From Glaciecola amylolytica (lineage in GTDB: Bacteria > Bacteroidota > Bacteroidia > Flavobacteriales_D > Crocinitomicaceae): DNA of 64,000 nucleotides. The position numbers and the translations under genes were made by a program. How positions within the stretch are numbered: position 1 is the first letter of the stretch; every line of letters begins with the position of its first letter. Below are positions 1 to 64,000 of the stretch, in pieces. The stretch covers positions 2,232,001 through 2,296,000 of the forward strand of contig CP034120.1 of the NCBI GenBank assembly GCA_003856375.1, given 5' to 3'. The notes beneath the pieces are model-generated. The model saw only the letters and a program-made list of their open reading frames with translations, was not told where the DNA came from and made no database searches.

Positions 1-179
1 CTTTATTGTTTCCATATTCATGAATGTATGCTTTTGAAATCATGAGTTGTAAGTTTGGTTAAACTGACGACTGTGGTTCACGGCTTGTTGATTGTTACAA
101 CAGGTGAAGTAAATCGAAATTAGAGATCTAACGTTGCGTGGGCCTTGCGTTCAGTTTTTATTAGCGATCAATCCACGAA

Positions 180-623
180 TTAGTTTCCCTTGTGGTATTC
201 TAAAAAGTTATCAGCAACATCTCGGATCTCTTTCTGTATTTGCTGATCTTTACTGATAGAATTCAGTATTCCAATGAATTCTTTTTGTTTTTCATTTTTA
301 CTTCCATTTATTACCCGGTTCAATAACCAAACGGTGTGAACTGTCGGCTTTTGTTCCACAGACTGTTTTAAACAAGTTTCATATTCGTCTTGCCTGTCTT
401 TATAAAATTTCTCAATAAAATGTGTTAATGGTCCGGGTGTTCCAAATTCCACCAGTGGATTTTTTTCCATTAATTTAAGAATACTTTCAACTGCTTCAAA
501 TCCGACTTTCTCCTCTTCCATTCTATCTACAATATCATACTGTAACTGAATGAACTCTGCTTCTTCTGAATACCAGTCATTTTTTTCAATAAAGTCTTCT
601 ATTGGCTGTAAGTATTTTTCCAT
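180..623 (-). CDS. Unknown small acidic protein (147 aa)
   Basis: I do not recognise this protein. It has an ATG start, no signal peptide and no membrane segment, and it is rich in Glu, Lys and aromatic residues and looks all-helical. A soluble cytoplasmic protein of this size and composition in an accessory region could be an immunity-type protein, but no toxin gene lies beside it and I see no diagnostic motif. It is the last gene on the minus strand before the window edge. The next gene upstream, the 216-aa unknown, ends 110 bp away, so it probably has its own promoter. Base composition is AT-rich like its neighbours up to the tRNA at 6.3 kb. Confidence 0.6.
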   Translation of the reverse strand: MEKYLQPIEDFIEKNDWYSEEAEFIQLQYDIVDRMEEEKVGFEAVESILKLMEKNPLVEFGTPGPLTHFIEKFYKDRQDEYETCLKQSVEQKPTVHTVWLLNRVINGSKNEKQKEFIGILNSISKDQQIQKEIRDVADNFLEYHKGN

Positions 624-733
624 TGTTTTATTGAGATTTCTTGTATAAGTTCCAAAATGTTTTTGTTTATCATTGGCTTTTCTTCTCCTTAGTTTTGGAG
701 GGCTTCGACTTACAATTGCAATGGCTCTTTTTA

Positions 734-1384
734 TTACTGCTTGTCATAATATTCGTATGGTTCTTTTAAATGGTGTTTTTCCGTGATTTCATTTTTCCAG
801 GCAAAATAATCATCAGCAAATTCATTGAAATCACTTGGGATTCCTTTTGTCCAATACATATCTCCATGCACCAATAGCATTGCCCAATGATAATCTAATT
901 CATGTGTTAAAAACTCAACATCTTCCATTTTTCCTGGAATTTTTATCAGATGTGAATTATTTACATTTTCATTAGCTAGCTCATAATTTAGTCCGCCATA
1001 TTTTACCATTGTGTGTTTTATAATTTCACAAAACGAAAAATGATTAAATATTACACCCGTTTTATTATCTTCAAATTGCAACCCATCATTTAACGGTAAT
1101 ACTTTTTGTATGTCCCAAACCCTTATTTCAGGACGGCACCAGCCCGTGACAATGTCAAGTATGTCATGTGCTACATCTTCCTGAGTCTCATTGTTTGATA
1201 CTGTTAAAGCTATTTGTTCAACTATTTTTTGTGCAGCTTCTTGTTGTCCCCCTGAATTTTTATAATCGAATAGAATGTCGTGAATTTGTTTGTTAAAACT
1301 GTTTAGTTGTTCAATGGCTTGATAATAATAATTTCCCTTTTCAATTATCTTTTTTAAAATTTCATGAAGGTTCTCATCTGTCAT
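734..1384 (-). CDS. Unknown soluble protein (216 aa)
   Basis: Not recognised. The ATG start is clear. The N-terminal half is helical and the C-terminal half is rich in aromatic residues (HELDYHWAMLLVHGDMYWTK near residue 170). There is no signal peptide or transmembrane stretch. A histidine-containing segment (THELDYHW) superficially recalls a metal site, but no HExxH or other complete metal motif is present, so no enzyme call is made. It lies between the 147-aa unknown and a GNAT acetyltransferase, all on the minus strand. Just upstream of its start are two inverted repeats (1403-1438 and 1443-1466). Confidence 0.6.
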   Translation of the reverse strand: MTDENLHEILKKIIEKGNYYYQAIEQLNSFNKQIHDILFDYKNSGGQQEAAQKIVEQIALTVSNNETQEDVAHDILDIVTGWCRPEIRVWDIQKVLPLNDGLQFEDNKTGVIFNHFSFCEIIKHTMVKYGGLNYELANENVNNSHLIKIPGKMEDVEFLTHELDYHWAMLLVHGDMYWTKGIPSDFNEFADDYFAWKNEITEKHHLKEPYEYYDKQ

Positions 1385-1402
1385 TTTCTGTGATTCGATT
1401 TA

Positions 1403-1466
1403 GTTTTTGCGGGCGTTTTCTCATGTATGCGCAAAAACACCCCTAACGTGCCAAGCGTTACGTTAG
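1403..1466. repeat. Pair of inverted repeats between two accessory genes
   Basis: A 9-bp perfect inverted repeat (GTTTTTGCG at 1403-1411, CGCAAAAAC at 1430-1438) is followed directly by a 6-bp one (CTAACG at 1443-1448, CGTTAG at 1461-1466). They fill the gap between the GNAT stop and the next gene. They could be a terminator for the minus-strand GNAT gene or the remains of a recombination site. No T-run follows on the minus strand, which weakens the terminator reading. Confidence 0.45.
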
Positions 1467-1897
1467 CTCAGTTTTTTTCTCATCTTTAAATGTGGTATTC
1501 CATCTTCATCAAAATAGTCTCCAATTCCTTCGTAACCATTTTTGAGATAAAAGTTTACCGCTGAGTCGCGAGCGTGACAATACATTAATTTAGATTTCCG
1601 GTCTATGGCAAACGTTTCGCAGAAGGCCATCATTTCTGAACCAATATTCGTCCCCCTAAGAGTTTCTGTCACAACCACTCTTTGCATTTTCATTGCATCA
1701 CCTTCAGGTACGAGAACGGCCGTGGCTATAATCGTATCGTCTATAAAACCCGCTATTTGAAAATGATATTTCTCTTCTTCTAATTCCTGGTCAGTAAAGA
1801 AACTTCCAAGTGGTTCTCTGAGAATTTTTTCTCTAAGTTTCACCGCATTTGTCCATTCCGGACTTTTATGGGCAATCTCTTTAAATGTTGTTTTCAT
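1463..1897 (-). CDS. GNAT family N-acetyltransferase, ElaA-like (144 aa)
   Basis: A complete small GNAT acetyltransferase that should move an acetyl group from acetyl-CoA to an amine; the acceptor is unknown. The N-terminal segment LREKILREPLG (about 21-31) and the C-terminal HLKMRKKL are typical of the ElaA-like branch. The acetyl-CoA motif A is seen as QRVVVTETLRGTNIGSEMM (about 72-90), a slightly degenerate R/Q-x-x-G-x-G/A loop. YLKNGYEGIGD near residue 117 is the usual beta6-alpha4 end of the fold. It has an ATG start and is one of a run of unrelated single genes on the minus strand, which suggests accessory DNA gathered piecemeal rather than an operon. Confidence 0.85.
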   Translation of the reverse strand: MKTTFKEIAHKSPEWTNAVKLREKILREPLGSFFTDQELEEEKYHFQIAGFIDDTIIATAVLVPEGDAMKMQRVVVTETLRGTNIGSEMMAFCETFAIDRKSKLMYCHARDSAVNFYLKNGYEGIGDYFDEDGIPHLKMRKKLS

Positions 1898-2011
1898 AAA
1901 TTGTAGCCAGCTTAATTATTGATTAAATTAAACATATTTTTATTCCGATTAACGCACATTTATACTTAGTTCTCAGAATTTGGGATCGATGAAGTGTGAA
2001 CAGGGAAATTT

Positions 2012-2066
2012 CAAACTTTTTGATAGAAGATTTAGAGCGGATGTTACAACTTGAAACCATTAATTA
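2012..2066 (+). repeat. Dispersed ~50-bp repeat, copy A (DLER-type)
   Basis: The first of three related stretches (others at 3387-3443 and 4021-4076). All share GATTTRGAGCGG followed by a TTACAACTTGAAA-like block. On the plus strand each can be read as ...DLER-hydrophobic-LQLE... just before a stop codon, although every real gene around is on the minus strand. It is best read as the remnant 3' end of a repeatedly inserted or duplicated element. Confidence 0.55.
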
Positions 2067-2501
2067 ATGTAAAGTTTCAATACGAGGCCATTTCCAGGCA
2101 TAACGGATAATCAGGCAAAGCAGAACGACTTCTACAACAGCACCAATCACCATATGTATCCAGGCCTCTCCCACCAGATTAAACAAGGTATAAGGAATAT
2201 AAACCGCGGCAATAATAATATTAGTCGGGCGATTTACTTTAGCCGGCAGAGCAACGGAAAGAAAAATCATCAGTACCGGAATTGTCATTGAGGCGAGTGC
2301 TGTCACAAGAAATGCTTGCGTAATATCAAATACAAACACCTTACCTGCTAACATATTTTCCAGTGAACCAGGCATGTATAAGTGGAAATAATCTACATAG
2401 ATGTAGAGAAACATAAAACTCGCCCACAGCGTAGCAAGCTTCAGCTTCAAACTGACTTTGATGTCTTCCAATGAGTTTTGTTGTGTTTTTTGTGTATTCA
2501 T
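2064..2501 (-). CDS. DUF6326 family four-helix membrane protein (145 aa)
   Basis: A small inner-membrane protein with four predicted transmembrane helices at about residues 23-43, 60-82, 88-108 and 112-135. The short soluble N-terminus carries a Gln/Asn/Thr-rich leader and the C-terminus is WKWPRIE. The motif YVDYFHLYMPG after the first helix fits the DUF6326 family as I remember it; no biochemical function is established. The start is ATG. The minus-strand gene upstream is a Crp-type regulator, and a 38-bp tandem repeat lies between them, so co-transcription is possible but not shown. Confidence 0.7.
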   Translation of the reverse strand: MNTQKTQQNSLEDIKVSLKLKLATLWASFMFLYIYVDYFHLYMPGSLENMLAGKVFVFDITQAFLVTALASMTIPVLMIFLSVALPAKVNRPTNIIIAAVYIPYTLFNLVGEAWIHMVIGAVVEVVLLCLIIRYAWKWPRIETLH

Positions 2502-2597
2502 ATTTTAACAGATAAGTAAACGATACTCCAAAGATAAATTGGCCCTGAGCCTGAAATCGTTCACTTAAGTTAAGAAATGAAATTACTCCCTTACTTC

Positions 2598-2705
2598 CAC
2601 TAACGTTCTGTTCTTCAGAAGCAGTGCTTGTCCCTGCGCTAACGCTTGGTCTTCAGGAGCGGTGCTTGTCCCTGCGCTAACGCTTGGTCTTCAGGAGCGG
2701 TGCTC
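2598..2705. repeat. 38-bp tandem repeat, about 2.8 copies
   Basis: Two nearly identical 38-bp units (from 2636, beginning GCGCTAACGCTTGG and ending GTGCTTGTCCCT) are preceded by one degenerate unit starting near 2598 with a 1-nt insertion. The partial last unit runs into the Crp-type gene and supplies its last codons (Glu-His-Arg-Ser) and stop codon. Each unit contains the near-palindrome GCGCTAACGC. The layout suggests stepwise duplication of the gene's 3' end. Confidence 0.8.
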
Positions 2706-3278
2706 CTTCTTCTCCAAAATTCTTGATCGGAGTCTGCTCAATGATTGAGGTTTAATACCCAAATAACTTGCTAATTGATGTTGTGGAACACGCTGAATAA
2801 GGTCCGGCCTTTTTTGCAGTAAGTTCAGGTATCGTTGTTCAGGAGAAGAAGTTTTAAATTCATCAAAGTCTATTCGCTGTTTCGCTAAAAGTTCTTCGGA
2901 TAATATTCTGCAGAGCGTTTCAAACTTTGGAAATTTACCGTTTATTTCTACTTCCATATCAGAATTTGAAACAGTCAGTATCGTGTCTTCTATACAACTT
3001 ATGTAATATTCGGATGGCGTTTTGCTTATTACACAAGGAGGTGCCAAAGCATCCATTTCTGTGTAGAAAGCAGTCGTTTTTTCTTCACCATCCAAAAGAT
3101 AATAAGTGCGAATACAACCTTTTAGAACAAAGTAGCTTTCTTTCGATTTTTGTCCTGCCTGGAGCAAAGTCGTTCCTTTCTTAACCGAGCGAAATATGTC
3201 CAAAGAAACGATTGCGTTCTTCTCATCTTCTGTCAGAGAAACGTATTTTGATATAAAATCAAATAGTATATTCTTCAT
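2691..3278 (-). CDS. Crp/Fnr family transcriptional regulator (195 aa)
   Basis: A cyclic-nucleotide-binding-fold regulator of the short Bacteroidetes type. Residues about 10-115 form the effector domain (LLQAGQKSKESYFVLKGCIR is the usual beta-roll), and residues about 145-190 form a winged helix-turn-helix with the recognition segment HQLASYLGIKPQSLSRLRSR. Such proteins bind palindromic DNA near promoters; the ligand here is unknown and no FNR-type cysteine cluster is present. The start is ATG. The last few codons lie inside a copy of a 38-bp tandem repeat, so the native C-terminus may have been altered. The neighbouring DUF6326 gene is a plausible target. Confidence 0.88.
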   Translation of the reverse strand: MKNILFDFISKYVSLTEDEKNAIVSLDIFRSVKKGTTLLQAGQKSKESYFVLKGCIRTYYLLDGEEKTTAFYTEMDALAPPCVISKTPSEYYISCIEDTILTVSNSDMEVEINGKFPKFETLCRILSEELLAKQRIDFDEFKTSSPEQRYLNLLQKRPDLIQRVPQHQLASYLGIKPQSLSRLRSRILEKKEHRS

Positions 3279-3353
3279 TGTTTTGTAGTGCTCACTGGTA
3301 TATTGACGAATATACCCCGTTTAGATGATTTGTAAAAATTTACTCGTAGACAA

Positions 3354-3384
3354 AATGAGAAGCAGAATGAAAATGAAGAAAAAA
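3354..3384 (+). repeat. Copy of the sequence flanking the tRNA-Arg terminator
   Basis: This 31-bp stretch (AATGAGAAGCAGAATGAAAA and onwards) matches 6212-6242, just beyond the tRNA-Arg terminator, at about 28 of 31 positions. The copy is followed at once by copy B of the dispersed DLER-type repeat. It indicates that DNA from beside the tRNA has been duplicated about 2.8 kb away. Confidence 0.6.
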
Positions 3385-3386
3385 AT

Positions 3387-3443
3387 CAAGCTTTTTGATG
3401 AAGGATTTGGAGCGGATTCTTCAACTTGAAACGATTGAAGAAT
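3387..3443 (+). repeat. Dispersed ~50-bp repeat, copy B (DLER-type)
   Basis: The second copy of the element seen at 2012 and 4021. On the plus strand it can be read as MKDLERILQLETIEEF, with a stop shortly after. A 14-bp sequence TATTGACGAATATA occurs upstream at 3301-3314 and again at 3972-3985 ahead of copy C, so copies B and C share a longer, interrupted layout. Confidence 0.6.
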
Positions 3444-3514
3444 TTCAGATTCCAATGAAATAAGACGTCTGTGGGAGATTCTACGTTGAGTGAATATTAG
3501 CCCTTCTCTACCTG

Positions 3515-3913
3515 CTAATTTTCAACACTTTTTAATTTGATGATGATTATTTCTTCTTCAAAAGTTACCGATGATAAATTGGTTCCAAAAACTTCTCTGT
3601 TCATTTTTAGAAATGCCGCATTCATCGAATCATCCATACAATGTTCATACTCCAAACTAATGAAATCAAACTTCCAGTTTTTCTTCTTTAGCTTTTCCAT
3701 TAAAACAGCATACGACTTCGAATTTTTTTCGTAATTCTGAAAAAAATCACAATACACACCTGTTAACTCAATGAAACTATCGTGATTGTATAGTCTAATT
3801 GGTTCATTGTTGTATAAATTAACGGTTATATTTTCCGGCATATCGCTTTTTTCTTTTTGTACGCAAGAAGAGAAAAAACAAAGTGATAGTATTATTCCTA
3901 AAATTAATTTCAT
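3515..3913 (-). CDS. Hypothetical lipoprotein (132 aa)
   Basis: The N-terminus has a lysine, a hydrophobic core and the lipobox FFSSC with Cys-17, so the mature protein should be lipid-anchored in the envelope. The remaining 115 residues show no family motif I recognise. They contain many Asn, Lys and Glu residues and one further cysteine near residue 54. The start is ATG. The gene stands alone between repeat copies B and C, as if it were a single insert in accessory DNA. Confidence 0.7.
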   Translation of the reverse strand: MKLILGIILSLCFFSSCVQKEKSDMPENITVNLYNNEPIRLYNHDSFIELTGVYCDFFQNYEKNSKSYAVLMEKLKKKNWKFDFISLEYEHCMDDSMNAAFLKMNREVFGTNLSSVTFEEEIIIIKLKSVEN

Positions 3914-3996
3914 TTCTTAATTATTATCCGCGTCAAAGAGCTCCCATATTGGATTTACTTCTTAAATTATGTATTGACGAATATAGGAAGTTTTTC

Positions 3997-4013
3997 GTGA
4001 CCTCATTAGGATT
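3997..4013 (+). repeat. 17-bp copy of the tRNA-Arg 3' end (att-like)
   Basis: The sequence GTGACCTCATTAGGATT matches 6278-6294, which is the acceptor and T-arm 3' end of tRNA-Arg, at 16 of 17 positions and in the same orientation. Duplication of a tRNA 3' end is the usual scar left by a tyrosine integrase. The two copies bracket 4014-6277, which holds the DAC-like gene and its small partner. No integrase gene is present between them. Confidence 0.65.
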
Positions 4014-4020
4014 ACAGATC

Positions 4021-4076
4021 CTCTCGTTTTTGTGGAAGGATTTAGAGCGGGTTTTACAATTAGAAATATTAGAATC
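4021..4076 (+). repeat. Dispersed ~50-bp repeat, copy C (DLER-type)
   Basis: The third copy, directly after the tRNA-end copy. The plus strand reads SFLWKDLERVLQLEILESKLQ with the stop at the end (split here: SFLWKDLERVLQLE, then ILESKLQ). It is the most diverged of the three but keeps GGATTTAGAGCGG. Confidence 0.55.
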
Positions 4077-4126
4077 AAAATTGCAATAAAACAGCTATTC
4101 TTCTGAATCTACAGAAAGTATCTGAA

Positions 4127-4552
4127 TTATCGATTAGCTACTAGTTTACGGACCGTATTAATACTTTTAATTAAGCCGACAGCTGCCTTTCCTGTTTCTA
4201 GTTGGAAATCAATCTGATATCCATATAAATCAACAATTCTAAAAGTCGATAATTCTGGCTTGTCCATTTGTCCTTTGAATAATCCATACAATACATCATC
4301 AATATTTTCAAACTCCACTTTAACAACTGTATTCGAAGTTTTCTCTAGAATTTGACGCGTAGTAATAAGAGTGTGTCTAGATTCACTTTGAACTTGGAAT
4401 ACTGGTAATTCATCTTCATCCAATTCAAACATCAGTTTCCATTCATCAAATGGCTCTTGAACAATTCTTGAATACTTCCAAGTTTCAATATCCATTGCAG
4501 ATCGATTAATCGCTTTAATAACAATATTTCTTATAGATTCTGGGCTTTTCAA
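4127..4552 (-). CDS. Unknown protein downstream of the DAC-like gene (141 aa)
   Basis: A soluble protein of unknown function, 42 bp downstream of the DAC-like gene on the same strand and probably in one transcript with it. It has no signal peptide or membrane helix and is mixed alpha/beta with many acidic residues. The N-terminal segment EPFDEWKLMFELDEDELPVF is followed by a C-terminal hydrophobic strand-helix. The longest reading frame opens with TTG; the first ATG would be at Met-19, so the start is uncertain. Because it is linked to a nucleotide-signalling-like protein inside a tRNA-bounded segment, it could be a partner or an effector, but that is inference only. Confidence 0.6.
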   Translation of the reverse strand: MKSPESIRNIVIKAINRSAMDIETWKYSRIVQEPFDEWKLMFELDEDELPVFQVQSESRHTLITTRQILEKTSNTVVKVEFENIDDVLYGLFKGQMDKPELSTFRIVDLYGYQIDFQLETGKAAVGLIKSINTVRKLVANR

Positions 4553-4594
4553 ATTTGATTTCGAATTTAGTTCAAGTAAAAATAGGCTCGCTTT

Positions 4595-5998
4595 TTAATA
4601 AACCACTTTATTTTTTTTATTAAAAATTTTAATTGTTCCGTCTTGCGAAATTTTAATTGCAACGCCATTTAATCCTAGAGCGCTAGCTGCACTTTCTCCC
4701 GTTCCTTTCATTCCTTCAATTTTTATTTTATTTAAATCCGCGATAACACCAATGAATCTTATCTTTCCATTTTTATCTATGATTGTTGCTCCGTCACTAG
4801 AAAGACACCTAAATATGTGATTTATAAAATTCTTATCTTTTATGTTTACGTCACCATCTATGAAAATATTTTTTGTTTTTACTTGAATATAATTATCAAT
4901 TTCTTCCATGTTCTCTGGTATCCAAATAATAGACGAAATTTGCTTCTTTGAACAATTCAAAATATAAAACAATAAAGAGTTAATCAATTCTTCTTCGCTA
5001 CTAATTACTGATTTTAAAAACTCAATAATTTGATTATAATTTCTAAACTTCCATTGATTCTCAAAAAAAAGAAACTCATAGCCAGACGAAGTATTTATCG
5101 ATAAAAGTTTCTCATTTTCTATTTTAAACAATGAATCCCCACCTTTTAAAGTAAAAGATAAAGTATGATTGTCAATATAATTTTCATTATAAACTAAATT
5201 ATCTACAACAATATATCGGGAAATATCAAGATTTTTTGTAGCTAAGAAAAATGATTTTTTTCCGTCAGCGAGGTACCAAATTCTTTTTTCTACTCTATTA
5301 GTATTCCTGAGTCTTATCATTTGGGTTAAATCATAAGAATATACAGATCTTTCATTATTTTTTTGAAAATCATGAATCGATTTTGAGATAAGAACACCTG
5401 TAGAAAAATAGTTGCCTTCAAATGAAGTTGTTCTGAGTTTTAAAAAATATTCAATTAAATGTCTTACATAGCGGTAATTGAAGTATCCTCTTGATAAATA
5501 GTTAGTAATTGTATGTTTTATTAATTCATCCCCAAATGCCAAAATCCCATTTTGAAATCTATTGAAAAACTCTTCGGATAATGTACCACTAAGTGCTCCT
5601 TCAAATACATTTAATAATTTGGTGTTCTTCGAAATTCCATAAGCAGACATAATTATTCCATAAGATGAAATTAACTGCCTTTGTTCTTGAACTCTTCCTA
5701 ATATTAAAACTTTATTCTCGTCAATTGGATAAAATCCCCTTCTAGGATTATCAAATATGTTTAAGTCAAATTGTTTAATCAATTGTGTCGAAGGATGCGG
5801 TAGAAAATCAACTTCACATTTAAAAAAATCGGATATGGTTTCTTTTAGTGTAAAAAGAATTCCTAAATCAATGAATTCTTTGTAAATGGGAAATTTTCCA
5901 AAATCTTTGTACATAACTCTTGCTAAATATAATAGTTGACTATTAATCTGTAATATGAAACTCTGTCTAAATAAATTGAAATTCAAGCTGAATGTCAA
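4595..5998 (-). CDS. Protein with a DisA/DAC-like C-terminal domain lacking the RHR motif (467 aa)
   Basis: About 370 residues of unrecognised sequence are followed by a region resembling the diadenylate cyclase (DisA_N/DAC) fold. DGATIIDKNGKIRFIGVIAD starts at residue 402, and GTGESAASALGLNGVAIKIS starts at residue 432, followed by DGTIKIF. In DisA and CdaA the equivalents are DGA and, about 30 residues later, GTRHRAA followed by a beta-strand. Here DGA and the first GT are kept, but RHR has become GES. Because RHR contacts ATP phosphates, the domain is more likely a nucleotide sensor or a changed enzyme than a normal c-di-AMP synthase. This agrees with the predicted sensor families of DAC-like domains proposed in conflict systems (DACNV and relatives). 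There are no membrane helices. The frame opens with TTG at 5998; an ATG at 5914 is an alternative start. The gene is strikingly AT-rich. Confidence 0.65.
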   Translation of the reverse strand: MTFSLNFNLFRQSFILQINSQLLYLARVMYKDFGKFPIYKEFIDLGILFTLKETISDFFKCEVDFLPHPSTQLIKQFDLNIFDNPRRGFYPIDENKVLILGRVQEQRQLISSYGIIMSAYGISKNTKLLNVFEGALSGTLSEEFFNRFQNGILAFGDELIKHTITNYLSRGYFNYRYVRHLIEYFLKLRTTSFEGNYFSTGVLISKSIHDFQKNNERSVYSYDLTQMIRLRNTNRVEKRIWYLADGKKSFFLATKNLDISRYIVVDNLVYNENYIDNHTLSFTLKGGDSLFKIENEKLLSINTSSGYEFLFFENQWKFRNYNQIIEFLKSVISSEEELINSLLFYILNCSKKQISSIIWIPENMEEIDNYIQVKTKNIFIDGDVNIKDKNFINHIFRCLSSDGATIIDKNGKIRFIGVIADLNKIKIEGMKGTGESAASALGLNGVAIKISQDGTIKIFNKKNKVVY

Positions 5999-6236
5999 GA
6001 ATTGAATTTGCGAATAGTTTTTGTTACTCTATTGAATCAATGATAAAAAATAATTCTTGAAAACTGACGAAGTACTGCAAATTTGTCAAATTATCGATAG
6101 CAATCTCTAAACGAAAGAAACCGAATTCTAGTTTCGAAAAAGGATCATTCCTCCCTCTCATTCTCAATTCTCACTCTGAAAAAGAAAAGCATCGAAGACA
6201 GATTTGGGCAGAATGAGAAACAGAATGAAAATGAGG

Positions 6237-6274
6237 AAAAAGAAAAGCATCACTTTCGCAATGCTTTTCTTTTT
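6237..6274 (-). terminator. Intrinsic terminator of tRNA-Arg
   Basis: A 14-bp perfect stem (AAAAAGAAAAGCAT at 6237-6250 and ATGCTTTTCTTTTT at 6261-6274) has a 10-nt loop. On the minus strand it begins 4 nt after the tRNA and its distal arm ends in a T-run. The stem motif AAAAAGAAAAGCATC occurs once more at about 6179-6193 without its partner, as if the flank had been duplicated. Confidence 0.8.
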
Positions 6275-6278
6275 GTTG

Positions 6279-6352
6279 TGACCTCGTTAGGATTCAAACC
6301 TAAAACCTCCACAGCCGTAATGTGGTGCTCTATTCAGTTGAGCTACGAAGCC
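6279..6352 (-). tRNA. tRNA-Arg (anticodon ACG)
   Basis: The minus strand folds as a standard cloverleaf of 74 nt. The acceptor GGCTTCG pairs with CGAGGTC (two G-U pairs), the D-arm is GCTC/GAGC, the anticodon stem CCACA/TGTGG holds loop TTACGGC giving anticodon ACG (read as ICG), and the T-stem TTAGG/CCTAA holds loop TTTGAAT. The discriminator is A73 and CCA is not encoded. A consensus promoter lies upstream at 6386-6415 and a terminator directly downstream. Its 3' end is the apparent integration point of the 4.0-6.3 kb segment. Confidence 0.95.
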
Positions 6353-6385
6353 TTTTTGCTTTCAATCAATGACTGATTGCGGGTG

Positions 6386-6415
6386 CAAAGATACGTGCTT
6401 TTTTTAGTTTTGCAA
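6386..6415 (-). promoter_or_regulatory. Promoter of tRNA-Arg
   Basis: On the minus strand there is TTG (6413-6415), a 19-bp spacer, then TATCTTTG (6386-6393), an exact match to the Bacteroidetes -7 box TAnnTTTG. The box lies 33 nt upstream of the mature tRNA 5' end. Confidence 0.85.
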
Positions 6416-6473
6416 GCAATTTCTTTGCTTTTTTTTGAGTTCTTCAAAAAGAATTCAATGCTTTTATCCGAAT

Positions 6474-6743
6474 TTACTGAATTTCAGCAGTAATACCTCT
6501 TTCCAATAATGCCGTACACATGGGCTCCAATTTCTCGTAGTCGCCTCTTTTCACCTGACATTTTCCATTGAAATGAACAATGTAGGTGCATTGAACGGCT
6601 TGTTCAACTTCGTGTTTGCATACTTTGATCAATGACTCGATCACATGATCGAACGTATTGAACTCATCATTGAATACAACTAAATCCTTCTGGTCTGTCA
6701 AAAGTTCTAATACTTCGGTTTCGTTCTGTTCAAGTGTTTGCAT
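6474..6743 (-). CDS. clpS: ATP-dependent Clp protease adaptor ClpS (89 aa)
   Basis: ClpS binds N-degron substrates (destabilising N-terminal residues) and hands them to the ClpA or ClpC unfoldase in the cytoplasm. The core is plain: LVVFNDEFNTFDHVIESLIK (about 21-40), where the Asn-Asp and Thr residues match the N-end-rule pocket, then CKHEVEQAVQCTYIVHFNGK (about 43-62), then the C-terminal strand. Length is normal for Bacteroidetes ClpS. It lies downstream of the 2151-aa gene with 53 bp between, but it has its own consensus promoter inside that gap and the end of the preceding gene. In flavobacteria clpS usually follows prmA directly; here three genes are inserted between them. Confidence 0.92.
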   Translation of the reverse strand: MQTLEQNETEVLELLTDQKDLVVFNDEFNTFDHVIESLIKVCKHEVEQAVQCTYIVHFNGKCQVKRGDYEKLEPMCTALLERGITAEIQ

Positions 6744-6760
6744 CTGTTCTAATTGTTTTA

Positions 6761-6790
6761 CAAAGTTACGACTTTTTGGTCCCGATACAA
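6761..6790 (-). promoter_or_regulatory. Promoter of clpS
   Basis: On the minus strand TTG (6788-6790) is followed by a 19-bp spacer and TAACTTTG (6761-6768), an exact TAnnTTTG. The -7 box lies 17 nt before the clpS ATG. This allows clpS to be expressed apart from the giant gene upstream. Confidence 0.8.
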
Positions 6791-6796
6791 TCGGAA

Positions 6797-9700
6797 TTAT
6801 TCCGCTTTAATTCTTCCTCCCTGAGCTCTGAATTGCATTTCCAACGACTTGCGCTCCTCTTCTCCGTCCACCGTCATGGAAACTTCAATGGAAGAAGCTG
6901 TTGTTTTTACTTCATAGGGAAGTGTCAAGCGAAGAATCCAATTTGCCAGCGAACCCGGAATTTCCTTTTTGTCCCATACTCCTACAACCAAATTCTGATT
7001 CGGTTCATTTAGTTCTTCTTTCGATACCGGAGTTTTCACCAAGGTATCAAAGATCACGGCTTGATTCACCAATTTCGGCAAGACTTCTGCTTTCACCGTT
7101 TTGATTCTCAAATCTGTCTGATCAAAATAGAAATCTCCCTGAATCCGCAATTGATTCATCAATTTTCGCGGATATTCCGGATACGTTTCCCGGGAAACAA
7201 GTACGTACTCTTTCAAGGCTTTCTTTTCTACCGGCGGATTTGCTTTCGCATATTCCTTCGCCACCTGCTCGTTTACCAGAATTTCCTGAACTTTCGGCAA
7301 TTCCTGTTCCTTAAACAAAATAGCTTCTCCCTCCGTTTCCAATAAGCGTTTTGCTTCCTGCAGAGAAATCCGTTCGCCATTGTAATAAGCTGTAATAAAG
7401 GCATCCGAAACACCTTTTTCAATCACATCTGCTTTCTTAGGTCGTGCTTCATCCACCGAGCGGAATGTTCCTGTGGAATAACGGATCTGTCCGTTCTCCA
7501 AACGGCGTGTTACCAAAGGATCAATGTCGTGCAGCTGCTCTTTCGTTGCCGGGCGATTGTATACTCCGACCTGAACCGTGTAGAACAATCCTTTGATTTC
7601 TTCAATCGCAATAGCGGAAACAGCTCCCGGAGCTTTGTTGTAATCACTGACTTTCGGCTCGGTTTTGTATTTCGCAATCGTATCTTGCGGAAGCTGTGCA
7701 ATCGTATTTTGAATGACTTCCATCACAATCGAATCCTGGCGCATCGGCTTACACAAGCCCTGCTCTTCCAATTGTCTTGCTTCTGCCAGGGAAATGCGTT
7801 TTCCATCGCAATACGCCACCACAAACGCATCTTTGTAACCCAAAGCGCGAATATCCTGCTGTGCATCCAAAACGCGTTGTCTGTTTCCGAAATAACCGGC
7901 TAAATAACGGGTGATTCCGTTATCCAGTTTTTCTCCCGTAACAGGCGTAAATTCTTTAAACAAATCTTCCGGAATCGGCTTGGCAAACGCTCCGACCTGT
8001 ACGCGATACACCAAACCAGTCGGTGCCTTCACTCCTACCGGAATGGCCTTCTTGATCACATTCGGCTGAACGGCTGTTTCTTTCTTAATTTCAAAACCAT
8101 TGCCAACCTGTGGAGCAAGCACTTCGGAAATTGTTGTGGAAAGTGATTCTTTTGGCTGAACTTCTCTCGTCAATACATTTTTCCACGCTTCCTTATTTCC
8201 TTCTACCTGATTCAGCGCCAAATCCAACGCCTCTTCCTTTGAAGCGATTTCCTGATTTTTAGTATTCAATTCTTTGCTTAAACGCTCAATTTCGTTTTGA
8301 ACAGCAGCTTTCTCAGCCGGATTCTCCGTTTTAACGTATGTATTTCGCTGTTCTTCCAGTTTGACTTTAGTCTGATTCACCGCTTCTTTCAAACGATTGA
8401 TTCCCTGCTGCTGCTCACGCAATTTCGGGTAGGTTTTATCGGATGCGATTCGCTGTTCTTCTTCCACTGAAACCGTTTTCAACAAAGCCGGATCATTGAT
8501 CAGATCATGTGTCTTTTCCTTCGCAAGCACATCCAGATGTTGATCTATTTTAGCAATGGCTTCTTCGAGTATTTTCTTCTGATTTTTCAGCTCGGAAACC
8601 TGTTTCGGGTCAAGAGTTGTCTTTTGCAAGACCGCTTCAATTTCTCCGATTTCAATGGTGAAACGTCTGCGTTGTTCTTTCAATGCATTTTCGGGCTGAA
8701 CAACCTGTTTTGTCTCTTCAAAAGCCTTTTTTCCGTCCAAATATTGTTTTGCAGCATCCAAAAGAGTCAAATCACTTGTTTTCTCCAAAAGCGGATCAGC
8801 TGCATTCGTAGTTTCTGATGTTCGGCTCAAAACAACTTCCTTCACAGGATCGTTACCCGGAATTTGTTCCAACGCTTGTTTTTTCTCCTCAGCAGCTTGG
8901 TTTAAGCTCACTAATTCCTTTTGCTGAATGACCTGATTCGTTTGTTTTTGTGCTTCCTGATTAACAGCCAGTTTCTTTTCAATCTCTGTTTTCTCTTTGT
9001 TGGAAGCCGCTGCCAATTGTGTCTTTAAAGCTTGTTCTTCCTCTTTTAGTTTTGTCAATTCCTTTTCCGGATTTTTAGAATCCGTTGTCTTAACAGCAAT
9101 CAATTCATTGAGGTCGATTTCAATGATTCCCTTTCGTTGTTTGATCTCCGCCAATTGCTTTTCTAAAAGCTGAATTTTCGTGTCGTTTTTCGTATCCGAA
9201 CGCTTTTCTTCATCCAGTTTCAGTTCAATACTTTCCGACAATTCGTTCAACAACTTCAACTGTTTTTCAGCCTCTTCTTTGCTTGCAGCTTTCTTGCTCA
9301 TCGCAAATTCGTAATCGCTGCCCAAAACGGTTTCCAAACTCGCTACGTCGTTGTTTACAGCTGAAACAGGTTCTTTGTTTGCCGAAGCTTTCAACTCTTC
9401 TTCCGTTTCCTTCGATTGCTGCAACAAATCCGTCAACACCTGATTTTCGGCTGTTTTTTCAGCTGAAAAAGTCTTTTCCAAACTTTTGGCATTTGCCTGA
9501 ATCTGTTTTTCAAGAGCCGTTTGAAGTTTCTTCTCTTCCACTAATTTGGCCTGAGCTTCTTCTTTGCTCAGGTTTTGAATTTCATCCGTACTCAAAACCT
9601 GGTAAGTGGGCAGGATTTCCTGACGAAGCTGTTCGTCTTTCAATTTTGCTTTTGCCTGCGAAACAGCCGTTTGCTTTTGTTCATCTAATTTCGCTTCGTG

Positions 9701-12700
9701 GATCGCTTGCAGCTGATCCAAATCGGATGACTTCTTAATTGCAGCGGAATCTGCCGGAGTTTTAGCCAGAACTTTTTTCGTTTTCTCCTGCTGTTCGCGA
9801 ATGGAAACAAGCATTTTCGTTTCTTCCTCCAACAATAATTTCGTTTTCTCCTCCGGATTCGAAGTTCCGGATTCAATTTTCGAGATGGTTTCCTGATAAG
9901 TTGGCCGCACTTCTTTAGCCAAATCCTTCTCTTCCGTATTTTTCGGATTGGTTTCCACCACTGCGTTCAAAACTTTGATTTCTTCGTTTCTCGAAGCAAT
10001 GTTTTCCTCAAACTGCTGTTTCAGATCCCGAAGCACTTCTTTTCTTCGGGTACTTAAAGCATCCGTTTTCGGAGTCAATGTCTGCAATTCCTGATCAATG
10101 GAACGAACCGCTTTCTCTTCCAATTGATTCAAAGCTTTCAATTCTCCAATTCCGTTTCCGTCTCCGATCGCTTTTTTCTCTTCTTCGTAATTCGGAGCAA
10201 GCTGATTCAATTCCTTCTCGATCGTAATTGCCGCCAGCTCGTCATTTTGTTTCGATTGCAGTTCATCCAACTGATCCTGCCGTTCTTTGACTGAAGCCTC
10301 TTTTTGTTTCTTCAACGCAGTCAAAGCATCCTTTTTATCCTGCATTTTCTGATTCAGAGGATCTTTCGTCAAAACCTCATATACTTTGTCAATTTCCGAA
10401 TCAATCTGATCCAGCAGCTTTTCATCCACCAGATTCTGAGCTTTCAGTTTCTCTTCCGGATTTGAATTCGTTGCAGCATTTTTTAACTGCTCTTCGTAAT
10501 CCGGCATCAATACCTGCAACTCTTTTTCAGCAGTCGTCGATGTATTTTTCGGAAGAACCGCATCGGAAAGAATGGTTTCCTTGTTCTTTGTATTCTCGGC
10601 TTTTAAGTTCAGTACCTGCTCTTTTTGGGTCAGCAATTTCGCATCATTCGGATTTTTACCCAATCCTTCTTCCACTTTCGCCAACTCCTGAGTGAGTTTT
10701 TTATCCAGCTGCTCGTTGTTTTTCACTTTCAGAGCCACTTTCTCTTCGTGAGTCAAATCCGCTTGCTGATCAACCGCCTGTTGAGCCAACTCGTAATTTT
10801 TCTCATATTCCTCTACCCGTTCTTTCGATTCCTGAGCCAGAATATCATTCGTACGCGCTGTGACATGTGACGTATCGATCGATTTCACTTGCTGTTTTAC
10901 GTACGATTCGAGCGATTTGACATTGTTCGAATGAATGGCTTCTACTTTCAGATCTGCTTCCGCTTTCGTTACTTTCCGGTTTTCATCGGTGTTTTGCAGG
11001 TTATTGATGAAGGTAATCTGTTTCGTATTGCTGATTTCTTTCTTATTCAATTCGGCTACTTTTCCTTCCAAACGATTCGTTTCTTCCGAAACCAGTGTTT
11101 TCTCCGCTTCCCTGGAATCAATTTTAGATTGGATCGCCGGCTGATCTTTTGCTTTGGCAACGGCTAATTCCGATTTCAGGGTTTTTAGTTCCTGTTCCAG
11201 CTTCTGATCGTTTTCTTTATACGAATTCAACTGTTTTTTCAACTGTTCCGTCTGTTTTCCCACTGCTTCATTTTGAGCCAGCAGATTATCAACCGGATGC
11301 GTTTCTTTTTCGTTTTCGATCTCTTTCACCAAATCAGCTTTGGCAATAACGGCTTCTTTCAACTGATCGTATTTTTCATCGACCACCGCCTTACGCACTA
11401 CCTCTTTTAATTCTGTAATGGCTTTTAACTGCTCTTTTTCCTTTGGAATGAGCTTGGAAATACTATCGGAAAAAGCATCGATTCGCAGAATTTCTTCTTT
11501 CAATTCCAGAATTCGTTCCACCTTATCGTTGGCAGCAAGCAAAATATCATTCTTTTCCGTCTTGGTTTCCGCAGCATTTGCTTTTGCAACGTCTTTTTTG
11601 ATTTCAGCCTGAAGCTTTTCTACTTCCCCTGCTTTATCAACAATGGCAATCAATGACCCGTTTTCCAGGCGTTCCAGTCCGTCTACTTTTTGTTCCTGTT
11701 TTTGCTGAATGGCTTCAAACTTCGAAATGATCTCCTGATTCGATGCATTTTCCAGTCCGATATCCGCCAGTACTTTCTTGTTTTCCTTTTGAGCGTCCAG
11801 AGCATTGATGTCGAAATGTCCGGCGTTTACATTTAATTCGGCTCTCGCCCGAATGACTTCCGCCAAAATTCCCTGTGCATCTTCCACTTCTTCGTTAAAC
11901 AAATCAACCACCCGGACAACGTCTTCATTATTGAGTGCTTCTTCCTGAATTTTTTGCTTCAAGGGTTTAAACTCTTTCAAAAACGGAATGTTCACCTGTG
12001 ATTTATGAATCGTTGTACTTCCTCCAACAGTCATTTCGTAGGTATACTTTCCACCTTTCGGGAACGTGATCAGATATTTCCCCTCTTCGTTGGAATTAAA
12101 TACTCCGACTTCATTTCCGGAAACCACATCCGTTACCTTGATGCTGAGTTTTTTATTTTCGGGATTGATTGATGATTTGAATTCTCCTTTTACAATGGCC
12201 AGCTGAAGCGGAACACGGTCTACACGCACTTTATACACATGAATCTTGCCGTTTTCACTTTGTCGCGCCGATGCGAAATAAGCATTTTGTTCCAAAGAAT
12301 CGACCACATAGAACAAATCATTGTCGGGTGAAGAAATGGCAAAATCCATGTTCTCCGGATCGCCAAACGAATTTGTTTCAGCATCAAACCGGGAACGAAA
12401 CACATCAAATCCTCCCATGGAATTGTGTCCTTTCGAACAGAAATACAAATATTCTCCATTCGGACTCAAATACGGAAAGTCTTCATCAAACTTCGTGTTT
12501 ACATTCCCCGGAACCAAAGCCGGAAGTCCCCACTTTCCATCCGGAAGTCTTTTCCGGCAGTAAATATCCTTGCTTCCTTTATCAGATTCACCGTAAGAGG
12601 AATAATAAACAGTCTGCGCATTATCCGGAAAATGGATCAATGGAGTGTGATTGCGTTTCTTATCGATTTTGGATTGGTAATCAGCCGTGATCAGAATCAC

Positions 12701-13252
12701 TCCTCCGATATGAGACAAGTTGTATAAACGGAAAAACGAACCGTATTCAATCTGCTTCTTTTCCAGAACCACCAGATCTGTAATCGTTGTGAGCAGTTTT
12801 TTTCCGTTCTGGCACATTTCAATCTGCCTTTCAACTTCAAAACCGGGATTGGGTTTTCCTGCACTTTTCTGAATATAAACGTTGTAGTTTTTGATTGCCT
12901 CGTTGAACTGGAAGTTCAAATGGTAGGCTTTTCCCAAATAGAAATAAGCTTCCGGAGCAATGGCAGGATCGGTGATACTGAAATTCAAATATTTGAATGC
13001 ATCCTGCTTTTTATTCGAATTGAAAAGCAGACAGGTTCCGTATTTGTAGTTGTAATCCGTCGACCGGGGATTCAAAGCAATCAGATGCAGATAGAGCGGA
13101 GTTGCTTCAACAAATTGTTCCGAATGAAAGAGTTTGTCGGCTTTTACCTTCAGATCTGCCTCGGTTTCTTGTGCAAAAGACAGTTGAGCCGTTTGAATAA
13201 ACAGAAATAGTAGTAACCAACCATTTATCAATTTAAATGACTTCAAACTCAA
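6797..13252 (-). CDS. Giant PorE-like periplasmic protein: TPR, beta-propeller, coiled coil, two SPOR domains (2151 aa)
   Basis: A Sec signal peptide (about 1-28, ending LSFAQ) is followed by TPR-like helices (about 30-155), PD40/WD40-like propeller repeats (about 205-350, with SPNGEYLYFCSKGHNSMGGF), a carboxypeptidase-regulatory-like beta domain (about 355-425), more than 1200 residues of charged coiled coil, and two SPOR domains (VYRVQVGAF near 1747 and FYTVQVGVYN near 1887, each ending in a conserved Y.DG/Y.NG.RISL segment). A C-terminal beta domain of about 150 residues closes it. SPOR domains bind denuded peptidoglycan glycan strands. The front half has the domain order of PorE, a T9SS protein whose OmpA-like tail holds peptidoglycan. 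A structural or secretion-linked anchor in the periplasm is therefore likely but inferred. It begins 24 bp after plsY ends. Confidence 0.8.
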   Translation of the reverse strand: MSLKSFKLINGWLLLFLFIQTAQLSFAQETEADLKVKADKLFHSEQFVEATPLYLHLIALNPRSTDYNYKYGTCLLFNSNKKQDAFKYLNFSITDPAIAPEAYFYLGKAYHLNFQFNEAIKNYNVYIQKSAGKPNPGFEVERQIEMCQNGKKLLTTITDLVVLEKKQIEYGSFFRLYNLSHIGGVILITADYQSKIDKKRNHTPLIHFPDNAQTVYYSSYGESDKGSKDIYCRKRLPDGKWGLPALVPGNVNTKFDEDFPYLSPNGEYLYFCSKGHNSMGGFDVFRSRFDAETNSFGDPENMDFAISSPDNDLFYVVDSLEQNAYFASARQSENGKIHVYKVRVDRVPLQLAIVKGEFKSSINPENKKLSIKVTDVVSGNEVGVFNSNEEGKYLITFPKGGKYTYEMTVGGSTTIHKSQVNIPFLKEFKPLKQKIQEEALNNEDVVRVVDLFNEEVEDAQGILAEVIRARAELNVNAGHFDINALDAQKENKKVLADIGLENASNQEIISKFEAIQQKQEQKVDGLERLENGSLIAIVDKAGEVEKLQAEIKKDVAKANAAETKTEKNDILLAANDKVERILELKEEILRIDAFSDSISKLIPKEKEQLKAITELKEVVRKAVVDEKYDQLKEAVIAKADLVKEIENEKETHPVDNLLAQNEAVGKQTEQLKKQLNSYKENDQKLEQELKTLKSELAVAKAKDQPAIQSKIDSREAEKTLVSEETNRLEGKVAELNKKEISNTKQITFINNLQNTDENRKVTKAEADLKVEAIHSNNVKSLESYVKQQVKSIDTSHVTARTNDILAQESKERVEEYEKNYELAQQAVDQQADLTHEEKVALKVKNNEQLDKKLTQELAKVEEGLGKNPNDAKLLTQKEQVLNLKAENTKNKETILSDAVLPKNTSTTAEKELQVLMPDYEEQLKNAATNSNPEEKLKAQNLVDEKLLDQIDSEIDKVYEVLTKDPLNQKMQDKKDALTALKKQKEASVKERQDQLDELQSKQNDELAAITIEKELNQLAPNYEEEKKAIGDGNGIGELKALNQLEEKAVRSIDQELQTLTPKTDALSTRRKEVLRDLKQQFEENIASRNEEIKVLNAVVETNPKNTEEKDLAKEVRPTYQETISKIESGTSNPEEKTKLLLEEETKMLVSIREQQEKTKKVLAKTPADSAAIKKSSDLDQLQAIHEAKLDEQKQTAVSQAKAKLKDEQLRQEILPTYQVLSTDEIQNLSKEEAQAKLVEEKKLQTALEKQIQANAKSLEKTFSAEKTAENQVLTDLLQQSKETEEELKASANKEPVSAVNNDVASLETVLGSDYEFAMSKKAASKEEAEKQLKLLNELSESIELKLDEEKRSDTKNDTKIQLLEKQLAEIKQRKGIIEIDLNELIAVKTTDSKNPEKELTKLKEEEQALKTQLAAASNKEKTEIEKKLAVNQEAQKQTNQVIQQKELVSLNQAAEEKKQALEQIPGNDPVKEVVLSRTSETTNAADPLLEKTSDLTLLDAAKQYLDGKKAFEETKQVVQPENALKEQRRRFTIEIGEIEAVLQKTTLDPKQVSELKNQKKILEEAIAKIDQHLDVLAKEKTHDLINDPALLKTVSVEEEQRIASDKTYPKLREQQQGINRLKEAVNQTKVKLEEQRNTYVKTENPAEKAAVQNEIERLSKELNTKNQEIASKEEALDLALNQVEGNKEAWKNVLTREVQPKESLSTTISEVLAPQVGNGFEIKKETAVQPNVIKKAIPVGVKAPTGLVYRVQVGAFAKPIPEDLFKEFTPVTGEKLDNGITRYLAGYFGNRQRVLDAQQDIRALGYKDAFVVAYCDGKRISLAEARQLEEQGLCKPMRQDSIVMEVIQNTIAQLPQDTIAKYKTEPKVSDYNKAPGAVSAIAIEEIKGLFYTVQVGVYNRPATKEQLHDIDPLVTRRLENGQIRYSTGTFRSVDEARPKKADVIEKGVSDAFITAYYNGERISLQEAKRLLETEGEAILFKEQELPKVQEILVNEQVAKEYAKANPPVEKKALKEYVLVSRETYPEYPRKLMNQLRIQGDFYFDQTDLRIKTVKAEVLPKLVNQAVIFDTLVKTPVSKEELNEPNQNLVVGVWDKKEIPGSLANWILRLTLPYEVKTTASSIEVSMTVDGEEERKSLEMQFRAQGGRIKAE

Positions 13253-13276
13253 CTTATTGTTTTAGAGGCAATACGT

Positions 13277-13900
13277 TTATTTCTTAAAAAGGTTCATTTT
13301 ACTTTCCGTTCCATCCAATAATCGTTTGATATTTTTACGATGGGCGAAAATAACAATGAACGCAAGCAAAGAACCAAAGATAGGTAAAGCGTATGTATTA
13401 ATGGGAAATAACCACAAACAACAGGAGAAAACAATTGCTGCGCTGATAGAGCCTAAAGACACATATTGTGTTGAAATAAAAACCACCAGAAAAACAAGCA
13501 GACAAATTCCGGCTGCTAAAGGCTGCAAACCGACAATGACTCCCAGAGAAGTTGCAACTCCCTTTCCTCCTTTAAAACCGGCAAAGATCGGAAACACGTG
13601 TCCCAATACAGCCATAAAAGAAGCTACTAATTGAATATGCGTTAAATGAGGTGAAGAAAAGTTCACCGGCAGTACAAAATACGGTAAAAGTACTGCCAGC
13701 ATTCCTTTTAAAATATCAATCGTTAGAACGACTCTACCTGCTTTTTTTCCAAGAACCCGGAACGTGTTTGTTGCTCCCGCATTTTTACTTCCGTGTTCCC
13801 GAACATCTAAATCATATTTCGCGCGACCTACCCAAACTGCTGTTGGTATTGATCCTAAAAAATATGCAGGTATAGCCCATAAAAAATCAGTCCAGTTCAT
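13277..13900 (-). CDS. plsY: Acyl-phosphate:glycerol-3-phosphate acyltransferase PlsY (207 aa)
   Basis: PlsY is the inner-membrane enzyme that moves an acyl group from acyl-phosphate to sn-glycerol-3-phosphate, giving lysophosphatidic acid for phospholipid synthesis. The signature loops are present: LGSIPTAVWVGR (about 16-27), REHGSKNAGATNTFRVLGKK (about 34-53), and HVFPIFAGFKGGKGVATSLG (about 100-119). Five hydrophobic segments fit the known topology. The length is normal. Its ATG overlaps the stop of the preceding 1536-aa gene by one base (TAATG), which implies translational coupling. It is followed 24 bp later by the 2151-aa gene. Confidence 0.95.
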   Translation of the reverse strand: MNWTDFLWAIPAYFLGSIPTAVWVGRAKYDLDVREHGSKNAGATNTFRVLGKKAGRVVLTIDILKGMLAVLLPYFVLPVNFSSPHLTHIQLVASFMAVLGHVFPIFAGFKGGKGVATSLGVIVGLQPLAAGICLLVFLVVFISTQYVSLGSISAAIVFSCCLWLFPINTYALPIFGSLLAFIVIFAHRKNIKRLLDGTESKMNLFKK

Positions 13901-16900
13901 TATTCAAAAATAGCATTTAGTTTGCCTAAATACACGCTATTCGTAGAGATTTGGTATAAGAAATTTTTCGTTTTGCGTTTATCTTCCTTGATTGCATTAA
14001 TCGCATTTGACAAATCCGAATCGCTGGTGATAATATTGAATGTTCCGTCTCGCTTCATCATCGAATAATCGAACAAATAATCCGGTCCTCCCGGAACCTG
14101 CATCATCATCGTGAAATGGTCGCCGTTGGAAGAGTAAATCTGTTCAAATGCCGAACGGAATACCACTTGTCTCATCACCGGTTTTCCATAGAAATTGACA
14201 ATTGCAGCACCTTCCAGACTCGACATCAATCCGCGGATATCTTTGGAAGCAGGAATATTTTTCAAATGAACACCTGTGATCACAATGGATTTTTCCATTT
14301 CATCCGGCAAACGTTTGATCTTTTTATCCTCAGAAAGTGTGTAATCGGATTTGATCTTATCTGCTGTTTTGCGATCTCCCCATGTCAACAAAGCCTGTTC
14401 GATGTTGGTCGTTTCAAACGAAAGCGGTTTGGATTCTTTGTAATCCACGATTCGCTGTCCGGCACTTTCCCAAACACCTTTGTCCATCGGTAAGTTCAGC
14501 TTCAAAGTCGCATTCACATCCGTTTGTCCGTTTTGCTGGTTGTATGTCACGGTTCCTACAGCGTCAACTGTAACGTCTCCGTAATCCATTCCCAGATTGA
14601 TCTTTCCTTCTCCGTTCATCGAACAGCTTTCAGTGTGCAATGCAATGAAGTTACCCGGTTCGCTGCGGTTCAACAATTTTTCTTTCGGTCCGATCTGGAA
14701 TTCTTTCGCAGAGAAATCGTATTGAAGTACTCCGGTTGCCGTAATGAAGATCGGATCGTTCGGATCTTCCAGAGACGACAAGAATGTCGGATACAAACGG
14801 ATGGAATCTTTCTGGCGCGAATCTCTCCAAACGATACCCGCAGCAATTGCTTGTCCGTCCAATGTTTTCATGTTCGGTGTAACCGGAATCTGAATATTTT
14901 TCGGATCGATTTCTGCCGTAAACGACATCCAGCTCTTCGTAAATTTCTCACAGTTGTGATTAATCCGCGTTGCTCCGGTAAAACTGATCAGCGGATTTGC
15001 CGCTTTCACTTTCATTGCTCCGTAGTAATCGAAGTATTTGTTCAGTTTGAATCCTGCTTCGCTCTTCACCGTTCCGTTTGCAACTGTTTGGAAAGAAGAA
15101 TCCACCCCGATTTTGTCCATGTGAATCAATGTTTTCACGGAATCAGCATCGTAATACGGATAATCTCCTTCTGAAGTATATTTTCTTCGTGCCGCAATAT
15201 TGGTTTTTGCATTCAGGAAAGTATGGTATTTCGTAACGTAATTGGCTACGATCTTCGAGTTCAACAAGGGATCCATTGCTGCATTTTTGCGGATCGTAAC
15301 TTTAGAGCTGTCCGGATAAATACGTGCATCCGCCACATCGATAAACTTCGTATCTGAACAGTAAAGAACCTTGCTTCTCATCGTAAATTTCACTTTTGGT
15401 GCTCTGAATGCCAAAGAGTCCTGATCCGGATGCGTGGAGAACATATTTGGCTGTGCCAGATCCAGATCCGTATTGATATTGATATCTCCCGAACCGGTTC
15501 CTTTTTTTGAAAGCTCCATTTCGTCCTGATCCATTAACCAGGTAAACAAATCCACTTTACAAGCGTACTTGATCACCGGGAAATATTTCATTTCTTCTCC
15601 GTCATTGGATTTGAAATCTCCTTTTCTGTCTTTGAAAGAAATGTGTGCATTCACATTATTGGAAGAAAAGGCCAGCGGACTTTCTCCTTCTTCCGGCACA
15701 GGGTTCTTCAGGTTAAAGACCGAAGTATCCGAATCGATGTCGTAGCGCTTGAATCGGAATGCATCAGATCCCAAATTCGCTTTTTGCATAGACATGATTC
15801 CGTAACCGGTCATTCCAGTTGGCTGAATAATTGCCGTTCCTTTCATTTTAGCTTCTCCTCCGAAGAAAGTCAGCTCGTTTTCCAATGTGGAAGATGCTTT
15901 CAATACATTTTGTTTCGGAACATACGTAATAAAGGCATCCGGAGATTTTACATCCGGGAACTGAACTCCTGTTTCGATTGGTTTGTTTTCAAATTTCGCA
16001 TATCCCAAAGTAGAATCCGGAAGGAACGTAAAGGCTTTGGAATCGGAAGTTGAATGAATGAAATTAATGATCCCTGCTCCCTGCAATCCGTTGTTCGACA
16101 ATACAATCTTGTTTTTGTACATCGCTTTTGTGCCGTAGAAAACATGTCCTTCAGCCGGTGCAACCGTACTGAAACCAAGGGAATAATCCGCCATGATTCT
16201 CAAATCTTCCTTGATTACAGGGAAAATACCTGCAGAAACCAATTCCCCTTTCAAGCGGAATGATTTTTCGTTGAAATTGTCCAAACTATCCATTTCGAAT
16301 GGCGTACAGGTATAATAGAATCTTGCAGAATCATAAGCCCCTTTGAACAAATCGTATTGGTTGTAATACACTTTGGAAGGTTTCGCCGATTTCAAAATCG
16401 GGTACTTGGTAATGTCTTTTTTCATTCCCGCTCTGTTTGTCGGATCATCGATGATAATCTCGCCGGAAATTCCGTTCAACGGAGAACCCAAAGCAATGGA
16501 TTTGTTCCCGTCAGCCTGAGAAAGCGGTTTTACGCGGAAGTAACTCTTATCTGTTTTGGTCAGATTGATCTTGTTTGCATCGTAATTATAGCTTGCCTCC
16601 AAAGTATGTACTTCAAATTTTCCGGCTGAAGCCCAACCTGTAAATTTGAAATCGCGGTTGCGGCTGATCTGTACTTTTGCGTTATCAGGCAAAACGAAAG
16701 AAGCCTGAGCATCTGAAATCGTGACACGATCTACAGCTTCCAATGAAATGTCCATTGAACTCAAACTCATTTTCCCGAAATTCGGCATACTTCTGCGCTG
16801 AATTGCCGAAAGTGAATCCTGTTTTGCAATTTTTTGAAGCGCCGGATTGTCTTTTAACTGCTCAGGAGCATATTTTGGTTTGGGGCGCATATCCGAAACG

Positions 16901-18510
16901 AAAATCAGGTTGTCGTAATCTCTTTTTCCGGCTCTTGCCTCAATAAACACTTTGGTTTTCTGATTGACCTTCACAATCTTGTTTTCCGTATCGTAGCTGA
17001 TAAATCCGTATGAAGCCAAATCCAACAACTGTATTTTCACCTGATCTACCGTTTTTCCAAGAGCCGTTGCAGCTTTTCCTTCCGTCAGGGTAAATTCGTC
17101 AAATTTGTAGCAGTAATTATAAAGTGCCGCTAAAGGATGAACCTGTTCCATTCCCTGCAAACGGTCATACAAACGTCCGTCATAGAAATTCATCGATTCA
17201 AAACGCGCGATCCGCTGTTCCTGACTGGTTCCGAATTCATACGTAAAGACCAAATCCGTTCCTGTTCTGCTCCAGCTTACCTTTTGCACATACCATTCCA
17301 ATTGATGGTACGAATCTGTGAACGGTGATTGCAAAACTCCTGATTTTCCACGGGTAAGTTCTACAATATTGGAGTCTTTGGAGTAAGTGAATCCAACTCC
17401 GGGATGCGTAATCGAATCTTTTTCTCCTACATAAAGAGATGTCTGCGTAACGTTTGAAACAATTCTGGTTGGAGCAATGGCAATGTATTGTGATTTTGCC
17501 AGCAAGAACTTTTTGCCATTTCTCTTGATTGTCAGCTGAGCCATTTCAGTTGCATTTCCCAACCCTATGACACTCGATCCTTCCAATGAAAATCCTCCCA
17601 CATAATCCATATCCGGCAAGATATTGTTGATTGCCAGCTTGCGCTCATGCGAGATAAATTGTGGATAATTCTTATCTGCTTCACGAATAATTCTGAACGC
17701 TCGTTCATTCAAAGTACCCTTGATTTTTTTTCCGAGGAAGAAGGGACTTGTTAAAGAAACGGTATCTGCCTTCAAAAAATTTGATTTCATGGAAGCATCG
17801 TAATTCCCCAATTCGGCAAAGGTTTCGTTTTCTTTCAAACCAACTTTCACCCAATTGACCTTCCCTCCTTTTCCGATCCATTTTTTCAGCACCGGATCGT
17901 AGGTTCCGTTCGTATTATAAACGACCAATGAATCGAGGAAACGCGGTTCATCTCTTTTTGCTCCTTTGTTCGGGAAACCACACACCAGGCGGCCATCCGT
18001 AAATTTGATAATCGGTTTATCGGTATATTCAAAAACATAAGATCCGTAGAAATACCATTCTTCATTGGAAGAACTCGCCAGCATTCCTTTGGAGAAAAAC
18101 CCCGCGGAAAGCTCAATGAAATCCTTGAATTTGTTTACATTTTTCGCGTCCAGAAGCTTATCTACCGAACTGTGCCACGCGGCAAAAGAAGACTCCGGCT
18201 GTTTGTTTTTCACGAACGAATAAACGGAGAAAATATAATTGTAAATTTCGGGATAAACTTTTAATCGTTTGCTTTCCATTAGGTTACACGTAGCAACCAT
18301 CTGTGTAAAATACTTGTCCGGAAAGTCAGTCGATTTCAATAAGGCTACCGAAAACTCATCTTTGAGAAAATCCTTTTGATCTTTGTCCAGATAATCAGTG
18401 GTTAATGAACTGATCGCTTTCACGAATTTCTCCCGGTTGTCCGGATAAGATTGTGAAAAGAGTTTTGTAACACTCAAAATCGCGACTAAAACGAATCCCC
18501 ATTTTTTCAT
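13900..18510 (-). CDS. Very large secreted protein of unknown function (1536 aa)
   Basis: I chose the ATG at 18510: it gives a clean signal peptide (MKKWGFVLVAILSVTKLFSQ) and a 4-bp ATGA overlap with the prmA stop, whereas the longer frame would add 11 residues before the signal. The mature part has a helical N-terminal region (to about 120), then more than 1300 residues of mostly beta-type sequence with many Asp/Lys-Phe-Ser repeats but no domain I recognise. There is no T9SS or gliding C-terminal tail and no membrane helix after the signal. It sits in an operon with prmA and plsY. An envelope scaffold role is possible, as in other giant Bacteroidetes exported proteins, but no function can be assigned. 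Confidence 0.8.
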   Translation of the reverse strand: MKKWGFVLVAILSVTKLFSQSYPDNREKFVKAISSLTTDYLDKDQKDFLKDEFSVALLKSTDFPDKYFTQMVATCNLMESKRLKVYPEIYNYIFSVYSFVKNKQPESSFAAWHSSVDKLLDAKNVNKFKDFIELSAGFFSKGMLASSSNEEWYFYGSYVFEYTDKPIIKFTDGRLVCGFPNKGAKRDEPRFLDSLVVYNTNGTYDPVLKKWIGKGGKVNWVKVGLKENETFAELGNYDASMKSNFLKADTVSLTSPFFLGKKIKGTLNERAFRIIREADKNYPQFISHERKLAINNILPDMDYVGGFSLEGSSVIGLGNATEMAQLTIKRNGKKFLLAKSQYIAIAPTRIVSNVTQTSLYVGEKDSITHPGVGFTYSKDSNIVELTRGKSGVLQSPFTDSYHQLEWYVQKVSWSRTGTDLVFTYEFGTSQEQRIARFESMNFYDGRLYDRLQGMEQVHPLAALYNYCYKFDEFTLTEGKAATALGKTVDQVKIQLLDLASYGFISYDTENKIVKVNQKTKVFIEARAGKRDYDNLIFVSDMRPKPKYAPEQLKDNPALQKIAKQDSLSAIQRRSMPNFGKMSLSSMDISLEAVDRVTISDAQASFVLPDNAKVQISRNRDFKFTGWASAGKFEVHTLEASYNYDANKINLTKTDKSYFRVKPLSQADGNKSIALGSPLNGISGEIIIDDPTNRAGMKKDITKYPILKSAKPSKVYYNQYDLFKGAYDSARFYYTCTPFEMDSLDNFNEKSFRLKGELVSAGIFPVIKEDLRIMADYSLGFSTVAPAEGHVFYGTKAMYKNKIVLSNNGLQGAGIINFIHSTSDSKAFTFLPDSTLGYAKFENKPIETGVQFPDVKSPDAFITYVPKQNVLKASSTLENELTFFGGEAKMKGTAIIQPTGMTGYGIMSMQKANLGSDAFRFKRYDIDSDTSVFNLKNPVPEEGESPLAFSSNNVNAHISFKDRKGDFKSNDGEEMKYFPVIKYACKVDLFTWLMDQDEMELSKKGTGSGDININTDLDLAQPNMFSTHPDQDSLAFRAPKVKFTMRSKVLYCSDTKFIDVADARIYPDSSKVTIRKNAAMDPLLNSKIVANYVTKYHTFLNAKTNIAARRKYTSEGDYPYYDADSVKTLIHMDKIGVDSSFQTVANGTVKSEAGFKLNKYFDYYGAMKVKAANPLISFTGATRINHNCEKFTKSWMSFTAEIDPKNIQIPVTPNMKTLDGQAIAAGIVWRDSRQKDSIRLYPTFLSSLEDPNDPIFITATGVLQYDFSAKEFQIGPKEKLLNRSEPGNFIALHTESCSMNGEGKINLGMDYGDVTVDAVGTVTYNQQNGQTDVNATLKLNLPMDKGVWESAGQRIVDYKESKPLSFETTNIEQALLTWGDRKTADKIKSDYTLSEDKKIKRLPDEMEKSIVITGVHLKNIPASKDIRGLMSSLEGAAIVNFYGKPVMRQVVFRSAFEQIYSSNGDHFTMMMQVPGGPDYLFDYSMMKRDGTFNIITSDSDLSNAINAIKEDKRKTKNFLYQISTNSVYLGKLNAIFE

Positions 18511-19352
18511 ATTTCTACTTTTTGAAGTTTCATGGATGCCCATGTTTCTTTATCTCTTGTTTCTACTAGTTCGAAACCAACACTTTTAGCCGCCTGCTCC
18601 AATTCAGCCACATCTGAAGTGAAGAAACCACTCAGATACAGTAATCCGTTATTTGAACAAAGCTTTGCGTAATCAGGCATGTGTCTTTTCAAAACATTCT
18701 TGTTGATGTTAGCAAGGATCACGCCGAAATTTCCTACCTGAATGGAATCAATGTCTCCCAAAAGGCCTCTGATCTTCGAACAGGAATTGCGGGCTGCATT
18801 TTCCAATGTGTTTTCTACCGACCAGGATTCAATATCCACGGCCAAAATATCTTTTGCTCCTTTTTTCTCAGCTAAAATGGCCAAAACACCTGTTCCTGTT
18901 CCCATATCCAACACCCTTTCAGGTAGTAAGTGTAAGTCGAGCAGGAATTGTGACATCAGGTAAGTTGTTTGGTGATGTCCGGTTCCAAAAGACATTTGCG
19001 GCTGAATCACGATCAGTTCACGATTCGGGAAATCAGCTGCCTGATGGAACGGTGCAATAATTGCCAAACGGGAATCAACCAAAACAGGATCAAAAGATGC
19101 TTCCCAGGTTGCATTCCAGTTTTGGTGCGGAATCTCGGAAAGATTCCAGCTCACTTCGATTTCAGCATTCTCGTGAATGCATGTTTCTTTCAAAATGGAT
19201 GAAACATCGCCAATTTGAACAGGAGCATAAGCCTGAATTCCGGTTTCGGTTTCAACAAAACTTTCAAATCCGAAGTCGGCCAGTTCCGCTACCAAAATAT
19301 CGGCCCAGGGCTCTCTTGGCTTAATATCAATTGTTAATTCAAAATAGTCCAT
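18507..19352 (-). CDS. prmA: Ribosomal protein L11 methyltransferase PrmA (281 aa)
   Basis: PrmA trimethylates ribosomal protein L11 at several amino groups with S-adenosylmethionine. The N-terminal 100 residues are the L11-recognition part (ELTIDIKPREPWADILVAEL at the start). The Rossmann methyltransferase domain follows, with motif I LDMGTGTGVLAILAEKKGAK (about 148-167), an acidic post-I residue in AVDIES, and the catalytic-loop motif ILANINKNVL (about 210-219). MSFGTGHHQTT (about 125-135) is diagnostic for PrmA. The start ATG overlaps the end of tpiA by 19 bp and the stop overlaps the next gene (ATGA), so it lies inside a tightly packed operon. Confidence 0.95.
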   Translation of the reverse strand: MDYFELTIDIKPREPWADILVAELADFGFESFVETETGIQAYAPVQIGDVSSILKETCIHENAEIEVSWNLSEIPHQNWNATWEASFDPVLVDSRLAIIAPFHQAADFPNRELIVIQPQMSFGTGHHQTTYLMSQFLLDLHLLPERVLDMGTGTGVLAILAEKKGAKDILAVDIESWSVENTLENAARNSCSKIRGLLGDIDSIQVGNFGVILANINKNVLKRHMPDYAKLCSNNGLLYLSGFFTSDVAELEQAAKSVGFELVETRDKETWASMKLQKVEI

Positions 19353-20095
19353 GTTTCCTCAGCTACTAAAACAGAAAAGTCGGAAGCTTTCAAGGCTGCT
19401 CCTCCAATTAAACCTCCATCTACATTTTCGCAGGCAAATAACGACTGAGCATTGCCCGGGTTACAACTTCCGCCATATAAAATCGGAGTATTATCTGCAA
19501 TTTCTTTTCCATACTTCTCTTCAACCCATGAACGGATTGCGGCATGCATTTCTTCTGCCTGTTCTGTAGTGGCCGTTTTTCCCGTTCCAATCGCCCAAAT
19601 CGGTTCGTAAGCCAAAACAACTTGTTTGAAATCGCTTGCTGAAAGATGAAAAACACTTTCCCGCAGCTGATTCTTTACATACTCTAAAAACGTTTCGTTT
19701 TCACGAATTTCCAAAGGTTCTCCGCAGCAAAAGAAAGGTTTGATTCCATGAGCAATCGCCACGTCCAGTTTTTCTTTCAGGAAAGCATTGTTTTCATTGA
19801 AATACTCTCTTCGCTCAGAATGACCGATTAAAACAGCCTGAATTCCGGCTTCTTTCAATTGCCACATGCTTACTTCACCCGTATATGCTCCGTTATCTTT
19901 CGGATAGGCGTTCTGAGCACCTACTTTTACGTTTGTTGAAAGCGAGTTGCAATCACTCACATACAACATCGGAGGAAAAATATATACTTCAATTCCCGAG
20001 CCGATGCTCATGTTGTTTACTTCCTTACATAATTCCTTTGCCTGTTCCTGAGACAAATTCATTTTCCAATTTCCTGCTACAATTTTAGAGCGCAT
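19334..20095 (-). CDS. tpiA: Triosephosphate isomerase (253 aa)
   Basis: This cytoplasmic glycolytic enzyme interconverts dihydroxyacetone phosphate and glyceraldehyde 3-phosphate. The active site is complete: Lys-11 in AGNWKMN, the histidine in LIGHSERREYF (about residue 96), and the glutamate in LAYEPIWAIGTGKTA (about 167) followed by its flexible loop. The phosphate-binding YGGSCNPGNA and GGLIGGAAL segments are present. Length is normal. Only one base separates it from the end of the DoxX gene upstream and it overlaps prmA downstream. This tpiA-prmA order is common in flavobacteria. Confidence 0.97.
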   Translation of the reverse strand: MRSKIVAGNWKMNLSQEQAKELCKEVNNMSIGSGIEVYIFPPMLYVSDCNSLSTNVKVGAQNAYPKDNGAYTGEVSMWQLKEAGIQAVLIGHSERREYFNENNAFLKEKLDVAIAHGIKPFFCCGEPLEIRENETFLEYVKNQLRESVFHLSASDFKQVVLAYEPIWAIGTGKTATTEQAEEMHAAIRSWVEEKYGKEIADNTPILYGGSCNPGNAQSLFACENVDGGLIGGAALKASDFSVLVAEETWTILN

Positions 20096-20096
20096 C

Positions 20097-21998
20097 TTAT
20101 TTTGCCAATAAATTAGTTTGAATCCAATTAAATGCCGGCAACGAATTACCGGTATATTTTCCTTTTACACGTCCGTATTTCAACACCAAAAGCGCCGGAT
20201 TTGAACGTGCAATTGCTTTTAATTCCACTCCATCATTAATAAAGATCGGAATATGCAAGTTGTGTTTCTTTTTGAAAGCTGCAATTTCTTCATCGCCTGA
20301 ACCGACCACAAATACAAACGGAATAGCTGCTTTTTTCGCTTTAGCGGCAATTCCTTTCAATTCGCCCAAATGTTTCAGATCAAACTCTTTCAGGCTTTTA
20401 GAGAAAACAACAATCACTTCGGGAGCTTTGAACAAGAAGTCGCGAATGCTTACATCTGTCAGATCCGGATTTTCCACTTCGATTGTATCCGTTACCGTAT
20501 AAGCATCTTTCGGATAGGATTCGACGTTGTATTCGATCTCAGGAATCTCCTTTTTTTCTTTCGTTACGTTATCGATCAAGCGGAGACCCATCACTTTTTT
20601 GTTTTTCAACTGTTTTTTAACCGCTTCCAGCTGAAGTTCATCTTCACTCAGGAATTTGATTGCCCGTGATGGGTTAAACTGTGCCGTATCAATGGAAGGA
20701 AGTCTCATCGGTTTGATTTCCTTATTGATCATTTCCAGATACTTCCACTCTTTTGTTTTCTCCCAGATCTTGGAATTCATGAATTCCTTACTTGATCCGT
20801 CGTATTCCTTTTTCTCTCCTGTTTGCAGGTTTTTATAAACCAGCATGCTTTGGTATTTTCCGGGATCTCCGTCTTTGGTCAGATCCGGAAGGTAATTCCC
20901 GACTGCATACGGGCGGTAATCTCTCAATGGATCGTAACGCAATACGTACCAGATAAATATCCCGCATAAGAATGTCACCATCAGCGCCGAACCGTAGTGA
21001 TTCCCGATAAATTTATTCCGGATTCGATACACCCAAAGGGCTGCAAGAATTGCTACGATTGAAAACAAAATCGGGAAATACCAGTCGAATACCCAGGAAA
21101 GCCCTGCAATCAACATCATTGAAATCGGAACATAGATCCAGTTTTGGCGCACATCATTCGGCTGAATCAGTCTTTGAGCTGCAAAGATCCACACAACCAG
21201 ATAAAGCAATACGATGTCTTTCCACAAAGATTCCTTCGGAGTTAAGGATCTCCCTACAGAGCCTTTCATTGCATCTCCGAAACAACCGCAATCCGTTACA
21301 CATTGTGGTGATTTTAATTCTTCGACCACCACTTCTTTGGTGTTTTTGGAAATAATTTTGACATCCTTATTCGTGATGGCTTCTTCGATCTTCATATTCG
21401 CCATATGTGATTCCTTCCCTATTTCCATCGAATAGGTATCTCTGTCTACAAACCTGGTTTTCGGATCACAGGTTGAAGTATGCCATGTCAGGAAGGTGAA
21501 GAACAGCATCATGATTACCAGAAGCCAGCTCACAAAGCGGATTTTCCCGCCAATGATCACCAAAACTCCCAAAACAATCTCCGCAATGCAAATGATCACA
21601 GAGAGCAAAAGCGCATGCTGAATGAAATATTCCAATGAGAATCCGGGAGAACCGAACATTTCCTTGATGCGGTATGCCAAAGCTCCGTCTTCAAAATATT
21701 CTTCCAGTTTATAGGAAAAACCAACGGGATCGTTTGCCTTGATCAATCCTGAAACGATGAATAAACTTCCCACAATCACGCGGGAAACCGTTGCAATCAT
21801 CAATCTTCCCTTGAAAAAGATCAGCGCCACTGCTGAGAAGAGCATCAAACCGATTCCCAAACTTGCAAAAAGCATCTTCTGCCCCTCAAAATGATCGTGG
21901 AAGCCAATAGTTGTGAGCGTAAGGCCCGCTAAATTTAAAATAACAAACAGGACATTGAGTGGTAGTGAATGTCCTGAAATAGTTCTCGTAGTTTTCAT
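20097..21998 (-). CDS. BT_3928-type DoxX family membrane protein with thioredoxin-like C-terminus (633 aa)
   Basis: The N-terminal half has a DoxX-like set of transmembrane helices (about 14-35, 42-62, 72-92, 125-150, 153-172, 260-280 and further helices to about 360). The DoxX signature SRVIVGSLFIVSGLIKANDP lies near residue 73. A soluble cysteine-bearing loop, QCVTDCGCFGDAMKGS (about 232-247), precedes the second helix set and is typical of the BT_3928 family. The C-terminal 200 residues look like a thioredoxin fold (VIVVFSKSLKEFD, then PIFINDGVELKAIARSNPALLVL) without a CxxC. A role in redox or electron-transfer chemistry at the membrane has been suggested by homology to DoxX but is unproven. 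It lies between DUF1599 and tpiA in one operon. Confidence 0.85.
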   Translation of the reverse strand: MKTTRTISGHSLPLNVLFVILNLAGLTLTTIGFHDHFEGQKMLFASLGIGLMLFSAVALIFFKGRLMIATVSRVIVGSLFIVSGLIKANDPVGFSYKLEEYFEDGALAYRIKEMFGSPGFSLEYFIQHALLLSVIICIAEIVLGVLVIIGGKIRFVSWLLVIMMLFFTFLTWHTSTCDPKTRFVDRDTYSMEIGKESHMANMKIEEAITNKDVKIISKNTKEVVVEELKSPQCVTDCGCFGDAMKGSVGRSLTPKESLWKDIVLLYLVVWIFAAQRLIQPNDVRQNWIYVPISMMLIAGLSWVFDWYFPILFSIVAILAALWVYRIRNKFIGNHYGSALMVTFLCGIFIWYVLRYDPLRDYRPYAVGNYLPDLTKDGDPGKYQSMLVYKNLQTGEKKEYDGSSKEFMNSKIWEKTKEWKYLEMINKEIKPMRLPSIDTAQFNPSRAIKFLSEDELQLEAVKKQLKNKKVMGLRLIDNVTKEKKEIPEIEYNVESYPKDAYTVTDTIEVENPDLTDVSIRDFLFKAPEVIVVFSKSLKEFDLKHLGELKGIAAKAKKAAIPFVFVVGSGDEEIAAFKKKHNLHIPIFINDGVELKAIARSNPALLVLKYGRVKGKYTGNSLPAFNWIQTNLLAK

Positions 21999-22013
21999 AG
22001 AAACCGGATAATA

Positions 22014-22550
22014 TTAAAGCGTAAGGTGTATTAATGCGAAAATCGAGTAGTTCAAAATATCAAAATAATTTGATTCGATTCCTTCAGAAGCAATCGTTTG
22101 GCCTCCATTATCCTCGATTTGTTTAATTCGTAACAACTTCATCAAAATCATATCAGTTAATGAACTTATACGCATATCTCTCCACGCCTCACCGTAATCG
22201 TGATTCTTTTTCTCCATCAGTTCAAATGCTTCCTGAGCAACCTGATTGTACAAGGTCAAAGCTTCCTGTTCCGACAGTTCCAATCCGAAACCATCATTCG
22301 ATCTGCTTTGAATAATCGCCATGATACAATAATTCACCATTGCACCGAATTCTCCTTCAATACTTTCACCGACCTTGTTTTCCCCGGTCTCCTGAATGGT
22401 TCGAATTCTATTGGCTTTGATGAAGATCTGATCCGTCAGACTGCTGGCTCTTGCAATACGCCAGGAAGTTCCGTAATCTTTCGTTTTTTTCAGGAAAATT
22501 TCTCTACAACCCTGTACGATGTGTTGATATTGTTCCGATGTTTGTATCAT
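22014..22550 (-). CDS. DUF1599 domain protein with two internal repeats (178 aa)
   Basis: A soluble all-helical protein built from two copies of the same unit: KTKDYGTSWRIARASSLTDQ (about 18-37) and KNHDYGEAWRDMRISSLTDM (about 114-133), each followed by a helix ending in R-I-(R/K)-(T/Q)-I-(Q/E). The repeated DYG-x-x-W-R motif is characteristic of DUF1599, which is distantly like the all-alpha NTP pyrophosphatase fold, though no reaction has been shown. It is the first gene of the minus-strand operon (DUF1599, DoxX, tpiA, prmA). Its ATG is only 10 bp from the divergent folP start, so the two promoters must overlap the opposite genes. Confidence 0.88.
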   Translation of the reverse strand: MIQTSEQYQHIVQGCREIFLKKTKDYGTSWRIARASSLTDQIFIKANRIRTIQETGENKVGESIEGEFGAMVNYCIMAIIQSRSNDGFGLELSEQEALTLYNQVAQEAFELMEKKNHDYGEAWRDMRISSLTDMILMKLLRIKQIEDNGGQTIASEGIESNYFDILNYSIFALIHLTL

Positions 22551-22560
22551 CTATGTCAGT

Positions 22561-23427
22561 ATGGAATTTTTAAGGTTTGAAAATACAAATTTTTCGCGAG
22601 AGTGGCAGTTAAACACCCGCGGTAAGTTATTCACTATTTCCACCCCGCAGGTGATGGGAATTGTCAATTGTACGCCCGATTCCTTTTACAAACACAGTCG
22701 AAAATCTGACCTGGATGATCAGCGCCTTTTAATCGATCTGCACGTGAAAAACGGTGCAACTTGGTTAGATTTAGGAGGTTACTCTACCCGCCCTGGGGCA
22801 GAGCACATTTCAGAAAAAGACGAAATCGAACGAATCAAATCTGCACTTGCATATGCTTTGGAAACCTATCCTGAAATCAAACTGAGTGTTGATACTTTTC
22901 AGGCAGAGGTTGCAAATTACGCTTTGGAACAAGGCGCTCACCTGATCAACGACATCAGTGGAGGTTTGATTGATTCGGATCTTTTTTCCGTTGTCGCAGC
23001 TTTTCAGGTTCCTTATGTGTTGATGCACATGCGGGGAACTCCACAGAATATGTCGGATCTGAATCATTATGAAAATATTCTCTGGGAAACGATTTACGAA
23101 TTAGGGGTTCAGAAAGAAAAAGCCATTCAGGCAGGAATCAAAGACATCATTATCGATCCGGGCTTCGGTTTTGCCAAAAACAGCGAACAGAACCTCCAAT
23201 TATTTTCAAAAATGGAGGCCTTCCATTTGTTCGATTGCCCGATTCTGGTTGGAATCTCCCGAAAATCGATGATCTACAAAACACTTGGAATCGGAGCTGA
23301 AGATTCTCTAAACGGAACGACTGTTCTGAATACCCTGGCACTCGAAAAAGGCGCTTCGATTTTACGGGTTCATGATGTGAAAGAAGCTGCGGAAACAGTT
23401 AAGCTTTGGGGAAAAACCAGAAAATAA
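22561..23427 (+). CDS. folP: Dihydropteroate synthase FolP (288 aa)
   Basis: FolP joins p-aminobenzoate to hydroxymethyl-dihydropterin diphosphate in folate synthesis and is the sulfonamide target. All signatures are present: MGIVNCTPDSFY (about 31-42), ATWLDLGGYSTRPGAE (about 66-81), LSVDTFQAEV, LINDISGG, VLMHMRGTPQNM, IIIDPGFGFAKNSEQNL and ILVGISRKSMIYKTLG. The TIM-barrel length is normal, with a short N-terminal extension. It is divergent from DUF1599. A GATGTTTG at 22538-22545 (one mismatch to TAnnTTTG) may be its -7 box. Confidence 0.96.
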   Translation: MEFLRFENTNFSREWQLNTRGKLFTISTPQVMGIVNCTPDSFYKHSRKSDLDDQRLLIDLHVKNGATWLDLGGYSTRPGAEHISEKDEIERIKSALAYALETYPEIKLSVDTFQAEVANYALEQGAHLINDISGGLIDSDLFSVVAAFQVPYVLMHMRGTPQNMSDLNHYENILWETIYELGVQKEKAIQAGIKDIIIDPGFGFAKNSEQNLQLFSKMEAFHLFDCPILVGISRKSMIYKTLGIGAEDSLNGTTVLNTLALEKGASILRVHDVKEAAETVKLWGKTRK

Positions 23428-23554
23428 AAAGCTGTTTTTTAGAGATTTTATTATTGGTTAGATCTGTAATCTCTCTGATCTATTAAAAAAACAGATCCGT
23501 AAAAACAAAATTACAATATTGTAAAACAGCCCTTCCATTCTTGAAATCCTATGA

Positions 23555-23998
23555 TTAGAAAATCTTCTCGCTAATCTTCGAAACAGGATAAGCATTCATC
23601 GTTGCAGAAGCAGTTGCTACCAACTCTCCTTTTTGATTACTCACTTTTCCTTCCACAAAAAGAATTCGTTTTCCCGATTTAATCACACGTGCATCAGCCG
23701 TCAATACATCATTCCTATTTGCTGGATTAAGGTACGAAATCGTCAGATTTACCGTCGAAACTACTTTCATTTCTTCGCAAACCTGCGACAAGCAAGCTAC
23801 TCCGAGAGCAGCATCAATCAGCGCAGCAACAGAACCTCCATGTGCCGCAAAAGGAGTTGCCAGATGATTATCGGAAATCGTCATGTGATACAGCACGTGT
23901 CCTTTCGATTCCACATCGAAATCCATTCCCAATAAATCTCCGAAACGATTCCAGACAATGTATTGCTGAATGATCGGATGCTGTTTTAAACTCTCCAT
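23555..23998 (-). CDS. PaaI-family hotdog thioesterase (147 aa)
   Basis: A hotdog-fold acyl-CoA thioesterase of the PaaI/YdiI group. The diagnostic segment AAHGGSVAALIDAALGVACL (about 52-71) holds the HGG turn and the acidic catalytic residue, and VNLTISYLNPAN follows. These enzymes hydrolyse aryl- or acyl-CoA; because menB lies two genes upstream, a DHNA-CoA thioesterase role in menaquinone synthesis is conceivable, but the MscS gene stands between and the idea is inference. Its ATG overlaps the MscS stop by one base (TAATG), so translation is coupled. Confidence 0.85.
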   Translation of the reverse strand: MESLKQHPIIQQYIVWNRFGDLLGMDFDVESKGHVLYHMTISDNHLATPFAAHGGSVAALIDAALGVACLSQVCEEMKVVSTVNLTISYLNPANRNDVLTADARVIKSGKRILFVEGKVSNQKGELVATASATMNAYPVSKISEKIF

Positions 23999-24846
23999 TA
24001 GTTTGGCGTTTGCATTTGTACAACGTGCTCCTGAGGAGAAGTTAAATGAAGCCCTTCTTTTTCAAAATCTTCGTAAATACGCTTATTCAAAGCGTAAAAG
24101 ACAGTCCAGTAATCATCTGTTTTTGCCCAGGCACGAACTGTCACCATTACAGAAGCTCCCAATTCTCCCAATGCCACAAACGGTTCAGGATCTTTTTTCA
24201 CACGCTTGTCTTCTGACAAATATTTCAGAATCAATTGATGTGCTTTTACGTAATCATCTCCGTAAGAAATCGGAATACTCCAATCTACCCGTCGTACATT
24301 CGCTTTGGTGAAATTGGTCAGCGGATTATTCGCAATCGGGCCGTTTGGAAGCACAATCACTTTGTTATCCGAAGTATGCAAATAGGTATAAAAAATCTGA
24401 ATTTCTTTTACTGTTCCCTGCAAATTCTGAGTCAGGATGGTATCTCCGACTTTAAAAGGCTTGAACAGCAAAATCATGACTCCCCCGGCAAAATTGGAAA
24501 GCGTTCCTGAAAATGCCATACCAATTGCTAAACCGGCAGCACCTAAAATTGCCACAAAAGACGTCATTTCGATTCCAAGCTGTGTAATTGCCGTAACAAT
24601 TACCAGTACCTTGAGCATGATCGTGGCCAGACTGGAAAGGAAGGTTATCAATCCTACATCCACTTTTCCACGCGTCAGAATCCGGACAACCAAACGGCCA
24701 ACCCATTTGGCAAGCCAAAAACCAACCAATAGAATGATAACTGCAAAAACCAGGTTTGTTCCTGATTTCACCAACCATTGCTTTCCTTCGTTCAAACTGA
24801 ACCCGAAAATGTGCTGAAAATTAGCTTCGATATCTAATAAAGGCAT
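23998..24846 (-). CDS. Small-conductance mechanosensitive channel, MscS family (282 aa)
   Basis: Opens under membrane tension and lets solutes out during hypo-osmotic shock. Three transmembrane helices lie at about residues 27-48, 66-88 and 92-125. The third is the Gly/Ala-rich pore helix (LGAAGLAIGMAFSGTLSNFA), followed by the MscS beta domain signature FKVGDTIL and VLPNGPIANNPLTNF. A C-terminal alpha/beta cage domain ends the protein. The length matches E. coli MscS. It is translationally coupled (TAATG) to the hotdog thioesterase downstream, a pairing that has no obvious functional reason. Confidence 0.93.
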   Translation of the reverse strand: MPLLDIEANFQHIFGFSLNEGKQWLVKSGTNLVFAVIILLVGFWLAKWVGRLVVRILTRGKVDVGLITFLSSLATIMLKVLVIVTAITQLGIEMTSFVAILGAAGLAIGMAFSGTLSNFAGGVMILLFKPFKVGDTILTQNLQGTVKEIQIFYTYLHTSDNKVIVLPNGPIANNPLTNFTKANVRRVDWSIPISYGDDYVKAHQLILKYLSEDKRVKKDPEPFVALGELGASVMVTVRAWAKTDDYWTVFYALNKRIYEDFEKEGLHLTSPQEHVVQMQTPN

Positions 24847-24851
24847 TTTTT

Positions 24852-24915
24852 TAAATTGAAAATTTAAAACGGAGAATTGAAAGGACTTATCAATTATAAA
24901 TTTTCAATTCTCAAT
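24852..24915. repeat. AT-rich palindromic intergenic element, copy 1
   Basis: Between menB and the MscS gene is an imperfect palindrome. AAATTGAAAATTT (24853-24865) is matched by AAATTTTCAATT (24898-24909), which is followed by CTCAAT. The element near 31.9 kb has the same AATTGAGAA/TTCTCAATT-type ends. It looks like a small non-coding repeat; a terminator role for menB is also possible. Confidence 0.45.
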
Positions 24916-24920
24916 GATGT

Positions 24921-25742
24921 TTATGGAAATTTAGGGAATTGTTGGAAATTCGGTTCGCGCTTCTCTAAAAATGCACGTTTTCCTTCCTGAGCTTCTTCCA
25001 TCAAATAATACATCAACGTTGCATCTCCGGCAAACTCCATCAATCCTCTTTGACCATCCAATTCGGCATTCAATCCGCGCTTGATCATACGAATTGCCAA
25101 AGGAGAACGCTTCATGATTGTCTGACACCACTGAACAGTTGTATCTTCCAAATCTTTCAAAGCAACCACCTTGTTTACCATTCCCATTTTTTCTGCTTCA
25201 TCCGCAGTATATTGTTCACACAAGAACCAAATCTCGCGTGCTTTTTTCTGTCCCACATGACTTGCAAGGAAAGAAGATCCGAATCCGGCATCAAAACTTC
25301 CTACTTTCGGACCAGTTTGACCGAAACGTGCATTTTCAGAAGCAATCGTGATATCACAAACTACGTGCAAAACATGCCCGCCGCCAATCGCATATCCGTT
25401 TACCATCGCGATAACCGGTTTCGGTAAAGCACGGATTGCTTTGTGAACATCCAATACATTCAAACGCGGAACCCCGTTTTCGGAAATGTATCCTCCAACA
25501 CCTTTCACATTCTGATCACCTCCCGAACAAAATGCCTTGTCGCCTTCTCCTGTCAATACTACCACTCCAATATCTTGTCTTTCGCGGCAAATCTCCAAAG
25601 CATCCAACATTTCCATGTTTGTTTCCGGACGGAAAGCGTTGTAAACTTTCGGTCTGTTGATCGTAATTTTACCGATTCCATCAAAGAATTCGAATTTGAT
25701 ATCTGTGTAGGACTTAATGGATGTCCAGTTTCTATTTGACAT
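24921..25742 (-). CDS. menB: 1,4-dihydroxy-2-naphthoyl-CoA synthase MenB (273 aa)
   Basis: MenB closes the naphthoquinone ring of O-succinylbenzoyl-CoA in menaquinone synthesis (crotonase fold, cytoplasm). The oxyanion-hole segments [16 protein letters not shown] (about 71-86) and [20 protein letters not shown] (about 115-134) are present. The MenB-specific [20 protein letters not shown] (about 139-158) and the C-terminal [12 protein letters not shown] distinguish it from other enoyl-CoA hydratases. Length is typical. No other men genes are in the window; it appears to be transcribed alone. Confidence 0.96.
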
Positions 25743-25846
25743 GTTTTGATTTTTTCTATTTACAAAAATAACAATGCTTGCATAAAATTCATCCTTCAGG
25801 ATTGTATTTATTTTGGATCAATCGGAGGATGAATCTTTATCAAAAG

Positions 25847-26755
25847 TTACGCTTTCTCTCCTTTTGGAGTATAGATGGTGATTCCGCTTTCATTATAAGC
25901 CTCAATTAAAGTCTGAAGCATCTTCGAAGCGTCGAAAGCCAATGTTTTTGCCTGCCCCACCAGTTGTTCCTTTGTCACTCCTTTTTCCTTAAATAATGGA
26001 AGTAATTCATCGCATTTCCGTTTTGCGGATTGTTCCGGGTTATGAACTTTTACGGAAACCGGTACGCGAGTTCCATCTTCCTGAATAACAGTCGTCTGAA
26101 AAATTTCTGGGTAATACACCGGATACTTGAAATCCGGAATAGCATCTTCCGAAACGTGTAAAGAAGTTCCGGCATTATCGAGTGTTACTCCAACATAGAG
26201 AATTTTTCCATTCATCTGAGCAACTCGCGCGAAAGGACTGTTTTCCGTATAAGGCGTCAATTCACCCAAATGTCCGTTGGCGAACCAATCTGCTTTCGGA
26301 CCGAAACAACAAACCGGTTCCGTGGGACTTTCAGAGCGTTTCACTCCGGGAAGTTTTCTGAAATATTCCGTAATTGCGCCCATTTTTGAAGGTTCGTTTG
26401 CTACATCAAACTCTTTCAGATTCCGGATATAATCCAATTGATATCCTGCGTTCGGTGAACTGGGCATTAGTAAATTTCCTTCCGGGCCAATGACCTGAAT
26501 CAGTGCATCAACAAATGTTTTGGGACCACCCTGAACAAAACCGATCTTCGAAAAGCTGCTGTGAACCAACACAGAATCTCCGGCTTGAAGTCCGCAATTT
26601 TTGAAATCACGAATCAGACTTTCCAACGAAGCTCCTTCACCTTTTGATTCTTGTTCCCGAATGATTTTGCGCTGTTTGTCCTTCTTGCTTTCTCTGTAAG
26701 CATTCAGCAGTTTGTCCGGAACAAGAGACCGGATAAAATTCCTCAGTGCCGACAT
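25847..26755 (-). CDS. AAC(3)-family N-acetyltransferase (302 aa)
   Basis: Belongs to the aminoglycoside 3-N-acetyltransferase fold (Antibiotic_NAT), which uses acetyl-CoA. Characteristic segments are LVHSSFSKIGFVQGGPKTFV (about 63-82), LLMPSSPNAG, a central region with GVTLDNAGTSLHVSEDAIPD (about 198-217, with the catalytic histidine of the LHxxE type) and a conserved Pro-Tyr strand. An N-terminal 40-residue basic extension (KKDKQRKII) is unusual for resistance enzymes. Many Bacteroidetes members lie near cell-surface sugar genes and probably acylate amino-sugars, so a resistance role should not be assumed. It overlaps the WG-repeat gene by one base (TAATG) and so is co-translated with it. 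Confidence 0.82.
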   Translation of the reverse strand: MSALRNFIRSLVPDKLLNAYRESKKDKQRKIIREQESKGEGASLESLIRDFKNCGLQAGDSVLVHSSFSKIGFVQGGPKTFVDALIQVIGPEGNLLMPSSPNAGYQLDYIRNLKEFDVANEPSKMGAITEYFRKLPGVKRSESPTEPVCCFGPKADWFANGHLGELTPYTENSPFARVAQMNGKILYVGVTLDNAGTSLHVSEDAIPDFKYPVYYPEIFQTTVIQEDGTRVPVSVKVHNPEQSAKRKCDELLPLFKEKGVTKEQLVGQAKTLAFDASKMLQTLIEAYNESGITIYTPKGEKA

Positions 26756-28866
26756 TAATCTAAAACGGGATTGATCAATTTATTTTCCGGAACATAGAAA
26801 TAATGCAGTTCCGTTCCTTTCGAAAGGATGTAGAAATCATCCTGAACTTTTCGGATGTTGGAATATTCCAAAGGAACTACCAGTTTTCCTTTATTGGTGT
26901 AAATTCCGTAAAAAGCTCCCAATGAAACAATGAAATGAGAATCATCCAGAACTTTGATCGTTGTGTGCTCAATAGGAATGACGATTTCACCTTTTGAATT
27001 GACGGCGCCTTTCAGCGTTAATAACTGTACAACTCCCAATCCGGATTTAAAACTTTCCGCATATTCATATGTTGCCGGAATAACGATTTTATTCTGTAAG
27101 TCAATGAATCCCCACTTTGCAGCCTTTTCAAAAGCCATCAAGGAGGAAACACTCCCTAATTTGGAATACGTAAATGGAACAATCGGTTTTCCACTCTTAT
27201 CAATGATCCCGAATTTGTTTGTTTTCGAAACTTTTGCATACATCCCCACAAATTCACCTTCTGTTTTGGCATTTGTGAAATAATCAAAGGTCGCAGGAAT
27301 CGCAGTTTCACCTTTTTTGTTCAGGTAACCGATTTTATCATCCGAAATCACCAAGGCACGATCAGAAACCAATCTTCCGATATCTTCAATCATGATGGTT
27401 TTCACTTCGTCTCCCTGAAAAGTAGCCAATTTCGAACTTTCATCTCCTTCAATGATAATCAATGAATCGCCGAACAAATTAATGGATTCATACAAAGGCT
27501 TCACTTTGAACGAACCGTAAACATCAATATAGCCTTCCAATCCTTTAAAGGTAACTTTCGCCATTCCATTGGAAAAGGAGAATGCTTCTTCATATTGTTC
27601 CGGAATTCTGGGATATCCCAAACCGTCGAAATAACCATACAGGCTGTCTTTCATGGCGTAGATCAATCCTTCTGAGAACTGTCCGATATCTTTATATTGC
27701 GGTTCAACAATGTATGCTCCGGAACGGTCGATGATTCCAAATACCGAATCCAACTCAACAATCGCTCTTCCTTTATCAAAGTCATTACAGCTGGTGTATT
27801 TAAACGGAATCACCACTTCATTTGCTTTGTTCACAAAACCGTATTTCCCGCTTTTTTCAGCCCAGGCCAATCCTTCCTTGAAAAAACCAACCGTGCTGTA
27901 CTGAGCCGGAATAACAGGCGTTCCATTCAAATCCATCCATCCGAATAAACCATTCTTTTTAAACGGAATGATTTGCTGCATTCCCAGTTCTTTGTCTTTT
28001 TTCAACTCCGAGGTATATGGATAATCCGGAAACTCTTTCTGGAATTTATCCAAACGTTCCAATGAATAATCCGCCATATACAATTGGTAGAGTTTTCTCC
28101 AGGCACTTTCAATATTCCGGTTTTTCGGATAGGTTTTGATGAACAGGTTGTAATCCTGCACCCTGTTCTGAGTTGTACTTAAATGATAAACCTGATCCTG
28201 CGCATCTGCTACATATGGATTTGACGGGAATTGCTTTTCGAAGCTTAAAAAGGAAGCGATTGTTTTTCCTTCTGTATTTTCCTTGTATTGCAAACGATGA
28301 AAGTTGTTCAGTGCTTCTTTCTGAAAATCAGATTGAGGATATTTTTTCAGGAACATATCAATCGCCGAAGATTTATTGGCAGATTTTGCTTTCACATAAG
28401 CAATCGAATCTCTGGAGTAGATTGCTTTGAATCGCTCTCTTGCCCAATCATTGTTTTTCTGGAAGTTGTCATATGCTTCTTCCGAAGGTGCTTTCAAAAC
28501 CTGCTGAAAAAGTCCTGTGGAAATTTCCTGACGCAGATTCGCAATTGCCAGATAGTCGAAATTGTGTTTCTTCAGCGATTCTTTTTGCTTATCCTTCATC
28601 AAACCATAAGTTTTTTCGGAACGCACAATTCGGATCAATGCCGAATCCAATTGATGAAAAGGATTGTCTTTACGGAAATAAATAAGCGCCAGACCATAAT
28701 TCGCCGCCGATTCGTTTGATTTCAAAGATTTTTCAAATTGCTTTTTTGCTTCGAAGTAATTAAACTGATTTAATGCTTTGAATGCATCATCGATTGAACC
28801 GGCCTGCGCTTTACCAAAGATGCAAAGAAGCGAGAGAACTAAAATTTTAATCTGCAGTGAACTCAT
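26755..28866 (-). CDS. WG-repeat protein with signal peptide (703 aa)
   Basis: After a signal peptide (from MSSLQIK to KAQA) come about 230 residues of helical, TPR-like repeats, then a tandem array of WG repeats (about residues 290-690). Units include NGLFGWMDLNGTPVIPAQYS, GKYGFVNKANEVVIPFKYTS and AKWGFIDLQNKIVIPATYEY. WG repeats form beta-propeller-like modules of unknown ligand and are common in Bacteroidetes exported proteins. I set the start at the ATG at 28866; the open frame extends 8 codons further to a TTG, but that stretch contains the -7 promoter box, so the mRNA probably begins at or next to the ATG. It is coupled to the AAC(3)-family gene. Confidence 0.85.
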   Translation of the reverse strand: MSSLQIKILVLSLLCIFGKAQAGSIDDAFKALNQFNYFEAKKQFEKSLKSNESAANYGLALIYFRKDNPFHQLDSALIRIVRSEKTYGLMKDKQKESLKKHNFDYLAIANLRQEISTGLFQQVLKAPSEEAYDNFQKNNDWARERFKAIYSRDSIAYVKAKSANKSSAIDMFLKKYPQSDFQKEALNNFHRLQYKENTEGKTIASFLSFEKQFPSNPYVADAQDQVYHLSTTQNRVQDYNLFIKTYPKNRNIESAWRKLYQLYMADYSLERLDKFQKEFPDYPYTSELKKDKELGMQQIIPFKKNGLFGWMDLNGTPVIPAQYSTVGFFKEGLAWAEKSGKYGFVNKANEVVIPFKYTSCNDFDKGRAIVELDSVFGIIDRSGAYIVEPQYKDIGQFSEGLIYAMKDSLYGYFDGLGYPRIPEQYEEAFSFSNGMAKVTFKGLEGYIDVYGSFKVKPLYESINLFGDSLIIIEGDESSKLATFQGDEVKTIMIEDIGRLVSDRALVISDDKIGYLNKKGETAIPATFDYFTNAKTEGEFVGMYAKVSKTNKFGIIDKSGKPIVPFTYSKLGSVSSLMAFEKAAKWGFIDLQNKIVIPATYEYAESFKSGLGVVQLLTLKGAVNSKGEIVIPIEHTTIKVLDDSHFIVSLGAFYGIYTNKGKLVVPLEYSNIRKVQDDFYILSKGTELHYFYVPENKLINPVLD

Positions 28867-28870
28867 GTTA

Positions 28871-28878
28871 CAAATATA
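28871..28878 (-). promoter_or_regulatory. -7 box of the WG-repeat gene
   Basis: TATATTTG on the minus strand is an exact TAnnTTTG, ending 4 nt before the ATG at 28866. The transcript would start at about the first base of the start codon, so it may be leaderless. Confidence 0.65.
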
Positions 28879-28940
28879 ACCATCTACCAATTAAAGGTAA
28901 GGTAAAACCTAACTAAAAGGGTGAAAAAATGTCAAAAAAA

Positions 28941-28965
28941 AACCCCGACGTTTATAGTCGGGGTT
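28941..28965 (-). terminator. Terminator after rpmE
   Basis: A 9-bp perfect stem (AACCCCGAC at 28941-28949 and GTCGGGGTT at 28957-28965) with a 7-nt loop is followed on the minus strand by a run of nine T. It lies 19 bp after the rpmE stop. Confidence 0.9.
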
Positions 28966-28984
28966 CATTATTTCGGGAAAGAAA

Positions 28985-29239
28985 TTACTTTTTGTATTTC
29001 GCGTAACGGTTGTTGAATTTATCGATACGACCTGCAGTATCCACGAATTGTACAATACCTGTAAAGAATGGGTGAGACTTGTGAGAGATATCCAATTTTA
29101 CTAATGGATAATCATTACCGTCTTCCCAAGTAATTGTTTCTGAAGTATTAGCAGAAGAATGACACAAAAATGCGTACTCATTCGTCATGTCTTTAAAAAC
29201 TACTAATCTATAATCTTCCGGGTGAATACCTGCTTTCAT
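28985..29239 (-). CDS. rpmE: 50S ribosomal protein L31, type B (84 aa)
   Basis: L31 bridges the ribosomal subunits. The opening [17 protein letters not shown] and the central [18 protein letters not shown], then SHPFFTG and [14 protein letters not shown], identify the type B form. It lacks the CxxC zinc pair of type A L31, keeping a single cysteine near residue 26. The length is usual for Bacteroidetes. It is a single-gene unit with its own promoter (29281-29309) and terminator (28941-28965), and is divergent from a lipoprotein gene. Confidence 0.95.
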
Positions 29240-29280
29240 ATCTTGTTATGCTTTTTTTATTCTTATTCAAAAATGGTTTG

Positions 29281-29309
29281 CAAAGATAATCAAACTTTTT
29301 AATTCACAA
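29281..29309 (-). promoter_or_regulatory. Promoter of rpmE
   Basis: On the minus strand TTG (29307-29309), an 18-bp spacer and TATCTTTG (29281-29288), an exact TAnnTTTG. It leaves a leader of roughly 35-40 nt before the rpmE ATG, enough room for control at the RNA level. Confidence 0.75.
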
Positions 29310-29339
29310 CAAAAAAAATAAAACCTATTACACTTTCGT

Positions 29340-29347
29340 TATTTTTG
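29340..29347 (+). promoter_or_regulatory. -7 box of the beta-helix lipoprotein gene
   Basis: TATTTTTG is an exact TAnnTTTG and ends 2 nt before the first ATG (29350) and 5 nt before the second (29353). A transcript starting 4-5 nt after the box would favour the second ATG and a leaderless message. Confidence 0.6.
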
Positions 29348-29349
29348 TC

Positions 29350-30759
29350 ATGATGAAACTTGTAAATCTTTTTTTCGGAGTTGCGATTTTAGCCGCGCTT
29401 TTGTTCAGCAATTCTTCCTGTAAAAAGAAGAACCTATTCGGAGACGGCAATTTGGGCTTTTCAACCGACACACTCGTGTTTGACACGGTTTTTACCACTA
29501 TTGGCTCCACTACCAAGTACTTTAAAATTTACAATCCTCAAAACAAAGCCCTAAAGATAAGCGAAGTTCAGCTGATGGGAGGAAGTAATTCTCCTTTTAA
29601 ATTGAATTTAGACGGTGTCAAAGGAAATTACTTTACGGATCTGGAAATGGAATCGGGAGACAGCTTGTTTTGCTTTGTAGAAGTGAAATTAAGCGTCAAC
29701 GGGCAGAACTTACCGGTTGTTGTCGAGGATTCGGTTCGTTTCCGTACAAACGGAGAAGATCAATATGTCAAACTGGCCGTTTGGGGTCAGGATATGTACT
29801 ATCATTATTCCAATCTCAGCGCGGGTATCATCGATACAAACGAAGGAACCTGGCCGAATGACAAACCCCATGTAATTTACAATCAGGCTTTCGTAGATTC
29901 CGCTAAAACATTAAACATTATCGGAGGAACCCGGATTTATTTACACAAAGGAGCTATTCTCTGGAACTACAAGGGAACTCTGAATATTGACGGCGATTAC
30001 AACAATAAAGTAACCATTCAGGGCGATCGTTTAGAGGCCTATTATAAAGATGTTCCGGGACAGTATTACGGAATTTATTATCAGGAAGCAAGGCCTTCAA
30101 TGATCGATAACGTGATCATCAAAAATGCAATCGCAGGAATCCATGTTGATTCACGTGATATGGCTTATACTCAGAACACTTTAACGATTTCAAACACGGA
30201 AATTCTCAACGCGGCAAGCTATGGTTTGTTCCTTTTTAACGGACCGAAAGTATATGGTGAAAACGTACTCGTACACAGTTCCGGAGTTCATTCACTTCTC
30301 GTCATTCAGGGGGCTGATTTCACGTTTAATCATTGTGATTTCTTAGGCTACGGAAGCGGTGAAGGTTCAACTCCTGCTGTTGGAATTTCAAATTATTACA
30401 CGAATTCTCAGGGAACTTTTGTCTCCCCTATTCCAAATGCGATTTTCAATAATTGCGTGATTTATGGAAGTAACGGAGATCAATTGGCGATTGATACCAT
30501 TCAACCGGGAGGATTGACCCTGAATTTTCATTTCAGAAACTCGGTGATCTTTAAAAGTGATTTGAGCAATCCAATGTTTAGCAGTTCCAACAACAACAAT
30601 CCCTTGTTTATTAATACTGGACAGGATAATTTCAAATTTTACAGTTCCTCCAGTTTGAACAATCAGGGAAATCCGGCATACCTCACACAATCCGGATTGG
30701 ATATTCTGGGAGCTTCAAGAAATCCCGTAACTCCGGACATCGGGGTGTATGAAAATTAG
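29350..30759 (+). CDS. Lipoprotein with right-handed beta-helix repeats (469 aa)
   Basis: The N-terminus MMKLVNLFFGVAILAALLFS leads to a lipobox NSSC (Cys-24), so the protein should be lipid-anchored in the envelope. Residues about 40-150 form an Ig-like region, and about 170-440 form a parallel beta-helix with repeated hydrophobic rungs (GTRIYLHKGAILWNYKGTLN, then NVIIKNAIAGIHVDSRD and similar). Such helices often bind or cut polysaccharides, but no catalytic residues can be assigned. The C-terminal LGASRNPVTPDIGVYE resembles the end of the choice-of-anchor/parallel-beta-helix family found in Bacteroidetes. The start may be the second ATG (29353) because of the promoter position. A strong hairpin follows. 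Confidence 0.82.
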   Translation: MMKLVNLFFGVAILAALLFSNSSCKKKNLFGDGNLGFSTDTLVFDTVFTTIGSTTKYFKIYNPQNKALKISEVQLMGGSNSPFKLNLDGVKGNYFTDLEMESGDSLFCFVEVKLSVNGQNLPVVVEDSVRFRTNGEDQYVKLAVWGQDMYYHYSNLSAGIIDTNEGTWPNDKPHVIYNQAFVDSAKTLNIIGGTRIYLHKGAILWNYKGTLNIDGDYNNKVTIQGDRLEAYYKDVPGQYYGIYYQEARPSMIDNVIIKNAIAGIHVDSRDMAYTQNTLTISNTEILNAASYGLFLFNGPKVYGENVLVHSSGVHSLLVIQGADFTFNHCDFLGYGSGEGSTPAVGISNYYTNSQGTFVSPIPNAIFNNCVIYGSNGDQLAIDTIQPGGLTLNFHFRNSVIFKSDLSNPMFSSSNNNNPLFINTGQDNFKFYSSSSLNNQGNPAYLTQSGLDILGASRNPVTPDIGVYEN

Positions 30760-30790
30760 CAGTTTTGAGTTTCAAAGAATTTCATATAAA

Positions 30791-30824
30791 AAAGTCGGGG
30801 CGAAAAATTTTTCGCCCCGACTTT
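30791..30824. terminator. Bidirectional terminator between convergent genes
   Basis: A perfect 34-bp palindrome (AAAGTCGGGGCGAAAAA and its complement) has T-runs on both sides. It serves the lipoprotein gene on the plus strand and mdh on the minus strand. Confidence 0.9.
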
Positions 30825-30849
30825 TTTTATGCTTTAAAGATCTGTCTGA

Positions 30850-31776
30850 TTAGTACTTCAGATCTCCGTTTATCTCTCTTACAGCATTAGCTGCTTCAGT
30901 AAATTTAGCTTGCTCCTCAGCAGTAAGCGTAATGTTCACGATCTGCTCAACTCCGTTTGCCCCGATAATTGCAGGAACTCCCAAACAGATATCGCTTTGT
31001 CCGTATTCACCTTCAAGCATCAAAGAACAAGGAATCATTTTCTTCTGATCGCAAGCAATTGCCTGAACCATTACAGAAACAGCTGCACCCGGTGCATACC
31101 AAGCTGAAGTTCCCAATAATTTAGTCAGAGTTGCTCCTCCTACCTTCGTTTCTTCAACCACATATTTCTGTTGCTCATCACTTAGAAACTCCGTTACAGG
31201 AACACCATTTCTTGTTGCTTTGCTCAATAAAGGAAGCATTCCAGTATCACTGTGTGCAGCGATTACCATACCGTCTACATCAGAAATCGGACTTCCCAAC
31301 GCTTCAGCCATTCTGTATTTGAATCTTGCAGAATCCAATGCTCCACCCATTCCGATAATCTTGTGCTTAGGAAGACCTGAAGTTTTGTGCACCAAATACG
31401 CCATTGTATCCATTGGATTGGAAACAACAATAATGATCACTTCCGGAGAATGTTTTACCAGATTTGCTGTAACGTCTTTCACGATACCTGCATTGATTCC
31501 GATCAATTCTTCACGTGTCATTCCCGGTTTTCTTGGAATCCCTGAAGTGATTACAGCCACATGAGAACCCGCTGTTTTACTGTAATCTCCTGTTGTTCCA
31601 GTAATTTTTGTGTCGAATCCGTTAAGTGAAGCCGTTTGCATTAAATCCATTGCTTTACCTTCGGCAAATCCTTCTTTAATATCTACTAAAACTACTTCTG
31701 AACAGAAGTTTTTCATTGCGATATATTCCGCACAGCTTGCTCCTACAGCTCCTGCACCTACTACCGTTACTTTCAT
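30850..31776 (-). CDS. mdh: Malate dehydrogenase (308 aa)
   Basis: NAD-dependent oxidation of malate to oxaloacetate in the citric acid cycle. The Rossmann loop GAGAVGASCAEY (about 7-18) is at the N-terminus. ITSGIPRKPGMTREEL (about 76-91) carries substrate-binding arginines, IIVVSNPMDTMAYL and GMGGALDSARFKYRM follow, and AAHSDTGMLPLLS (about 172-184) holds the catalytic histidine. This is the LDH-like tetrameric MDH type, common in Bacteroidetes. Gene length is normal and it stands alone, convergent with the lipoprotein gene and sharing its terminator. Confidence 0.96.
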   Translation of the reverse strand: MKVTVVGAGAVGASCAEYIAMKNFCSEVVLVDIKEGFAEGKAMDLMQTASLNGFDTKITGTTGDYSKTAGSHVAVITSGIPRKPGMTREELIGINAGIVKDVTANLVKHSPEVIIIVVSNPMDTMAYLVHKTSGLPKHKIIGMGGALDSARFKYRMAEALGSPISDVDGMVIAAHSDTGMLPLLSKATRNGVPVTEFLSDEQQKYVVEETKVGGATLTKLLGTSAWYAPGAAVSVMVQAIACDQKKMIPCSLMLEGEYGQSDICLGVPAIIGANGVEQIVNITLTAEEQAKFTEAANAVREINGDLKY

Positions 31777-31877
31777 TGTTTTATGATTAAATGATAATAC
31801 TATTTCTTAAGCGCAACGAATTTAAGAATAAAACTTTGCTCCTGCTGTAAATTTTGTATAGAAATAACGTTATTTGT

Positions 31878-31981
31878 AATTGAGAAGTGAAAAGACAAAA
31901 GTGAAAAGTGAAATGAAGCAGGAATTGACCGCTGAACTCACAAAATTGCTCTTTTACATTTTCAATTTTACATTCTCAATT
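31878..31981. repeat. AT-rich intergenic element with inverted ends, copy 2
   Basis: A 104-bp stretch is bounded by the 9-bp inverted pair AATTGAGAA (31878-31886) and TTCTCAATT (31973-31981). Inside are the short direct repeats GTGAAAAG. The end sequences recall the element at 24852-24915. It contains no ORF and fills most of the gap between mdh and the sigma factor gene, so it looks like a miniature mobile element or its remnant. Confidence 0.5.
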
Positions 31982-32019
31982 AAAAAGAGGCAACCCTATT
32001 GACAATCTTTCGTTATTGA

Positions 32020-32598
32020 GTGGAGACAGTGAAACAGAATTGGGAATTGGATGAAATAATTGAGGGCTGCAAATCTTCCGACAGAAGAGCGCAAGAGCAG
32101 TTATTCAAAAAGTTTTACGGGAAAATGCTTGTGGTTTGCCAACGGTACATTCGCGATAAAGATTCAGCCCAGGAAGTTTTGCAGGAAGGTTTCATTAAGG
32201 TCTTTGAACATATTAAAGGATACGACAAAAAGGGATCTTTTGAAGGTTGGATGAGAAGAATCATTGTGAATTGTGCAATTGACTCGATCCGAAAATCAAA
32301 AAAGGATTTTATGCTGACTGATAATGACAATGATTTCAAATACATCCCTGAAGACGATGAATTGGGAGAAGATTGGGAAATCACATCATTAAAAGCAAGT
32401 GTAGCACTGGAAGCCATCAACAAGCTTTCTCCGGCCTACAAAGCAGTTTTCAACCTGTATGTGATGGAAGAATTCACACACAAGGAAATTGCCGAAATAC
32501 TGGAAATCAGTGAAGGAACGTCAAAATCTAATTTAGCTAAAGCCAAAATGAACCTACAGAATTATTTGAAACAAAAATTCACAAAAATTGCTCAATGA
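32020..32598 (+). CDS. ECF-type RNA polymerase sigma factor (192 aa)
   Basis: A group IV sigma-70 factor. Region 2 is seen at about residues 27-95 (LVVCQRYIRDKDSAQEVLQE and GYDKKGSFEGWMRRIIVNCA with the usual RDxxDAEDVxQ-like pattern), region 4 at about 130-185 (KLSPAYKAVFNLYVMEEFTH and KEIAEILEISEGTSKSNLAK). A short acidic linker joins them. The frame opens with GTG at 32020; GTG at 32029 is an alternative. The stop overlaps the ATG of the next gene (ATGA), a membrane protein that is the likely regulator of this sigma factor. Confidence 0.92.
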   Translation: METVKQNWELDEIIEGCKSSDRRAQEQLFKKFYGKMLVVCQRYIRDKDSAQEVLQEGFIKVFEHIKGYDKKGSFEGWMRRIIVNCAIDSIRKSKKDFMLTDNDNDFKYIPEDDELGEDWEITSLKASVALEAINKLSPAYKAVFNLYVMEEFTHKEIAEILEISEGTSKSNLAKAKMNLQNYLKQKFTKIAQ

Positions 32599-33872
32599 AA
32601 AACATTGAACAGCTTATAAAAGAGTCACTTGACAACCATGAATTGCCTTACAACGAGGCAGCATGGGAATCTATGTCTAAGCGTTTAGACGGAACGACTC
32701 CTTCTCCATTCTACCGTAAATGGTGGGTTGCAGCCTCTGTTGGGACAGTACTTGTTGGTTCTGCTCTGTTTTTCGCATTGAATTCTCAATCGGAATCCAC
32801 TGATCAAACCAAAAACACGACGCCTGTAGTTAGCCGGAATGCAGAGAATCCTCAAGTAAAAAATCAGGATAAAACGCAGACTTCGCAAAATACGATCCCT
32901 CAAACACACATACCGCACATCGAAGAAAATCAAGCAATTGTTTTTCACGATGAAACTACCCCTAAAAATCACCAGCACTCGAATCCTGTTCATTCGAACG
33001 GGAATCAGAAAGGGGAACCTATCAACAAAAAAGACAACGAGGGACAGCCGGCTTCGAATCCGAATTCGAAACCAACAATTGCTGATGCCAATCCTTCTAA
33101 AAATAGCCTTTTACCGGCAATTTTTAACAAATCAAAGTACTGTATCGGTGATGAAATTGAAATCACCAATCCAAATGAAAACACAACTATTCAGGTTCTT
33201 CAAAACGGAAAAAATCTGTTAACTGTAAAACCTGACACGAAAAAGACATTGATTGCTTCCAACGAAGGTTCGATTGATGTATTGGTTGGGAACCAAAAAC
33301 AAACAGTGTCTGTTTACGGTACAACAACCGATTTATATATTCATGTTGATCCTTCTCTGATTTATGAGAATGCTATTCCGGCTGTTCGATTTAGCGTATC
33401 CGGAAATGACAATCCTGTTCATTGGAAAGTTGAAAAGCATACTGGCGAAGTTGAAAACGGAACGTTCATTGTACATCCTTATAAAGGAACTGAAATCTCT
33501 GTTTCTGTTTCCAGTAAAGATCAAAATGGATGCCTGGTGGTTGAAAACAAAACCATCTCAATTCCGGAAGAATACAACTTGAACGCATCAAAAGCTTTGG
33601 ATGTAAATGCTTCGGATGTTCGTTTCAATACCTTCATGCCTTATGCATTGAAAGAACGTAACACTCCGTTTGAATTGTACATTTATGATGCAAGATCCGG
33701 AAGAGTTATCTTCAAAACATCGGATGTATCCAATGGATGGAACGGTGTAGATTCTCAGACGGGAGAAATGCTGAAAAACGGTTCAACGGTACTTTGGAAA
33801 GTGATTATGAAGAATCCGAATCCGGGAGAACCAAGAGAATATAACGGAACACTTGTTTTAAAAACTGAATAA
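32595..33872 (+). CDS. Membrane-anchored partner of the ECF sigma factor, with gliding-type C-terminal domain (425 aa)
   Basis: The order is that of a single-pass anti-sigma factor: about 43 cytoplasmic residues (KNIEQLIKESLDNHELPYNE, AAWESM), one transmembrane helix (about 44-62), then a long Asn/Gln/Lys/Pro-rich periplasmic linker and beta domains. The last 80 residues (FNTFMPYALKERNTPFELYI, then WNGVDSQTGEMLKNGSTVLW) resemble the gliding-motility-associated C-terminal (CHU_C, T9SS type B) domain, although this protein has no cleavable signal peptide. It overlaps the sigma gene by 4 bp. No zinc-binding HxxxCxxC anti-sigma motif is present. I infer that it holds the sigma factor at the membrane and reports on something in the envelope. 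Confidence 0.75.
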   Translation: MKNIEQLIKESLDNHELPYNEAAWESMSKRLDGTTPSPFYRKWWVAASVGTVLVGSALFFALNSQSESTDQTKNTTPVVSRNAENPQVKNQDKTQTSQNTIPQTHIPHIEENQAIVFHDETTPKNHQHSNPVHSNGNQKGEPINKKDNEGQPASNPNSKPTIADANPSKNSLLPAIFNKSKYCIGDEIEITNPNENTTIQVLQNGKNLLTVKPDTKKTLIASNEGSIDVLVGNQKQTVSVYGTTTDLYIHVDPSLIYENAIPAVRFSVSGNDNPVHWKVEKHTGEVENGTFIVHPYKGTEISVSVSSKDQNGCLVVENKTISIPEEYNLNASKALDVNASDVRFNTFMPYALKERNTPFELYIYDARSGRVIFKTSDVSNGWNGVDSQTGEMLKNGSTVLWKVIMKNPNPGEPREYNGTLVLKTE

Positions 33873-33873
33873 A

Positions 33874-34809
33874 CTACCAGACTACTACTGGATATTGGGA
33901 GAGGAAACTTTCCCTTTTTTGTTTTACAGTGCTCAGGTATTCTGCTGCTTTTTTCGATTCAGGATACAACAAACGATGCTCCTCCATTCTTCGGATTTTG
34001 AGTAATTCATCAATCACTGCATTCGTTTCCGAAGTAAAAAGTTCCGTTCTCAAAAATTCCCAGACAAATTCTGCAGCCTGAGAATCCGGGTGAACTCCGT
34101 CCGGTTCAAAATAACGGTAATCCCGCAAAATATCGTTTACCAGTTCAAATGCCGGAAAATAATGTATTGCCTGAGTCTTAAGCAAATGAACCAAACGAAA
34201 AAGTTCTGATTTCGAAAGGGAGTTTTCCATTAATCCATCGCGAACATAACGCACCGGGCTTACGGTAAAAACGATTTGAATCTGAGGATTCACGTTTCGA
34301 ATCACGTCTGTTGCTTCTTTCCAGATATCAATTAATTCGTCTGCGGATGTGAGTTCTTTTTTGAAACACTCTTTCGGCTGTTGATGGCAATTTGCAACAA
34401 CACTTCCGGATTCTGTCAAACGATATCCATGAGCAGATCCCAATGTTACGACTAACAATTTTGCGTTTGACAACGATTCTCTTAATGTCTTCAATTGATT
34501 CTGCAATTCTTTATTCAATGAAATTGAATCCATGGAATAAAGCGTACTGCTTGCGTCGTAGCTGACAAAAACATCCTCTTTTTGAACAAATTCAAGCAAT
34601 TCTGCCTGTTCAAAAGCCAATAGAATTTGTTTAGCAAGCGGGATCGGGTGGAAAATCACCCCCAAGGGATTGTCAAAAACGTCAAAGCCCGCTCTTCGAA
34701 ACCAGTAAGACATATTTGCAGAAAAACACGATCCCAATTGCACAATCAGGTCTCCATGTTCCACTTTAGGGAAATTCTTTTGCTTTAAAGTATCTGATGA
34801 AATAGTCAT
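33874..34809 (-). CDS. GSCFA domain protein (311 aa)
   Basis: Named after the motif seen here as VQLGSCFSANMSYWFRRAGF (about 22-41), followed by FDNPLGVIFHP. The fold is SGNH-hydrolase-like; VTLGSAHGYRL and the late DGVHPDSQAAEFVW (with a D-x-x-H pair) complete a plausible catalytic triad. Members of this family are thought to be esterases acting on surface polysaccharides, but substrates are unknown. I use the ATG at 34809, which overlaps the stop of the upstream gene (ATGA); the longer frame adds 16 residues inside that gene. Translational coupling to a polysaccharide deacetylase supports a glycan-related role. Confidence 0.87.
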   Translation of the reverse strand: MTISSDTLKQKNFPKVEHGDLIVQLGSCFSANMSYWFRRAGFDVFDNPLGVIFHPIPLAKQILLAFEQAELLEFVQKEDVFVSYDASSTLYSMDSISLNKELQNQLKTLRESLSNAKLLVVTLGSAHGYRLTESGSVVANCHQQPKECFKKELTSADELIDIWKEATDVIRNVNPQIQIVFTVSPVRYVRDGLMENSLSKSELFRLVHLLKTQAIHYFPAFELVNDILRDYRYFEPDGVHPDSQAAEFVWEFLRTELFTSETNAVIDELLKIRRMEEHRLLYPESKKAAEYLSTVKQKRESFLSQYPVVVW

Positions 34810-36089
34810 TTTAATCGGTCTAATGTGTGATCGAACACCTGCTTCCATCCTTTCCATTTTCCGGCTTCAGCAAGCGTTTCATTGTGCCAGATAAAGCAAA
34901 AAACACCTCCGAATCTTTCGATCTCATCAACCAGTTCATTGATCACATCAATACTTTGAGGAATGGTCAACTTCTTATATTCCAGTAATGTTCCGTCCAT
35001 ATAACAAAACGGCACAATTCTATATTCCGGGTGAACCTGATTGGTGAGCAAATCAAAAAAAGAATGTTCATAGGCTGTTCCTGCCCGGAATCCGTAATCG
35101 TCTGCATATCCCATCGTGAAATCCCGTTCAAACTCCTGTTCCATCATGCGATGATACGTTTTGGGAAGATTCAATTTCAAAAAATGCTGTCGTGATTCCT
35201 TGATTTTCTTGTTCGTGATCATTTGAATTCTATCCACTTCGTTCAGGAGTTTTTCATCCGAAAAATTACTTGAATAGCTTGGATGCAATCCAACATATCC
35301 GAGTTGATCAATCTCCTGAATCAATTCCTGATGTCTTGGATCATGCCAGGAAATATTGGTGTCATACTTTGCAAAATCACCCAAATGCCAAAAAACTCTG
35401 GTTTCAGGAAATTGCTTCATAACTTCCCGAATGTCATCAAAAGAATCGAAAGGATCCTTCATTTCTCCGTTTTGAACCAACTTCCGTTCTTTCAATCGGT
35501 TTTGATTGTTTTTGATGAAATCCTTACCCACAGAAAGCCATGTTCTCCAGCCCTCTTTCCATTTGTATGCAAATGTATTGTCGATATCAAAAGAAGGCAT
35601 TGCTGTAATCCGCCTTCCGGCAATCAGTCGATCCAGATAATCGGGAGCATAAACCGTAAAAAATGCCTCAATCCAATGTTCTATAATCTGAACATGGAGC
35701 CAGCCAAATTGACTTTGAACACTTTCCTGTGCTGTAAATCGGCCATGATCATCCAAAAACTTCGGACTGTATTCTTCGTAGCGGGACAGCACATAAAAGA
35801 TTGAAGCCAAAGGATCTGTCACCGAATCGATTTTCAAACACTCTACACCATTCCAGACTCCTTTTTCGATCCGGCTTAGCGGTCGAAAATATTCTTCAAA
35901 TAATAAACCGGAAGGATTTAAAGTAGGAACACCCTCAAATTCAAAATCAGAGTAAGTGAGTTTCATTCCGGTATGAGAAGCGAAAGACTGTTTATCATTC
36001 GTCAATTCATATTCCAAGCCGTGTTCTTTGAACACAAAATCCAAAGTATAGATTAAACGAATTGAAATTTGATCGACATAAAAAAGCAT
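34806..36089 (-). CDS. Polysaccharide deacetylase family protein (427 aa)
   Basis: A cytoplasm-predicted protein with a 110-residue N-terminal domain of the kind found before Bacteroidetes deacetylases, then a NodB-related barrel. Metal-site candidates are the Asp pair in MPSFDIDNTFAYKWKEGW (about 173-190) and the histidine in VGLHPSYSSNFSDE (about 278-291). FWHLGDFAKYD and the late FCFIWHNETLAEAGKW match the end of the fold. It should remove N- or O-acetyl groups from a glycan, but the substrate is unknown. It precedes and overlaps the GSCFA gene (ATGA) and begins 2 bp after radC ends on the same strand. Confidence 0.85.
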   Translation of the reverse strand: MLFYVDQISIRLIYTLDFVFKEHGLEYELTNDKQSFASHTGMKLTYSDFEFEGVPTLNPSGLLFEEYFRPLSRIEKGVWNGVECLKIDSVTDPLASIFYVLSRYEEYSPKFLDDHGRFTAQESVQSQFGWLHVQIIEHWIEAFFTVYAPDYLDRLIAGRRITAMPSFDIDNTFAYKWKEGWRTWLSVGKDFIKNNQNRLKERKLVQNGEMKDPFDSFDDIREVMKQFPETRVFWHLGDFAKYDTNISWHDPRHQELIQEIDQLGYVGLHPSYSSNFSDEKLLNEVDRIQMITNKKIKESRQHFLKLNLPKTYHRMMEQEFERDFTMGYADDYGFRAGTAYEHSFFDLLTNQVHPEYRIVPFCYMDGTLLEYKKLTIPQSIDVINELVDEIERFGGVFCFIWHNETLAEAGKWKGWKQVFDHTLDRLK

Positions 36090-36091
36090 TC

Positions 36092-36784
36092 TTACAGGAG
36101 TTCTTGATCTGAAAAGCTAAAATAGCCATTATCTGTGACAATCAAATGATCCAATACCGGCATTTCGATCATGTCTCCGAATTGCTGGATTCGTTTGGTG
36201 ATTTTCTGATCTGACTCGCTGGGCTTTAAATTTCCGCTCGGATGGTTATGCGCCAAAATAATTCCTGAAGCAGCTAAATCCATACCATATTTGAAAATGA
36301 TCTTCGGGTCTACATAAGTTCCGGCTGTTCCACCGATTGAAACTTGTTTCACTTGCAATACCTGATTCCCGCGATTCAAATAAAGCACAAAAAACTCTTC
36401 ATGGGTTAAATCAGAAAAATATCCTTTTAATTCCTGATACGCTTTCAGAGAACCGTCAATTTTGTCACGTTTCGTTTTCGTATACTCTTTCTTTCGCCTC
36501 CCTAACTCTAAAGCTGCAAGAATACTGATCGCTTTGGAATCTCCGATACCCTTTACATTGCATAAGTGAGAATGCCGTAATTTACCGAATTCGTACAGAT
36601 CTCCATTTGTCAACGAAAGTAATTCCCTTGCCAAATCAACCGCAGACTTGGATCGGCTTCCTGTTCCAATAAGAATAGCCAGTAATTCAGCATCTGAGAG
36701 AGTATGCCTTCCTTTAAGCATCATTTTTTCTCTCGGGCGATCATCTTCCGCCCAGTTTTTAATTGCTAACTGTTTTTGATACAT
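36092..36784 (-). CDS. radC: RadC family JAB-domain protein (230 aa)
   Basis: RadC-type protein with an N-terminal helix-hairpin-helix region (DAELLAILIGTGSRSKSAVD, then HLCNVKGIGDSKAISIL) and a C-terminal JAB/MPN metal domain with the JAMM motif HNHPSGNLKPSESD. The cellular role remains unclear despite the old DNA-repair name. I set the start at ATG 36784, giving MYQKQLAIKNWAEDDRPREK, which is the normal start of the family; the frame runs 19 codons further to a TTG next to the promoter box. Upstream is the divergent YdjM-like hydrolase. Confidence 0.9.
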   Translation of the reverse strand: MYQKQLAIKNWAEDDRPREKMMLKGRHTLSDAELLAILIGTGSRSKSAVDLARELLSLTNGDLYEFGKLRHSHLCNVKGIGDSKAISILAALELGRRKKEYTKTKRDKIDGSLKAYQELKGYFSDLTHEEFFVLYLNRGNQVLQVKQVSIGGTAGTYVDPKIIFKYGMDLAASGIILAHNHPSGNLKPSESDQKITKRIQQFGDMIEMPVLDHLIVTDNGYFSFSDQELL

Positions 36785-36838
36785 TTTCCACTTGTCTTTC
36801 CATGAAGTTACGAAATTAGTTCTGGACAAAAAACCTTT

Positions 36839-36846
36839 CAAACATA
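36839..36846 (-). promoter_or_regulatory. -7 box upstream of radC
   Basis: TATGTTTG on the minus strand is an exact TAnnTTTG, 54 nt before the ATG chosen for radC. Its position shows that the TTG-started upstream extension of the reading frame would begin within the promoter. Confidence 0.6.
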
Positions 36847-36922
36847 TTTTTCCAATTTTTTAAACATTTTCATCCTGAATTATAATCAAAATAGCAATAT
36901 GTAAACCGGAGCTATAAACTAC

Positions 36923-36930
36923 TACTTTTA
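36923..36930 (+). promoter_or_regulatory. Probable -7 box of the YdjM-like gene
   Basis: TACTTTTA differs from TAnnTTTG by one base and ends 5 nt before the ATG at 36936, the same spacing seen at the other apparently leaderless genes in this window. Confidence 0.45.
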
Positions 36931-36935
36931 TATTC

Positions 36936-37949
36936 ATGGATTCATTGACTCAAATCGTGTTGGGAGCTGCTGTTGGAGAAGCTGTTGCCGGAAGAAAAAT
37001 CGGTAATAAAGCTGCTTTATGGGGAGCAATCGGCGGAACTCTTCCTGATCTGGATGTTTTTTTGCGCTTTTTCTATGATCCGCTCGATGCCGCTTTAGTC
37101 CACAGAGGATTTTCTCATTCGTTACTTTTTGCATGCCTGGCAGGTCCGGCAATCGGATACTTATTTCATCGGATTACTAAACGGAAGCATCCGTTAAAAA
37201 TGTGGGTATTTCTTTGGTTTCTCAGTATTGTCACACACCCGATGCTGGATGTTTTCACCAATTACGGAACACAATTCTTCTGGCCTTTTTCATGGCGCTT
37301 AACATTTAATTCGGTGTTTGTCCTCGATCCTCTTTACACGATTCCGTTTATGATTCTGCTGATTGGCGCACTTTTCATGAAAAGAGATTCAAGACGGAGA
37401 AGGATCTGGAATTGGACCGGAATTATTTATTCCAGCGCTTACCTGCTTTGGGGGCTTATTGTTAAGTTGGGAATATACGGCAATTCGGACAGCTACTTTG
37501 CAGAGGCTGGCATTCACCCGAAAAGAACCATGGTTACTCCGATGCCGCTCACCTCTTTTTATTGGGACATGATTGCCGAAGACGACACGGCATATTATAT
37601 CGGGTACAAATCACTTTTTGCGCCGTTTGACCCAAAACAGATGGAGGTTATTACCAAAAATCATCATCTGCTGAAAGAAATTGATTGGAACGGAAATCCC
37701 AGAATTGAGGAAATTGAACATATTACAAATGGGTTCTACTCAGTTGAACAGCATTCAGATTCGTTATTCGTCTATGATCTGCGTTTTGGTACAACGACAA
37801 CCATTACCAATGGAAAAAGTAAAAAACCCTTGATGGGATATGGCTTCACGACACAAGAACAGCATATCAAAACGCTCTTCTCGCACCGAACCAGAGATTT
37901 CAATAAAATAGACTTTAATTCCTATGTTGAAAAAGTCTTCGGGAAATAA
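36936..37949 (+). CDS. YdjM/DUF457-type membrane-bound metal-dependent hydrolase (337 aa)
   Basis: The N-terminal 200 residues form the membrane part with motif MDSLTQIVLGAAVGEAVAGR at the start, GGTLPDLDVF (about 34-43), HRGFSHSLLF (about 57-66) and THPMLDVFTNYGTQ (about 103-116). The Asp and His residues in these are the presumed metal ligands of the YdjM/YfhO-like family. Four to five transmembrane helices are predicted, and a soluble C-terminal domain of about 140 residues follows. The substrate is unknown; a phospholipid-related role has been suggested for relatives. It is divergent from radC. Confidence 0.87.
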   Translation: MDSLTQIVLGAAVGEAVAGRKIGNKAALWGAIGGTLPDLDVFLRFFYDPLDAALVHRGFSHSLLFACLAGPAIGYLFHRITKRKHPLKMWVFLWFLSIVTHPMLDVFTNYGTQFFWPFSWRLTFNSVFVLDPLYTIPFMILLIGALFMKRDSRRRRIWNWTGIIYSSAYLLWGLIVKLGIYGNSDSYFAEAGIHPKRTMVTPMPLTSFYWDMIAEDDTAYYIGYKSLFAPFDPKQMEVITKNHHLLKEIDWNGNPRIEEIEHITNGFYSVEQHSDSLFVYDLRFGTTTTITNGKSKKPLMGYGFTTQEQHIKTLFSHRTRDFNKIDFNSYVEKVFGK

Positions 37950-38083
37950 ATCGAAGTGTGTAAATTCTGAACAAATACTTCATAGTTGTGATATATCAAC
38001 ACTTCTGATGTTTTGACTATCAATCATTTGAAATAAGTTAATCGATTTACTATAACTTTAGTAAAAAATATTCGCTTATCTGA

Positions 38084-39601
38084 ATGAAACTAAATACTAT
38101 GAAAACATCCTTAACTCTCACAGCAGTTTTGGCGGGATTTTTTTCTTTCTCCCAAAACTATGCACCAATTTCTGTCACAGGCTACAACACAGATGTCATT
38201 GCAGAAGCAGTTCCGGCTTTATCAACTACAACAACACCCATGGATGGCAGTGATTACATTCTTTACAGTCAGGCTTACGGAGCCTCATTAAGCACGGGCA
38301 CCGGTTTACCAAACAATGGAACAATCGTGTCAGGAAACAGCTCTTACCAACTGGCTCCTTATACTGCTGAAAACGTAATTTTCCTATCTACAGGACAAAC
38401 AGACTCCCTCGAACTAACAACTCCGGCATCGTATTCATCACTTAGTTTCCTTGGCTTTTCAACAGAAGGATCCGGAACAGTTTTATTCGTAATAAAATTC
38501 ACGGACGGCTCTGCAATGGTCGTAAACAGCAGCAATCTACCGGATTGGTTTAGCGGAACCGGAGCAGTAACCGGAGGTTTTGACAGAGCAGGAAGAACTG
38601 GGGACACTCCCGATTTCAACACTTCTGCACCTTACATGTATCGTATCAATGTGCATTTATCCTGTGCAGATCAGGCGAAACTTGTTCAGCGGGTTTTAAT
38701 TATCAATACAACGCCGTCTCCGTCTATCAAAACGGCAATCTTTGCTTTGTCGGGAGCTTCTGTTGTAACGAACACTTCCATTTTAAATTACCAGGATCTG
38801 AATTGCTACGGTGACACCGACGGATTCATTCAATTAACTCCTTCGGGATTGATTCCTCTTACATTTTCATGGAATACAACTCCGCCAACTACCACTCAAA
38901 ACCTGAACAACAAAGGAGCCGGTACTTATACTTGTACAATTACTGATGCAACCGGATGTTCTACTCAATTGACCCAAACATTGAGTCAGCCTGCAGCGAT
39001 AGGAAGCAGTCAAACCGTTTTTATTTGTGCAGGCGAGAGTTTTACCGTCGGGCCGTTTACACATACAACTTCCGGAACCTACAATGATCCGTTGGACGCT
39101 TCTACAGGCTGCGACAGTATTGTAACAACGGTTTTAACTGTAACAAACATCAATACGTTCGCAACTCTTTCCGGAAATCAACTAACGGCTGCTGCAACGG
39201 GTGCTCAATACCAATGGCTCGACTGTGGTGCTGGTTATGCAATCATTCCAGGAGCAACGAACCAGACATTTACTCCAAGTGTGAATAGTGCTTATGCAGT
39301 CGCAATTACAATCAATGGCTGTACGGATACTTCTTCTTGCATCGTTTATTCTACCGCAGGGTTGAATGATTCTCAGAAAGCGAGCATTTCCTGTTCTCCA
39401 AATCCGGTAATCGATCAGTTACAAATCAACAGCAATGAAGCTCTTGGCAGCATAGAGGTATTTAATCTGGCAGGAACAAAACAACGTGTTTCTCATTCCG
39501 GAAATGTCATTTACATGGATCATTTATCAAGTGGTGCTTATTTAATTCATGCAACGACTCTTTCAGGAGAAACAAGCATTTTACATGTTGTGAAACAATA
39601 A
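38084..39601 (+). CDS. Secreted protein with T9SS type A sorting domain (505 aa)
   Basis: A signal peptide (MKTSLTLTAVLAGFFSFSQ, the second Met at 38099 being the likely start) directs export. The middle holds a choice-of-anchor-like beta domain (about 20-220), a SprB-like repeat region (GDTDGFIQLTPSGLIPLTFS, about 245) and Ig-like modules. The last 75 residues are a T9SS type A sorting domain: SCSPNPVIDQLQINSNE, GSIEVFNLAGTKQR and LSSGAYLIHATT. The tail is cut during export through the type IX machinery, leaving a cell-surface or released protein. The function of the cargo is unknown. A TAACTTTA at 38053-38060 (one mismatch) may be the -7 box. Confidence 0.87.
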   Translation: MKLNTMKTSLTLTAVLAGFFSFSQNYAPISVTGYNTDVIAEAVPALSTTTTPMDGSDYILYSQAYGASLSTGTGLPNNGTIVSGNSSYQLAPYTAENVIFLSTGQTDSLELTTPASYSSLSFLGFSTEGSGTVLFVIKFTDGSAMVVNSSNLPDWFSGTGAVTGGFDRAGRTGDTPDFNTSAPYMYRINVHLSCADQAKLVQRVLIINTTPSPSIKTAIFALSGASVVTNTSILNYQDLNCYGDTDGFIQLTPSGLIPLTFSWNTTPPTTTQNLNNKGAGTYTCTITDATGCSTQLTQTLSQPAAIGSSQTVFICAGESFTVGPFTHTTSGTYNDPLDASTGCDSIVTTVLTVTNINTFATLSGNQLTAAATGAQYQWLDCGAGYAIIPGATNQTFTPSVNSAYAVAITINGCTDTSSCIVYSTAGLNDSQKASISCSPNPVIDQLQINSNEALGSIEVFNLAGTKQRVSHSGNVIYMDHLSSGAYLIHATTLSGETSILHVVKQ

Positions 39602-39729
39602 TTATTCAGGTGTTTACTCAGTAATTAGTCACGGCTTTAAAATACCTTCTATTTTATAAAAAAGACTAATTCACGCCCGAATTGTTTATAAGTGGGCTTC
39701 GAAACGACAATCTCATGAAACTTTCGAGC

Positions 39730-39737
39730 TACATTTG
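39730..39737 (+). promoter_or_regulatory. -7 box of the GH3 gene
   Basis: TACATTTG is an exact TAnnTTTG ending 8 nt before the first ATG (39746) of the GH3 lipoprotein gene. Confidence 0.65.
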
Positions 39738-39745
39738 TACCAACT

Positions 39746-40921
39746 ATGATAAAAGTAGAAATGAAACATTGGATTACAATTTGTGCTTGTTCGGTATTAT
39801 TACTTCAGGCATGCGGACAAAATAGTGCTGAAACAAAGGCTGAACCTCAAAAAGAAGAACGAAAAGTTCCTCAGTTACCTGAGATCAAGCGTACTTATTC
39901 GCTTTCTGATTATCTGACTGAAAATGCAGATTTGAATAAAGACGTAGATGCATTGTTCAAAACATTGGACGATACCGCTATTGTAGCTCAGTTAATCATG
40001 CCGGCAGTTGGTCGTTTGGGAAACACTCCTCAGTCAATCAAAGCGCTTATCGGAAAAAGAACGATCGGAGGAGTTTTGATGTTGAACGGAACAAAAACAG
40101 AATTCACTTCCTGGATTAACGAATTCAATGCATTGAACAAGGAGAACGGAAATCCGGGATTCTTATACAGTGCCGATGCTGAACCGACGTTGTTCAACCG
40201 CAAAATTTCAGGAACTTCCACCGTTAAAAAAGCAAACGAGATTACTTCCCTGGCTGAAGTAAATCAATGTGCAGATACCATTGCCGCAACATTAAAAGCG
40301 ATCGGAATCAATTACAATTTTGCTCCGGTTGTGGATTTGGCAAGAAACGGAACGGTTGGTTACAGAGGATTCGCGAAAGTGGAAGCGAATAACGTTCCGT
40401 GGTCGAATGCATTTATCGCACGGATGCAGGAACAGGGAATTATCGCAACAGCAAAACATTTCCCGGGACACGGATTGGTTTCAGGAGATACGCACAAAGC
40501 ACTTCAGGCAATTGACGGTGAATTAAAAGAAGTTCCAACTTATCCGGGATTGATCGAAAAAGGAGTTTTGAGTATTATGATCGGGCATTTGGCTGTTGTC
40601 AATAATCCGAAATACAACACAAATGGTCTTCCGGCAACGTGCTCGAAAGTGATCATTACCGATTTGCTTCGCAAAGAACTTGGATTCAAAGGATTGGTTG
40701 TGACTGATGCCATGAACATGGGAGGTGTTACTGCAGTGAAAGGAAACAGTGTAAAAGCAATCGAAGCTGGAGTAGACATTCTGTTAATGCCTTTGGATTG
40801 CATGAAATCTCATGGAGAAATCTTAGCTAAATACCGTTCGGATGCCAATTTCAAAGCAATTGTAGATGCAGCGGCAAAACGCGTGCTTCGCATGAAATTG
40901 TGTGCAGGAACCATTAAATAA
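39746..40921 (+). CDS. Glycoside hydrolase family 3 lipoprotein, NagZ-like (391 aa)
   Basis: A GH3 enzyme of the beta-N-acetylhexosaminidase branch, which removes GlcNAc from peptidoglycan fragments or glycans. The histidine motif AKHFPGHGLVSGDTH begins near residue 236, and the nucleophile is Asp-321 in LVVTDAMNMGGVTAV. Both are diagnostic for NagZ-like enzymes, which use a His/Asp dyad instead of a distant acid. The N-terminus is a lipoprotein signal with lipobox LLQAC, so it acts in the envelope rather than in the cytoplasm like E. coli NagZ. The ATG at 39761 (MKHWITICAC) may be the true start. It has only the TIM-barrel domain. A hairpin terminator follows. Confidence 0.9.
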   Translation: MIKVEMKHWITICACSVLLLQACGQNSAETKAEPQKEERKVPQLPEIKRTYSLSDYLTENADLNKDVDALFKTLDDTAIVAQLIMPAVGRLGNTPQSIKALIGKRTIGGVLMLNGTKTEFTSWINEFNALNKENGNPGFLYSADAEPTLFNRKISGTSTVKKANEITSLAEVNQCADTIAATLKAIGINYNFAPVVDLARNGTVGYRGFAKVEANNVPWSNAFIARMQEQGIIATAKHFPGHGLVSGDTHKALQAIDGELKEVPTYPGLIEKGVLSIMIGHLAVVNNPKYNTNGLPATCSKVIITDLLRKELGFKGLVVTDAMNMGGVTAVKGNSVKAIEAGVDILLMPLDCMKSHGEILAKYRSDANFKAIVDAAAKRVLRMKLCAGTIK

Positions 40922-40939
40922 TTTCAATTTGAATAAGGA

Positions 40940-40972
40940 AGGTCGTCCGTCAGCTGATGGACGACTTTTTTT
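40940..40972 (+). terminator. Terminator after the GH3 gene
   Basis: The stem GTCGTCC...GGACGAC with the self-complementary centre TCAGCTGA gives a long hairpin broken by one mismatch pair, followed by nine T on the plus strand. Confidence 0.85.
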
Positions 40973-41029
40973 TTGCCCAATTCAATTTTGGTAATACTTT
41001 TACAGAGCCGTTGAAAACTTGAAATACTT

Positions 41030-41593
41030 ATGAAAACGATCGTTACACTTATCGCATTGAGTTTTTGTCAATTGATTGATGGGCAAATCTTACATCAAAC
41101 CGTTCGGGAAGATAAAACGTATGAATACTGGTTTTCACTGGATCAATACCAAAAGCCGTTGAACTACGCGATTGAAATTGCACATTTGGGAGGAAATGTA
41201 AATCGCTTGAACGGGAAAATCACCGGAAATAAGAAAAAAGGTATCATCACTATCTCGGATACCAAAAACAACTTGTTATTTAAAAAGGAACTGACTGCAG
41301 ATTTAAATTTTGAATTTGCCACCGATCAAAAAGAAATTCTGATTGAATTCGCAGTAGACGGATTTGTGACCTATTCAAAGAAGACAAGTATCGAAACACT
41401 TTCCGTTTTGGTTCTGAAATTACAAGCTGAACCTCAAGAGGCTGTTTATCAAATAAACGCACAAAGAGAATTATCCGAGTCGGAACTGAACACCATCATG
41501 CAATGTGTCAATAATAGTGTGCAATCCGGTGTGAATAAAGACTTTACCACTTGCGGTAAAAAAGGAGAAACAACTATTTCCCTCCAGCTTTAA
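41030..41593 (+). CDS. Hypothetical secreted protein (187 aa)
   Basis: Not recognised. The N-terminus MKTIVTLIALSFCQLIDGQ is a signal peptide, probably cut after DGQ, so the protein is exported. The mature part is about 168 residues, mainly beta-type (NYAIEIAHLGGNVNRLNGKI and following), with two cysteines near the C-terminus (Cys-160 region and DFTTCGKKG) that could form a disulfide. There is no T9SS tail. It stands between the GH3 lipoprotein and a pseudouridine synthase, each with separate spacing. Confidence 0.7.
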   Translation: MKTIVTLIALSFCQLIDGQILHQTVREDKTYEYWFSLDQYQKPLNYAIEIAHLGGNVNRLNGKITGNKKKGIITISDTKNNLLFKKELTADLNFEFATDQKEILIEFAVDGFVTYSKKTSIETLSVLVLKLQAEPQEAVYQINAQRELSESELNTIMQCVNNSVQSGVNKDFTTCGKKGETTISLQL

Positions 41594-41654
41594 AGGATAA
41601 GCACGAAATAGATTACCTTCGTATTCTTCAAATTTTGTTTTCTAATAAAGAGTC

Positions 41655-42533
41655 ATGCAAGAATCGATCCGATTAAACAAATTTATCAGCGATAGTGGTT
41701 ACTGTTCCCGAAGAGAAGCAGATAAGTATATTGAACAAGGATCGGTATTTATCAATGGCGTGAGAGCAAAAGTAGGCACTCAGGTAGGCAGCAGAGACAC
41801 TGTTGTTGTGAACGGACATACCGTTCAGCGAAAGGACAAGGAAGACGATTTGTACATTGCCTTAAACAAACCAACCGGAATTACCTGCACAACGGAAAAA
41901 GGAACTGTAGATAATATCGTGGATTACATTGGTCATCCAAGACGGATTTTCCCAATTGGAAGATTGGACAAAGATTCGCAGGGTCTTATTTTTCTTACAA
42001 CCAATGGTGATATCGTAAACAAGATTTTACGTGCCGGAAATCAGCATCAAAAAGAGTACATCGTAACCGTTGATAAACCCATCACTCCTGAGTTTGTCGA
42101 AAAAATGTCGGCTGGTGTTCCCATATTAGGTGTCGTAACCAAAAAATGTGTGGTCGAACAGATTTCAAACAATGTCTTCAAAATCATACTCGTTCAGGGA
42201 TTGAACCGGCAAATCCGAAGAATGTGCGAATATTTCAATTACTCCGTCATCAAATTGGAGCGCACACGGATTATGAACATTGAACTCAAAGGAATTCCTT
42301 TAGGTGAATGGCGTGAATTATCCGATTCCGAAATGCGGATCATGAATGAATTACTGAAAGATTCGAGTGGAGAAGCTGAAAAACAAAAAAGCAAGCCTGC
42401 ACCACCAAAGAAAAAAGCGCCTGTTCAACAGAAGAATAACTCGCAGCAAAAATCACGTTCTTTCAGTGGCAGACCCGGAAGTAAAACAAACAGTACGCGA
42501 GGAAAAAAATCCACCCCACGAGGAAGAAAGTAA
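41655..42533 (+). CDS. rluF: 23S rRNA pseudouridine synthase, RluF type (292 aa)
   Basis: A RsuA/RluB/E/F-family synthase. The N-terminal S4 RNA-binding domain ([20 protein letters not shown], about 6-25) is followed by the catalytic domain with the active-site aspartate in [15 protein letters not shown] (about residue 104) and the late motif [25 protein letters not shown]. The sequence fits RluF, which modifies U2604 of 23S rRNA, best. The last 55 residues are a Lys/Gln/Arg/Ser-rich tail ([12 protein letters not shown] and on) that is absent from E. coli RluF and probably helps bind RNA. It converges with a T9SS cargo gene 11 bp away. Confidence 0.9.
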
Positions 42534-42544
42534 CTTCCCTCCTT

Positions 42545-44473
42545 TTATCGTTCAATTTTCAGAAACTTGCCATTCCAATTCCCCAATGCGGTTTCAACTG
42601 TAACGAAATAAGTTCCGGAAACCAAATGATCTATTTGAAGAAGCTTTGAATTACTTTGAAGGACAATTTGCCCGGTTGTATTCCTGATTTTAACAGACTC
42701 AACGGACAATGATTCATCCATCAGGAGCTGAATTTCACTGGACGCAGGATTCGGTGCCAAGACAATCTGCATCATTTGAACAGAACTTCCTATTCCCAAA
42801 TCGGTCAGATGATAACAAGCCGATGTGTCCGAGCAAGTTCCGATAGTCGTAACAACCGCGTAATTTCCATTAACTGAAGGTGCAAATTGCTGATTGGTTT
42901 CTCCATTAATCGGCGCAGAACCATTATTGCAATTCAACCACTGATAGCTGTCTCCCACAGAAGTATGTAATTCGGCACCAACCTGAGTAACTACCGGATT
43001 GTTCTGAACAATATCAATTGTCACGGAAGGTCCTGCCGTTGTTCCGCATTCATTGGTCATTTCACAAATCCAGACACCTTCATCTCCGATAGCCAAAGAA
43101 GCAAAATCAAGTGTTCCGCTTGTTCTGGAATTGTCAATCGCTCCATTTTGCTTCCAGACATACGAAACCGTATTATCGGATTCCAGCTCAAAGGTAAAAT
43201 CCGTGCCTTCGCAAACAGTAAGTGTTGTATCCGTTGCAGGCAGATATCCCGGTTTTCTGCAAACTGCCGTTAAAGAAGGTGTTAAGGGTGAATACCAGCC
43301 CATACCAACCGGAAAACGCCCTCTGGCAACTAACTGATTGGAAGAAGTATTGTACTCAAAAACACCATTTCCGGTTACTCCATAAAGCTTGTCGTTATGG
43401 CCATTGATAAGACTAAAAGGAAAAGGACCAACATTCATATAGAATCCATTTCCATACGTGAAATCCAGCTTTTTCGTGAATTGATCGCTTGCCGGATCAA
43501 ATTCAAACAGGATTCCGCAACCAGACGGAAAGCCAGGTTCCGGGGTTCCTCCATTTGCAGTTCCGTAAAACTTACCATTCGTAGCCTTCATCATTGGAGA
43601 AGGTTGCTGCCCCAAAATTCCCCCTTGGAAATTGTGCTTATTCGAGTATATACTTGTCGCGGGGTCAAAGGAATAAATAACTCCTTTGTTATTTCCTCCC
43701 CCTGATTTTGCAACACTATACAAGACATTATTATAACTGGCAAACTGATTCTCGAACTGATAACCATTACTACCATTACAAGGACATAAATAACGAATAG
43801 AAAAAGCATTTGTCACCGGATCGATTCGGATAATTGACCCAAGACTGGGATTAGGAACCGGGCATTGCGAATTCGTGTAGGTTGTTCCGTAAAGAAACCC
43901 GTCAGGAGCCAAATACAAATTTCCTTCCAGACGATTTCCCAAAGTTGAATTAGTAGTTCCTCCTTGATAAGTAGGTAAATTCAAAGCAGTAGAGATTGTT
44001 TGTGTCGTGGTGTTAAATGAGAAAACAACACCTCCCTGATACGCCCCTCTGATCTGGCCATAAATAATTCCCGGCGATACTTCGGTCAAAGCTCTGAAAC
44101 CGTCTCCAGCCGGATAAACTCCTGTAATATCAGGATTATTTGCTCCAAAATGCTGTAAAACCTTAAACGTGGATGTTGTCAAATCATACTCATAGAACAC
44201 CCCTCCGCTAAAAAATCCCTGATTGTTTAGCCCACCGGAAGTTGTGAAACCATAAAGTTTATTATTACTTGCTGCAAGGAGTGCTCCCGGGTTTTTCCCG
44301 TTGATGGAATCAAAATGATGTACGATCTGTAAATTATCACCTATGGAATCTGTTTTGAAGATGTAGCCATCTCCGTACTGACCTCCGTTACTGACCGTTC
44401 CCCACAATTCTTTCTGAGAAAAGCTGACAGAAGAAATGAAACACAGTGAATAGAAAAGAAGGAATTTTTTCAT
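42545..44473 (-). CDS. Secreted GloVer-repeat protein with T9SS type A sorting domain (642 aa)
   Basis: A signal peptide (MKKFLLFYSLCFISSVSFSQ) is followed by a tandem array of about seven repeats of the choice-of-anchor GloVer type, each with a pattern like LYGTTYTNSQ or LYSVAKSGGGNNKGVIYSFD (about 25-410). Then come an Ig-like module with a cysteine pair and VWICEMTNECGTTAG (about 480), and a C-terminal T9SS type A domain (LAPNPASSEIQLLMDESLSV, VKIRNTTGQIV, LVSGTYFVTVET). The repeats probably form a beta-propeller on the cell surface. The ligand is unknown. The upstream 818-aa cargo gene on the same strand has its own terminator. Confidence 0.88.
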   Translation of the reverse strand: MKKFLLFYSLCFISSVSFSQKELWGTVSNGGQYGDGYIFKTDSIGDNLQIVHHFDSINGKNPGALLAASNNKLYGFTTSGGLNNQGFFSGGVFYEYDLTTSTFKVLQHFGANNPDITGVYPAGDGFRALTEVSPGIIYGQIRGAYQGGVVFSFNTTTQTISTALNLPTYQGGTTNSTLGNRLEGNLYLAPDGFLYGTTYTNSQCPVPNPSLGSIIRIDPVTNAFSIRYLCPCNGSNGYQFENQFASYNNVLYSVAKSGGGNNKGVIYSFDPATSIYSNKHNFQGGILGQQPSPMMKATNGKFYGTANGGTPEPGFPSGCGILFEFDPASDQFTKKLDFTYGNGFYMNVGPFPFSLINGHNDKLYGVTGNGVFEYNTSSNQLVARGRFPVGMGWYSPLTPSLTAVCRKPGYLPATDTTLTVCEGTDFTFELESDNTVSYVWKQNGAIDNSRTSGTLDFASLAIGDEGVWICEMTNECGTTAGPSVTIDIVQNNPVVTQVGAELHTSVGDSYQWLNCNNGSAPINGETNQQFAPSVNGNYAVVTTIGTCSDTSACYHLTDLGIGSSVQMMQIVLAPNPASSEIQLLMDESLSVESVKIRNTTGQIVLQSNSKLLQIDHLVSGTYFVTVETALGNWNGKFLKIER

Positions 44474-44553
44474 TGAAATTCAAATAGTGTAAGATTGGTA
44501 CAATATCACTGGATGCCAATCATCCGATAATATGGAGACTAAAGTACAAATAA

Positions 44554-44581
44554 AAGGGTTGCCTTTTTCAAGACAACCCTC
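44554..44581 (-). terminator. Terminator after the 818-aa T9SS protein gene
   Basis: On the minus strand AGGGTTGTCT pairs with AGGCAACCCT (one mismatch) around a short A-rich loop, followed by TTTTATTT. It lies 21 bp after the stop at 44602. Confidence 0.8.
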
Positions 44582-44601
44582 TAAAATTAAGTCGTATCCT
44601 A

Positions 44602-47058
44602 TTATTTCTGTGAAACTTGCAACTTATGCATAGAATAAACACCATCCAGATTTAAGATCAGGAAATACTGTCCGGTCGGCATATCGCGCTCAGTAATACG
44701 GTTCAATCCTGCTTTCAGGGTATGAACACCTATTTCCTTTCCACTTTCATCAATAATGGTAACAATCGCCTCGTTTTTAAACTCAGGAACGCTCACAGAG
44801 AAGTTTCCATCATTCGGATTCGGGAATATTTCAAATTTTGATGAAGGAGCCATTGACTCGTCCGGATTAGAAGTCCCAGGATTCAGGTTATGAGTTCCCG
44901 GAGGAGAAGCGCATAAAACAGTTTTACATCCTCCGCTGGATACATACACACAAACGGAAGTCGGAGCCGGACCTGAACCTGTCAGGTACAAAACCGGACC
45001 TGTTCCTGTTGGTACTGCCGGTGGCACACTGCCGTTTAAATACCAGGCATAAGTAGCTCCCACCGGAGCACTGCTTGTAATGTAAACATCCGGTCCACCC
45101 ACACCAGGGTTATAAATCGTTGTAAGAACGGTTCCATTACCGTTATAAGTAATCGGGAAGCCTGCTGTAGGGCTATTACCACAAGTTGTGCTTGTAGTAT
45201 GAGTTACGTTAATTGTGTAACTTCCTGCAGGTGCTGTTCCTGATGTTGTAACACTAATTACACCAGTTGTCGGATTGACTGTATACGAAGTAATCAGACC
45301 CGCAGGTGAACTGCTCACGATATAACTTCCATAGAATGGAGACGGTGCATTGGCAACTGTAATAGTTGTTGTTCCTGCAACTCCATAATTCCAGCAATTG
45401 GCTGTAATACCACTTGGTGTAACCGGACCATACTCAACCGGGAAAGGAAGTGATGTAGCATCACACCCATTCGTACCAACCGATACAACATATATGTCCT
45501 GAGGAGGCGGTAAAGTTCCCCCTGGAATTGCCATCCCTGTAGTGCCCGGGCCTGTACATATAATACAAGTCCATCCTGAAGGGAAAAGCCAGTTGTAAGA
45601 CAAACCTGTTGATCCCAAAGCTGTATAAGAAACCGGAGGGCCTCCAACCGGAACAATACAATTCGGTCCGCTGATGACAGGAACATCCGGCTGAACGTTA
45701 ACAACCACACTCAAAGTCGCAGAAGGACAAGAACAAGAATAAGCAGAAATGGTATAAGCATTTGCCGGTGTTCCTACAGGAACTGTCACATTAATACTGG
45801 ATTCAGATCCTGTAACAGGTGTGTAAGTCCATCCCGGAGGAAGTGTCCAGCAAGTCTGATTTTGAGAACCGGTTGAAATGGCAAAATTAGTTGTTGATCC
45901 TACAGGTACACAAGTAGCTGCAGCAGTAATAGACATTGTACCGTCAAATTGTCTGTTTACTGTATAAGGAAAAATCGACGGGTCACAACTTCCATTTGTG
46001 ATTGTCAATGTCAGAATCCCCGGGTCAGCTCCCAATGAGCTAACGGTTACATCTTGATTTTGAACACCACTTTGAGCCAGAAACCAGGAACTGTTCGAAG
46101 ATGTCCAGGAATAAACATATCCCGGCTGAGGGTTGATTCCAACGAAAAACGAAGTTGCTGATACCGGTACACATGCCGGTGGTGGCAAAGTTGTAAACGA
46201 AGGTGGGCCGGGAACCTGCCCGATCGTCTTTGTTACACATGTTCCTGTCGTTGAATTCGGTGGAGTTACATTTCCATCCCATGGGTTGGAACGTCCGAAG
46301 CAGCATTCAATGGTGTACGTACCGGAAACTGAAGACGGAGTCGTAAATGTAATAGAACTCTTATCCGCAGAAGTATAAAAAGTCCCTAAAACAGGGGAAA
46401 TATCCCAATAGTATTCATCTCCTCCGATACCAGCGCTGTAATTGTCACTCGCGATCTGATCTACCGAATAAGTATATGTCGTATTTGGTTCCCAGCAATC
46501 CGGCCCGATGATTTCCGGAACATATCCATCCTGAGTTCCGCTGGTTGGCCAGTTACTTTTGACATATTTCTTAAATATATCGAATGTAATACCTCCTCCA
46601 CAGGTTGCACCAGGATTCGTATAAGAAATCATGACTCTACCCTTACTTCTTGCCAGATAAGCAGCAGAAGGAGCTGTAGATTCAGAAATACGGACATCCA
46701 AATTGTAGGAAGTAATATTTACTCCTAAAATTCCTCCTCCAACAGACTGTACTGCCGGAGCTGGCTGAGAAATCGGTCCAACCGAAAGATCTCCATAAAG
46801 CGTCCAGCCCAAAATGGTATTTCCCATCGGGTTTATGTTAAACATTCCTGCTGAACTTGCCAGATCGGGCATAACAACAATTCCGCCGCTTCCGACAATT
46901 CCGCCGAATCCGGTGGTTCCTCCGGCACCTGCAACTACTACGTTACAGGAAGCAGGCACAGTAACCACAGGTTGTGCCCACGCATTTTTAGAAAATGAGC
47001 ATATCGCCAGGGTCATCAGACCAATGGTAATATGTCGCAATTTTTGAATTGTTTTCAT
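44602..47058 (-). CDS. Secreted PKD-like protein with T9SS type A sorting domain (818 aa)
   Basis: A signal peptide (about 1-29, ending NAWAQ) precedes about 700 residues of Gly/Pro/Thr/Ser-rich beta sequence with several PKD-like or Ig-like modules, marked by repeated patterns such as CWTLPPGWTYTPVTGSESSI, YNWLFPSGWTC and TYAWYLNGSVPPAVPTG. These are the usual modules of adhesive Bacteroidetes surface proteins. The end is a T9SS type A domain: FEIFPNPNDGNFSVSVPEFK, IIDESGKEIGVHTLK, MPTGQYFLILNLDG. Cysteines are frequent and probably disulfide-bonded outside the cell. No enzyme domain is visible. It has a 637-bp upstream gap and its own terminator. Confidence 0.87.
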   Translation of the reverse strand: MKTIQKLRHITIGLMTLAICSFSKNAWAQPVVTVPASCNVVVAGAGGTTGFGGIVGSGGIVVMPDLASSAGMFNINPMGNTILGWTLYGDLSVGPISQPAPAVQSVGGGILGVNITSYNLDVRISESTAPSAAYLARSKGRVMISYTNPGATCGGGITFDIFKKYVKSNWPTSGTQDGYVPEIIGPDCWEPNTTYTYSVDQIASDNYSAGIGGDEYYWDISPVLGTFYTSADKSSITFTTPSSVSGTYTIECCFGRSNPWDGNVTPPNSTTGTCVTKTIGQVPGPPSFTTLPPPACVPVSATSFFVGINPQPGYVYSWTSSNSSWFLAQSGVQNQDVTVSSLGADPGILTLTITNGSCDPSIFPYTVNRQFDGTMSITAAATCVPVGSTTNFAISTGSQNQTCWTLPPGWTYTPVTGSESSINVTVPVGTPANAYTISAYSCSCPSATLSVVVNVQPDVPVISGPNCIVPVGGPPVSYTALGSTGLSYNWLFPSGWTCIICTGPGTTGMAIPGGTLPPPQDIYVVSVGTNGCDATSLPFPVEYGPVTPSGITANCWNYGVAGTTTITVANAPSPFYGSYIVSSSPAGLITSYTVNPTTGVISVTTSGTAPAGSYTINVTHTTSTTCGNSPTAGFPITYNGNGTVLTTIYNPGVGGPDVYITSSAPVGATYAWYLNGSVPPAVPTGTGPVLYLTGSGPAPTSVCVYVSSGGCKTVLCASPPGTHNLNPGTSNPDESMAPSSKFEIFPNPNDGNFSVSVPEFKNEAIVTIIDESGKEIGVHTLKAGLNRITERDMPTGQYFLILNLDGVYSMHKLQVSQK

Positions 47059-47694
47059 AATGGTTTATTTTGTGAATAATGGGTAGTCGTTTCTGTAAAC
47101 GAATCCGCTTACGGTTTTGATTAACCGGTATTTTCTTCAATACGCGATTGTAATGGTTCTGTTCTCTGAGTTTCTCTTGCTTTTGACAGCTTCAATTCGG
47201 GAAAATTCAAAGAGTTTTTGATATAAGTAGTTATCCATCCATAACCCAGTGTGTTAGCCCTCATTTACTATTCCGCAGAGGTTATTTGCGGCTTCAATGA
47301 TTCTGCAACCAGTTGGTATTCTGTTTTTTAAGCGGAATCAATGCCAGACAAATCTCCATATTAAATCCCGGTAGTGAAAGAGTGAAAACACCCTTTTTCG
47401 CGCATCGGTGAAAGCTCCCAAAAGCTCCGTGATTTAACGGAAAGTCAAAAAAGTGAATCTATGAATCAGCAAACAAAAAATATTTTCGTAAAAACCTAGT
47501 TTACAAGCACTAACAATGTTATCCGAATCCGTTTTTTTCTCCGTAGAAACACCTAGAAATATTTCAAAACAACACTTCTCAAACTTCGCAGGAGGAAGTC
47601 TTTCAGAAAATATTCATCTGAATTTTATCTTCCTAAAAGGCTCGTAAAGTTGTTATTTTGTGTATCTTAGATTCGAACTTTAAACATAATCACT
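47059..47694. other. 636-bp intergenic region without a clear gene
   Basis: This gap separates the minus-strand 818-aa T9SS gene from the plus-strand small ORF and response regulator. I found no ORF with coding character, no tRNA and no exact TAnnTTTG box for either gene. The stretch is AT-rich with several T-runs. It probably holds both promoters and a long 5' leader, but I cannot point to a specific site. Confidence 0.5.
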
Positions 47695-48001
47695 ATGGCT
47701 TTTTCAGAAATTGAAAATCGTGGGATTGTTATATCCGAACCGGGAAACAGCAAATCTTTTTTCCCATCTCTAAATACTCAACTTTTTTCAGGTTAATCAG
47801 ACGAAACAGACCCTTGTTTCATTTTTATCCGCAAAAACCCAATTGGTATCCAAAAACCGGATACAATCATGTAACACACCAGTATCCTATTCCGATGAAT
47901 TCAGCATTTTATTGCATAAAAAGAGCGATGGTTTCTTTGAGGCAGCGTTTGATATTCTGTTTGAACAGGTTGGTGTCTTTCGTAAAACTTCAATCCAATG
48001 A
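47695..48001 (+). pseudogene. Small ORF with an apparent +1 frameshift, upstream of the response regulator (101 aa if joined)
   Basis: ATG at 47695 opens a 33-codon frame (MAFSEIENRGIVISEPGNSK, SFFPSLNTQLF) that ends at TAA 47794-47796. Just before this, at a run of six T (47783-47788), a shift of +1 enters a frame that stays open for about 70 codons (QVNQTKQTLVSFLSAKTQLV ... FDILFEQVGVFRKTSIQ). It ends with a TGA that overlaps the response-regulator ATG as ATGA. The overlap is the same coupling seen between real genes in this window, so the second half looks like a genuine coding end. Joined, it gives a 101-aa soluble protein I do not recognise. It may be a broken gene, a sequencing slip in the T-run, or a programmed frameshift. 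Confidence 0.5.
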
Positions 48002-48648
48002 AAACAACCATAAACATTGCTCTAATCGATGATCGTTCGCTATTTCGACAGGGAATGATTTCACTTCTGAAAGAATATTCCGATTTGAATGTTCTCATTG
48101 AAACATCCGGTGAGCAGGAATCTTTTGACCACCTTGCATGGGATGAAATTCAAATCCTGCTGGTTGATCTCGAAGTCGCTGAAAAAAACGGTATTGAGAC
48201 CATGACCCAATTGAAGAAAAAATATCCGGAGATCCGGATCATCGTACTGACTTCCAATTACGATTCAGAGCTGATCTTCCGTTTAACGGAACTTGGAGCC
48301 GATTCATTTGTACCGAAAGGAAAAAACATTGAAAACCTGGTCGAGATCATTCGAAACCTCCATCAATTCGGGTTTTACTACTCGGAAGAAATCTCAAAAG
48401 CATTGATGAAAGGAATTCAGAAACGCAACCAGCAAACGCTATTAACCAAAACAAATTCCTTGTCACACCGCGAAATTGAAGTGATGAAATTGCTTTGTGA
48501 ACAATACACCAATCGTGAAATTGCAGAAATACTAAAACTCAGCCCACGAACGATTGATACCTACCGCGAGAATCTCTTTGTCAAAACAGGAGCAAAAAAC
48601 ATCGTCGGGATCGTTCGCTACGCGATCAACAATCACCTGATCGATTAA
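47998..48648 (+). CDS. NarL/FixJ-type response regulator (216 aa)
   Basis: The receiver domain (1-120) has the acidic pair Asp-11/Asp-12, the phospho-acceptor Asp-57 in LLVDLEV, Thr-85 in VLTSN and Lys-107 in VPKGK, so it should be phosphorylatable. The LuxR-type helix-turn-helix follows at about 150-215 (SHREIEVMKLLCEQYTNREI, then LSPRTIDTYRENLFVKTGAK). No histidine kinase gene is adjacent. The nearest signalling gene is the SpoIIE-type receptor 2 kb downstream. The ATG overlaps the stop of the preceding small ORF. It converges with the M61 peptidase gene 6 bp away. Confidence 0.92.
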   Translation: MKTTINIALIDDRSLFRQGMISLLKEYSDLNVLIETSGEQESFDHLAWDEIQILLVDLEVAEKNGIETMTQLKKKYPEIRIIVLTSNYDSELIFRLTELGADSFVPKGKNIENLVEIIRNLHQFGFYYSEEISKALMKGIQKRNQQTLLTKTNSLSHREIEVMKLLCEQYTNREIAEILKLSPRTIDTYRENLFVKTGAKNIVGIVRYAINNHLID

Positions 48649-48654
48649 ACCGGA

Positions 48655-50433
48655 TTAAATCGTTCTCAACCAATAATCAAACTTATTCTTCGCAGTTCCG
48701 TTCGGTTCCAACTTAAAAGCAGGTCTTTCATACGTGCTCATCTTAACCTCCAGTTCAAGAATCAATTCGTCTCTTGCTATCAGTAATTTGCATGTTTCGC
48801 CTTCTCCCAATCCATTCATATAGCTTTCCAAAGCTGTGTTGTCCACACGCATCTTGTCTACCGAAATAATTTCGTCACCAACACTTAAGCCGGCAGTTTC
48901 AGCAGCACTTCCCGCACGAACTCCTTTTACCTTGCAGTTTCCGCCATCCTGAGTCAACGATGCACCGAATGATACAACTGCTTTTCCGGTATACGTAACT
49001 CCCAATCCGATTTTGCCGAATACTTCATTGTAATTCGGGATTTCTGTTCCGTTTACGTATTTATCGAAGAAATAATCCATATCCTGTCCCAGGAATTTCT
49101 CTAAAGCGTCCTGAAACTCTTGTTCTGTAAATCCGCGATTCTTTTTCGTGTAGAACTCTTCAAATAAGTATTGCATGAAATGATCCAGGCATTTTGTTCC
49201 GTTGAATTTATCAACGATAACAGCATCCAGATAAGCACCCAGAATAGCTCCACGCGAATAATATGTCATCGTTGTATTGGCACTGTTTTCATTCGGGCGG
49301 TAACCTTTAATCCACGCATCATAACTGGAATGTGCAACCGGCTGAACGCGTGATCCGACAGATCCTTCCACGTAATTCAAGGTTCCCTGAAGTTTTCTCA
49401 CATACTCTTCTTTGGTAAAATATCCGGCTCTCACCAGGATCAATTCATCGTAATAAGACGTAAATCCTTCCATCACCCACAACAATGAAGTATAGTTTTC
49501 TTCATCGTAATTGAATGGCCCCAATTGAATCGGGCGAATGCGTTTTACATTCCACAAATGGAAGTATTCATGTGCCACCAACGAAAGAAAATCTTTGTAT
49601 CCGCTTCCGTATGTCCAGCGATTTACACTCAACACCGTCGAATTTGCATGTTCCAATCCTCCTTGTCCGTCTACCACGTTGTGAACGATGAATGTATAGT
49701 TCTTATTCGGATTTTTCCCGCCAAAAACATCGTTTTCAGCTTTGATAATCCGGGCCATATCCACTTTCAGTTCGTCGATATCGTAATTCCCTGAACCGTA
49801 CATCGCAACGGTGTGTTTTGTATCACCAACCGTAAAATCAAATACTTCCTGATTTCCGATTTCGAAAGGAGAATCTACCAATACATCAAAGTTCGGAAAC
49901 TGGAATGTTTCGGATCGCTCTCCCTGCGTTTGAGCAACTGCCTTCTCCAAAGGACTTGTAATCGTTTTAAAATCCTTGTAAGGGAAAACGGTCACTGTTC
50001 CCGACTTGTCCTTATGTCCGTCGAGGTAACAAAATACTCCGGAACTGGAAACAAATCCATGTGTCAGATCCAAAAAGCTTGTTCTAACAGACAATTCGAA
50101 TGCGTAAACTTCGTATTGAACGTTTACTTTTTTGGCTTTTCCGGCACTTACTTTCCAGGCATTTTTAGCAGTTTTCCCCACTTTCAATTCAGCACCTTTC
50201 TCATCGTAAGCCCGAACCAGGTTCACATTTTTCGAAAATTCCCGCACCAGATAAGATCCCGGAGCCCACACCGGCAATTTCACCGTCAAATCTCCGGCCT
50301 TGAACTCGGAAATTTGCATTTCTACTTCGAAATAATGGTTTTGCGGTTTCGTCATTCGCAAATTATAGTGAATCTTCTGTGCCTGAATCATTCCTGCAAG
50401 TCCGAGCGACAATATGAGTAATGCTGATTTCAT
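48655..50433 (-). CDS. M61 family metallopeptidase with PDZ domain (592 aa)
   Basis: A signal peptide (to MIQAQ) leads to an N-terminal beta domain typical of M61 (about 20-190). The zinc motif is AHEYFHLWNVKRIRP (about 285-299), with the HExxH histidines and the distal glutamate in LLWVMEGFTSYYDEL (about 318). A PDZ domain lies at about 480-560 (VRAGSAAETAGLSVGDEIIS). M61 enzymes are glycyl aminopeptidases acting outside the inner membrane. The protein has no T9SS tail, so it should stay in the periplasm. It is transcribed divergently from the SpoIIE-type gene. Confidence 0.92.
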   Translation of the reverse strand: MKSALLILSLGLAGMIQAQKIHYNLRMTKPQNHYFEVEMQISEFKAGDLTVKLPVWAPGSYLVREFSKNVNLVRAYDEKGAELKVGKTAKNAWKVSAGKAKKVNVQYEVYAFELSVRTSFLDLTHGFVSSSGVFCYLDGHKDKSGTVTVFPYKDFKTITSPLEKAVAQTQGERSETFQFPNFDVLVDSPFEIGNQEVFDFTVGDTKHTVAMYGSGNYDIDELKVDMARIIKAENDVFGGKNPNKNYTFIVHNVVDGQGGLEHANSTVLSVNRWTYGSGYKDFLSLVAHEYFHLWNVKRIRPIQLGPFNYDEENYTSLLWVMEGFTSYYDELILVRAGYFTKEEYVRKLQGTLNYVEGSVGSRVQPVAHSSYDAWIKGYRPNENSANTTMTYYSRGAILGAYLDAVIVDKFNGTKCLDHFMQYLFEEFYTKKNRGFTEQEFQDALEKFLGQDMDYFFDKYVNGTEIPNYNEVFGKIGLGVTYTGKAVVSFGASLTQDGGNCKVKGVRAGSAAETAGLSVGDEIISVDKMRVDNTALESYMNGLGEGETCKLLIARDELILELEVKMSTYERPAFKLEPNGTAKNKFDYWLRTI

Positions 50434-50452
50434 TCCTGAATTTTAATTTAGC

Positions 50453-50460
50453 CAAATATA
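50453..50460 (-). promoter_or_regulatory. -7 box of the M61 peptidase gene
   Basis: TATATTTG on the minus strand, exact TAnnTTTG, 19 nt before the ATG at 50433. Confidence 0.65.
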
Positions 50461-50525
50461 ATTGTTTCCGAAGAAATTCATCATTTTCTAATCCGTGTTA
50501 ACAGCAATTTGACATGCGATTCATA

Positions 50526-50553
50526 TTGTAGCAAAAGGAAGACCTGATTTTTG
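50526..50553 (+). promoter_or_regulatory. Probable promoter of the SpoIIE-type phosphatase gene
   Basis: TTG (50526-50528), 17 bp, then GATTTTTG (50546-50553, one mismatch to TAnnTTTG). The box ends 4 nt before the ATG at 50558, so the message would have little or no leader. Confidence 0.5.
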
Positions 50554-50557
50554 CAAC

Positions 50558-52459
50558 ATGAAAAAATCGCTGGTTACCGTCCTGGGAGGGTTTGGTTTTG
50601 TGTTGTTGGTATTTGCATCTATATCCTGGTATTTCAATCAAAAAATCCATGAAAAACAAGCCATTCTCCTAAAGCTGGACAGTCTGTCAACCCAAATTCA
50701 GGAACACAAAGATTGGATGGAACACCTGACCAATCAGCGTTTCTGGTACGACTCCATTGCCAAAGACGAAACAAATTACCGCAGAAAAAACACTTATGCG
50801 CACGAATTGATCCGCGAAAACCTGGTCAATACCTTTGAATCTTCTGATCGAAGAAACGAGCAGAATTTATTGGCCAGACTCGATCATTTACTGCTTACCG
50901 AAGACCGGATTCTGAATGATATTGCCAAAATCGGCTTTAAAGAACACGGATACATCGGGAAGATGCGTGAGGTAATTCACCAGATTGAAAAAGAATTTCC
51001 GCAATTCGAAGAGCAAATTCTGAGCTTACGCAGGCATGAAAAGGATTATATCATGCGAAATGACGAACATTATGCTTTGTCGCTTCACAATGAAATTGCT
51101 GTCTGGAAAGCCAGCGGACACTATCCGAAAGGCTTGAATCAATACCTGGAATATTTTGATTCGGTGAGAAACCGTTTTCAATTGCTTTTTGCGATCCCGA
51201 ACAAAAACCACTATTCTTCCTGGTCTTTGAATATTTCTAACATTCAGGCCAATCTGCGGGTAATTCGGGGCGATTTTATCCGGGAATCCTATTCGCTCTC
51301 CAACGATTCGATGAGAATGCAATACATCGTATCTGCAATTGCTTTTTTAGCGCTTATTTTCGGAAGCATTTACATTATCCGCAACATTACGCTGCAGGTA
51401 ACACGTCTGCAAAAAAACATGAACGAATTCATTGCTTCCAATTATCAGGCAGACGAAACAATTTCACATCAGCTTCCTAAAAATGAAATCGGACAGATCA
51501 GCATTCAATTTCTTAAAATGGCCCGAAAGATCAAGTGGGATGTCCATTTACTGGAAGACCGCGTTTCGAGAAGAACGGTCGCATTGCAGGAAAAGAACGG
51601 CCAATTGGAAAAGCAGCATACCGAAATGATGGACAGTCTGCGCTATGCTCAAAAACTGCAGGAATCGCTGCTTGTATCCAGAAAACAACTTTCCCAGCAT
51701 TTCGAACAGGTTCACGTGCACTATTCCCCTAAAAACCTGGTTGGAGGAGATTTTTACTGGATGAAGAGTTTTCGTGAAAACGGAAATGAAAAAGTCTTGT
51801 TTGCTATCGCCGATTGTACCGGACATGGCGTTCCCGGAGCTTTGTTGAGTGTTTTGGGAATGAATACCCTCGATGAATTATTCGCAGACGGACTGCGCAA
51901 AACCAATGAATTGCTGGATTCACTGCGCAAAACCATTTTGAGACGAATCAGCTCTGATGAAGAACAGCGTATGGACGGAATGGATATCGCGATCTTCTGT
52001 CTGGATAAGAAAACACGGGAACTGCACTTCTCCGGAGCACAAATGCCTTTGTGGATTGTGCGCGATTCGGAAGTCATCGAACTGAACGGAGAACGTGTTC
52101 CGATTGGTTTCACCTACCTGAATCACCTGGAATTTAAATCGGAAAGAATCCTGTTGGAGGAAAACGACAAGTTGATTGTATTTACGGACGGAATTGTAGA
52201 TCAGTTCGGGAAAGAATCCAACAAGAAATTCGGTAAGAAGCAGCTGCGCCACCTCCTTTCGCGCTCTTCCAATCAAAACGGCAGCGTACTTTACAATCGT
52301 TTGATGAACCAGTTTTCATTCTGGAAAGGCGAAGGCGAACAAACAGATGATTGCACCTTTATGATTCTGGAACCGAAGTTTGTGCGCTCAAGAACAACGA
52401 CTAAAAACGAAGTTCCTGCTGTGAAAGAAGAAATAGAAATCCAACAAGCCCATTCGTAA
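50558..52459 (+). CDS. Membrane receptor with HAMP-like linker and SpoIIE/PP2C phosphatase domain (633 aa)
   Basis: Topology is that of a sensor: TM1 (about 7-25), a periplasmic helical domain (about 28-250), TM2 (about 254-274), a HAMP-like linker (about 276-330), a coiled coil (about 330-380) containing the Bacteroidetes motif DSLRYAQKLQESLL, and a SpoIIE-type Ser/Thr phosphatase domain. Metal-binding motifs are VGGDFYW (about 395-401), IADCTGHGVPGALLSVLG (about 417-434) and VFTDGIVDQF near 545. It probably dephosphorylates an anti-anti-sigma factor or similar partner in response to an outside signal; no partner gene is adjacent. A basic tail ends the protein. Confidence 0.9.
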   Translation: MKKSLVTVLGGFGFVLLVFASISWYFNQKIHEKQAILLKLDSLSTQIQEHKDWMEHLTNQRFWYDSIAKDETNYRRKNTYAHELIRENLVNTFESSDRRNEQNLLARLDHLLLTEDRILNDIAKIGFKEHGYIGKMREVIHQIEKEFPQFEEQILSLRRHEKDYIMRNDEHYALSLHNEIAVWKASGHYPKGLNQYLEYFDSVRNRFQLLFAIPNKNHYSSWSLNISNIQANLRVIRGDFIRESYSLSNDSMRMQYIVSAIAFLALIFGSIYIIRNITLQVTRLQKNMNEFIASNYQADETISHQLPKNEIGQISIQFLKMARKIKWDVHLLEDRVSRRTVALQEKNGQLEKQHTEMMDSLRYAQKLQESLLVSRKQLSQHFEQVHVHYSPKNLVGGDFYWMKSFRENGNEKVLFAIADCTGHGVPGALLSVLGMNTLDELFADGLRKTNELLDSLRKTILRRISSDEEQRMDGMDIAIFCLDKKTRELHFSGAQMPLWIVRDSEVIELNGERVPIGFTYLNHLEFKSERILLEENDKLIVFTDGIVDQFGKESNKKFGKKQLRHLLSRSSNQNGSVLYNRLMNQFSFWKGEGEQTDDCTFMILEPKFVRSRTTTKNEVPAVKEEIEIQQAHS

Positions 52460-52462
52460 TTC

Positions 52463-53137
52463 CTACAATGGGTCAAAATGAAAAGAAAACGCTTTCGTAT
52501 CTACCGGATTTTCGAATAAATCAGGATAATAAGCTTGCATTTCACGATGCATCAATTCGAAGGGAATATCCGGGAATTCGCCATAAAAATGCAGGTATTC
52601 CATAAATTGATTCTCACCGACATAGGCCTGAAAGAGTGAATCCTTGCTTCCATCCCACTCCAACAGTGGAACAGCACTCAGTTTACAGATTCGCGGGTCG
52701 AAAGCAGGCGTACATTTACTCCATTTTCCATCGATCCAAACTTCTACATAACCGTGAAAAACAATTTCATCCCGTTTCAGGTAGGATTTTAGTTTTTCCA
52801 CTCCAATGTGATTTTTCACGATTCCGAAGCCCAATCTGGCAGGAAACCCGAAGGAACGGAAACAAGCACAGGCCAAAAGCGATTTTTCGACACACCAGGC
52901 ACGTTTCTTTAAAGCCACTACACTTGCTTTCAAAGTATCTCTTCTCAAATCCAGGTGATACGGATCATACAGAAACGAATCACGCACAGCTTCATAAATA
53001 GCAACTGCCTGTTGTCTCTGGTCTTCAAAAACCGGAATTCCAGCTATAAATTGCTTTACTTCCGGGCTCGAAAAATCCACATGAGGTGTTTCAGCCAGAT
53101 ATTCATCCCAATTTTCAGCGCCTGTTTGCTCATTCAT
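52463..53137 (-). CDS. Transglutaminase-like cysteine protease fold protein (224 aa)
   Basis: A transglutaminase-core protein with the catalytic triad in order: cysteine in KKRAWCVEKSLLACACFR (near residue 82), histidine in VFHGYVEVWIDGKW (near 128), aspartate in CTPAFDPRICK (near 148). There is no signal peptide, so it is presumably cytoplasmic. Such proteins are mostly peptidases or amidases; substrate unknown. It converges with the SpoIIE-type gene (3 bp apart) and is divergent from a membrane protein gene 26 bp away. Confidence 0.88.
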   Translation of the reverse strand: MNEQTGAENWDEYLAETPHVDFSSPEVKQFIAGIPVFEDQRQQAVAIYEAVRDSFLYDPYHLDLRRDTLKASVVALKKRAWCVEKSLLACACFRSFGFPARLGFGIVKNHIGVEKLKSYLKRDEIVFHGYVEVWIDGKWSKCTPAFDPRICKLSAVPLLEWDGSKDSLFQAYVGENQFMEYLHFYGEFPDIPFELMHREMQAYYPDLFENPVDTKAFSFHFDPL

Positions 53138-53163
53138 ACTGCGAAATTAACTAAATTCGCTAA

Positions 53164-53772
53164 GTGACTGATTCGAATAAAAAACATACTTTTCGCGAAG
53201 GATTTGAGGCACATCTTGAAAGTCCTATTCCGATACTGACCAGAGTCGGAAGTTTCATTTTTGGAAAAAAAATCCCGGATTCGTACACCAAAATCAGTTT
53301 CTACCTCGGAATTACCATCTGGATCATTTTCTTAGTCTGGATCATTCTCGGATACATGGTTTTGACAAATACCAGCTGGATTGAACAGGAAAAAGGGCTG
53401 GATATTCACAAACTCATTACGAGCAGAGGAACAGAACTTGGTTTCACCGGTGATGATTTTCAAAGCAATCTGATCTTGTTCTACAACGTAGCCATAATGG
53501 CCTGGGCGGGTATTTTTGTCGGTCTGGCACTTCAATGGCGCAAAAGTCCCTATTTTATTTATTTCATCTGGATCTCCGGCGCAGTTTACCTGCTTGGAAT
53601 GTGGTTTCTTCTGGGATTCTCATACTGGTACAACGACACCACCCTTTTTGACAAAATTGCCTTTTTCTTTCTGATCGGTCATTCCAGTTTACACTACTAC
53701 TTTCTCAAAAAAGAAATGCTTGGAGAAAAGGTTAATTTCTTCGGAATTGAAGAACAAGAGGACGATGAATAG
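53164..53772 (+). CDS. Hypothetical four-helix membrane protein (202 aa)
   Basis: Not recognised as a named family. It has a soluble N-terminus of about 45 residues and four transmembrane helices at about 47-70, 105-122, 129-150 and 155-172, the last followed by a soluble acidic tail (FGIEEQEDDE). The start is GTG at 53164; no ATG fits before the first helix. A TAAATTCG (one mismatch to TAnnTTTG) lies 9 nt upstream. It is divergent from the transglutaminase gene and converges with aroK 3 bp away. Confidence 0.72.
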   Translation: MTDSNKKHTFREGFEAHLESPIPILTRVGSFIFGKKIPDSYTKISFYLGITIWIIFLVWIILGYMVLTNTSWIEQEKGLDIHKLITSRGTELGFTGDDFQSNLILFYNVAIMAWAGIFVGLALQWRKSPYFIYFIWISGAVYLLGMWFLLGFSYWYNDTTLFDKIAFFFLIGHSSLHYYFLKKEMLGEKVNFFGIEEQEDDE

Positions 53773-53775
53773 CAA

Positions 53776-54306
53776 CTAAAAACTAAGTTTAATTAGTTCT
53801 TTTTCAATCTTATCAACTAATTCATTAGGTTTATTTCGTTCATTCGGCATAATCAGTTTTGCCTGCTTGTAATATTGAACGCGTTCACTCAATAAACTTT
53901 CTATAAAAGGATGAAATTCAGCATCATTGAGGTCTTTCAACTTCGGGCGAAACTCACGTTCCAATTTTAATCGTTGAATCAAAGTCAATAAACTAACATT
54001 CAAATAAATAGATAACCCAATTTGATGTATTAATTCAAGTGAATTTTCGATTGCAGGAAGTCCGCCTCCCAGTGAAATAACGGATTTTTCAAAGTCTTTG
54101 GATGCATTCAGAAAAGCCCACTCCTCTTCTCTGAAAAAGGCTTCTCCTTTGGTCTCAAAAATCTCACCAACCGATTTCCCGTTCCGTTCTTCGATCCACT
54201 TATCGGAATCCACAAAAGGAAGATTCAAATGATCTGCTAAAAGTTTTCCAACGGTTGTTTTACCGCTGCCCATAAACCCGATTAAAAAAATATGTTTTGG
54301 TGTCAT
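53776..54306 (-). CDS. aroK: Shikimate kinase (176 aa)
   Basis: Phosphorylates shikimate at the 3-OH in the route to chorismate. The P-loop GFMGSGKTTVGK (about 10-21), shikimate-binding FVDSDKWIEERNGKSVGEIF (about 31-50), REEEWAFL and the strand SLGGGLPAIE (about 77-86) are all present, as is the lid arginine region REFRPKL. Length is normal. It begins 7 bp after the class V aminotransferase gene ends on the same strand, so the two are probably co-transcribed. Confidence 0.94.
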   Translation of the reverse strand: MTPKHIFLIGFMGSGKTTVGKLLADHLNLPFVDSDKWIEERNGKSVGEIFETKGEAFFREEEWAFLNASKDFEKSVISLGGGLPAIENSLELIHQIGLSIYLNVSLLTLIQRLKLEREFRPKLKDLNDAEFHPFIESLLSERVQYYKQAKLIMPNERNKPNELVDKIEKELIKLSF

Positions 54307-54313
54307 TCTGAAA

Positions 54314-55465
54314 TCAATAAATTAATCCTCTTGAAAGTAATTCCTTCAATGCCTGTTCTAACTTCAGCAAGTCATTTTCATCGTTGAAGGCGTTGATTGA
54401 AAAACGAACATAACTCTGTCCGTTTTGGGTCATTACCGGAATTTCGATTTTAAACTCGTTGTAAAGAATGTTTTTCAACTCAAACGGATCTTTGCAGCGA
54501 ACCGGAATACTTCCCATTTGTCCGATAAAATCATCTGTTACAGGCGCTAAAGGTGCAGATCCGACCAGTTCACATAAGCGGGGAAGCCATTTGTGAACGA
54601 GCAAACGATTCGTTTCAGCCCATCCCCACCAATCGTTCACCTTCATAAATCCGATGGCTTCAGGAATGGTCAGATAGGCAGAAAAATCACGTGTTCCGCT
54701 AAACTGATGATAATCCAGAAACTGAGAATGACTCGGGAAATCTGCCTGATATCCCCAACTCACGATCAAAGGATTTAAGTCGTTCTGAAATTTGCGTTTC
54801 ACGAACAAAAAACTCGATCCTTTCGGTGTCAGCATCCACTTATGACACGCTCCGGTATAAAAATCAACATCCAGAGCGGTCAGATCTAAGGGAATATGCC
54901 CCGGAACGTGTGCTCCGTCAATGAAAACAGGAATTCCTCTTTGCTTTGCTTCCTCACAAATCTCTTTTGCGGGCAAAATTAAGCCCGTAGCGGAAGTTAT
55001 CTGAGAGAGAAAGACCAATTTAGTGTTCGGACTAAATCCCTTCCGGAAATCGGCTAAAAATGCGTCTTTGCTTTCTAAGGGCAAAGAAATCGGTTGTTTT
55101 ACATAGTTCGCCCCTTTTTCGCCGCAATAAAAATCCCAGGTTCTGTCGCAGGCTCCGTATTCGATATTGGTCGTTAAAACCTCATCTCCGGGCTTCAGAT
55201 CAAGCGATCGGGCCACAATATTCACTGCATAAGTCGGATTCGGGACATACACCAAATCATCCGGATGACAATTCAGATATTCCGCCAGTGAAACTCTGCT
55301 TTGTTTCAGATATTCCGGACCTCTATTGACAATGAACTGAACGGGTTCGAACTCCAATTCTCTCTGAAATTGCTGATAAGCTTCGAAAACAGGCTTCGGA
55401 GTTGCTCCAAACGAACCAAAGTTCAAAAAAGTAATGTCTTCTCTAAGTAAAAACTGATCTTTCAT
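54314..55465 (-). CDS. PLP-dependent class V aminotransferase (383 aa)
   Basis: A fold-type I PLP enzyme of the isopenicillin-N-epimerase-like branch. Motifs are FLNFGSFGATPKPVFEAYQQ near the start, VPNPTYAVNIVARSL, the PLP aspartate in VFIDGAHVPGHIPLDL (about 180), and the Schiff-base lysine in TGACHKWMLTPKGSSFL (about 210). The reaction is unknown; relatives include epimerases, cysteine lyases and desulfurase-like enzymes. I use the ATG at 55465; the longer frame begins with TTG. It is followed by aroK and preceded by pepT on the same strand. Confidence 0.87.
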   Translation of the reverse strand: MKDQFLLREDITFLNFGSFGATPKPVFEAYQQFQRELEFEPVQFIVNRGPEYLKQSRVSLAEYLNCHPDDLVYVPNPTYAVNIVARSLDLKPGDEVLTTNIEYGACDRTWDFYCGEKGANYVKQPISLPLESKDAFLADFRKGFSPNTKLVFLSQITSATGLILPAKEICEEAKQRGIPVFIDGAHVPGHIPLDLTALDVDFYTGACHKWMLTPKGSSFLFVKRKFQNDLNPLIVSWGYQADFPSHSQFLDYHQFSGTRDFSAYLTIPEAIGFMKVNDWWGWAETNRLLVHKWLPRLCELVGSAPLAPVTDDFIGQMGSIPVRCKDPFELKNILYNEFKIEIPVMTQNGQSYVRFSINAFNDENDLLKLEQALKELLSRGLIY

Positions 55466-55491
55466 TTTAACCAATTACAAGTGACGAATTA

Positions 55492-56775
55492 CTAATGTTT
55501 TTCCCAAATCTGCACCAATTCGATCAAGGTATCGACCGCTTTCTGCATATCCTGAACACTCACGTATTCGTGCCGGCTGTGAATGGCCATTTCTCCTGTG
55601 AAGATATTCGGACAAGGCAAGCCCATAAACGACATACGCGAACCATCGGTTCCTCCACGAATGATTGTTGGTTTTGGTGTAAGTCCTGCATTTTCCATTG
55701 CCTGAATGGCATAATCCGTCACAAAAGGAACGTCCTGAATGATTTCCTTCATATTCCGGTATTGTTCCGTCACTTTCGACGTATAAGCCGCTCCGGGGAA
55801 TTTTGCAATCACCTCTTTCAGGATTCCTTCCAAACGCGTTTCGTATTCAGCCAGTTTAGCTGTTATGTGGTCACGAATAATGAAACTCACAGTCACTTCT
55901 TCCAAACCTCCTGAAATTGCAGTCGGATGCACAAATCCTTCTCTCCCGCCCGTTGTTTCGGGGCTCCATTCATTTTTCGGAAGCGCATCCAAAAATGCTC
56001 CTGCCACTTTCATCGCATGAACCATTTTTCCTTTTGCATAACCCGGGTGAGCGCTTACGCCTGAAATCACAAAAGTCATCGCATCTGCCGAAAACGATTC
56101 GTCTTCAATTGCTCCCAATTCTCCCGAATCCAGCGTATATCCGAAATCTGCGTTGAGTCTTTCCATGTCCAATTGCTCTACTCCACGACCAACTTCTTCG
56201 TCTGGTGTGAACAAAATACGGATCTTTCCATGCGGAATTTCCGGCTTTTTCATCAATTGCTGAGCCAGATCCATAATAATGGCAACTCCGGCCTTATCGT
56301 CTGCACCCAACAAAGTCAAACCGGAAGCCGTGATCAGATCATCCCCGATTTTTTCTTTCAGATACGGATGTCTTTCAACGGTAATAATCTGCGTCGGATC
56401 ATCCGGCAAAGTAATCGGTGCTCCCGAATAATTGCGGTGTACGATTGGTTTCACGTCTGTTCCCGAGCAATCCGGAGCAGTGTCCATGTGCGAACAGAAA
56501 CAAATGGTCGGAATTCCTTCTTTTGCGGAAGTAGCCGGAATAGTTGCATATACATAACCCCATTGATCGGCTTCTGCATCTTCAATTCCGATACTCTTCA
56601 ACTCTTTGACCAACAAATGAGACAAATCTTTTTGTTTTTCACTGGAAGGAAAAGAAGGGGAATTCGGATCGGCTGTCGTATCGATCTGAACATAACGAAC
56701 AAAGCGTTCTTCTACGGAGTATGGTGCATTTTTCATCAATGATTCTATTTTCGATAAAGTTAACCGTTTTGTCAT
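55492..56775 (-). CDS. pepT: Tripeptide aminopeptidase PepT (427 aa)
   Basis: A zinc M20B peptidase that removes the N-terminal residue of tripeptides in the cytoplasm. Zinc and catalytic segments are FCSHMDTAPDCSG, TLLGADDKAGVAIIMDL (about 150), LFTPDEEVGRGVEQLD (about 185), the dimerisation domain with VSAHPGYAKGKMVHA (about 225), and the late IRGGTDGSRMSFMGLPCPNI and HSRHEYVSVQDM. The set identifies PepT among M20 peptidases. ATG choices are 56775 (used here) and 56736, the latter closer to the usual family start (before ERFVRYV); a GTG at 56793 also fits the frame. Confidence 0.92.
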   Translation of the reverse strand: MTKRLTLSKIESLMKNAPYSVEERFVRYVQIDTTADPNSPSFPSSEKQKDLSHLLVKELKSIGIEDAEADQWGYVYATIPATSAKEGIPTICFCSHMDTAPDCSGTDVKPIVHRNYSGAPITLPDDPTQIITVERHPYLKEKIGDDLITASGLTLLGADDKAGVAIIMDLAQQLMKKPEIPHGKIRILFTPDEEVGRGVEQLDMERLNADFGYTLDSGELGAIEDESFSADAMTFVISGVSAHPGYAKGKMVHAMKVAGAFLDALPKNEWSPETTGGREGFVHPTAISGGLEEVTVSFIIRDHITAKLAEYETRLEGILKEVIAKFPGAAYTSKVTEQYRNMKEIIQDVPFVTDYAIQAMENAGLTPKPTIIRGGTDGSRMSFMGLPCPNIFTGEMAIHSRHEYVSVQDMQKAVDTLIELVQIWEKH

Positions 56776-56812
56776 TTCTGACTTCCGTTTCACAAAAGTT
56801 CTGGCACAAAAA

Positions 56813-56848
56813 AATCCCCGAAACAGTTATAAACTGGTTTCGGGGATT
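56813..56848 (-). terminator. Terminator after the HugZ/HutZ-like gene
   Basis: A 12-bp perfect stem (AATCCCCGAAAC at 56813-56824, GTTTCGGGGATT at 56837-56848), extended by four more pairs, is followed on the minus strand by a run of T. It lies 17 bp after the stop at 56866. Confidence 0.9.
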
Positions 56849-56865
56849 CCTATTTCTTTGAAATC

Positions 56866-57399
56866 TTACTTGGAAGATTTTTCCGCAACCTGGTGGTTGA
56901 TATCATTTCTATGTTGAAGAATTTCAAGATTTTCATCTACAAAGTAAGCACTTCCGAAACCATTCACATAAGCACCTTTTTTGGTAGTGAGCTCGATCAT
57001 GATAAAATCCTGCATTCCAACCAGAATATCCAAAATTTTACCGTGAGCTGTTTGCAATGCTGTCACTGCTTCAGACCATTCTGCCGTATCGCGAGCGATT
57101 TCTCTGGTCGAAACATCCAACGTTAAACGGTGACGGGCATAAATTTGCTTTGTTGCAGATTCATCTTCAATAAACATCGCAGAAACTTTCCCGATTTCTT
57201 TCAAATTCTTGGTATGACGCGCCATAAATGACACCAAAATGAAGAATTTGTTTCCTGAACGTGCAAACGGAGCATAGCTCGCTGTTGGATTTCCATCAGC
57301 ATCAACAGTTGCAAGAATCAATGATTGACATTCTGCGATCAGTTCATTTACTTTCGGTTCAACCGGTTTAGTTTGTTGCGAATTTGCTTGTGATTCCAT
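56866..57399 (-). CDS. HugZ/HutZ-like pyridoxamine-phosphate-oxidase-fold haem protein (177 aa)
   Basis: A split-barrel protein of the HugZ/HutZ group, which binds haem and degrades it to release iron in other bacteria. LILATVDADGNPTASYAPFA (about 32-51), FILVSFMARHTKNLKEIG, SAMFIEDESATKQIYARHRL (about 95-114) and the C-terminal GFGSAYFVDEN match that group, whereas the flavin-phosphate residues of true PdxH are not evident. It lacks the long C-terminal extension of HugZ. Four 11-bp direct repeats lie 24-67 bp upstream and suggest tight transcriptional control. It has its own terminator. Confidence 0.82.
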   Translation of the reverse strand: MESQANSQQTKPVEPKVNELIAECQSLILATVDADGNPTASYAPFARSGNKFFILVSFMARHTKNLKEIGKVSAMFIEDESATKQIYARHRLTLDVSTREIARDTAEWSEAVTALQTAHGKILDILVGMQDFIMIELTTKKGAYVNGFGSAYFVDENLEILQHRNDINHQVAEKSSK

Positions 57400-57422
57400 G
57401 TATTTTAAATTTATTATTCAAT

Positions 57423-57466
57423 TTTTATGACAATTCTATGACAGTTTTCTGACAATTCTCTGACAA
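57423..57466 (-). promoter_or_regulatory. Four tandem 11-bp direct repeats upstream of the HugZ/HutZ-like gene
   Basis: Read on the minus strand, the units are TTGTCAGAGAA, TTGTCAGAAAA, CTGTCATAGAA and TTGTCATAAAA, exactly 11 bp apart with no spacer, so all TGTCA cores lie on one face of the helix. The array ends 24 bp before the ATG. It looks like an operator for a multimeric regulator. No matching copies were noticed elsewhere in the window. Confidence 0.6.
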
Positions 57467-57700
57467 AAGTAATGAAACCTTCACTTCCAATCTCTAAATC
57501 GGGGAATTTAATTAGATCAGATTTGCGAATTTTAACGATTTATCGAAATCAACGGGATATCGGAATCACCAGAAACTAATTATTTTGGGAGGTTTTATAA
57601 GAGAATTTAGGGGATGATACTAAACATCCTTTACGTTCTTCTGTGTAATCATGGGGAAACTTCAAAAAATCACTTATCTTGTTGTAGAAAACAAAAAAAC

Positions 57701-58018
57701 ATGAAAGAACAATTCATCGATATTCCATTAGTGAAAAATGAAGCAAAAAAACGATTTGAAATAGAGATCGACGGTCACTTTGCTTTTATCAATTATGGTG
57801 AAACAGGAAAACAAATTGCCTTGGTGCACACGGAAGCTGAACCGGAATTGGCCGGAACGGGAGCTGCAGTTGCCGTAGTTGAAAAAACACTTGAATGGAT
57901 CGAAACAAACGGATATTCCTTACTTCCCTTTTGTCCGTATGTATTCAGTTATATCAAAAGACATCCGGAATGGAAACGAATCGTTGACCCGGGATTTATG
58001 AATTACAACGAATTGTAA
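57701..58018 (+). CDS. Small GNAT-like acetyltransferase, YidJ/NATD1 type (105 aa)
   Basis: A short GNAT-related protein of the NATD1/YjdJ type. FEIEIDGHFAFINYGETGKQ leads to the acetyl-CoA-binding segment TEAEPELAGTGAAVAVVEKTL (split: TEAEPELAGTG, AAVAVVEKTL) and the family-typical end LLPFCPYVFSYIKRHPEW. Length is normal for this minimal fold. I use the ATG at 57701 because the family starts here; the open frame extends 29 codons further upstream with no resemblance to the family. It lies 8 bp before the alpha/beta hydrolase gene and is probably co-transcribed with it. Confidence 0.85.
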   Translation: MKEQFIDIPLVKNEAKKRFEIEIDGHFAFINYGETGKQIALVHTEAEPELAGTGAAVAVVEKTLEWIETNGYSLLPFCPYVFSYIKRHPEWKRIVDPGFMNYNEL

Positions 58019-58026
58019 ATACTGGA

Positions 58027-58821
58027 ATGAAAACAAATGATAGTGAACCGTCAAGCACCGGATATTCCGATGTGAACGGAATCAAAATGTATTATGAAAT
58101 CTACGGAACAGGAAAACCCTTGGTTCTCATTCATGGTGGCGGATCAACGATTCAATCTTGTTTCGGAAAGGTGATTCCTTTGTTCGCAAAGAATCGGAAA
58201 GTCATTGCGCTTGAATTACAGGCTCATGGGCGCACAAACGACAGAGGAACGGATTCTTCATTCGAACAGGATGCTGACGATGTAGTTTCACTTCTTAAAA
58301 ATCTGGGAATCCCAAAAGCGGATTTTTTCGGATTCAGTAATGGTGGTACTACTACTCTTCAGATCGTTATTCGTTATCCGGAAATCGTCAACAAAATGGT
58401 TTTGGGATCGGCGCTTGCCAAACGAAACGGGGTTCCTGACTGGTTCTGGGGTTTCATGGAACAAGCAAGTCTGGAAAACATGCCTCCGCAATTGCAGGAA
58501 GCATATCTGAAAGTTTCTCCCAATCCGGACGGTTTACAGGTCATGCACGATCGCGACGCCAAAAGAATGGTTCATTTCAAAGATATTCCGGATGAACAGA
58601 TTACTTCTATTGAGGTTCCCTCATTAGTTCTTATAGCAGATAAAGATGTGATTACTCCGGAACACGCTCTTGAATTGCACCGACAAATCTCAAATTCCGA
58701 ATTGGCCATCATTCCGGGAGTTCACGGAGAATATATGGGTGAAATAACAACCATCGGCCCCGATTTCAAAGAAAGTGAGTTGGTTGTTCCGATCATTGAG
58801 AAATTCCTCAATAAAAACTGA
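58027..58821 (+). CDS. Alpha/beta hydrolase (264 aa)
   Basis: A single-domain alpha/beta-fold hydrolase without a signal peptide. The oxyanion strand LVLIHGGGSTIQSCFGKVIP (about 34-53), the nucleophile elbow GFSNGGTTTLQI (Ser near residue 102), the acid in LVLIADKDVITP (near 206) and the histidine in IIPGVHGEYMG (near 237) make up the triad. Substrates of such enzymes (esters, lactones, carboxylesters) cannot be told from sequence. A lid of about 50 residues lies between 125 and 190. It follows the small GNAT gene. Confidence 0.88.
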   Translation: MKTNDSEPSSTGYSDVNGIKMYYEIYGTGKPLVLIHGGGSTIQSCFGKVIPLFAKNRKVIALELQAHGRTNDRGTDSSFEQDADDVVSLLKNLGIPKADFFGFSNGGTTTLQIVIRYPEIVNKMVLGSALAKRNGVPDWFWGFMEQASLENMPPQLQEAYLKVSPNPDGLQVMHDRDAKRMVHFKDIPDEQITSIEVPSLVLIADKDVITPEHALELHRQISNSELAIIPGVHGEYMGEITTIGPDFKESELVVPIIEKFLNKN

Positions 58822-58847
58822 GTATCGAATTTGTAATTTGACTTCTT

Positions 58848-59543
58848 CTAACGATGTCCTCCCGCCAATTGGATGATTTCCTCTCTTTTGACGATGAAAA
58901 TCTTGCGTGTCTGCGTATCGATCAAACCTTCTTCTTTGAAATCTTTCAGTAAACGGATCAAAGTTTCGGTAGCTGTTCCCACGAAATTTGCCAAATCTTC
59001 TCTGGAAAGATTGATCGGCTCGTCGCCGTAAATATCTGCCAGAATCATCAATGAATAAGCCAGACGCTCGCGAACCGTTTTTTGTGCCAGATTGGTAATG
59101 AAAATGGCTCTTTCGCCCAATTCTTTGGATAATTCCTGAATCAATGAATTACGCAAACTGATGTTGGTATCCATCATATTCAGAAAATCGTCCTTGGAAA
59201 CGAAACACACATTGGAATCTTCCAGCGTTGTTGCAGAAAGCTTGTATGATTCGCCGCTCAGCATGGCTCTGAAGCCGATCACTTCTCCTGCTTTCGCGAT
59301 GTGAACAATCTGTTCTTTCCCCTCATCGCCTAAAGCATAAACCTTCACTTTTCCGTGGTTGATGCAAAAAACACCTCTCGGAAAACTTCCTTCCACAAAA
59401 ATGGTCTGATTCTTTTTATAAAACTGACAGGATTTATGGTGATTTAACTTTGTGACTTCATCAGGAGTAAATTGCCCGAAAAGACTATTTGTTCTGGCTG
59501 CACATGCGTCACAACTCACATGTTTATGCGATTTTTCCACCAT
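58848..59543 (-). CDS. Fnr-type oxygen-responsive transcriptional regulator (231 aa)
   Basis: Crp/Fnr protein with cysteines placed as in FNR: Cys-11 and Cys-14 (SCDAC), Cys-39 and Cys-113 (EDSNVC, aligned with Cys-122 of E. coli FNR LETSMVC), so an oxygen-labile [4Fe-4S] cluster is plausible, though the third ligand is displaced. The effector domain spans about 40-140. The winged helix is at about 170-225 with EDLANFVGTATETLIRLLKD as recognition part, keeping the Glu and Arg that read TTGAT-type half sites. It is divergent from hemN, and an Fnr-type box lies in the 118-bp gap, equally far from both predicted promoters. Confidence 0.9.
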   Translation of the reverse strand: MVEKSHKHVSCDACAARTNSLFGQFTPDEVTKLNHHKSCQFYKKNQTIFVEGSFPRGVFCINHGKVKVYALGDEGKEQIVHIAKAGEVIGFRAMLSGESYKLSATTLEDSNVCFVSKDDFLNMMDTNISLRNSLIQELSKELGERAIFITNLAQKTVRERLAYSLMILADIYGDEPINLSREDLANFVGTATETLIRLLKDFKEEGLIDTQTRKIFIVKREEIIQLAGGHR

Positions 59544-59571
59544 AAGCTTGTCTTCGTCAATTTATTTCCTG

Positions 59572-59579
59572 CGAAGTTA
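59572..59579 (-). promoter_or_regulatory. Probable -7 box of the Fnr-type gene
   Basis: TAACTTCG on the minus strand differs from TAnnTTTG by one base. It lies 24 nt from the Fnr-type box and 28 nt from the ATG at 59543. Confidence 0.4.
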
Positions 59580-59603
59580 GCTATTTTACTGATTCTATGA
59601 AAA

Positions 59604-59617
59604 CTGATGTACATCAT
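59604..59617. promoter_or_regulatory. Fnr-type operator in the divergent fnr-hemN gap
   Basis: CTGATGTACATCAT matches TTGAT-N4-ATCAA at 8 of 10 positions and has a perfect 12-bp palindrome at its centre (TGATGTACATCA). The centre lies about 41-42 bp upstream of the transcription start predicted from the hemN -7 box, the classic class II activator position. Confidence 0.7.
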
Positions 59618-59639
59618 TTTTTCAAGGTTTTGAACATTT

Positions 59640-59647
59640 TACTTTTG
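59640..59647 (+). promoter_or_regulatory. -7 box of hemN
   Basis: TACTTTTG is an exact TAnnTTTG, 14 nt before the hemN ATG and 22 nt after the Fnr-type box. No TTG is found 19 bp upstream, as expected for an activator-dependent promoter. Confidence 0.65.
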
Positions 59648-59661
59648 CAAAAAAGTTCGGT

Positions 59662-61017
59662 ATGACGGCAAGCGATTTAATTCAAAAATACAATGTTCCC
59701 GGACCGCGCTATACTTCTTACCCACCCGTTCCCTACTGGAATCTGCAGCAATGGGAAGCAAACGACTGGCTCTCTCTGGTGCGAAAAGCACAACATGCAG
59801 AAGCCGATAAAAAATTGTCTCTCTACATTCATCTTCCTTACTGTGACTCACTTTGCACCTTTTGCGGCTGTCACAAACACATCACCAAAAATCACCTGGT
59901 AGAAAGCCGCTACATCGATGCGGTTCTGAAAGAATGGCAGTTCATTGCGGGAAATCTCGATCCGGAAAGTGAAATCGAAGAAATCCATCTGGGTGGCGGA
60001 ACTCCGACTTTTTTCGCGGCTGATGAACTGGTTCGGCTTATTGAAGGATTGAACAAATTCCTGCCTTTCTCGAAAGAAGTAGAAATGAGTTTTGAAGCTC
60101 ACCCGAATTCAACAACGGAAGAACATCTGGAAAAACTTCATACGCTGGGTTTCAAGCGCATCAGTTTCGGGATTCAGGATTACGACCCGATTGTGCAAAC
60201 AGCCATTCATCGCATTCAATCCAAAGAACAGGTACTTTTCTGCCATGAAAATGCCCGGAAATCCGGTTACGAGAGCATTTCACACGATCTGGTTTTCGGC
60301 CTGCCGAAACAATCCATGGAAGGATTCAGAGATACTGTTGACCAAACAATCCGTCTAAAACCGGATCGGATTTCGCTTTACTCCTACGCTCACGTGCCCT
60401 GGGTAAAAGGAACCGGACAAAGAGGTTTTGACGAAGCAGATCTCCCGGATGCGGAGCTGAAACGCAGTTTATACGAATATGCCAAACGTCTTTTTCTGGA
60501 AGAAGGATACGTTGAAATCGGAATGGATCATTTTGCTTTGACGGGCGATGCTTTGGCTCTTGCCCTATCCGAAAAGAAACTTCACCGCAATTTCATGGGA
60601 TACACAACGACTCAGAATTCATTGCTGATTGGCCTCGGAATGTCAGCCATTTCGGATTGCAGGCTCGGTTTCGCACAAAATGAAAAAAACGTCAGCGATT
60701 ATTTAAAACGCGTTGAAAACAATGAGCTCCCGATTACCAAAGGACATCGATTAAATGAATCGGATTTGGAAATCCGGCAGCATATCCTCAATCTGATGTG
60801 TCATTTTGAGACAACGTTTCCCAAAGCAACCACATTGGATCGGAAAAAAACAGAAGAAAAACTCGCTGAAATGGTCAACGACGGCTTATTGACAATCCGT
60901 GGAGAAACAATTGAAGTTTCCAAAACAGGAATTCCCTTCGTCCGGAATTGCTGTATGGCTTTTGATTCATACTTTGAAAACGATATCGCAACAAGAAAGT
61001 TCAGCATGACGATCTAA
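59662..61017 (+). CDS. hemN: Oxygen-independent coproporphyrinogen III oxidase (451 aa)
   Basis: A radical SAM enzyme that converts coproporphyrinogen III to protoporphyrinogen IX when oxygen is scarce. The opening YNVPGPRYTSYPPVPYW (about 10-26) is specific to true HemN as opposed to the haem chaperone HemW. The iron-sulfur ligands are Cys-61, Cys-65 and Cys-68 in YCDSLCTFCGC, with Cys-70 also conserved in HemN. HLGGGTPTFF, ISFGIQDYDP and HDLVFGLPKQ follow, and the C-terminal HemN domain is complete. It is the first gene of an operon with the copper-type P-ATPase 15 bp downstream and is likely induced by the divergent Fnr-type regulator. Confidence 0.95.
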   Translation: MTASDLIQKYNVPGPRYTSYPPVPYWNLQQWEANDWLSLVRKAQHAEADKKLSLYIHLPYCDSLCTFCGCHKHITKNHLVESRYIDAVLKEWQFIAGNLDPESEIEEIHLGGGTPTFFAADELVRLIEGLNKFLPFSKEVEMSFEAHPNSTTEEHLEKLHTLGFKRISFGIQDYDPIVQTAIHRIQSKEQVLFCHENARKSGYESISHDLVFGLPKQSMEGFRDTVDQTIRLKPDRISLYSYAHVPWVKGTGQRGFDEADLPDAELKRSLYEYAKRLFLEEGYVEIGMDHFALTGDALALALSEKKLHRNFMGYTTTQNSLLIGLGMSAISDCRLGFAQNEKNVSDYLKRVENNELPITKGHRLNESDLEIRQHILNLMCHFETTFPKATTLDRKKTEEKLAEMVNDGLLTIRGETIEVSKTGIPFVRNCCMAFDSYFENDIATRKFSMTI

Positions 61018-61032
61018 ACTACAATCAAGCAA

Positions 61033-63402
61033 ATGGAACGACAAAAAACAGATACAAAGTGCTTTCACTGCCACGATCAATTAAAGGATTCGGTTCTTTA
61101 TCTGGACGGACATTCATTTTGCTGCAACGGCTGTAAACAGGTTTATCAACTGCTTTCAGTACATGCTTTGGGTTCTTACTACGAACAGGATGAACAAGCT
61201 GGAATTCGCCCGAATAACATTCAGGAAGGTGCTTATGCCGTATTGGATGATCCGGAATTGAGAAAACGCTTTGTGGATTTTCAGGAACAGCAAACCGTTC
61301 GCGTTACCTTGCATCTTCCTCAAATTCATTGTGCCAGCTGCATTTACCTCCTCGAACACCTGCATAAGCTGAATGATGGAATTATCCGTTCAAGCGTTCA
61401 TTTTCCGAAAAGAACTGCGACCATAACAGTCAATACAGAAAAAATCAAACTTTCAGAAGTCGCTGTATTGCTGACAAAGATCGGATACGAACCCGATTTC
61501 AAATCCATCGACAAATCTGCTTCAACCTTTGACAAACGGCTTCTGCTTCAACTTGGAATTGCCGGATTTGCATTCGGAAGTATCATGCTGTGGAGTTTTC
61601 CGGAATATCTTGGAATTGATAAAACCTACGCAGGAGTCCGGAATCTGAGCTCTTACCTTTCCTTTGCCGTTTCAATTCCGGTATTGTTGTTTTCTGCAAG
61701 AGATTACTTCAAATCAGCTATCGGAGCATTGAAAATCAAAACCTTGAACCTGGACATTCCGATCGCGATCGGAATTTTAGCACTTTACATCCGAAGCTGT
61801 GTGGCAATTTTCAACAATGAAGGTCCGGGATACATGGATTCCTTTGCCGCTTTTATCTTCTTTTTGCTGATCGGGAAATGGTTTCAGGGAAAAACCTATC
61901 AGTGGCTTTCCTTTGAACGCGATTTCCGCTCTTATTTTCCGGTTGCCGTGATCAAAAAAGAAGGCGAAGACTCCATTCTCTGCCCGATTGATGAACTGAA
62001 AATCGGAGATCAGATTGCCATTCGGAATGAGGAAATTATTCCCTGCGATTCCATTCTGCTTTCGGAAAAAGCCACCATCGACTACAGTTTTGTAAGTGGT
62101 GAATCCGACTGGATTGAAAAGAAAAAAGGTGATTTCATCTATGCCGGAGGAAAAAGCTACGGAGAAACCATTGAGCTTACTGTTTCCAAAACCACCGAGC
62201 GCAGCACCTTGACCCAATTGTGGAACGAACGGCATTCAAAACGAACCGAACTGGCTTTTCAAACACGTCAAGACCGCATTTCGAAATATTTTATTGCAGC
62301 AGTCATTGCAATTGCCGGAATTTCTTCCTTGGTTTGGGCCTTCATCGATCCGGTTCAAATTCCGGAAATCATTACTTCTGTCCTGATTGTGGCTTGTCCT
62401 TGCGCTTTGGCACTTTCCGTTCCCTTTGTTTACGGAAATATTCTGCGGGTTTTAGGGAAAAACGGTTTTTATCTGAGAAACACCGCCATCATTGAACGAA
62501 TCCAGCAATGCAATTACGTTGTTTTCGATAAAACCGGCACTTTGACGGAACAAGATCACAAACACATTCATTTCGAAGGAGAAAGCTTATCTGAAGAAGC
62601 ATCAGCAGTTCTTTACACGATGACCAAACACGCTGTTCATCCTTATGCAAAGGCTATCCACGATTCATTGAAACCGATTCAAAATGCCTCTTTTTCCGAC
62701 ACACCAATCGAAATTCCCGGAAAAGGAATTGCATTCGGGAACTACAAACTCGGTTCAGCAGAATTTACCGGAGCCGTCCATTCCAACAGCGATGAATCGG
62801 TGGTATTTTTTGCAGATGGAGATTCCATCATCGGGAAATTTGTGTTCCAGTCGAGCTTGCGCGCTCATCTAAACAAACTCATCCCGGAATTAGCCGAAAA
62901 CTACCAATTAGCGGTTGTTTCGGGAGACAAATCAAAAGATCATGAACTGCTGAAAGGCATTTTCCCGGAAGAAACAACCTTTCTCTTCGAGCAGCAGCCT
63001 TTACAAAAGAAAGGATTTGTGGATCAGCTTCAGCAAAGCGGCAACTACGTTCTGATGATCGGAGACGGATTGAATGATGCCGGAGCGCTGAACAGTGCAT
63101 TTGTCGGAATTGCCTTGTCGGAAGATCTTGTTCGCTTCACTCCTGCTTCGGACGCCATTCTGAAAGCGCAGCATTTAAGCAATTTGGCAGCCTATTTTCG
63201 CTTTATCCGTGACGGAAAGAAGTTTCTGAAAATCTGTTTCGCTTTTTCAATCTGTTACAATCTCACCGGAATCGGGTTCGCCGTTTCGGGCGCTTTGACT
63301 CCTTTTGTTGCCACTGTTTTGATGCCGCTGAGCTCCATTACCGTTGTTTCATTGGCAACTTTACTGACGGTTCGAAAAAAATTCCCGCTTACAGCCGAAT
63401 AA
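61033..63402 (+). CDS. Heavy-metal P1B-type ATPase, CcoI/FixI-like (789 aa)
   Basis: A copper-type transport ATPase of the kind that supplies Cu to cbb3 cytochrome oxidase. The N-terminus has a cysteine-rich metal-binding region (Cys-10, 13, 30, 31, 34: CFHCH and CCNGC), then an HMA domain with IHCASC (99-103). The membrane CPC motif is Cys-455/Cys-457 (VACPCALALSVPF), the phosphorylated Asp is Asp-499 in DKTGTLTE, and the hinge GDGLNDAG is at 677-684. Eight membrane helices are expected. The HP-type motif AVHPYAKAI is near 535. Neighbours hemN and the Fnr-type regulator support a microaerobic role. No ccoS or ccoN follows. Confidence 0.9.
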   Translation: MERQKTDTKCFHCHDQLKDSVLYLDGHSFCCNGCKQVYQLLSVHALGSYYEQDEQAGIRPNNIQEGAYAVLDDPELRKRFVDFQEQQTVRVTLHLPQIHCASCIYLLEHLHKLNDGIIRSSVHFPKRTATITVNTEKIKLSEVAVLLTKIGYEPDFKSIDKSASTFDKRLLLQLGIAGFAFGSIMLWSFPEYLGIDKTYAGVRNLSSYLSFAVSIPVLLFSARDYFKSAIGALKIKTLNLDIPIAIGILALYIRSCVAIFNNEGPGYMDSFAAFIFFLLIGKWFQGKTYQWLSFERDFRSYFPVAVIKKEGEDSILCPIDELKIGDQIAIRNEEIIPCDSILLSEKATIDYSFVSGESDWIEKKKGDFIYAGGKSYGETIELTVSKTTERSTLTQLWNERHSKRTELAFQTRQDRISKYFIAAVIAIAGISSLVWAFIDPVQIPEIITSVLIVACPCALALSVPFVYGNILRVLGKNGFYLRNTAIIERIQQCNYVVFDKTGTLTEQDHKHIHFEGESLSEEASAVLYTMTKHAVHPYAKAIHDSLKPIQNASFSDTPIEIPGKGIAFGNYKLGSAEFTGAVHSNSDESVVFFADGDSIIGKFVFQSSLRAHLNKLIPELAENYQLAVVSGDKSKDHELLKGIFPEETTFLFEQQPLQKKGFVDQLQQSGNYVLMIGDGLNDAGALNSAFVGIALSEDLVRFTPASDAILKAQHLSNLAAYFRFIRDGKKFLKICFAFSICYNLTGIGFAVSGALTPFVATVLMPLSSITVVSLATLLTVRKKFPLTAE

Positions 63403-63431
63403 AATCAATCTATATCAACCATTTTGAATCA

Positions 63432-63467
63432 AAGAATCCGGTTCTGAACTTGCAAAACCGGATTCTT
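63432..63467. terminator. Hairpin between the P-ATPase and the last T9SS gene
   Basis: A 12-bp perfect stem (AAGAATCCGGTT at 63432-63443, AACCGGATTCTT at 63456-63467) with a 12-nt loop stands between two convergent genes. T-runs are weak on both sides, so it may work only moderately as a terminator. Confidence 0.6.
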
Positions 63468-63474
63468 CAAAGGA

Positions 63475-64000
63475 TTATTGCTTGATAAATTGCTCCAATT
63501 GTGTTCCACTATCAGATACAATCTTGAAATAATAAGTTCCTGATGGGTAAGCAGACAAATTAAACACCTGTCTCTTAGCTGGTTTCGAAATCGTTTCCAA
63601 TACTTTTCCTCCCGCATCAACAATAGAAATCGTTTTCCATTCAGAACCCGTTTCTACAGTAATTGAGCCGTTGGTTGGATTCGGAAAAACAACCACATCT
63701 TTCTCATTAAAACCGCCAGATTCGTGTTTCTTCACCATTTCCTGCATTTCTGCTTCCGAGAATTGACCAGGAGACCCCAGATCAATCAAGGATTTTGTGG
63801 AGATATATACAATCCGACTTGAATCCTGCGGAGCACAAGCACCATTAGCAAAACTCATTCTGTGAGTCATCAGGTAATATTGTCCTGTTACCAACGCCGG
63901 AGGAGGAGTTGTTGAGTTTACAGCAAAAGTGCTTCCTGCCCCATTACTGGTGAAAGGTCCGCGAACCAGGGTAATTGGTGTTCCGGAAACATTACTGGTG
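63475..64000 (-). CDS. C-terminal part of a T9SS cargo protein (partial, runs off the window)
   Basis: The reading frame stays open to the last base of the window, reading ...VSGTPITLVRGPFTSNG... upstream of the part that begins with a non-ATG codon at 63894, so this is the 3' end of a longer gene. About 175 residues are visible. They contain a segment with two Ser/Thr-rich strands, a linker (SEAEMQEMVKKHESGG), and a T9SS type A sorting domain: VVFPNPTNGSITVETGSEWK, ISIVDAGGKVLET, LSAYPSGTYYFKIV. The cargo domain is outside the window. Confidence 0.88.
   Translation of the reverse strand, partial: TSNVSGTPITLVRGPFTSNGAGSTFAVNSTTPPPALVTGQYYLMTHRMSFANGACAPQDSSRIVYISTKSLIDLGSPGQFSEAEMQEMVKKHESGGFNEKDVVVFPNPTNGSITVETGSEWKTISIVDAGGKVLETISKPAKRQVFNLSAYPSGTYYFKIVSDSGTQLEQFIKQ

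Follow-up and report, generated by a model that had tools for sequence, protein, structure and literature searches.

The window analysed here, a stretch of 64 kb in which tRNA-Arg(ACG) is the sole detected tRNA, is best explained as carrying behind this tRNA a CIME-like cassette of 2.3 kb, the first of three, which a recombinase would have put in place and whose cargo would be a catalytically dead sensor with a DAC fold; we give this reading a probability of roughly 55%. The candidate cassette (3997-6277) would be bounded by att sites, devoid of a recombinase gene and, of the three, the nearest to the tRNA, and only two ORFs of at least 70 aa are found in it, separated by 42 bp. These ORFs, the tRNA gene and a 16/17 copy of its 3' end were all recovered where the original prediction had placed them (table 1). 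The same prediction had described the gene pair as far more AT-rich than the rest of the window, which is true of its GC content (29.0% for 4014-6277 and 27.1% for the DAC-like ORF vs 40.3% for the whole window) but has to be tempered, as the adjoining stretch at 1-3996 is GC-poor as well (35.1%); among stretches of 2,264 nt taken in steps of 50, the GC minimum starts at 3801.

Table 1. Features at the tRNA-Arg end of the window; units are the predicted cassettes, numbered from the tRNA outwards.
Feature	Position	Strand	Remark
DAC-like ORF, 467 aa, TTG start	4595-5998	-	From the ORF list
141-aa gene	4127-4552	-	Weak DUF2958 match below cut-off
tRNA-Arg(ACG)	6278-6352	-	Putative integration target; att core GTGACC (+ strand) at tRNA 3' end
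Distal att remnant: tRNA 3'-end copy (16/17) + ACAGATCCTCTCG	3997-4026	+	
D1 arm 1	4027-4090	+	Distal end of unit 1; reads FLWKDLERVLQLEILESKLQ + stop
D1 arm 2	3392-3450	+	Distal end of unit 2 (132-aa ORF 3515-3913); core lost
D1 arm 3	1989-2068	+	Distal end of unit 3; core lost; unit common to G011
Unit 3 genes: Crp-like gene; 145-aa ORF	2691-3278; 2064-2501		
Stretch just downstream of tRNA	6156-6277	none	Hairpin-like part

The copy at 3997-4013 agrees with the tRNA 3' end at 16 of 17 positions, and no other place on either strand of the window comes within three mismatches of it. Across the 4,606,342 bases of the genome, the 16-nt pattern of the copy, with one mismatch allowed, occurs in two places only, against none for the reversed control. 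Together with CAGATCCTCTCG, the copy recurs beside the tRNA or in the array (28-38 nt, 89-94%) in four of 13 congeners, namely G007, G009, G011 and G012, the 13 loci including three that end at contig ends, 12 with an ARAGORN tRNA and some with arrays read in part. Because these 28-38 nt recur at the same hot spot in four congeners, the copy is a real attachment-site remnant, and its two-place uniqueness together with this recurrence rules out a chance origin, in keeping with the originally predicted att-bounded, recombinase-less insertion at tRNA-Arg.

Absent from that prediction was a 40-nt repeat, D1, of which the window holds three copies (2017, 3392 and 4027). Searched with up to two mismatches, the D1 pattern occurs 18 times, spread over 6 of 14 genus genomes, against two matches in a reversed control; one match in the host's own genome (G000:3044682, two mismatches) was excluded from the D1 alignment as chance, and a core-plus-arm pattern also finds D1 in a seventh genome, G001. 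The core GTGACC stands immediately before D1 in 12 of the 14 congener copies and is lost from the other two, as from window copies 2 and 3. Variation between the copies is mostly synonymous, the translation reading DLERVLQLE or near. In both G011 and G012, a large serine recombinase gene, matching Pfam Resolvase and Recombinase in G012, lies behind the same tRNA, which its 3' end overlaps. Four copies of this recombinase are found at 82% identity or more (one each in G012 and G013 and two in G011, where the matched frame of one copy contains a stop), all four having a same-strand D1 about 24-36 kb away, and the best match in the host's own genome is 27% identical. Because two of the recombinase genes overlap the tRNA and all four have a same-strand D1 at this distance, we infer that the gene carries attP at its 3' end, such that integration would swap the C-terminus of the protein for tRNA sequence and leave D1 behind at the distal end. 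The units of the window would most likely have been placed by a G011/G012-type large serine recombinase. As for the stretch just downstream of the tRNA (6156-6277), it is probably carried by the units: similar sequence lies next to a D1 in G011 and, in G009, next to the displaced att copy, and because it adjoins displaced att copies there, its use as evidence against a clean insertion was dropped.

The recurrence of the units themselves points the same way. A G011 stretch lying between two D1 copies of the array matches window positions 2029-2578 at 82% identity and 2706-3297 at 88%, and window positions 4027-4605 are 84% identical to G012. Since D1 arms are present three times and units are found again between D1 sites of G012 and of G011, the window thus shows three recombinase-less units in tandem, carrying respectively the DAC-like and 141-aa genes, the 132-aa ORF, and the Crp-like gene with the 145-aa ORF. 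At the level of sequence, the boundaries of the unit at 3997-6277 are well supported, with att sites on both sides and no recombinase gene between them, and the units would have been mobile in the past. They fit CIMEs and their accretion as defined in the relevant passages of PMC5704250, being likewise att-bounded, recombinase-less and arranged in tandem behind a tRNA; they differ in spanning about 0.6-2.3 kb and carrying one or two genes apiece, and in each ending in an arm that would resemble the recombinase's own C-terminus.

A different history can be drawn for the two kinds of site, in which the tRNA copy would be the old att site of another integrase and D1 a part of other elements. The 3997 copy and D1 arm 1 adjoin in the window, but in G012 the start of the copy with its CAGATCCTCTCG is about 110 nt away from that of the D1 core, and the G009 and G007 loci have the copy without a D1 match nearby; because of this offset and of these D1-less copies, the copy may represent a second att type. 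Nevertheless, both site types have the core GTGACC, in the same orientation and at the same tRNA, and we regard two separate origins as doubtful, the preferred reading remaining that of recombinase-placed cassettes.

Within the first of these cassettes, the two genes do not seem to belong together. The 141-aa protein, which by eye may be PH-like, is matched in 3 of 120 family genomes, its own included. Its homologue in G012 (78% identity) lies between two D1 sites with no DAC-like gene there, and the homology between window and G012 ends at 4605, having entered the 3' end of the DAC-like ORF by 11 bases. The DAC-less, D1-bounded unit and this homology stop rule out the 141-aa gene as an obligate partner and leave the original view of the two genes as one module unsupported.

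The DAC-like protein has its C-terminal DAC-fold domain at about residues 320-467 of the 467-aa ORF, with DGA at 402-404, GTGES at 432-436 and KISQDG at 449-454; as had been described, GES (434-436) stands at the position of RHR. The gene probably starts at the ATG at 5914, giving 439 aa, because similarity to the closest relative, the G796 protein, starts only at residue 51. According to the active-site description in PMC10243994, CdaA carries both DGA and RHR, and the mutant data of PMC3328451 for Rv3586, a DisA orthologue, report that changing RHR to AAA ended ATP binding as well as c-di-AMP synthesis. The window protein keeps DGA and has lost RHR, which rules out an active c-di-AMP synthase, and RHR is missing from all eight aligned proteins, in agreement with the earlier expectation that c-di-AMP would hardly be made. 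Because the residues needed for this synthesis are missing, the protein would most likely be a non-catalytic nucleotide sensor. It might instead be an active nucleotide enzyme of altered chemistry, a nucleotidyltransferase or a hydrolase in which GTGE replaces RHR, rather than a sensor. Indeed, GTGE is kept between the window protein and that of G796 at 26% identity, and selection may act on the altered site, since it is common to both. However, the other six aligned proteins have yet other residues at this position (GGRT twice, GARG, GARTT, GGRS and GARTN), and near the C-terminus DGA, three glycines and K-x-S-x-DG are invariant in all eight, DGA and K-x-S-x-DG suiting binding better than one chemistry; we consider an enzyme of this kind distinctly improbable and retain the non-catalytic sensor.

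Known family models miss this protein. Pfam, PADLOC and NCBIfam gave no match to the whole protein at E up to 1, the NCBIfam anti-phage model NF053872 (DS2_3) included, and Pfam searches with three parts of it at E 10 returned no family, whether PF02457 or the DACN* models; the only matches in a sequence search of the PDB were to myosin light chains (E 0.13 and 0.24) and were taken as chance. Regarding the fold, an AlphaFold model built from three sequences was poor (mean pLDDT 36.9, with ten-residue blocks at 35 to 76 between residue 291 and the end of the 439-aa form), and folding without an alignment reached a mean pLDDT of 32.4. Compared with the PDB by Foldseek, the weak model had 146 matches at E up to 10 and 67 at E up to 0.001, and the best 50 of the 146 were all cyclases, namely DisA, CdaA or related ones (E 6.8e-7 to 5.3e-5; TM-score on targets 0.27-0.63). 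A DAC fold in the C-terminal part, as first proposed from the motifs, is thus well supported as a model-based prediction. The likeness to CdaA and DisA (PF02457) consists of this modelled fold, DGA and the order of the C-terminal elements, whereas the window protein differs in the loss of RHR, the lack of a PF02457 match at E 1 and a long N-terminal region of its own. PF02457 matched three of seven relatives scanned, all below its cut-off (P0001, E 7.6e-4; L008, 2.4e-3; L120, 8.4e-6). The family profile was insignificant against two CdaA sequences (4% and 0.4%), a comparison of little power because a Pfam-positive set of DACNG-DACNH-DAC proteins also scores only 4% against CdaA.

This set comprises six proteins, two per genome, from three genomes of one genus; two of the six were scanned, both being DACNG-DACNH-DAC by Pfam, above the Pfam DAC cut-off and matched by NCBIfam DS2_3 below its cut-off, and the other four align with these two (39-81% identity to the first). 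Against the set, a two-row profile reached 51% only, an eight-row profile 95.3% (E 2e-8, 131 C-terminal columns) and a six-row profile of the window protein and five relatives 96.4% (E 1.4e-9, 279 columns). The six-row match reaches into the middle region, a link that is not firm because the eight-row match covers C-terminal columns only. The window protein therefore resembles DACNG-DACNH-DAC (PF21752, PF21750) and DS2_3 proteins in its C-terminal DAC-like profile match, as well as in size class, but it has GTGES where they carry RGARYN or RGSRFN-like residues and matches none of these models. Of the kinship to DACNV-type families that had been proposed, the link to DACN* sensor proteins stands, but those proteins carry DACNG and DACNH and not DACNV. 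A literature search found no source for the names DS2_3, DACNV or DACNG, and its single match to DACNH was an unrelated paper.

Relatives of the DAC-like protein are rare. On its own, the window protein finds only itself among 99 related genomes and among 14 genus genomes. A plasmid search added one weak match, to a protein of 426 aa from Agrobacterium vitis (E 0.3 in the collection and 1e-8 pairwise) that itself matches PF02457 DAC at E 7.6e-4, below cut-off, and through it relatives were found in Paracoccus (truncated), in Vescimonas and on an unverified phage scaffold; the Paracoccus protein (L003), whose tail after DGA is missing, was excluded from later alignments. Alignment profiles, applied to genome samples that overlap, found relatives in G327 among 296 genomes sampled from the phylum, in three genomes belonging to a single genus among 395 sampled from a class, in G796 and G327 among 146 genomes of the class of G327, and in G000, G327 and the same three genomes in a later phylum sample of 395; short partial matches in G103, G302 and G351 (E 0.0025-0.009) were dismissed as chance. 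The original prediction had the N-terminal part matching nothing, which no longer holds: the 444-aa G796 protein, the closest relative, aligns over 418 positions (26% identity, E 2e-54). Of 38 loci from two motif scans, a match to the family profile (E up to 1) was obtained for L117 and L120 only, and the rest were dropped. Peptide-pattern scans of genome contigs and viral contigs found no relative, two further scans found the query's own contig only, and tblastn found nothing with the window protein in phages or with the G796 protein in plasmids.

The neighbours of eight relatives bear on a possible role in defence. The Agrobacterium relative lies inside a CBASS locus, where it separates a Cap15-type receptor gene from a set of phospholipase, cyclase, E1-E2 and JAB genes. 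That of G327 has a QatC-type gene (followed by a small gene) on one side and a type ISP restriction-modification gene on the other, with the NucC and CD-NTase cyclase genes of a CBASS within about 10 kb. Elsewhere, the Paracoccus gene is surrounded by insertion sequences, the Vescimonas gene is on a plasmid with a PrgI gene about 4 kb off, L117 and L120 are on phage contigs (the former adjoining a KAP NTPase gene, the latter with an integrase-like gene, named by eye, nearby), MT837587 is without annotation, and the G796 gene has a housekeeping setting between rny-like and plsY-like genes, again named by eye. The neighbours of two of these eight relatives make a defence role of the window gene plausible, with support that is moderate because only two lie among defence genes, the plasmid and phage collections bias relatives toward mobile settings, and PADLOC matches none of five DAC-like relatives scanned, nor either ORF of the window unit. 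The likeness to CBASS is that one relative sits inside such a locus, whereas the window unit is made of two ORFs without a CD-NTase. The small defence or signalling module first envisaged is plausible as regards defence but not supported as a two-gene module. The gene may also have been captured by the hot spot by chance, as housekeeping or decaying cargo with no defence role: besides the setting in G796, the window copy is AT-rich and present in one of 14 genus genomes searched. Its reading frame is nevertheless intact with the family-invariant residues kept, two relatives do lie among defence genes, and we find a mere passenger unlikely compared with a sensor.

If the DAC-like protein is such a sensor, its pocket, with DGA kept and RHR lost, would make no c-di-AMP but bind a nucleotide or cyclic dinucleotide, and ligand binding could change the state of the N-terminal region, which would signal stress such as phage infection. 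With regard to the host, the genus seems to have no c-di-AMP synthase of its own: PF02457 is above cut-off in none of 10 genus genomes, the host's own included (weak matches in G002 and G008), and in two of five other genomes of the order, in a search that matched 12 of 14 well-known genomes as a positive control (11 above cut-off) and starts with a loose first look, such that copies may be missed. More speculatively, large serine recombinases of the genus could maintain an integron-like array at tRNA-Arg, with cassettes of one or two genes that are shared between species and each arm encoding the displaced recombinase C-terminus, one cassette holding a stand-alone immune sensor built on a dead diadenylate-cyclase fold, which may read a nucleotide or cyclic dinucleotide altered by infection; we offer this extended picture tentatively and would not be surprised to see it fail.

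Dead signalling-enzyme folds in which the binding pocket is kept are good candidates for immune sensors, and the one described here belongs to a rare lineage with no family-model match in our searches and a defined altered motif, GTGE, while the neighbours of its relatives point to cyclic dinucleotides as candidate ligands. Finally, the D1 arm provides a search tag for recombinase-less cassettes in the genus, by which small mobile cargo without a nearby integrase can be collected.

A search for the DAC domain (PF02457) retrieved no match above cut-off in any of 10 genomes from the window's genus, its own included, and the same search found a clear CdaA in two of five other genomes of the order. 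Synthesis of c-di-AMP may be absent from the genus.

Among the genomes with relatives of the window's DAC-like protein, three of a single genus (G168, G262, and G707; loci L023-L028) each encode two DAC-like paralogues. Two of these six proteins were scanned, and both present a DACNG-DACNH-DAC architecture as well as a match, under the model's cut-off, to the anti-phage NCBIfam model DS2_3. In another such genome, G327, the locus L021 is densely packed with defence-type genes, encoding QatC-type, DAC-like, type ISP restriction-modification, Tle1-like hydrolase, NucC, and CD-NTase cyclase proteins, together with a protein having weak MBL-type matches.

Locations of the features discussed
Feature	Genome	Coordinates
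38-nt repeats	window	2609-2722
2151-aa ORF	window	6797-13252
Cargo locus L048	G001	
Cargo locus L089	G011	1615000-1634900
Defence-type locus L021	G327	C15:4000-23900

Within the window itself, a 38-nt repeat occurs three times head-to-tail, the later copies matching the first at 92% and 61%, and the array overlaps the Crp-like gene at its 3' end. A very long ORF, by eye abundant in Lys, Glu, and Ala, adjoins clpS.

In two congeneric species, tRNA-Arg arrays (L048 and L089) hold similar cargo devoid of a recombinase between sites of the att arm D1. This cargo comprises genes identified by eye as encoding TetR, SDR, and thioredoxin-reductase-like proteins, along with a short gene of 169-212 aa. 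These D1-bounded cassettes look as if they were common to both species.
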